Shown here one piece after another: positions 1 through 23,602 of a stretch of DNA of 23,602 nt (position 1 is its first letter; each line of letters begins with the position of its first letter). The DNA is from a virus, in IMG/VR virus record IMGVR_UViG_3300017748_000141, positions 1-23,602 of that record. One strand, 5' to 3'. The position numbers were made by a program, and so were the translations under genes. The notes under the pieces are model-generated. The model was not told the DNA's origin and ran no database searches. It saw only the letters and a list, made by a program, of their open reading frames with translations.

Positions 1-122
1 TGAACAAGACACGTGAGGACTATGCACGTAAGGATGATGTGAAAGATGATATGCACAATCTTATGGATGCACTCAAAAGATTAGAAGATAAGTTGGATAA
101 GATATTGATTGGAAATAGATAA
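1..122 (+). CDS. C-terminus of a small coiled-coil phage protein (5' truncated)
   Basis: An open frame runs in from the left edge (first full codon at 3) and stops with TAA at 120-122, giving 39 C-terminal residues. The tail is highly charged, and hydrophobic residues recur in heptad-like spacing (MHNLMDALKRLEDKLDKIL), so it should form an amphipathic or coiled-coil helix ending in ILIGNR. Only three bases separate it from the next gene, which places it in the + strand structural unit. Short phage proteins with such ends are common and include spanin-like and membrane-anchored proteins. The start and any membrane segment lie outside the window, so no function is assigned. Confidence 0.6.
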   Translation, partial: NKTREDYARKDDVKDDMHNLMDALKRLEDKLDKILIGNR

Positions 123-125
123 ACA

Positions 126-3100
126 ATGGCAATGTTCAAAGGTTTTAAGCCACAAGGATTGCAAAAGATAGCAAGTCGCATGGGTTATGCTGGTCGAATG
201 GAAGAGTTCGATAACTATCTAGAGCAGAATCCTGAGAAGCAACGTGAGATGATTACGTATCAAGCCAAAGCACAAGAGATGGCTAATGGTGGTTTATTAA
301 AATTTCAACCTCAAAATCCGGGTGGTGAGACTAGCAAACAAGCTAAGTTTGCACCTATGTACAATCAATTCAAAGAATCAGATTTTTACAAGGACTCACA
401 AAAAGGTATAGGTGCTACTGTAACAGGTGGTGCTATGGTAGATGGTCAGAACTATAACTTTGGAATGAGGAAAGAAGCTGAAGCATATAAAAAATATTTA
501 GATAGTTTAGGTTATGGAACACAGAAAGTAGGAGAAGCAACCTATTATAATACTCCTAAAGCTGTAGCATTTGGTGGTGCTCCTGTAGGTAGACCTTCAG
601 ACATGGAACAGTTTCCTATAGCTGATTTTGAACCTATGCCACAGCAAGTAGATACCCCAACAGGATTGCCTAATTATGTAAACCCTATCAAAACGGGGGG
701 TGGTGCAGGTGGTTTAGGTACTCCGGGTGCTAGTGTAATGCAGTATGGCTACAATCCTACAACTAATCAGTACTCTCTATCAGGTGGTGGTAGTAATATT
801 TTTCCTAGAGGATTTGAGTCCTCAATGAGTCCAGACGAACTCTACAAAAAATATCCTAATATAAAAGGTGTTTTTGAAAGAGGTGTTCCCATATCTACTC
901 CCGGTGGAGAAGGTGGGGGTTTAAACGAGCCTTTGGGAATACCAATGGGTCAGATACCTGTAATTAATCCTAGAGACCCTATTGATTTTCAAAAACAAAG
1001 ATTAGAAGAAGTAAAAGATAGTCTAGCTCCTGAAATATATGATAGATATTATGCAGGGTTGTATGGTGAACTACCGAAGTTAGAAGACCCAAAAGATGCA
1101 AACACAACTGGAACTACTAGAGGTCCGAGCCTTGGGTCAACTACTCCTGTAATGCCTAACCCAATAGCTCGTGAAGAATATATGGACTACTTCAGATTGC
1201 CTAACGGTGGTAAGTTTGCATACGATAGACGTACACGTATGGCTATTCCTCCGGGTGCAGTAGGAATATCTAAAGATGAATATTCAAAGATACCTGATAA
1301 ACGTACTGATTTTAATTCATTAGTAGGTGTAGGTCAACCCGTACAACCTGAACAGAATCCGGGAATTAGACCAGAACAAGGTGGCAACATAACTAGTCTT
1401 TTACCACAAGCACCTAATCCTTCTGGTCAAAGACCAGTGTTTGGACAAGGTGAACCAGTACAAATACTACAACCGACAGGACCTAATATGGCAACAGACA
1501 CAAACATAGAAGACTTTAGTGTCCAACAAGCATTGAATCCTACCTTACCTCAAGGTGGTGCTACAGTAGCTGTTGACACACCTGTAACTCAAGCTCAAAT
1601 GATAGACCCTAAAACAGGGCAGTTAATGAAGCCAACTCCTACTGTATCAAGTGCAACACTAGCTAATACATCTATGTCTACAGCACCTACAGCAACCCCA
1701 GCATCTACAATGGATGCATCTTTATCTAACTTAAATGTTACACAAGCACTGCAACCTATTCAATCTGCACAAGGTTCAGTTAGCCAACAAGCACAATTAG
1801 ATGCACAACAGCAGACAGCAAGTAAAGTATCCGAGCTAAAAGCTGCTCAAGGCACTGCTACTCTTATGCAGAATCCCGTACAAAGACAAGTACAAGCAGG
1901 TGAGTTGATAAGTGGTGGTGTAGCTGATGCACAGACAGCATCTACCTATGCAGAACAGATACAAGCTGCTGAAGCCACTCCCTCTGCACAAGCAACAGTA
2001 CAAGGACAGTTAGCAAACTTAACTACTAACTTCGATGCATCTAATCCACCAGCATGGGCGGCAGGAGCATTAAGAGGTATACAAGCACAGATGGCTAACA
2101 GAGGTTTAGGTGCTTCATCTATAGCCGCACAAGCTATGGTTCAAGGTGCATTAGAATCAGCATTGCCTATAGCACAAGCTGATGCAAACACAATAGCATC
2201 ATTTGAACAAGCTAACTTATCTAATAGACAACAGAGAGCTATGTTATCTGCACAACAACGTGCTACATTTATAGGTCAAGAGTTTGACCAAGCATTTCAG
2301 ACACGTGTTCAGAATGCTGCGAAGATAGGTGATATAGCTAATATGAACTTTACTGCTGAACAGAATATAGCATTAGAGAATAGTAAAGCTGTTAACACAA
2401 TGGGTTTAGCAAACCTATCTAACAATCAAGCTATGGTTATTGCTGAAGCATCTGCTCTCGCTAACTTAGATATGTCTAACCTAAATAACAGACAACAAGC
2501 TGCTGTACAGAACGCACAATCATTTATGCAAATGGATATGGCTAACTTAAACAATAATCAACAGACAGATATGTTTAAGGCTCAAAGTATTGTGCAAAGT
2601 TTATTTAATGACCAATCAGCTACAAATGCTAGTAATCAGTTTAATGCTACATCACAGAATCAAACAGACCAATTCTTTGCTAACTTAGCATCCACAGTTG
2701 CAAACTTTAATGCTGAACAATCTAATGCAATGTCAAGATATAATTCAGGTGAGTTAAATGCATTAGAACAGTTTAACTCTACTATGAAGAATCAGAGAGA
2801 ACAGTTTAATGCACAGAACAGATTAGTTATTGACCAATCTAACGCACAGTGGAGAAGACAAGTTGCTACATCTGATACTGCTACTGTCAATAGAGTTAAT
2901 GAATTAAATGCTAGAGCATTAATAGATTTATCAACAGGTGCATATAATAATTTATGGCAAGGTTTCAGAGATGATATGGAGTTCTCGTGGAAAACAAATG
3001 ATAATGCCCTAGAACGTGCTAAAGATATTACACTACGTAGAATGCAAGATGAGTCTACCGTGGCTGCTGCGGCATTAGCAGGTGACCAAAAGATGGTAGA

Positions 3101-3242
3101 TAATTTAACAAATGGTTTACTAAGTCTAGCTACAACAGATACGGGTAATACTATGGTAGGAACAGCTTTTGATTTTGTTTCTGGTATTGATTATGGTAGT
3201 ATATGGGATACAGGTAGCAAGTGGTTAAGTGACTTATTTTAA
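126..3242 (+). CDS. Large Gln/Ala/Asn-rich structural protein, probable internal virion (ejection) protein
   Basis: This 1038-aa protein has three visible parts. Residues 1-60 are a compact helical head (GFKPQGLQKIASRMGYAGR). Residues about 60-460 are a Gly/Pro/Asn-rich linker with little expected fold. Residues about 530-1000 are a long Ala/Gln/Asn-rich helical region, where ANLSN-RQQ-like units recur near residues 695, 761, 786 and 805, followed by FNAEQ/FNAQ variants near 860-920. No enzymatic motif or signal peptide was seen. Size, composition and its place with two other large proteins at the end of the structural module resemble podoviral internal-core or ejection proteins. A tail or fibre-associated protein is the alternative. 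ATG at 126 is used; a second in-frame ATG lies two codons downstream. Recognition is by type and context only. Confidence 0.6.
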   Translation: MAMFKGFKPQGLQKIASRMGYAGRMEEFDNYLEQNPEKQREMITYQAKAQEMANGGLLKFQPQNPGGETSKQAKFAPMYNQFKESDFYKDSQKGIGATVTGGAMVDGQNYNFGMRKEAEAYKKYLDSLGYGTQKVGEATYYNTPKAVAFGGAPVGRPSDMEQFPIADFEPMPQQVDTPTGLPNYVNPIKTGGGAGGLGTPGASVMQYGYNPTTNQYSLSGGGSNIFPRGFESSMSPDELYKKYPNIKGVFERGVPISTPGGEGGGLNEPLGIPMGQIPVINPRDPIDFQKQRLEEVKDSLAPEIYDRYYAGLYGELPKLEDPKDANTTGTTRGPSLGSTTPVMPNPIAREEYMDYFRLPNGGKFAYDRRTRMAIPPGAVGISKDEYSKIPDKRTDFNSLVGVGQPVQPEQNPGIRPEQGGNITSLLPQAPNPSGQRPVFGQGEPVQILQPTGPNMATDTNIEDFSVQQALNPTLPQGGATVAVDTPVTQAQMIDPKTGQLMKPTPTVSSATLANTSMSTAPTATPASTMDASLSNLNVTQALQPIQSAQGSVSQQAQLDAQQQTASKVSELKAAQGTATLMQNPVQRQVQAGELISGGVADAQTASTYAEQIQAAEATPSAQATVQGQLANLTTNFDASNPPAWAAGALRGIQAQMANRGLGASSIAAQAMVQGALESALPIAQADANTIASFEQANLSNRQQRAMLSAQQRATFIGQEFDQAFQTRVQNAAKIGDIANMNFTAEQNIALENSKAVNTMGLANLSNNQAMVIAEASALANLDMSNLNNRQQAAVQNAQSFMQMDMANLNNNQQTDMFKAQSIVQSLFNDQSATNASNQFNATSQNQTDQFFANLASTVANFNAEQSNAMSRYNSGELNALEQFNSTMKNQREQFNAQNRLVIDQSNAQWRRQVATSDTATVNRVNELNARALIDLSTGAYNNLWQGFRDDMEFSWKTNDNALERAKDITLRRMQDESTVAAAALAGDQKMVDNLTNGLLSLATTDTGNTMVGTAFDFVSGIDYGSIWDTGSKWLSDLF

Positions 3243-3254
3243 AAGGTGTAATAA

Positions 3255-3545
3255 ATGATTGATAATAGTGTAATTAAAGCTTATAATAGGATAGACAGTT
3301 TTACTAAAGGTATTGATAAAATTAGTAAAGAGGGTCTCCCTAAAGAATTAAAGAAACGAAAAAGTAAAGAAGGTAATAAAGGTTTACTATCTAGAAGTAA
3401 TGATATGAAGAAGTATAGTCAACCTGAAAGTATGTCAACCGATGAATCAATACAACAACAATCTCTTGTTATAGGTTATGTAATAAGAATACGAGAAGCT
3501 TTTGAAGAGGTAAAGAATGGAAGAACTACCAATACAAAATCCTAA
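3255..3545 (+). CDS. Small basic hypothetical protein in the structural unit
   Basis: This 96-aa protein is rich in Lys, Arg and Ser. A basic stretch at about residues 30-50 (KELKKRKSKEGNKGLLSRS) is followed by a helix-forming end (VIGYVIRIREAFEEVKNGR). The ATG follows an AAGGTG ribosome site 12 bases after the previous stop, and the 3' end overlaps the next gene by 29 bases. No known family was recognised. Its position between two putative virion proteins suggests a minor structural or assembly role, but that is context only. Confidence 0.55.
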   Translation: MIDNSVIKAYNRIDSFTKGIDKISKEGLPKELKKRKSKEGNKGLLSRSNDMKKYSQPESMSTDESIQQQSLVIGYVIRIREAFEEVKNGRTTNTKS

Positions 3546-4071
3546 CGCAAACTTTGCAGGTCCTATTCCCGGAGCTTCTTTAACAACAGAAGTAGGAAAC
3601 AGACCTTGGGAGAATCCACCTAAAGAATCTAGTTTAGATAAAGTAATTAATAATTATTTAAATAGATTACAGAATCCTAATATTGTATTTCCTATATTGG
3701 ATGCAATAAAGTATGGAACATCTATAACAACAATAGTAGAATCTGTTATCGAAACTGCTGTTATGGAAGGCGAACATACTATTGATATAGGTGTCTTAGC
3801 ATCTCCTGTAATAGTAGAATATTTAAAACAGGCATCTGAAGTGTCTAAAATTAATTATAAATTATCTGCTCAAGATATTAGAGAAGCAAGAGAGCCTAAG
3901 AAGATAGACGATAGATTATTAGAAGAAGTTCTTAGAGAAAAGAAAGAACAAAAAGATTCTCCTATGATAGATGAATTAGAAGCTTCAGCTAAAGAGATTA
4001 AAACATCTAGTAAAAAAGGTTTAATGTCCAAAAAAGAAAACATAGAGGATAGTATAGATGGCAGGAATTAA
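3517..4071 (+). CDS. Virion-associated protein of a widespread marine-phage family
   Basis: This 184-aa protein begins with a proline-rich motif (GPIPGASLTTEVGNRPWENPP, residues 15-35). A helical domain follows, containing a TAVMEGEHTIDIGVLASPVI segment at about 84-103, and the tail is charged and Lys/Glu-rich. From memory, the PIPG...RPWxxPP opening followed by a VMEGxHTIDxGxL segment recurs in proteins from marine myo- and podoviruses that are usually labelled structural. The exact role is unknown. The ATG at 3517 sits inside the previous gene's end, with GAGG six bases upstream, and the gene overlaps the next by 14 bases, suggesting coupled translation. No catalytic residues were seen. Confidence 0.6.
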   Translation: MEELPIQNPNANFAGPIPGASLTTEVGNRPWENPPKESSLDKVINNYLNRLQNPNIVFPILDAIKYGTSITTIVESVIETAVMEGEHTIDIGVLASPVIVEYLKQASEVSKINYKLSAQDIREAREPKKIDDRLLEEVLREKKEQKDSPMIDELEASAKEIKTSSKKGLMSKKENIEDSIDGRN

Positions 4072-5437
4072 TATATCTTGGGATAAAATATTTGCACAAG
4101 CTGTTAGTACGGGTGTTAAGAAGTTAGGTGACGTTGCTGAAACAACAGATGCAAACATAAAAGCTGAATCAAAGGCTAGTGCAGAAGCATTTGCAGAAGC
4201 TAATGAACAGTATACTAATGAAGTGCAAGATAATAAAAAAGCACTATCTAAAGAAGTAGATTCTATTAGTGATTTAGTTGGTGGTGATGTAGGTAAAATA
4301 CGTACTATAATGAGAACATATGGTAATGCAGATGTTGTTTCACAGCTACAAAAAGATTTTGAAAAATATCAAACAAGTGCTACTTTTGAAAAAGCAAGAA
4401 CAGGAAAAGAAATTAAATTTACATCACTTAAAGATTATATAAATGGTAAGTTGACTAAAACAGGTACAGCTTTAGTTAGTGATAAAGCAGCAGAACAAGC
4501 TTCAGATGAAACAGCCATAGCAGGTAATGAATTAGATATACAACAAGCTGAAAAGAAAGCTAAAGACATGGGTGTTTCTCTTGAACAGTATCTAAATACT
4601 CAAGCTAGAAAGTTATCAAGTAGACCTGCATTTAGTATTGAAGGAAAAGCCGCTAGACTTGTTGAGGAAAGTAAAGTCGGTGCTTTTGGTAAAACACTTA
4701 CTATGGAAGAAGCTAGGAAGATGGTTACTGGTGGTCAGAAACTAGGTGGAACAGAAGACGAAACAGATTTAGGTGATACAGGTTTTGCTTTAGAAAGAGA
4801 AGGTGGAATAGGTGCTAGGGAATTAGCCACAATACTCAGTGAAGCCAATCAATCTAATATAGAAACAGGAGTTGTAAATACAGAAGCAGAATTACGACCA
4901 TTAAGAAATGATATAATAGCTAATTTACCAGATAAACTAACTACATTAATTGGTGATGGCTCAAACAATAAAAAAATAAAAAATATAAATTCTGATTCTG
5001 TATCGGCTATTGTAGCTGCAATTGATAAAAAATTAAAAGTAAGTAAAGACAAAAAAACTATTGGTATGTTAAATCAATTAAGAAAAGAGTATTTAGGAAA
5101 ATTAGATAAACCAAAAAAGAAACCTATGGAATTGGAAAAGGCTATTGAGAAGTTGAGAAAAAACCCAACATCTGAAGCTATTAAATTTTTTGAAGAAACG
5201 TATGGAAAAGAAAATTTACCAAGTAATTTAACTAAATCAGATGCAAATAAAAAAGAAAATGTGGTTAAAGAAAATGTAGTTAAAATAAATGCTGTTACAA
5301 ATACTGCTCCTGATAAAAGAACTTTGTCTAAGTCTGAACAGTTAGAGTGGGATAAAAAATATGGTAAAACTCACTATCCTAATGGAAGACCAAAACCACA
5401 ATCTCAAATTGATTATGAACAAAGAGTTAGGAGCTAA
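4058..5437 (+). CDS. Coiled-coil-rich structural or internal virion protein
   Basis: This 459-aa protein has long charged helical stretches. The N-terminal 80 residues are Ala/Glu/Lys-rich, and residues 155-180 carry an EKKAKDMGVSLEQYLNTQARK segment. The C-terminal third is Lys-rich with a short duplicated segment and ends in a polar tail (HYPNGRPKPQSQIDYEQRVRS). No enzyme motif, signal peptide or membrane segment was seen. It lies directly before the 1212-aa protein and overlaps it by TAATG (stop 5435-5437, ATG 5437). In podoviruses the genes just before the largest ejection protein often encode further core proteins, so an internal virion role is inferred. A scaffold-like or tail role is not excluded. 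Confidence 0.55.
   Translation: MAGINISWDKIFAQAVSTGVKKLGDVAETTDANIKAESKASAEAFAEANEQYTNEVQDNKKALSKEVDSISDLVGGDVGKIRTIMRTYGNADVVSQLQKDFEKYQTSATFEKARTGKEIKFTSLKDYINGKLTKTGTALVSDKAAEQASDETAIAGNELDIQQAEKKAKDMGVSLEQYLNTQARKLSSRPAFSIEGKAARLVEESKVGAFGKTLTMEEARKMVTGGQKLGGTEDETDLGDTGFALEREGGIGARELATILSEANQSNIETGVVNTEAELRPLRNDIIANLPDKLTTLIGDGSNNKKIKNINSDSVSAIVAAIDKKLKVSKDKKTIGMLNQLRKEYLGKLDKPKKKPMELEKAIEKLRKNPTSEAIKFFEETYGKENLPSNLTKSDANKKENVVKENVVKINAVTNTAPDKRTLSKSEQLEWDKKYGKTHYPNGRPKPQSQIDYEQRVRS
5252..5281 (+). repeat. Two-copy 15-bp in-frame tandem repeat (KENVV x2)
   Basis: Two adjacent 15-base units encode Lys-Glu-Asn-Val-Val twice (AAAGAAAATGTGGTT then AAAGAAAATGTAGTT) and differ at one synonymous base. 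A partial third unit (Lys-Ile-Asn) follows. The repeat lies in the low-complexity C-terminal third of the 459-aa protein. Slippage is the simplest origin. Confidence 0.7.
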
Positions 5438-8400
5438 TGGTTGAATTAAACTCCAATCCTTTTCTTGTAGAGGAGGAAGAAGAAAACGAAGACATAGAAG
5501 ATAGCAGTGCTGTTAATCCTTTTCTTATAGAAGAGGACAGTATACCTGATGAATCTACAGTAGCTGAAACTCAAGAAAACATTAATCCCTTTCTTATAGA
5601 AGAGGGTTCTGAAAATTTAACAGACAAAACTACCACACCCGTCTTTACTCCCCCAAAAGAAAAACTTACATATGAACAATTTAAACAATCACCTGAATTG
5701 GTGGCTGCAGCTATGCGTTTTTCCAAGAACAGATTAGGATATGACACCATATCTGAAGAGGATGCTATTGATGAAACAATAGAACACTTTAGACAATTCA
5801 AAGTAAATGAATTAACAGCAGGTAAAGATTGGGGTTACACAAGTGCATTGGTGGCAGATGGTAAACGTGACCAAATAAATGATTACAAGTCTTTGTACAG
5901 AGCTACTGAATCACTAGAAGATTTTAGTGGTGGTGTTCTGCAAACCATTGGTGATTATGCTGGAGGTATTGCTACTGCACCATCTACACTTTTAGGATTA
6001 TTGCTTCCGGGAGGTGGTAAGCTTTCGGGTGTGGCCGCACAGCAACTAGCCAAACTAGGTGTTGGTAAAGCTATCGCTGGATTAGCAGCTAGACCTATAC
6101 CAACCATAGTGGCTACAGAAGCTACAGGAGCAATAGCACAAGATGTGGCGGCACAAAAAAGTTTAATGGCTGTAGAAGAACAAGACGATTATGATTTTGG
6201 TCAAACTTTAGCTAGTGGCGTAATTGCAGGTGGAGGTAGTGCTATAATTTCTAGTGTACCTTTATATTATGCAAAAAGATTAGCTTCAAAAAAGTTTAGT
6301 TCTAAAATGCAGACAGATGATTTACTAGAAAAATCTACTAAGGCAGTAGAAGAAAAGGTGGCAAAAGCTGAAGAAGCAGCTAAAGCGACCATAGCATCAA
6401 AATCTACACAAGCAAATGATGTTAAAGAAAGTTTAAAAGCTTTAAATGAAGAGAATGTAGCCGCAGGTAAGGCTACTATGAAAGATGTAGCTGATAAACA
6501 AGGGGTAGATGTTCCTTTAAGGGTAGCTGTAACACCTGATAAATTAGATAGAGTCACAGCTGCAGCAGTTGATTTGTTAGAAATAAGTGGTGGTTTAAAA
6601 AAGTTTGATAAGTTCAATAAAAAAGGCGAGGTTACAGGACAACAAACTGAAAGAATTACTGAAGCTATCTCACGTGTTATAAGAGATACTACTGAAGGAA
6701 AGGGAGATGATGTTGCAGAAGCTCTTGCTAAAGACTTTGGTACTACGCTAGAAAAATATAATTTAACAACAGATGATTTTGCAAATGTTTTTATGTCTGA
6801 GTTTTCAGAAGCTGGTAGGTTATTACAAAAAGCAGGTGCTTCTAAAAAAGAATTAAAGAGACTTATAAGTGCTATGGATAACACAGCCTTCTCAGATATA
6901 TTCTCTTTAAATGATAATGTTGTTGATGTTTTTAAAAAATCAAAAGATGCATTACAAAAAGATGGCAATGATAGTTTTCTAAAAATATTTGATAATGGTG
7001 CTGTTGTAGGCTCTCTTAGAAATTTAGATGCTCTACGTTTGGCTTCTATGACATCACAAGTTGGTACAACGGTTCGTAATACGGTTGGTGGCTACACTCG
7101 TGTAGGTTTTGATGTTTTGAATCAAGCTTTTGATGAGGGTATACAACGGGTTGTGTCTGGTTTAAAAGGTGAAAAGCTAACTAAAACAGGTGCAGAATCT
7201 TTTAGAGATATATTTTCAGTTGCCTATGGTTTAATAAATAAAGAACAGTCGATTGCTGTTGAATCTATTTTTGCTATGGGATTTCAAAATAAAGCACAAA
7301 AATTATTTAGGCAATTAGCTGATTTAGAAGACTTAACGGGTGTAGGATTAAAAGGTAAGAAACAACCACCTAGTATGCTAAGTAATTTAACTACACGAGC
7401 TGGTAGAAATTTAAATGTGTTAAACACACTATCTGATAATATGTTTAAACGTGCAGCTTTCATGGGTGGTTTAACTAGAGAGTTAAGTAAACTTAAACGT
7501 ATTAAGATAGCTTCAGGTAAAACTGTGGATGATTTAGATTATGATTTAGTTAATATAATGAAGACTGGTAGGTTCAATGAAATATTTGGAAGTAAAGGTG
7601 GTCAGAAAGCTTTAGACAGAGCTATTGAAGAATCATTATACTTTACATATCAAGCATCTCCAAAGAGTCCTTTAGGAAATTTATTGATACAAGGAGCAAA
7701 CAAACTTCCTTTTCTTACTACTTCTGTAGTACCATTTCCTAGATTTTTAGCCAACGCTATGCGTTTTACATATGAGTATTCACCTATATATTTACTAACT
7801 AGTGGTAAGGTTAGAAAAGAATTAGCAAGAACAGCAGGCAAAGAAAGTGAAGAGTTTGGTCTTAGGACATATACGGAAACTGCAAAAGGATTAACAGGTC
7901 TAGCTTTTTTGTTTGCGGGTCAAGCATTTAGAAGCTCTGAATATGCTGGTGAGAAATGGTATGAGGGTCAAAGTAGTGAAGGGAATCCTTATTCTTTGTT
8001 ACCTTTTTTTCCTGCAGCACCCTATTTATTTTTTGGCGATTTGATAGCTAGGGCACGTAAAGGTGAAGATGTTATAGACAGAAGAACATTTAAAGAAACC
8101 ATGCAAGCTGTTACAGGTATGCAAATGGGTAAAGCTGGATTTGGTTTGTATGCAATGGACAAGTTGGTAGATGACATAGGTAATATATTTGAAGGACAAG
8201 ATGAGGATGCAGCTTTCTATGCTATAAAAAAAGTAGCATCAGAATTTGCTTCTAACATTATATCAACATATACAATGCCTTTAACTCCAATACAAGATAC
8301 GTATAACACATTTCTTGCTCCTGATGATGAAAGAATAATTAGAGATAATAATATAGAAGATTTAAGTAGTCTTATAATAGCTAAGTCATTAGCTCGTATT

Positions 8401-9075
8401 CCGGGAAATTATGCAATAGAAAAAATGCTAAAGGAATCTTACGGCACAGAGTATGAAATACCAAAAGCTTATGAATCACCAACTAGAAAAGGTTTACTTA
8501 GAAGGATAACACCTATAACTAGACAAGTTGAAGGTAGATTATATGGAGAAAAGAAAACACCTATAGAGAAAGAATTAGATAGATTAAAGATAACAAAAAG
8601 TGATGTTATGAAAAGAACAGGTGTTCCCGATGCTGATAATTTACTTGGATGGTATATGGGTGAATATATGATTGATATAGTTCAACCATTTATAAAAAGT
8701 GATTTATATAAAAGTTTACCTGAAGAAGTTAAAAAGGTTAGATTAAAAGAGGAAATAATAAGAGTTCGCAAATCGGTAGTAGACCAAGCAAGGAATACTA
8801 TAGTTACCAACAATAGTAATAAACAAACACGACCAATGACACGTGTTAGATTTCTAAAGCTACCTAAGATTTATAGAAAAATAGCTATGGATACCTATAA
8901 TGCCGACCCTAACTTAGGAGAGCCTACTTCACTAAAGGATTATGACTACGAAATATTATATTTAATAGCTAAAAAACTAAGTAGGGGAAAGTTACGAAAA
9001 ATAAAGTTTGAATCTGTAGATATAATAGACGAACTCAACGAGGAAGATGAAACTCTAGATAGCATTAAAGAATAA
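5437..9075 (+). CDS. Very large probable DNA-ejection (internal virion) protein with N-terminal NPFL motifs
   Basis: This 1212-aa protein is the last gene of the + strand module. Residues 1-60 are acidic and carry NPFL(V/I)EE three times (residues 7, 27 and 50). Residues about 165-275 hold Gly/Ala-rich hydrophobic stretches (YAGGIATAPSTLLGLLLPGG; VIAGGGSAIISSVPLYYA) that could insert into or cross a membrane. Further hydrophobic patches occur near 818-830 (GLAFLFAGQAF) and 849-865 (SLLPFFPAAPYLFFGDL). The middle is helical and the C-terminus basic. No lytic transglycosylase signature was recognised. Size, membrane-active segments and gene order resemble the largest ejection proteins of T7-like podoviruses. 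ATG overlaps the previous stop and is preceded by AGGAG. Function is inferred from architecture. Confidence 0.6.
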   Translation: MVELNSNPFLVEEEEENEDIEDSSAVNPFLIEEDSIPDESTVAETQENINPFLIEEGSENLTDKTTTPVFTPPKEKLTYEQFKQSPELVAAAMRFSKNRLGYDTISEEDAIDETIEHFRQFKVNELTAGKDWGYTSALVADGKRDQINDYKSLYRATESLEDFSGGVLQTIGDYAGGIATAPSTLLGLLLPGGGKLSGVAAQQLAKLGVGKAIAGLAARPIPTIVATEATGAIAQDVAAQKSLMAVEEQDDYDFGQTLASGVIAGGGSAIISSVPLYYAKRLASKKFSSKMQTDDLLEKSTKAVEEKVAKAEEAAKATIASKSTQANDVKESLKALNEENVAAGKATMKDVADKQGVDVPLRVAVTPDKLDRVTAAAVDLLEISGGLKKFDKFNKKGEVTGQQTERITEAISRVIRDTTEGKGDDVAEALAKDFGTTLEKYNLTTDDFANVFMSEFSEAGRLLQKAGASKKELKRLISAMDNTAFSDIFSLNDNVVDVFKKSKDALQKDGNDSFLKIFDNGAVVGSLRNLDALRLASMTSQVGTTVRNTVGGYTRVGFDVLNQAFDEGIQRVVSGLKGEKLTKTGAESFRDIFSVAYGLINKEQSIAVESIFAMGFQNKAQKLFRQLADLEDLTGVGLKGKKQPPSMLSNLTTRAGRNLNVLNTLSDNMFKRAAFMGGLTRELSKLKRIKIASGKTVDDLDYDLVNIMKTGRFNEIFGSKGGQKALDRAIEESLYFTYQASPKSPLGNLLIQGANKLPFLTTSVVPFPRFLANAMRFTYEYSPIYLLTSGKVRKELARTAGKESEEFGLRTYTETAKGLTGLAFLFAGQAFRSSEYAGEKWYEGQSSEGNPYSLLPFFPAAPYLFFGDLIARARKGEDVIDRRTFKETMQAVTGMQMGKAGFGLYAMDKLVDDIGNIFEGQDEDAAFYAIKKVASEFASNIISTYTMPLTPIQDTYNTFLAPDDERIIRDNNIEDLSSLIIAKSLARIPGNYAIEKMLKESYGTEYEIPKAYESPTRKGLLRRITPITRQVEGRLYGEKKTPIEKELDRLKITKSDVMKRTGVPDADNLLGWYMGEYMIDIVQPFIKSDLYKSLPEEVKKVRLKEEIIRVRKSVVDQARNTIVTNNSNKQTRPMTRVRFLKLPKIYRKIAMDTYNADPNLGEPTSLKDYDYEILYLIAKKLSRGKLRKIKFESVDIIDELNEEDETLDSIKE
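5455..5604 (+). repeat. Three NPFL(V/I)EE peptide repeats in the ejection-type protein
   Basis: The codons for Asn-Pro-Phe-Leu-(Val/Ile)-Glu-Glu occur at 5455, 5515 and 5584, separated by acidic linkers of 13 and 16 residues. The DNA units are similar but not identical, differing at codon third positions, so the peptide rather than the DNA appears to be kept. This suggests a short docking motif used in several copies. Confidence 0.75.
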
Positions 9076-9450
9076 CTATCGCCTATCCCCTGAACCTTGA
9101 AGTGTGCCTTTAGCTTTTCTTTCTTGTAACTTCTGTAGGTTCTTTTTCATTATCTCATTTAATTCAACACCTAATTCACTTGCTAGTACAGCACAATACC
9201 AAAGAACATCACCTATCTCATAGGCAATAGCTTCTTTATTACCCTTCCCATCTCTGATAATCTTCTTTATCTTACCAGCAACTTCCCCAGCTTCACTTGT
9301 CAAACCTAACGCTAAATACTCTAATGCTTTTTCTTTAGGGAATATTGCTGTAGTCTTTGCTAGTCTCTCATACAAATCAGGAGTTATAACTTCTGTAATT
9401 ACTAATTTATCTTTCATATATTTTATTGCTTCCTCTTCAATCTTCCACAT
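9076..9450 (-). CDS. mazG: MazG-like nucleotide pyrophosphohydrolase
   Basis: This 124-aa all-alpha protein belongs to the MazG type, which hydrolyses nucleoside triphosphates to monophosphate and pyrophosphate using Mg2+ held by an EExxE-like and ExxD set. The pair is visible as SEAGEVAGKIKK (E53, E56) and EIGDVLWY (E78, D81). Phage versions are thought to remove unwanted nucleotides or shift the host nucleotide pool during infection. It is the last gene of the - strand module: its TAG begins right next to the TAA of the convergent 1212-aa gene. Its start overlaps the upstream nuclease gene by 14 bases. The ATG at 9450 has only a weak ribosome site; an in-frame ATG at 9417 would still keep the catalytic residues. 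Confidence 0.88.
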   Translation of the reverse strand: MWKIEEEAIKYMKDKLVITEVITPDLYERLAKTTAIFPKEKALEYLALGLTSEAGEVAGKIKKIIRDGKGNKEAIAYEIGDVLWYCAVLASELGVELNEIMKKNLQKLQERKAKGTLQGSGDRR

Positions 9451-9865
9451 CTTTGTTATCCTTGAATGCCTTTATAACATCTGAAGAAAATAACTTCTGT
9501 AAGTTAACTAAATACATTTTAGATGCGTTATGGTCTCCACCTGAAACTGACCTCTTGTAATCTAAGTTGTCAATTATTTTCTTCAGACTATCTGTTTTAA
9601 ATACTAAAGTGCAAAATGTATCATCATCTATACACAAGTTATGAAACCAATAATCTGATTCAGTGGCTGCTATACCACTAGGTTTACCATAACTTTCATA
9701 TTCAATGGCTATGTTGCCCGTCTTTTGCCACATACCTCTTTCACTTTTAACTTCAATCTTTTTATCTTGAAGCATATCAGCTACTTGTTTTTCTCTTACC
9801 TTTCCATATTCTAAATCTATATCAAACTTTTTTCTATCATCGGTACATGGCTCTAGATGCTCCAT
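9437..9865 (-). CDS. PD-(D/E)XK-like phage nuclease
   Basis: With the chosen start the protein is 142 aa. An upstream acidic helix (YGKVREKQVADML, residues 20-32) is followed by IEVKSER (E38, K40), then TGNIAIEYESYGKPSGIAATESDYW. This EVK...TGNxxIEYExxGxPSGIxxTxxDYW pattern is typical of small phage restriction-endonuclease-fold proteins, with E-x-K as catalytic residues. A role in DNA degradation or recombination fits but is not shown. The longest frame would start at a TTG at 9916, deep inside the upstream gene. The ATG at 9865 lies one base after the upstream stop (TAGCATG) and is the more likely start. It lies just upstream of mazG and overlaps it. Family call moderate; substrate unknown. 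Confidence 0.65.
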   Translation of the reverse strand: MEHLEPCTDDRKKFDIDLEYGKVREKQVADMLQDKKIEVKSERGMWQKTGNIAIEYESYGKPSGIAATESDYWFHNLCIDDDTFCTLVFKTDSLKKIIDNLDYKRSVSGGDHNASKMYLVNLQKLFSSDVIKAFKDNKDVED

Positions 9866-9866
9866 G

Positions 9867-10109
9867 CTACTTTTTGCCCTTAGTAGTCTCTTCTTCTTTT
9901 TGTGCAGGTCTCTCAAAGAATCTTACTAAGTTATTTAGTTTACCATTCTCATGCTCTAATAAAGATAACTCTTTTTCTATAGTTTCTACAATAGAAGGAT
10001 GGTCTCCAATACCTACAGGGTTAGTCATCATAGCTTCTATATTAGCTATATGACCATTTATCTGTCCAGATATCTTGCTCTTCAAGGCTTGTAATATCAT
10101 TTCTCTCAT
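9867..10109 (-). CDS. Small helical hypothetical protein
   Basis: This 80-aa protein is predicted helical throughout. The N-terminal helix (ILQALKSKISGQINGHIANIEAMM) and a longer coiled-coil-like helix (IVETIEKELSLLEHENGKLNNLVRFF) are joined by a Pro/Gly turn (NPVGIGDHPS). The tail is polar and Lys-rich. Similar short helical-hairpin proteins occur in marine phage genomes, but I know no function. The ATG at 10109 has a strong GGAG six bases upstream and overlaps the stop of the 51-aa membrane-protein gene by ATGA, so the two are probably translated together. Confidence 0.6.
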   Translation of the reverse strand: MREMILQALKSKISGQINGHIANIEAMMTNPVGIGDHPSIVETIEKELSLLEHENGKLNNLVRFFERPAQKEEETTKGKK

Positions 10110-10261
10110 TTACTTCTCCGTTTAGGTTTTAAATGTAAAAACTCTCGTATGTGTAGCTTCCTACCACGAAAGAAAACTATTAAGTTTATTGTTGTATTAA
10201 TAGAGATGGCAATGAGTAACCACCACTGCCACCATAATATTTCATTTGTTGATTCTACCAT
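10106..10261 (-). CDS. 51-aa single-pass membrane protein
   Basis: This short gene fills what would otherwise be a 151-base gap. It starts at ATG 10261, which shares its A with the TAA of the ribonucleotide reductase gene (TAATG), and it ends with TGA overlapping the next ATG (ATGA). The protein has a short acidic N-terminus (MVESTNEIL), a Trp-rich hydrophobic segment (WWQWWLLIAISINTTINLIV, residues 10-29), and a strongly basic C-terminus (HLKPKRRSK). This is the layout of a small single-pass inner-membrane protein with the tail in the cytoplasm. A lysis (pinholin-like) or superinfection role is possible, but nothing in the sequence decides it. The coupled overlaps at both ends and the unbroken frame are the main evidence that it is real. 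Confidence 0.65.
   Translation of the reverse strand: MVESTNEILWWQWWLLIAISINTTINLIVFFRGRKLHIREFLHLKPKRRSK
10137..10172 (-). terminator. Candidate intrinsic terminator or attenuator inside the small membrane-protein gene
   Basis: Read on the - strand, CTTTCGT (10172-10166) can pair with ACGAGAG (10148-10142) with one G-T wobble. Inside it, GTAG (10164-10161) pairs with CTAC (10156-10153) around a GAAG loop, leaving a small asymmetric internal loop. Five T residues follow immediately (10141-10137). This resembles a weak rho-independent terminator. It lies within the coding part of the 51-aa gene, so ribosomes translating that gene would disrupt it. It could lower expression of the three genes downstream (9076-10109). 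Confidence 0.35.
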
Positions 10262-12192
10262 TAACTAGCTTCTATGTCAACCATTTCACATGCATCTGCT
10301 GTACAAGCTAACTCTCTGCCACCTGTTGTGGTGTCTTCTTTCTCATAGTCTGCTAACTTAGACCAATCAATTGCTGTAGGCATTTCCTTGTAGGCTCTCT
10401 CATACTCTTCACCTACTATATCTTGATAAGGTGCTTGTGCATAAGTATGGTCACTAAAAGGTAAGAAAGATATACCTGATACTTCATCAAAGTTTTTGTA
10501 TACCCATGCTCCTACTTCCATCCACTCATCTTCTTTAACAGAGATAGTAACAGAAGGCTTGTGCTCACACCAATGTCTCTGATATAATAACCAAAAGTCT
10601 AATTGCTGTATAGCTGTCATTTCTGTTCTAGTCATTGCACCTGATGGTGATTTCATAGGAAAACTAAATACGGTTGTACTATCAGGCTTCATAACACATG
10701 GCTCACTAGGTATGCCACTATCTTGCATAAACTTTGTTAATGGGTCTTTGTTATCGCCACGTACAGTTCTAATGTAATAATCATTATGTCTAGCATGAAT
10801 ACCTGAAGCACTATCAACTAATTGACTAACTGTACCACTAGGTTTGACACAAGTTATAGCAGTTGACTGTGGTATGCCTAAATCTTTAGCCATCTTCTTA
10901 TTAGTTTCTACTGCTACATGTCTTAGTTGCTCCAACACATCTCCTAATTCATAGTAGGTATTATTTAATACTGGGCAATCAAGGATACCAGTTAGGGAAA
11001 CTCCTAATAGTCTTTCTTCCTCTGTATTATCTTTCCATACCTTACGTAAATATTTAAAGTCTGTAAGTGTAGATTGGAATGTACCAAGTATAGTAGCTAT
11101 TCTAACCTTTTCTTTTAATGTATCTACAGTATCTGTAACACGTGCTACTACTTCAGTTAAGTTACAAAACTGATATGGTCTAAGTATAATCTCTGAACAA
11201 GGATTACAACCAAAGTAATGGTCAGCACTACGTCTACCATTCTCTAATGCTTTTACTTTAGCTGCTTGTCTATTAAATATACCACGTTCTCCTGACTTAG
11301 ATTCATATAAAGATGTCCACTCTCGCATGAATGTACCCATCTCAGGCTTACCTTTAAATGCCACAGAGTTATTGGCTAATGCTCTTTGACCTTCATTCTC
11401 CCACCATTGACCTGACTTGGCATGTCTCATTTGGTCATCACCTAAGTTAGACAATGAGATAAGAGCAGAACGTCTTACTCCACCTACAACTACAACTTCC
11501 CCTATCTTACACATTAAATCGTGACACTCAATAGGAAATAGTCTTCTGCCTTTAGCACCTTGAAACTTAGATATACAAAATCTAAATAACTCTTCTAATG
11601 GTGCAGGTCCTGATGCTCTACCACCAAATGTTTTTAGTCTTGCACCTGCAGGTCTTACTTGCGATGTATCCCATGTAGGTACTTGTCCTACATAGAGCAT
11701 GGCAATGAGTTCTCTCAAAGCTTTTGCCCATCCGGGTCTACTATCTGCGACATGTATGACCGTAGTGCTATCTTCAAAATGCTCATTAACGATAGGTAAC
11801 TTGTCTACGTTTTCTCTTTCTACAGAGAAACCAACACCTGTTCCACACATAAGTATATACATACATTCATCAAAGCTACGAGGACTATCTACAGGTATAT
11901 AGCTACAGTTATAACCACCTACATGACATCTATCTAATGCAGGTCCTGATGTCATTAAGGCTCTCATACTTGGCATAACACCTAAGTTCATTATCTGTGT
12001 AGATAGTTTTTCTTTTAAGGCTTTAGTTATAGTATAGTTATAATTCTTCTTTAAATGATTTTCCATATAATCAAAATATCTATCGACTGTCTCACCCCAA
12101 TTCTCTCTTCTTTGGTCATCTTCTCTCCACCTTGCATAGCGAGAGAGTGCTATAAAGTTCTGATAGTCTGTTGGTAGGTAGTTGCTTAACAT
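10261..12192 (-). CDS. nrdJ: Ribonucleotide reductase, class II (adenosylcobalamin-dependent), monomeric type
   Basis: This 643-aa enzyme reduces ribonucleoside triphosphates to deoxyribonucleotides for phage DNA synthesis, using a thiyl radical made from coenzyme B12. Compared with the Lactobacillus leichmannii enzyme, the active-site cysteine and acid are in NPCSEI (C332, E334). The redox pair would be C96 (GGYNCS) and C343 (QFCNLTE), and the C-terminal shuttle pair is C630/C635 (CTADAC). All five cysteines are present, so it looks functional, though about 100 residues shorter than that homologue. No class I iron ligands or class III glycine-radical end were seen, supporting class II. ATG at 12192 has GGAG six bases upstream and directly follows the previous stop (TAAATG). 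Confidence 0.93.
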   Translation of the reverse strand: MLSNYLPTDYQNFIALSRYARWREDDQRRENWGETVDRYFDYMENHLKKNYNYTITKALKEKLSTQIMNLGVMPSMRALMTSGPALDRCHVGGYNCSYIPVDSPRSFDECMYILMCGTGVGFSVERENVDKLPIVNEHFEDSTTVIHVADSRPGWAKALRELIAMLYVGQVPTWDTSQVRPAGARLKTFGGRASGPAPLEELFRFCISKFQGAKGRRLFPIECHDLMCKIGEVVVVGGVRRSALISLSNLGDDQMRHAKSGQWWENEGQRALANNSVAFKGKPEMGTFMREWTSLYESKSGERGIFNRQAAKVKALENGRRSADHYFGCNPCSEIILRPYQFCNLTEVVARVTDTVDTLKEKVRIATILGTFQSTLTDFKYLRKVWKDNTEEERLLGVSLTGILDCPVLNNTYYELGDVLEQLRHVAVETNKKMAKDLGIPQSTAITCVKPSGTVSQLVDSASGIHARHNDYYIRTVRGDNKDPLTKFMQDSGIPSEPCVMKPDSTTVFSFPMKSPSGAMTRTEMTAIQQLDFWLLYQRHWCEHKPSVTISVKEDEWMEVGAWVYKNFDEVSGISFLPFSDHTYAQAPYQDIVGEEYERAYKEMPTAIDWSKLADYEKEDTTTGGRELACTADACEMVDIEAS

Positions 12193-12357
12193 TTATGTCT
12201 CCGTAATTACTTTTAGTTTTGTTATTTTTGTTCCATCGATATCGTAAAAAAATTCTCTTGTGTATTCCTCAAAGTCTTCTGTAACATCCCCATCAGAAGG
12301 CACAGCATATTCATCAGGGTCAACAGATATAGTGCATATTATTTTAACTTTTATCAT
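12193..12357 (-). CDS. 54-aa acidic hypothetical protein upstream of ribonucleotide reductase
   Basis: This short gene lies in the apparent gap before the reductase. It reads from ATG 12357, 14 bases inside the DUF3310 gene, to TAA 12193-12195, directly followed by the reductase ATG. The product begins MIKVKIICTISVDPDEYAVPS, has an acidic middle (SDGDVTEDFEEYTREFFYDID) and ends KITKLKVITET. The pattern suggests a small alpha/beta fold with strands at both ends. No family was recognised. The exact fit between two genes and the coding-like composition support it; the reductase ribosome site (ACGGAGACA) lies in its last codons. A link to reductase function is only suggested by position. Confidence 0.6.
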   Translation of the reverse strand: MIKVKIICTISVDPDEYAVPSDGDVTEDFEEYTREFFYDIDGTKITKLKVITET

Positions 12358-12619
12358 CGTGATGCTCAATTAATTTATTAAGATACCATTGTGCTTTCTT
12401 TAAATCTTCTACACCATTTTTGTATCTATATCTCCATAGGTATTTAACTATATTACCTTGTAGATAATAATCAAAACCATCAACTAACATAGCTTCTAAT
12501 GCATCTATAGTTTCAATACCAGCTTTGTTGTAGTGAACAGGACTATTAACCATATCTTCCATTTGAACATTATCAGACTGTTTATCAGCTTGGTCTTTTC
12601 TCATTTTCATATACTCCAT
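12344..12619 (-). CDS. DUF3310-family phage protein (possible nucleotide kinase)
   Basis: The C-terminal 65 residues match the DUF3310 pattern: a SPVHYNKAGIETIDALEAML opening, then YLQGNIVKYLWRYRYKNG and EDLKKAQWYLNKLI. DUF3310 proteins are common in phages and are sometimes annotated as nucleotide kinases by relation to T7 gp1.7. The function here is therefore tentative, although the neighbouring ribonucleotide reductase fits nucleotide metabolism. The N-terminal 30 residues are polar and variable. The longest frame opens with GTG at 12631 inside the preceding gene. I chose ATG 12619, just past that gene's stop; ATGs at 12610 and 12604 are alternatives, the last with GGAG nine bases upstream. 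The 3' end overlaps the 54-aa gene. Confidence 0.8.
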   Translation of the reverse strand: MEYMKMRKDQADKQSDNVQMEDMVNSPVHYNKAGIETIDALEAMLVDGFDYYLQGNIVKYLWRYRYKNGVEDLKKAQWYLNKLIEHHDDKS

Positions 12620-12624
12620 ATGTC

Positions 12625-12984
12625 TTAGCACTTATCAGACTTTCCAAAAGTTACATTGATAACATTATCTGCATAAGTTTTTTTTATCTCTTTATCTTTA
12701 TGGTCATCTTTATGTTCTTTGTCAAATACATTTACTACATAATCATTTATCTTATCTCTAAATGTAGGCTCAATCTCCATAAAGTTTAATGTAGAGCAGA
12801 GCATCTTGCATATATGTTCTACTTGATAATAATCATCATCATCTAATGGATTATCTAAATTAGGCATAATAGCTAATTCAATACCACCATTCCATTTACC
12901 CTTACTATTTAGATGAGGATTTACCTTGATTATAAAATCTTCTGGTAACACAGTCTTACTAGTAGTTCGTGAGTCTTTTGCCAT
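12625..12984 (-). CDS. Hypothetical protein between endonuclease I and DUF3310
   Basis: This 119-aa protein has a mixed composition. An N-terminal stretch with strand-like segments (FIIKVNPHLN; KWNGGIELAIM) is followed by an acidic loop (NPLDDDDYY), a helix (VEHICKMLCSTLNFM), a Lys/Asp/His-rich region (DKEHKDDHKDKEIKK) and a C-terminal strand (NVINVTFG). No known family or catalytic motif was recognised. The ATG at 12984 has GGAG nine bases upstream and lies inside the end of the endonuclease gene, so co-translation is likely. A role in DNA metabolism is suggested only by position. Confidence 0.6.
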   Translation of the reverse strand: MAKDSRTTSKTVLPEDFIIKVNPHLNSKGKWNGGIELAIMPNLDNPLDDDDYYQVEHICKMLCSTLNFMEIEPTFRDKINDYVVNVFDKEHKDDHKDKEIKKTYADNVINVTFGKSDKC

Positions 12985-13444
12985 ACTTTGTTTCTCCTTT
13001 TAACTTTCTTCCTATAAACTTTATTCTTTTAGGGTGTTCATCTTTACCTTTTTCTTTTAACCAATCTTCTGGTATTATTCTATCATAATATCTAAAGCCA
13101 TATTTAATACACCATTGTGCATATGTTGACTTTGCTCCCTTACTTAATCTAGAACGACTATTAGTAAATACAAATCTAATATCTAGAGTAGGATGTTGTT
13201 TTTTTATAGCTAAATGTTTTCTTCTATCTGCTGCTAAAAATCTACCTTTAGTTTCTATGATAATTCCGTTGTACAATATAAAGTCAGGAGTATAACTGCG
13301 ATAGGCTAAATCTTCCCACTCTATTTTAATACTTTCATAAGAGTAATCACATTTATTTTTCTTTAGATATAAAGATAGTTTATATTCTAAACCACTTCTA
13401 TATCCATACTTCCTAGCTTGTTTACTTACTTGATATAACTGCAC
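12959..13444 (-). CDS. Endonuclease I, Holliday-junction resolvase (T7 gp3 type)
   Basis: This 161-aa protein matches phage endonuclease I, which resolves four-way junctions and helps break down host DNA. The catalytic set of T7 gp3 (E20, D55, E65, K67) is seen here as E20 (RSGLEYKL), D54 (YTPDF), E64 and K66 (IIIETKGRF). The spacing is almost identical, and the length is close to the 149-residue T7 enzyme with a longer basic tail (KFIGRKLKGETKYGKR). In T7 the protein acts as an intertwined dimer. The start is GTG at 13444, directly after the upstream TAA. It sits with the SSB and Cas4-like nuclease genes, forming a recombination and packaging-resolution group. Confidence 0.92.
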   Translation of the reverse strand: MQLYQVSKQARKYGYRSGLEYKLSLYLKKNKCDYSYESIKIEWEDLAYRSYTPDFILYNGIIIETKGRFLAADRRKHLAIKKQHPTLDIRFVFTNSRSRLSKGAKSTYAQWCIKYGFRYYDRIIPEDWLKEKGKDEHPKRIKFIGRKLKGETKYGKRLTNY

Positions 13445-14299
13445 TTATTCGCCTTTTAACCTAACATACTGAACCATCTTTGGTTCTTTGGCTTGAGACA
13501 TTTGTGCAGGTAGTTCTCTTAATGTAGGGAAGCACGAGTTTCTGTAGTCACAGAATTTACAGTTTGTATTAAGAACAACATTACCTGTAGGAACTTTACG
13601 AAAGAACTCAGGTTGTGGCTCAAAACATCTTTTAAATTCTTTCTGCTCTGCTGTAGCAATAGTTTTCTTTATAGTATTAAGTTCTTCTTCTAAGTCCATA
13701 TTACTTGCTGGAACATACTTAAATTGACCATTGGCTTTATTAACAACCCACCAACCACCTACCTTATGTCCTGATGCTTTTGCGTATCCCGCTAGTTGTC
13801 CAACATAACCAAAACTATCACCATCTTTTAATGTTTCATATGATTCAAACTTATTTCTATATGACCAATCAGATGCTGATTTAATATCATCAACTGCATC
13901 ATTCATAACAATATCATATGTACCTTTAATAGTTCTATCTTTATCTAATTTAAGCTCTACCTCTGTATTATCTTTATATGTTACGCCTGCTTCACTAAGT
14001 AAACCTTTAAATACAGATTCAACAATATCACCTAACATCATATTCATCACGAAGGTAGTAGGTTTAGGTAATGCTTTTTCAGGATGATTTTTTTGAAACC
14101 ATAGTTGGCAAGAAGGTCTGCCTATATTAGACATTCTAAATCTAAACTCTTCTCGTTTGTTACCACCAGCAAATTGACGTTTCAAAGCATCTTTAATTTC
14201 TTCTCCTATACGTTCTATAGTAGAATCACTCATCTTAGTTTTACCATGAGTTGCATCTTCAAGATACTGATGAATCGCCAATTCTGCTGGATGGTGCAT
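13445..14299 (-). CDS. Cas4/RecB-like PD-(D/E)XK nuclease with iron-sulfur cysteines
   Basis: This 284-aa nuclease shows the RecB/Cas4 motif order. GDIVE (90-94) is followed by GTYDI with D129, then VDDIK with D138 and K140, and the QxxxY motif as QLAGY (Q168-Y172). Four cysteines placed as in Cas4/AddB nucleases, C64 near the N-terminus and C247, C250, C256 near the C-terminus, suggest a 4Fe-4S cluster that clamps the domain. Such phage enzymes are probably exonucleases making single-stranded ends for recombination or degrading host DNA. The ATG overlaps the stop of the upstream SSB-like gene (TAATG), so the two are coupled, as in exonuclease/ssDNA-binding pairs. No CRISPR genes are nearby, so a CRISPR role is not suggested. 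Confidence 0.85.
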   Translation of the reverse strand: MHHPAELAIHQYLEDATHGKTKMSDSTIERIGEEIKDALKRQFAGGNKREEFRFRMSNIGRPSCQLWFQKNHPEKALPKPTTFVMNMMLGDIVESVFKGLLSEAGVTYKDNTEVELKLDKDRTIKGTYDIVMNDAVDDIKSASDWSYRNKFESYETLKDGDSFGYVGQLAGYAKASGHKVGGWWVVNKANGQFKYVPASNMDLEEELNTIKKTIATAEQKEFKRCFEPQPEFFRKVPTGNVVLNTNCKFCDYRNSCFPTLRELPAQMSQAKEPKMVQYVRLKGE

Positions 14300-15210
14300 T
14301 ATGCTACCTCTTCAGAATTATCTATATCAATGAAGTCATCTACAGTATCCATATCTTCTTGTGTTATGTTACTGCCTGTCTTTACATTCCACTCATTGAT
14401 GATGTACTCATTGTAATTCTGCACCCAAGAAACAAAGTCGGCAAACATTGTTTGGTCAGACTCAGTTAATGCAACCTGAGTTGATACATCTAAGCTTGGT
14501 AGAGGAAGATAAAATGAATTACCATTAGGTAACTTTCTTTCATCTGTGTTTAGCACAATGTTGTGTTGCACTGGTAGTCTCTTCATTTGTGCTAACTTAG
14601 CAAAGGGAGCACCCATAATTTTGAAAGCATCACGGTTATCAATTTCCCAAATAAATGGAGACTCCTGCAACTCAGCAACTTCACCTCTGTCATCGACAGT
14701 GTTTTCCAAAGTTATTAATCCAAATATAACACGAACTCTTTTTATTTGTTTTAATAACTCTTGTTGAGTTACTGGTAATGATTTAAAATCCTTTACATAA
14801 CCTGCGGCTTTACCACAGTTAAATGTACCTTGATTGTCTTTTAAATCTATATTTAAACTATCAGCCATAACAGTTTTATGGTAAGTACCCATTGGCTCAC
14901 CTGCTTTGGCATTGCTGTTCTTAACAAATCTTTTATACATAAACCTCTGCATAAAGGGTCTGATAGTTGCCGATGAACCGTAATAAGTATTAACTTCAGG
15001 TTTGTCTAAGCGATATGTACCACCATTGACTACCTCAACCTTAACTGTCTTACCGTTCACATCTGTTTCACCCATGATTGGAGCATGATTAATCCTCAAT
15101 CTAGGTAAAGTATTGCTCTTCTTCGGCTCAGAAGAACTATCTCCTGCGATACCCATAGCTTTTGCCATTGCAGCATAGTTATTTGTATCAATAGTTATTA
15201 AATCACTCAT
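14299..15210 (-). CDS. Probable single-stranded DNA-binding protein
   Basis: This 303-aa protein has no catalytic motif. Residues about 35-245 contain alternating strand-like segments (RLRINHAPIM; VEVVNGGTYRL; TIRPFMQRFMYKRF; RVRVIFGLITLE; YLPLP), consistent with an OB-fold core. The C-terminus is acidic (MDTVDDFIDIDNSEEV), as in many SSBs, where such tails bind partner proteins. It lies just after DNA polymerase and directly before the nuclease and endonuclease I genes, close to the place of gp2.5 (SSB) before gp3 in T7. A recombination annealing protein is the main alternative. Its ATG follows GAGAGG, 38 bases after the polymerase stop. The call rests on context and general features. Confidence 0.55.
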   Translation of the reverse strand: MSDLITIDTNNYAAMAKAMGIAGDSSSEPKKSNTLPRLRINHAPIMGETDVNGKTVKVEVVNGGTYRLDKPEVNTYYGSSATIRPFMQRFMYKRFVKNSNAKAGEPMGTYHKTVMADSLNIDLKDNQGTFNCGKAAGYVKDFKSLPVTQQELLKQIKRVRVIFGLITLENTVDDRGEVAELQESPFIWEIDNRDAFKIMGAPFAKLAQMKRLPVQHNIVLNTDERKLPNGNSFYLPLPSLDVSTQVALTESDQTMFADFVSWVQNYNEYIINEWNVKTGSNITQEDMDTVDDFIDIDNSEEVA

Positions 15211-15248
15211 ATGTGATACCTCTCTTTCTTTAAAGTTTTATAGTTATA

Positions 15249-17261
15249 TCATGCCACATCTTTTGTGTCAAGCCAATTGTCACCTATTTTTGCTTCTAAT
15301 AGTAACGGTACATTTAAATCAATATGAAACTTACTCTCAATCAATTGTTTTAACTCATTATTTATTTCTTTTATCAAATATATTACTTGATTTATTTCTT
15401 CAGGATGTACATCAACTACTACAGAATCATGCACACTATTCACTATACAAGACTTATAAGTTTTAAACTTGTCTTCCATATGCATTAAAACTAATGGCAC
15501 TATATCAGCAGTAGCAAATGATTGTACAGGATAATTCTTTATCTGCGTAAAGTTTGTAACACCACCATTAGTTAATCGTCTAATATCCGGGAACGCAAAC
15601 TCTCTGCCTGAAGGTGTAGTAATCATACCAGTATTCATAGCTTCTGAAGCCAATCTGGTGTGCCATGATTTAATTCCTTTGTATTTTTCTGTAAAGTGCT
15701 CGTAGTATTTTGCTTCGGCTTGTGTTCTACCAAATCCTGTTGCTCCGTAGAGGGGTGCAAAGGTGTGTGCTTTCGCATCTTGACGAGTAGTCGGTTGACC
15801 CGCATCTGTAATAACTTTAGACGTATACGAGTGAACATCAAAACCAGTAGTGACTTCTTCAATAGCAACTCCATCTTGTGACAAGTAAGCAGCAACTCTA
15901 AACTCTAGTTGTGCAAAGTCAGCTTCTAAAACTTTACCACCTTTCCATCGTGATATAAATACTTTCTTAACAGGGAATGTACCACCTCTAGGCATGTTCT
16001 GCATATTAGGGTCAGCACCACTAAACCTTCCAGTAGAAGTTCTATGTTGTAATAATCTAACATGTAACTTACCATCAGGCTTCATATAAGTATTAATGCC
16101 TTGCACAAAGGAAGAGAGGTATGTATCTAATGCTGATAATCTTTGTATGTCATGTAAGAAACTATATGCTGTGTCAGAATCACTTCGTTTAGTAACGTGC
16201 TGTAAAACTTCTAACATCTTTTTATTCACACTAAAGCCATTAGCACTAATCCATTTTGCATTTGTTGGATTAAATTTAAGACCTGCTATTTCTCTAGTAG
16301 GAGCAAAAATGTAGCCAAGGCTATTGCAAGTAGCACATTTGGGTAACTTAGCGTAAAGAGTTCCATCCTTCTTAACCTTTCTTATTGTTCCTGTTCCATT
16401 ACATGCTTTACACATAACTGCCACGGTCTTGTAAACAATATCAGAATTTTCTTTTACTTTATGTTTAAATTCATCCCTACTCATGTAAGGAGCAAAGTTA
16501 TTCATCCAAGTTGTTTTGTCTTTTGGTTTTCTACTATATATAATCCATGACATTTGTTCAGGACTATTAAGATTGATTGGTGTATCACCCATAAGCTGAT
16601 GTACTTGCCTAGTCAATCTCTCTTCTATCATAGTCTTTTCTTTTTCAAACTCTTCTCTAACTTCATTTAACTTGTCTACATCAACAGTAAATCCAGTTTG
16701 ATATATTCTAGCTAGTGTTAGTGCAACACGATTAGTTAATAAGACAGTATCCATTAAACCTGAATACTCTACTGTATTTAACTTTTTATATAAGGCATCA
16801 GATAATTCTTGAGTAGCTTTTAAGTCAGCCGAAAGATAATCAGATAACTCTTGTTTAGGTATCTCATCTATAGGTACTTTATTTTTAAAGTATTCTTTCA
16901 TAGTGTCTTGTTTCTTAGTTGCTAACTCATATCTGTTTGCACAAGCTTCTAATGATAGAGGTTCTTTTAATCCACGTTGAAGAATGTATTCCCCTAACAT
17001 GGTATCAAAGATAGGACCATCATAATTTAAGTTACATTCCCATAGCCACATTAAATCATGTACTATGTTATGCCCTATAAGAATAGTTGCTTGGTCAAGT
17101 AACTCTTGTACACCTGTAAAGTCATCTCTAAATAAATGCTCTTCACCATTATCTGTTAGACAACCTACCATAACAAGCTTGTTGTCAGTCTCAAATGGGT
17201 CAAGATGTAACTTGCCATCTCTATGTGTTACAGTATTCTCTACATCAAGAGTCAGCTTCAT
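15249..17261 (-). CDS. DNA polymerase, family A, with 3'-5' exonuclease and a DnaJ-like zinc-finger insert
   Basis: This 670-aa replicative polymerase has intact proofreading motifs: Exo I LDVENT (D6, E8), Exo II GHNIVHD (N65, D69), Exo III YLSAD (Y142, D146). Polymerase motif A is DFAQLEFR (D448, E453), motif B RQDAKAHTFAPLYG (R493, K497, F501, Y505), motif C VHDS (H611, D612). F501 matches E. coli Pol I position 762; motif C has Ser where Pol I has Glu. Between the thumb motif NLNSPEQMSW (230-239) and the palm, at 284-312, lie two CxxC pairs of DnaJ type. An unusual central DnaJ-like domain has been reported for the HMO-2011 polymerase. The ATG overlaps the helicase stop (ATGA). Confidence 0.95.
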   Translation of the reverse strand: MKLTLDVENTVTHRDGKLHLDPFETDNKLVMVGCLTDNGEEHLFRDDFTGVQELLDQATILIGHNIVHDLMWLWECNLNYDGPIFDTMLGEYILQRGLKEPLSLEACANRYELATKKQDTMKEYFKNKVPIDEIPKQELSDYLSADLKATQELSDALYKKLNTVEYSGLMDTVLLTNRVALTLARIYQTGFTVDVDKLNEVREEFEKEKTMIEERLTRQVHQLMGDTPINLNSPEQMSWIIYSRKPKDKTTWMNNFAPYMSRDEFKHKVKENSDIVYKTVAVMCKACNGTGTIRKVKKDGTLYAKLPKCATCNSLGYIFAPTREIAGLKFNPTNAKWISANGFSVNKKMLEVLQHVTKRSDSDTAYSFLHDIQRLSALDTYLSSFVQGINTYMKPDGKLHVRLLQHRTSTGRFSGADPNMQNMPRGGTFPVKKVFISRWKGGKVLEADFAQLEFRVAAYLSQDGVAIEEVTTGFDVHSYTSKVITDAGQPTTRQDAKAHTFAPLYGATGFGRTQAEAKYYEHFTEKYKGIKSWHTRLASEAMNTGMITTPSGREFAFPDIRRLTNGGVTNFTQIKNYPVQSFATADIVPLVLMHMEDKFKTYKSCIVNSVHDSVVVDVHPEEINQVIYLIKEINNELKQLIESKFHIDLNVPLLLEAKIGDNWLDTKDVA
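16326..16412 (-). other. DnaJ-type zinc-finger insert of the polymerase (residues 284-312)
   Basis: The segment reads CKACNGTGT, then 16 further residues, then KCATCNSLGY, giving C284, C287, C309 and C312. The CxxCxGxG form of the first pair is the signature of the DnaJ cysteine-rich domain. Two pairs would bind one zinc ion. It lies after the thumb-tip motif, close to where T7 polymerase carries its thioredoxin-binding loop. Confidence 0.8.
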
Positions 17262-18481
17262 GCTGTATACCTCGCAGTTTTATAATCAAGATTACAAGTA
17301 ACATTACCATGCCAACCTGTCAATTTATTTTTTACAACATTGAGATGCCTTTCAGGACCTTCTTCTTCTTGACCTTCTATTGGTGGATTCTTAGCAATCA
17401 ATACCATCAAGTCTGCTTCAGCAGCTTTACCAGTCCTACTACCTTCCATCATAGATTGATTAAGTATAACTTTACCTTCTGCTTCAGCAGATAGTTGAGA
17501 CATATAAAACATAGCACAGTTATGAGACTTAGCTATCTGCCTAGCATATATTGCATTAGCCTTGAGTGCTTCATCGGGTCTAGCAAATCCTTGAGACCTA
17601 GCAAACTTATCACCCATGTCTAGTACAACTATGTCAGGCTTGTATGACTTACATACACTCTCTACCCAAGCCATATCACGATTAGATGCATCTTTGATAT
17701 CTATATGTTTTCGTACTGGACTGTACAACTCTTGTGCTCTCTGTGGATTCTCTTTCACTTGATGCATTGTCATACCTGTCGCTGCAGTTAGATATCTTGC
17801 TCCCACTCTATGAGGACCTTCTTCGTTGCACAGTATAATACATCTAGCACCTTGATGTGCAAAGCCACCGGGAGATGCAATCAAACTAGCATGAAAGGAT
17901 GTCTTGCCTGTATTAGGTCTAGCACCTACTTCAATTAGATGCCCAGCATTCACACCTTCAACTACTCTAGTCAAACTAGGAATGCCAAAGTTCCAACTAG
18001 CTTCTAAATCATTCTTGGATAGCAAAGCATCAATGCTTATGTCTTCCCATTGTATATTTAGATTAGGAGTAAAGTCATCACCATACTGCTCCAAAATATT
18101 ACGAAGAGGTTCAAGTGTAGATTGAGAACCATTGACGTAATCAAAGCCAAGATTAGCAATGTCTTCACCAACAACTTGCTGAAATAGTTTAGATAAAACT
18201 TCTTGTGCAACATCTTCTCCCATTGGTTGTTCTCGTTTGATGCCGTTGAACAAAGATGAGTATGCTTGTTTTTGTGCAGTAGTCATTGATGGATTGCCTG
18301 ACATAAACAATGCTTCAATCTCATCAGGTGTTACTGTTCTTTCGTATGTAGTCATTGCACTATCAAGTGCTTGTTTAATCTTTCTTACATCTTTGCTGAA
18401 TAATCTGTCTGGACATTTAGCACCTCTATGCTCATCATAGAATGTTTTGTCCATCAGACTTCGTATTAGGGATAGTTCCAT
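17258..18481 (-). CDS. Replicative DNA helicase, DnaB/T7 gp4 helicase-like (SF4)
   Basis: This 407-aa ATPase should form a ring that unwinds DNA at the phage fork. Residues 1-140 form a helical N-terminal domain. The RecA-like core starts with FGIPSLTRVVEGVNAGHL. Walker A is GARPNTGKT (186-194), the catalytic Glu region is LCNEEGP (217-223), and Walker B is IVVLDMGDK (D288). A QLSAEAEG segment and KNKLTGWHG near the C-terminus match the later SF4 motifs. Unlike T7 gp4, the primase is a separate gene just upstream, and the helicase ribosome site (AAGGAG) lies in the last primase codons. It overlaps the polymerase gene by ATGA, so primase, helicase and polymerase are probably produced together. 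Confidence 0.9.
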   Translation of the reverse strand: MELSLIRSLMDKTFYDEHRGAKCPDRLFSKDVRKIKQALDSAMTTYERTVTPDEIEALFMSGNPSMTTAQKQAYSSLFNGIKREQPMGEDVAQEVLSKLFQQVVGEDIANLGFDYVNGSQSTLEPLRNILEQYGDDFTPNLNIQWEDISIDALLSKNDLEASWNFGIPSLTRVVEGVNAGHLIEVGARPNTGKTSFHASLIASPGGFAHQGARCIILCNEEGPHRVGARYLTAATGMTMHQVKENPQRAQELYSPVRKHIDIKDASNRDMAWVESVCKSYKPDIVVLDMGDKFARSQGFARPDEALKANAIYARQIAKSHNCAMFYMSQLSAEAEGKVILNQSMMEGSRTGKAAEADLMVLIAKNPPIEGQEEEGPERHLNVVKNKLTGWHGNVTCNLDYKTARYTA

Positions 18482-18484
18482 GTC

Positions 18485-19255
18485 TTACTCCTTTGGGGTT
18501 AGGAAATATAAATTGTTTAAGTCTTCTTCGTTTCTATACTTCAAATCATCTTTTAGTCTAAGTACTTTTACTTCTTTAACGTAGTTGCGTAATTCTTTTG
18601 CAAACTGCATTATCTTATCTAAGGCGTCAGGGTCTAAGGCAATAATTGCTGTTGAGAACTGTGATAGATATTGCTTGTGTGATTCCAATAATGATGTTCC
18701 TAGCACAGCTATCCCCTTCCGTGTGTCAGAAGCAACCACAGCTGCACTAACACAATCCTCAACAACAATAGCAGTTGTACCATGTCCTTGAGAATAAGGC
18801 AAGTTGTTTTTTCCATATCGTTTCCATTTAGGTTTACTCTTACCTAATGAACGACCTGCACCATCAACAATCTTATTGTCATGTACAATAGGAAACACTG
18901 CTCTGTTCTCTTTAACGTCATAGTACAAACTTAATGTGTTAGCAGATAGACCCCACTTATCACACCACTCAGTAATTGCCTTACGATTACCATGTGGAAC
19001 AACATGTTCCGGGAACTCAAAGATTGTATTATCATCTTCTATCTGCTTACTCATAGCAGTGCGAATATCATCTACAGTGAGAGTAACACGAGAATTGCCA
19101 GATAAACTACAAGATATCTTATAGCAATTCCACATTACTGAACCCATATTATTGGTCACTGTAAATGTATTATAACTTTTACAGTTAGGACAATCTAATC
19201 TTCTAGACTCTCCTACACTTAACTGTAAATCATTTATATAATTGTATATATTCAC
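18485..19255 (-). CDS. DNA primase with N-terminal zinc finger and TOPRIM domain (T7 gp4 primase-like)
   Basis: This 256-aa protein would make RNA primers. A zinc finger is formed by C22 and C25 (CPNC) and C44 and C49 (WNCYKISC). A TOPRIM domain follows, with AIVVEDCVSAAVVA (E166) and AIIALDPDALDK (D208, D210) as metal-binding residues. The length fits the primase half of T7 gp4 without a helicase. The start is GTG at 19255 with no clear ribosome site; no in-frame ATG precedes the zinc finger, so GTG is kept. A tandem 13-bp repeat covers the start codon. It follows the integrase by 31 AT-rich bases and precedes the helicase by three. Specificity for primer sites cannot be read. Confidence 0.87.
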   Translation of the reverse strand: MNIYNYINDLQLSVGESRRLDCPNCKSYNTFTVTNNMGSVMWNCYKISCSLSGNSRVTLTVDDIRTAMSKQIEDDNTIFEFPEHVVPHGNRKAITEWCDKWGLSANTLSLYYDVKENRAVFPIVHDNKIVDGAGRSLGKSKPKWKRYGKNNLPYSQGHGTTAIVVEDCVSAAVVASDTRKGIAVLGTSLLESHKQYLSQFSTAIIALDPDALDKIMQFAKELRNYVKEVKVLRLKDDLKYRNEEDLNNLYFLTPKE

Positions 19256-19278
19256 TTATATGTATCACTTATATGTAT
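19253..19278 (-). repeat. Tandem 13-bp repeat covering the primase start
   Basis: On the + strand CACTTATATGTAT occurs twice back to back (19253-19265 and 19266-19278). On the - strand each unit reads ATACATATAAGTG, and the second copy ends exactly with the GTG start of the primase. The GTG in the upstream copy is 13 bases away and out of frame. The run is AT-rich and lies in the 31-base gap after the integrase. It could be a protein-binding site, part of a promoter, or simple slippage. Confidence 0.7.
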
Positions 19279-19286
19279 ATATAATA

Positions 19287-20420
19287 TTAGCTGTTCGGCA
19301 CTTGCCTTGTGCTTATAGCAATGGATTCACGGGTTGTCAATGCTTTTTTTGCACTTAGGTAAGTATTTTTCATATATGGCATTACACTATTAGGATTTGC
19401 ATGTCCTGTAACAGACATTATTTGACCCATAGACACACCAGCTTCAACCATCTCAGTTGTACCTGTTCTACGTAAGTCTGCCAATCGTAGCTCATTAGGT
19501 AAGCCTGCAGAGGACATAGCCACTCTCCCTAGCTTGGATATACCATGAAGACTATAAGGCTTGTATGCTCCTCTAATCGCCTTTGGCATAGGTGCAACAT
19601 ATTCTTGGAATCCGTAGTCTTCCTTTTGTTGTACAAGCATAGCTAGTAAATCTTTACTAATGGGAAGGTGAACTGTGGCTCTACGTTTTGATTGCTCTAA
19701 GTGTAAAATACCTTTGTCAAAATCTATATACTCAAACTTTAACAATCTCATATCACCAATTCTTTGACACCATTCATAAGCCATTTGTACAATTAAACCT
19801 AAGTTTCGTGTTTTAAAATTAGTGTATGCATAATCTAGAAATTGTTTCACTTGGTCTCTTGTCCAAAGAGTTTTTCTAGACTTAGGTGTTCTGCATTTGA
19901 AAGTAGAGAATGGGTTACTTTGTACATAACCCATCTCCATTCCGTAAGAGTACATTTTTCTTGATACAGAGCATATATGATTAGCCATAGAAATGCCACG
20001 ATTTAGCCATACTTCATAAGACTTCTTAGCTTTAGCACCGTTCATATTTTTTAAATATGTTCTTGACAAGTGTTTACTTTCTACAATTGTACTCAACATG
20101 TTCTTTATAAAGTATTGATAATCTTGTTTAGATTTATCGGCTAACATATTGAAATCACTAGATAATAAATACTCATCAGCTAAACCTTGTACAGTAGGAT
20201 TGTTTTGTACAGACACAACTTCAGATTGTTGTTGCAAAAATGCATCAATCAATTTGTTAAATTCATTAGCTTTCTTTTTTGCTATTGACAAATCTGAACC
20301 TAAGTTAGTACGTGTGACAATGCCTTCATCAATATATCTAGCAGTAGGATTATATCTGTAAAAAACCATACCGTTTCCATATTTTTGCTCCTGTAAATAT
20401 CGTGGCAGTTTCTTTTTCAT
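19287..20420 (-). CDS. int: Tyrosine recombinase (phage integrase)
   Basis: This 377-aa protein should insert and excise phage DNA at an attachment site. Residues 1-70 look like an arm-binding domain, 75-180 the SAM-like core-binding domain, and 185-360 the catalytic domain. Catalytic residues are R220 (EWCQRIGDMR), K245 (LEQSKRRATVHLPI), R317 (ADLRRTGTT), H340 (SVTGH) and the nucleophile, probably Y349 (VMPYMKNTY). The first residue of the HxxR box is Ala (A314) rather than His. The frame is complete. The start has GGGAG six bases upstream and follows the DUF932 gene by ten bases, so it is likely transcribed from the promoter at 21331-21359. The gene indicates a temperate ability, but no repressor or attachment site was recognised here. 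Confidence 0.93.
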   Translation of the reverse strand: MKKKLPRYLQEQKYGNGMVFYRYNPTARYIDEGIVTRTNLGSDLSIAKKKANEFNKLIDAFLQQQSEVVSVQNNPTVQGLADEYLLSSDFNMLADKSKQDYQYFIKNMLSTIVESKHLSRTYLKNMNGAKAKKSYEVWLNRGISMANHICSVSRKMYSYGMEMGYVQSNPFSTFKCRTPKSRKTLWTRDQVKQFLDYAYTNFKTRNLGLIVQMAYEWCQRIGDMRLLKFEYIDFDKGILHLEQSKRRATVHLPISKDLLAMLVQQKEDYGFQEYVAPMPKAIRGAYKPYSLHGISKLGRVAMSSAGLPNELRLADLRRTGTTEMVEAGVSMGQIMSVTGHANPNSVMPYMKNTYLSAKKALTTRESIAISTRQVPNS

Positions 20421-20430
20421 ATTGAACTCC

Positions 20431-21297
20431 CTATGCTGCGACTAATGCTTTGAACTTAGGGTGAGATATCCACTTAGCTACTTCGTGTTCTCTCTGCCAC
20501 ATTGATTCAGATTTGGTATCATTACCAGTATCTCTTAATACAAAACCATTTCTTGTATCAGCATAGCTAGAGTAGTTAGTGAATGCACTGTACAAACTAA
20601 ATACATTATTACCTCTAGTGTGTGCTTCTTGTGCATACAGACTAGCCATCTTCTCAGCTTTCTTATCAGAAGGAATAATCTCTTTTAGTAGTTCTATTAC
20701 ATTTACAAAGATAGGCATTGGTGTTTCTGCCCACTTCTGTAGATTAGCAGATTGTGCATAGAAGTTTTGTCTCGCATCTTTAAGTTCTTGTATGAACCTA
20801 TCCATACAAAAGTTAGATGTATTCTTCTTACGTATCTTGTCATGTTCACCACCAACTTGACCATTTGTACAGAAGCTATCTATCTGTCCAAAGAATACTT
20901 GATTAGAACAAGAACCATCTACTGCGTGTAGTCCTATTATTCTCTCATGTAAGCTTGTCTGATGCTTGTCTGTCGTGATTAATGACCGTACATTAGGTAG
21001 AGTTATATCAACCATACCCCATGCATTGTTACGTGATGAAAAGGATTTGACGATAGCACCCTCTAATTCTTGAGCAGTTCTATTGTCTTGTATAACTTCA
21101 CCAACTCCTTTGAAGAATTTAGGATGTGATGCACAATTAAAACTGCTACCGACAACACCGATGTATTCTCCAGTATTCTCATTGATAACATATTTCTTCT
21201 TGTGAAACTTAGTTGTCTCGAAAGAAACATTAAAGTCTAGGTGGTCTTCAACTGTGATTAAGTTGTCTTTAACTTCTAATATACCATCTAAAGGCAT
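20431..21297 (-). CDS. DUF932-like phage protein
   Basis: The product is 288 aa from the chosen start. It shows DUF932-like features: YIGVVGSSFNCASHPKFFKGVGEVI near the N-terminus, then GLHAVDGSCSNQVFFGQIDSFCTNGQV and a KKNTSNF segment, followed by helices. Proteins of this family are common in phages and plasmids and are often labelled plasmid-related, but their role is not settled. The longest frame begins at ATG 21309, without a ribosome site and only about 15 bases from the predicted transcript start. ATG 21297 has GGAG six bases upstream and is preferred. It is the first gene after the regulatory gap, and the integrase follows by ten bases, so it may act with or control integration or early replication. 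Confidence 0.72.
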   Translation of the reverse strand: MPLDGILEVKDNLITVEDHLDFNVSFETTKFHKKKYVINENTGEYIGVVGSSFNCASHPKFFKGVGEVIQDNRTAQELEGAIVKSFSSRNNAWGMVDITLPNVRSLITTDKHQTSLHERIIGLHAVDGSCSNQVFFGQIDSFCTNGQVGGEHDKIRKKNTSNFCMDRFIQELKDARQNFYAQSANLQKWAETPMPIFVNVIELLKEIIPSDKKAEKMASLYAQEAHTRGNNVFSLYSAFTNYSSYADTRNGFVLRDTGNDTKSESMWQREHEVAKWISHPKFKALVAA

Positions 21298-21303
21298 AGC
21301 ATT

Positions 21304-21307
21304 CTCC
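21304..21307 (-). promoter_or_regulatory. Shine-Dalgarno site deciding the DUF932 start
   Basis: GGAG lies six bases before ATG 21297 on the - strand. The upstream ATG at 21309 overlaps this site and has no such element, so the downstream ATG is chosen. Confidence 0.6.
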
Positions 21308-21330
21308 ATTTATGTTTTGTTATTGTTAAT

Positions 21331-21359
21331 GTTATAAGGCTTATAAGATTTAATGTCAA
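21331..21359 (-). promoter_or_regulatory. Sigma70-type promoter for the DUF932-integrase-replication genes
   Basis: On the - strand a perfect -35 box TTGACA (21359-21354) is followed by a 17-base spacer and the -10 box TATAAC (21336-21331), five of six matching TATAAT. The predicted transcript start is near 21324, about 27 bases before the preferred ATG at 21297. This is the clearest promoter in the window and would be read by host RNA polymerase. A 15-bp palindrome covers the -10 box and part of the spacer. Confidence 0.75.
21332..21346. promoter_or_regulatory. 15-bp palindrome overlapping the promoter (candidate operator)
   Basis: TTATAAGGCTTATAA is a perfect palindrome with seven-base arms around one central base. 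It overlaps the -10 box and half of the spacer of the promoter at 21331-21359, where a bound dimeric repressor would block RNA polymerase. AT-rich chance palindromes are possible in this genome, so the operator call is inferred from its position. Confidence 0.5.
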
Positions 21360-21396
21360 CTGATATTTAGTTGTATAGTAAGTATTACATAATTAC

Positions 21397-21411
21397 TACT
21401 GTAATACAGTA
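21397..21411. promoter_or_regulatory. Second 15-bp palindrome upstream of the promoter
   Basis: TACTGTAATACAGTA is a perfect seven-plus-one-plus-seven palindrome about 40 bases upstream of the -35 box. Its half-site GTAATAC also faces GTATTAC at 21382-21388, giving a cluster of inverted repeats in the 140-base gap 21310-21449. It differs in sequence from the palindrome in the promoter, so it would bind another regulator or act as a hairpin at the end of the upstream transcript. No T-run follows it on the - strand, which argues against a terminator. Confidence 0.5.
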
Positions 21412-21449
21412 TAGTGGTACATATAGATACCGTACTTTACGATATTATA

Positions 21450-21881
21450 TTAACCCCTATGTCCGTAAGGTTCTACATCATTTCCCATAACAATACTACA
21501 CCCATTGGGTGCAAGGTCACAGTTAGGGTAACTATAACACCCTATATGTGAATCTTCAAAGCGATGAGCTATTTGTGTAGATGCTTCAGCATTGAGATAG
21601 TTAGTGACAAAATCATCTATACCCTTACTATGTTCGTGCTTAGTGTAAAGACTTATATGAGGTTGTCTAGCAGTCCACCTACCTGTAGTCCAAAAATATA
21701 AGTACTCAATATTGGCTACATTTATAATGTAAACAAAACTAGCTGATTTAACTACATGATAAGATAATTCATGTTTCTCAAGATAGTCAGTAACAAATTC
21801 TAAAGATTCATTTGTATCCCTTCTATATATTTTCTTACCCTTAGAATTAGTCCTAACATATTTCCATTCACTTACACTCAT
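21450..21881 (-). CDS. Hypothetical early protein
   Basis: This 143-aa protein has a basic N-terminus (EWKYVRTNSKGKKIYRRDT), a helix (ESLEFVTDYLEKHEL), then strand-like segments (SYHVVKSASFVYIINVANIEYLYFWTTGRW) and a cysteine-containing end (HIGCYSYPNCDLAPNGCSIV) finishing in YGHRG. The strand and helix order suggests a small alpha/beta domain, and the three cysteines might bind metal, but no family was recognised. ATG has GGAG seven bases upstream and overlaps the preceding gene's stop (ATGA). It is the last gene before the regulatory gap, within a run of short early genes of the kind that often act on the host. Confidence 0.6.
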   Translation of the reverse strand: MSVSEWKYVRTNSKGKKIYRRDTNESLEFVTDYLEKHELSYHVVKSASFVYIINVANIEYLYFWTTGRWTARQPHISLYTKHEHSKGIDDFVTNYLNAEASTQIAHRFEDSHIGCYSYPNCDLAPNGCSIVMGNDVEPYGHRG

Positions 21882-22156
21882 ACTGTATCTCCATTATGGG
21901 AACATTTTTTAATCTTATAGTTTTGCCACCTATTATCGTGATGACAATCGTTATGTTTAGGTAACTTTAAATCAAATATATCAGCGATAAAATATTCAAA
22001 GCCACCAAGATTAATAACCTTGTGATAGTCGAGAGGACAATTATCTTGTATGTCATTCACAATATCTTTTAAGTTATTAATTTCTGTGAGCAATCTATCC
22101 TTTTGTTGCTCATCTAATTTGTCAATGATTGACATTTTTTTAGTGCTGCTAGTCAT
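21878..22156 (-). CDS. Hypothetical small early protein
   Basis: From the chosen start this is a 92-aa protein. It has a helical, charged N-terminus (IIDKLDEQQKDRLLTEINNLKDIVNDI) and a C-terminal part with strand-like FEYFIADIFDLKL and a His/Cys-rich end (HNDCHHDNRW...KKCSHNGD) that could bind metal. No family was recognised. The longest frame begins with GTG at 22198 inside the previous gene. ATG 22156 has GGGAG seven bases upstream, 11 bases after the upstream stop, and is preferred. It overlaps the next gene by ATGA. Confidence 0.55.
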   Translation of the reverse strand: MTSSTKKMSIIDKLDEQQKDRLLTEINNLKDIVNDIQDNCPLDYHKVINLGGFEYFIADIFDLKLPKHNDCHHDNRWQNYKIKKCSHNGDTV

Positions 22157-22167
22157 ACTGCTTCTCC

Positions 22168-22818
22168 CTATTTGGTGTCTACATAAATTCGTAAACACTT
22201 TGATTTATCAATAGGCTGACCTCTCTCATACTTCTGCCAACCTTCTGCTTTCTTGGTCTCTTCATCAAGATACTGACCACGAACTCTCATCTTGTAAGAT
22301 TCCTTATTTAGATACTCTTTTAGTTGTGCAACGAATGCTTTACCACTAGCATCATTAGGTATCTCACTAAACATTTTTACTTCACCTTTTACAGTAGATG
22401 ATTTGTAGTAAGCATCTCGCCAATACTCTGTATGAGCAGTTTGTTTATCTAACAACTCATCCTTCTCCTCAATGATACTGAGAAGATTTGTTATTTTAGA
22501 GGACAATGCTAAGACTTTATCTTCTTGCTCTTGCAAGTTCTTTTTATATATCTTGTCATTATTCTCAATAGTATTGTCATAAAAGATTGCTTGGTCTTTT
22601 ATTTTACCCTCTTGAGTATCAATCCTCACTTCTTGTAACAACTGCTTTTGACACTTGGCATATGCTCTAATGAGATATGTCAAATCCATATCGCCAACAT
22701 TGATAGGCTCATCTTTAGATGATGAATGATGATAGACTGTTAAGTTTTCCATATCACTTGGTAGTCTACCAGTAGAGTTAGTGATTGCATCTATCTGCAA
22801 ATGTTTTTTTATCTTCAT
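22168..22818 (-). CDS. Hypothetical coiled-coil early protein
   Basis: This 216-aa protein has a central coiled coil, from about residue 75 to 130 (including KNLQEQEDKVLALSSKITNL and LLSIIEEKDELLDKQ), between a mixed N-terminal region (MDLTYLIRAYAKCQKQLLQEV) and a C-terminal part rich in charged and aromatic residues (YKMRVRGQYLDEETKKAEGW; KCLRIYVDTK). No catalytic motif was seen and no family recognised. The ATG at 22818 has a strong AAGGAG seven bases upstream and overlaps the preceding stop by ATGA. The coiled coil suggests it forms oligomers or binds another protein. Confidence 0.6.
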   Translation of the reverse strand: MKIKKHLQIDAITNSTGRLPSDMENLTVYHHSSSKDEPINVGDMDLTYLIRAYAKCQKQLLQEVRIDTQEGKIKDQAIFYDNTIENNDKIYKKNLQEQEDKVLALSSKITNLLSIIEEKDELLDKQTAHTEYWRDAYYKSSTVKGEVKMFSEIPNDASGKAFVAQLKEYLNKESYKMRVRGQYLDEETKKAEGWQKYERGQPIDKSKCLRIYVDTK

Positions 22819-23000
22819 GCTTTTTCTCCTTCTAAGTTTTGCATTTCAATATATAAGGTCATGCCATCTTCATAACCTTCCTTGTAATATTGGTGTGCTT
22901 GTTTCGTATCTAGTTTCTTATTAATCAAAGCATCTCGCACACCCTTCTTATATGCTTTGAGTATATCATATTTTATAAAAACGTCTAATGGGTTAGCCAT
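22815..23000 (-). CDS. Small hypothetical early protein
   Basis: From the chosen start the protein has 61 residues: MANPLDVFIKYDILKAYKKG, a helix-rich middle, and YYKEGYEDGMTLYIEMQNLE near the end. The paired KKGVRDAL and KEGYEDGM segments hint at a repeated helix-turn unit. No family was recognised. A longer frame begins at 23030 inside the 44-aa gene, but ATG 23000 has AGGTG upstream and overlaps that gene's stop as TGATG, so it is preferred. The 3' end overlaps the coiled-coil gene by four bases. Confidence 0.55.
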   Translation of the reverse strand: MANPLDVFIKYDILKAYKKGVRDALINKKLDTKQAHQYYKEGYEDGMTLYIEMQNLEGEKA

Positions 23001-23134
23001 CAAGACACCTTTATAGCTATATAAACACATAGTCCTATGATTAACAACTTGCCATAGTCAAGGTCATACTTAGTACCTTCACCATAATTTTTATGGAACT
23101 CCACATTAAAGAAGTCTGTTATTCTATGCCACAT
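23000..23134 (-). CDS. 44-aa tail-anchored small membrane protein
   Basis: This short gene fills the 133-base gap between two small early genes. Its ATG overlaps the upstream stop as TAATG and has GGAG eight bases before it; its TGA overlaps the next ATG as TGATG. The product has a polar N-terminal half (MWHRITDFFNVEFHKNYGEG) and a hydrophobic C-terminal segment (LLIIGLCVYIAIKV, residues 30-43) ending the protein, which suggests a C-terminally anchored membrane protein facing the cytoplasm. No family was recognised. The ribosome site and the two coupled overlaps are the main support. Confidence 0.6.
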   Translation of the reverse strand: MWHRITDFFNVEFHKNYGEGTKYDLDYGKLLIIGLCVYIAIKVS

Positions 23135-23385
23135 TACACTAACTCCTTCCATTTTATTTTAAATATCGTGTTCCAAGTTTCTTGAATCTCATCATCAAGA
23201 TTACCACCATGAATAAATTCTAGTTGGTCTTTGACATATTGCATACGACATTGGTCAAGTGTCCACTTATCTGTAGCTTCTTCATCAATGAAAAGTATAG
23301 GTTGAATTTCTTTCTTACTCATACCTACTGCTTGATAATATAGGATATTAACCAATGCTTTTTTATATCGTGTCTCGTTTGTCAT
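23134..23385 (-). CDS. Small hypothetical early protein
   Basis: This 83-aa protein is mainly helical. A helix (TRYKKALVNILYYQAVGMS) is followed by KKEIQPILFIDEEATDKWTL, then a charged helix (DQCRMQYVKDQLEFIHGG) and an acidic end (LDDEIQETWNTIFKIKW). No family or motif was recognised. The ATG at 23385 has AAGGAG five bases upstream and overlaps the methyltransferase stop (ATGA), so it is expressed with the methyltransferase. Nothing links it to methylation beyond position. Confidence 0.6.
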   Translation of the reverse strand: MTNETRYKKALVNILYYQAVGMSKKEIQPILFIDEEATDKWTLDQCRMQYVKDQLEFIHGGNLDDEIQETWNTIFKIKWKELV

Positions 23386-23602
23386 ACTTGCTCCTTTGTT
23401 TCATTGTGCATTTTATGCCATTGATTATAAGCATCATCATAAGCTTCTATTACTTTGATACTATTAAGTATATGAGCAATCACATCTACTGTCCAACCAT
23501 TACCAATCATCTTGTATCTCTGTGTCTTAGATACATGATTAGTATAATTATCTGGCATAGTCTGTAATCTCTCACACTCTAATGGTGTCAACTTTCTCCA
23601 CA
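23382..23602 (-). CDS. C5 cytosine-specific DNA methyltransferase, C-terminal part (5' end outside window)
   Basis: The frame enters from the right edge and ends at TGA 23382. The 73 visible residues hold the last conserved motifs of 5-methylcytosine methyltransferases: WRKLTPLECERLQTMPDNYT (motif IX region) and TQRYKMIGNGWTVDVIAHIL (motif X, part of the S-adenosylmethionine site). The catalytic PC motif and the target-recognition region lie outside the window, so activity and specificity cannot be judged. Phages use such enzymes to mark their own DNA against host restriction. A TTG at 23591 could be mistaken for a start, but the conserved motif continues upstream to the edge, so the gene is truncated by the window rather than short. 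Confidence 0.9.
   Translation of the reverse strand, partial: WRKLTPLECERLQTMPDNYTNHVSKTQRYKMIGNGWTVDVIAHILNSIKVIEAYDDAYNQWHKMHNETKEQV

Follow-up and report, generated by a model that had tools for sequence, protein, structure and literature searches.

A four-cysteine insert in the thumb of an HMO-2011-type phage DNA polymerase: a probable zinc ribbon around a conserved basic hairpin

What is the four-cysteine insert in the DNA polymerase of HMO-2011-type phages, and what might it contribute to the enzyme? An earlier note on this locus mentioned a DnaJ-like domain already reported for HMO-2011, and the literature agrees: the published descriptions credit the insert with two CXXCXGXG motifs and call it a 'partial DnaJ central domain' (PMC6918029, PMC9038755). 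So far, it has been discussed only under that description. The window analysed here, a viral record of 23,602 bases taken over its full length, follows the gene order of HMO-2011, with integrase, primase, helicase, polymerase, exonuclease-like protein, and endonuclease I. The genes around the insert are the following.

15249..17261, minus strand: family A DNA polymerase of the HMO-2011 type, 670 aa, with 3'-5' exonuclease and polymerase parts (Pfam and identity to HMO-2011 DNAP)
17258..18481, minus strand: DnaB-like replicative helicase, overlapping the polymerase start (Pfam DnaB_C, 1.7e-11)
18485..19255, minus strand: TOPRIM primase-like protein (weak Toprim_2 match, 0.017; phrog_6444 DNA primase, 0.0025), in the position of the annotated DNA primase of HMO-2011

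The polymerase belongs to family A and carries a proofreading exonuclease, as both Pfam domains exceed their cut-offs (DNA_pol_A, 9.4e-55 and 186.5 bits against 34.3; DNA_pol_A_exo1, 4.6e-6 and 27.0 bits against 23.6). Its identity to the HMO-2011 DNAP reaches 64.2% over 100% of the query. This full-length homology, together with a four-cysteine insert between the exonuclease and polymerase parts, places it in the HMO-2011-type lineage. Judged by sequence, the window is thus an HMO-2011-type marine phage. Other genes in the window encode a B12-dependent (class II) ribonucleotide reductase (10261-12192) and, at the record end, the C-terminal part of a C-5 cytosine methylase (23382-23591; profile positions 278-323 of 324 only).

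The polymerase contains cysteines at residues 34, 76, 107, 284, 287, 309, 312, and 605. C284, C287, C309, and C312 map to 16412-16326 on the minus strand, exactly where the earlier note had put them, and the first pair reads CKACNGTG, the CxxCxGxG form it described. The insert can be divided into three segments.

16389..16412, minus strand: putative zinc knuckle 1, CKACNGTG, residues 284-291, with invariant Cys and Gly
16338..16388, minus strand: basic hairpin TIRKVKKDGTLYAKLPK, residues 292-308, with near-invariant K295, K/R297, K298, and G300; aligns with the hairpin of fingerless relatives
16314..16337, minus strand: putative zinc knuckle 2, CATCNSLG, residues 309-316, with C309 in 185/187 and C312 invariant in the HMO-type set

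Conservation was assessed in HMO-type polymerases gathered from IMG/VR and isolates, a set that reaches down to about 35% identity and is biased toward close relatives. Counts refer to 187 distinct polymerases, that is, 189 rows minus the outgroup L009 and the window's second copy, L210. Of the 187, 185 retain the complete set of four cysteines, so the pattern is not a chance arrangement. The two exceptions (L083 and L089) are related polymerases with Asp in place of C309, which gives a naturally occurring Cys3-Asp version of the presumed zinc site. With sequence weighting, C284, C287, G289, G291, and C312 are invariant, G316 is essentially fixed like G289 and G291, and cysteines 34, 76, 107, and 605 are conserved less than those of the finger. 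Besides the zinc ligands, the best-conserved part is the basic hairpin enclosed by the knuckles, [IV]-R-K-x-[KR]-K-[DN]-G, where K295 is Lys in 97% of sequences and Arg in the rest, position 297 is Lys or Arg in 100%, K298 is kept in 96%, and G300 in 100%. The span between the knuckles holds on average 5.9 K/R versus 0.9 D/E. The non-ligand knuckle positions 285, 286, 288, 310, 311, and 315 are among the most variable of the region. Pattern and conservation fit a four-ligand zinc ribbon or knuckle, and the insert probably binds zinc.

The published motif rule (PMC9038755), which asks for two literal CXXCXGXG motifs, is passed by CKACNGTG and failed by CATCNSLG, where S314 takes the place of the first glycine. 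Since 58 of the 187 homologues fail as well and 129 pass, the lineage is wider than the literal rule allows. No significant match to the insert was found outside HMO-type phages by tblastn against 50,697 phage records. Within them, the finger is common to phages of SAR116, SAR11, and Roseobacter hosts. A prophage or host assignment from bacterial genomes was considered and rejected, as it involved five MAG contigs only, probably misbinned phage. The same phage contigs (L232/L233 and L235/L236) occur in two unrelated MAGs, Flavobacteriales and Neomarinimicrobiota, which makes misbinning likely.

The position of the insert within the thumb was taken from an AF2 model built from 41 window-type sequences (mean pLDDT 87.5; insert 82-94), combined with motif alignments. 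All elements lie on the minus strand and rest on the AF2 model, except where noted.

16590..16679, minus strand: thumb helix H, residues 195-224
16563..16574, minus strand: FN motif N230-L-N-S233, equivalent to Klenow FNLSS and T7 FNPSS (invariant N230/S233; phmmer to Klenow; hhalign)
16536..16562, minus strand: thumb helix H1, residues 234-242
16434..16523, minus strand: spacer with short helices, residues 247-276
16413..16433, minus strand: supporting beta-hairpin, first strand, residues 277-283
16287..16313, minus strand: supporting beta-hairpin, second strand, residues 317-325
16182..16223, minus strand: thumb helix H2, residues 347-360

From this order, the insert falls in the H1-H2 connection. 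The two strands flank the cysteine region, so that the insert is predicted to cap a beta-hairpin that follows the FN motif and lies between H1 and H2. The finger is therefore a thumb insert in the predicted structure, as had been proposed, and it does lie downstream of NLNSPEQMSW (residues 230-239), about 45 residues past the FN motif. The spacer 247-276 is the least conserved part (mean pairwise identity 0.43). A Foldseek search with the whole model returned Bacillus Pol I-DNA complexes on top, with T7 absent from the best 50, and was uninformative on the insert.

A further proposal was that the finger sits at about the site of the T7 thioredoxin-binding loop and may replace it. That domain of T7 gp5 is taken here to span about residues 258-333. 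The positions of E319, E330, and the 272-290 loop are consistent with such limits (PMC5984650). As FNPSS occupies residues 334-338, the T7 domain ends just before it, in the H-H1 loop; the finger lies after the FN motif, in the neighbouring H1-H2 loop of the predicted structure. It does not replace the T7 loop, because HMO-type polymerases have almost nothing in H-H1, a few residues only (about 'MGDTPI'), and a T7-type insertion between H and H1 is thus missing. The window nonetheless encodes a T7-type endonuclease I (12959-13444; Pfam 8.8e-47).

Profile alignment is ambiguous when the families are left intact, since a single short motif then lies between two large loops. Direct hhalign and MAFFT comparisons aligned the T7 domain with the finger and paired FNPSS with FNPTN (330-334). 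This match was rejected, since N230 and S233 are invariant while 331 and 334 vary, and since a loop-free alignment to NLNSPEQ scores better: once both loops are omitted, FNPSSRDHIQ aligns to INLNSPEQMS with a score of 123.6, versus 113.3 for full profiles. Sequence and model together suggest that the T7 thioredoxin loop and the HMO finger loop are neighbours in the thumb and not equivalents.

Comparison with relatives bears on the origin of the insert. Cysteine pairs are absent at the finger site in the nearest outside polymerases, those of ICP2, MEP402, QDWS535, H4/4, VpV262, and StenR_269. Alignment of the HMO-type profile to that of the fingerless polymerases (E 3e-56) matched IRKVKKDGTLYAK to a basic hairpin, FKTGxRxGExKYK, and left both knuckles largely in gaps on either side. 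A fingerless protein of the Methylophilales-phage type was also modelled with AF2. Overall quality is poor (mean pLDDT 56.6), and the best region of this model is the hairpin (about 71-84), with strands 243-255/265-276 and a basic turn between H1 and H2. More distant polymerases (L321-L323) carry a similar turn, GKYKNGKDKYK. The simplest history suggested by these alignments and models is the addition of knuckles around a pre-existing basic hairpin; the insert is less likely to derive from a captured DnaJ domain.

Several of these relatives differ in gene organization. The polymerase is split into exonuclease-thumb and palm-fingers genes in ICP2 Haiti, MEP402, QDWS535, and Manatee podovirus (L005, L007, L008, and L010), and an HNH or hypothetical gene lies at the junction in some ICP2 and Vibrio phage records. 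StenR_269 has an annotated thioredoxin-domain protein directly upstream of its polymerase (L006:2526-2792). A scan with Alcaligenes QDWS535 as query returned nothing, and one with ICP2 returned two loci only.

On balance, we lean toward reading the insert as a single-zinc CxxCxGxG-type ribbon that staples a more ancient thumb hairpin in contact with DNA and would improve DNA grip or processivity independently of any host factor. The ribbon would be grafted onto the H1-H2 loop, where its two zinc knuckles would clamp the base of the strongly basic hairpin, itself carried on a two-stranded beta stalk. The zinc site would keep the lysine-rich hairpin rigid on the backbone of the new duplex leaving the active site, and the rigid hairpin would add grip and processivity with no host protein needed. 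The position of the insert, in the sequence and in a predicted fold, its conservation, and the homologous hairpin are observed; zinc binding, DNA contact, and processivity are what we infer from these data. Direct DNA contact is favoured because the basic hairpin is conserved and is also present in fingerless relatives.

The thumb of related enzymes offers a rationale. In apPol, H, H1, and H2 form a groove that holds the DNA backbone (PMC12529929), and in simulations of T7 DNA polymerase, S338 (of FNPSS) and K355 contact the backbone (PMC5984650). By its position in the sequence, K355 belongs to the H1-H2 loop. A lysine-rich hairpin extended from this loop would, according to the model, be well placed to grip the product duplex. 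In Klenow, deletion of the thumb tip (590-613), a segment that by sequence covers the same H1-H2 loop, is said to lower DNA affinity and processivity. A role of the finger in processivity is plausible, and its occurrence across phages of SAR116, SAR11, and Roseobacter hosts fits a host-independent function.

Other functions can be weighed against the same evidence. A captured DnaJ piece might recruit host DnaK or act as a chaperone or thiol reductase. Pfam DnaJ_CXXCXGXG (PF00684) does match weakly, in the window as in 41/41 homologues, and zinc centre II of DnaJ, a protein with four CxxC pairs, two zinc ions, and a J-domain, is reported as necessary for the interaction with DnaK (PMC4428491). 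The window polymerase, however, reaches 18.5 bits where the cut-off is 32.7 (profile positions 16-54 of 65), has two CxxC pairs rather than four, and gave no Pfam match to a J-domain. The resemblance suggested in the earlier note thus holds for one DnaJ zinc centre and does not extend to a DnaJ domain; 'DnaJ-like' is a description of the motif only. Among PDB sequences, the best match was the lambda Q antiterminator (E 0.56, non-significant), slightly ahead of the DnaJ homologue MAS5/Ydj1 (8.7), and the hairpin inside the finger is native to phage polymerases. A DnaJ-derived role is consequently very improbable.

Docking of a replisome partner deserves more weight and is possible, if doubtful. 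Here the finger would bind the phage helicase, the acidic tails of SSB or primase, or host thioredoxin or glutaredoxin, as the T7 domain does. The thumb inserts of T7 and human mitochondrial DNAP serve as binding sites for processivity factors, and that of T7 binds the SSB tail in addition to thioredoxin (PMC7699545), which keeps protein docking in contention. Acidic protein tails are a further possible target of basic hairpins (PMC7699545), including the conserved one here, which counts against DNA grip, and glutaredoxin genes are reported in HMO-type phages (PMC9038755). Nevertheless, the loop is not that of the T7 domain, the knuckles vary on their non-ligand surface while conservation centres on the lysines, and the ORFs scanned in the window, a partial record, included no gene for thioredoxin or glutaredoxin. 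The sequence and model comparisons made here yielded no evidence that thioredoxin or DnaK docks on the finger. An unlikely alternative is a mainly structural staple, in which zinc would firm up a long loop of the thumb and hardly affect DNA binding or partners. In its favour, small folds are often stabilised by zinc knuckles, conservation is low in the neighbouring spacer 247-276, and one ligand may be Asp, a substitution that, in its two polymerases, also speaks against a zinc-stapled grip. Yet such a staple leaves the near-invariant K295, K/R297, K298, and G300 between the knuckles unexplained. Because of this conserved, positively charged hairpin, a built-in DNA grip is more likely than either a remnant of a chaperone or a docking site for a host factor.

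The four-cysteine domain itself was known; its H1-H2 placement and the argument on its origin appear to be new within the literature searched, of which coverage was partial. This analysis corrects the loop assignment and adds the basic hairpin, with its conservation and its homologous counterpart in fingerless relatives; a vague chaperone analogy thereby becomes a specific, testable idea. As a tentative proposal, the zinc-stapled H1-H2 hairpin may represent a self-contained processivity element that arose when knuckles were added to an older DNA-binding hairpin. In some virome datasets from the ocean, HMO-2011-type enzymes account for up to 19.7% of the family A polymerases (PMC9038755). If the proposal is true, one of the ocean's commonest phage polymerase groups would have a solution to processivity unlike the thioredoxin of T7.

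Among known systems, the polymerases of HMO-2011, CRP-1/2/3, and HTVC033P (PMC6918029, PMC9038755) share gene order, enzyme, and four-cysteine insert with the window, which differs in its second knuckle, CATCNSLG instead of a literal CXXCXGXG. Fingerless phage polymerases (Methylophilales MEP402, Vibrio ICP2, Alteromonas H4/4, and Alcaligenes QDWS535) possess a homologous exonuclease-thumb with a basic beta-hairpin in H1-H2; they lack the cysteine pairs there, and several are split into two genes. The T7 gp5 domain is likewise a basic thumb insert of a phage family A polymerase with DNA-contacting lysines, although it occupies the H-H1 loop before FNPSS and lacks comparable zinc knuckles. The cysteine-rich domain of DnaJ (PF00684) resembles the insert in its CxxCxGxG-type knuckles around a hairpin, whereas the insert has one predicted zinc site instead of two and no J-domain. 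Finally, the zinc ribbon of lambda Q presents a similar CxxCxGTG ... CxxCxGxGY pattern, in a non-significant match, but belongs to a transcription factor and has a different hairpin.
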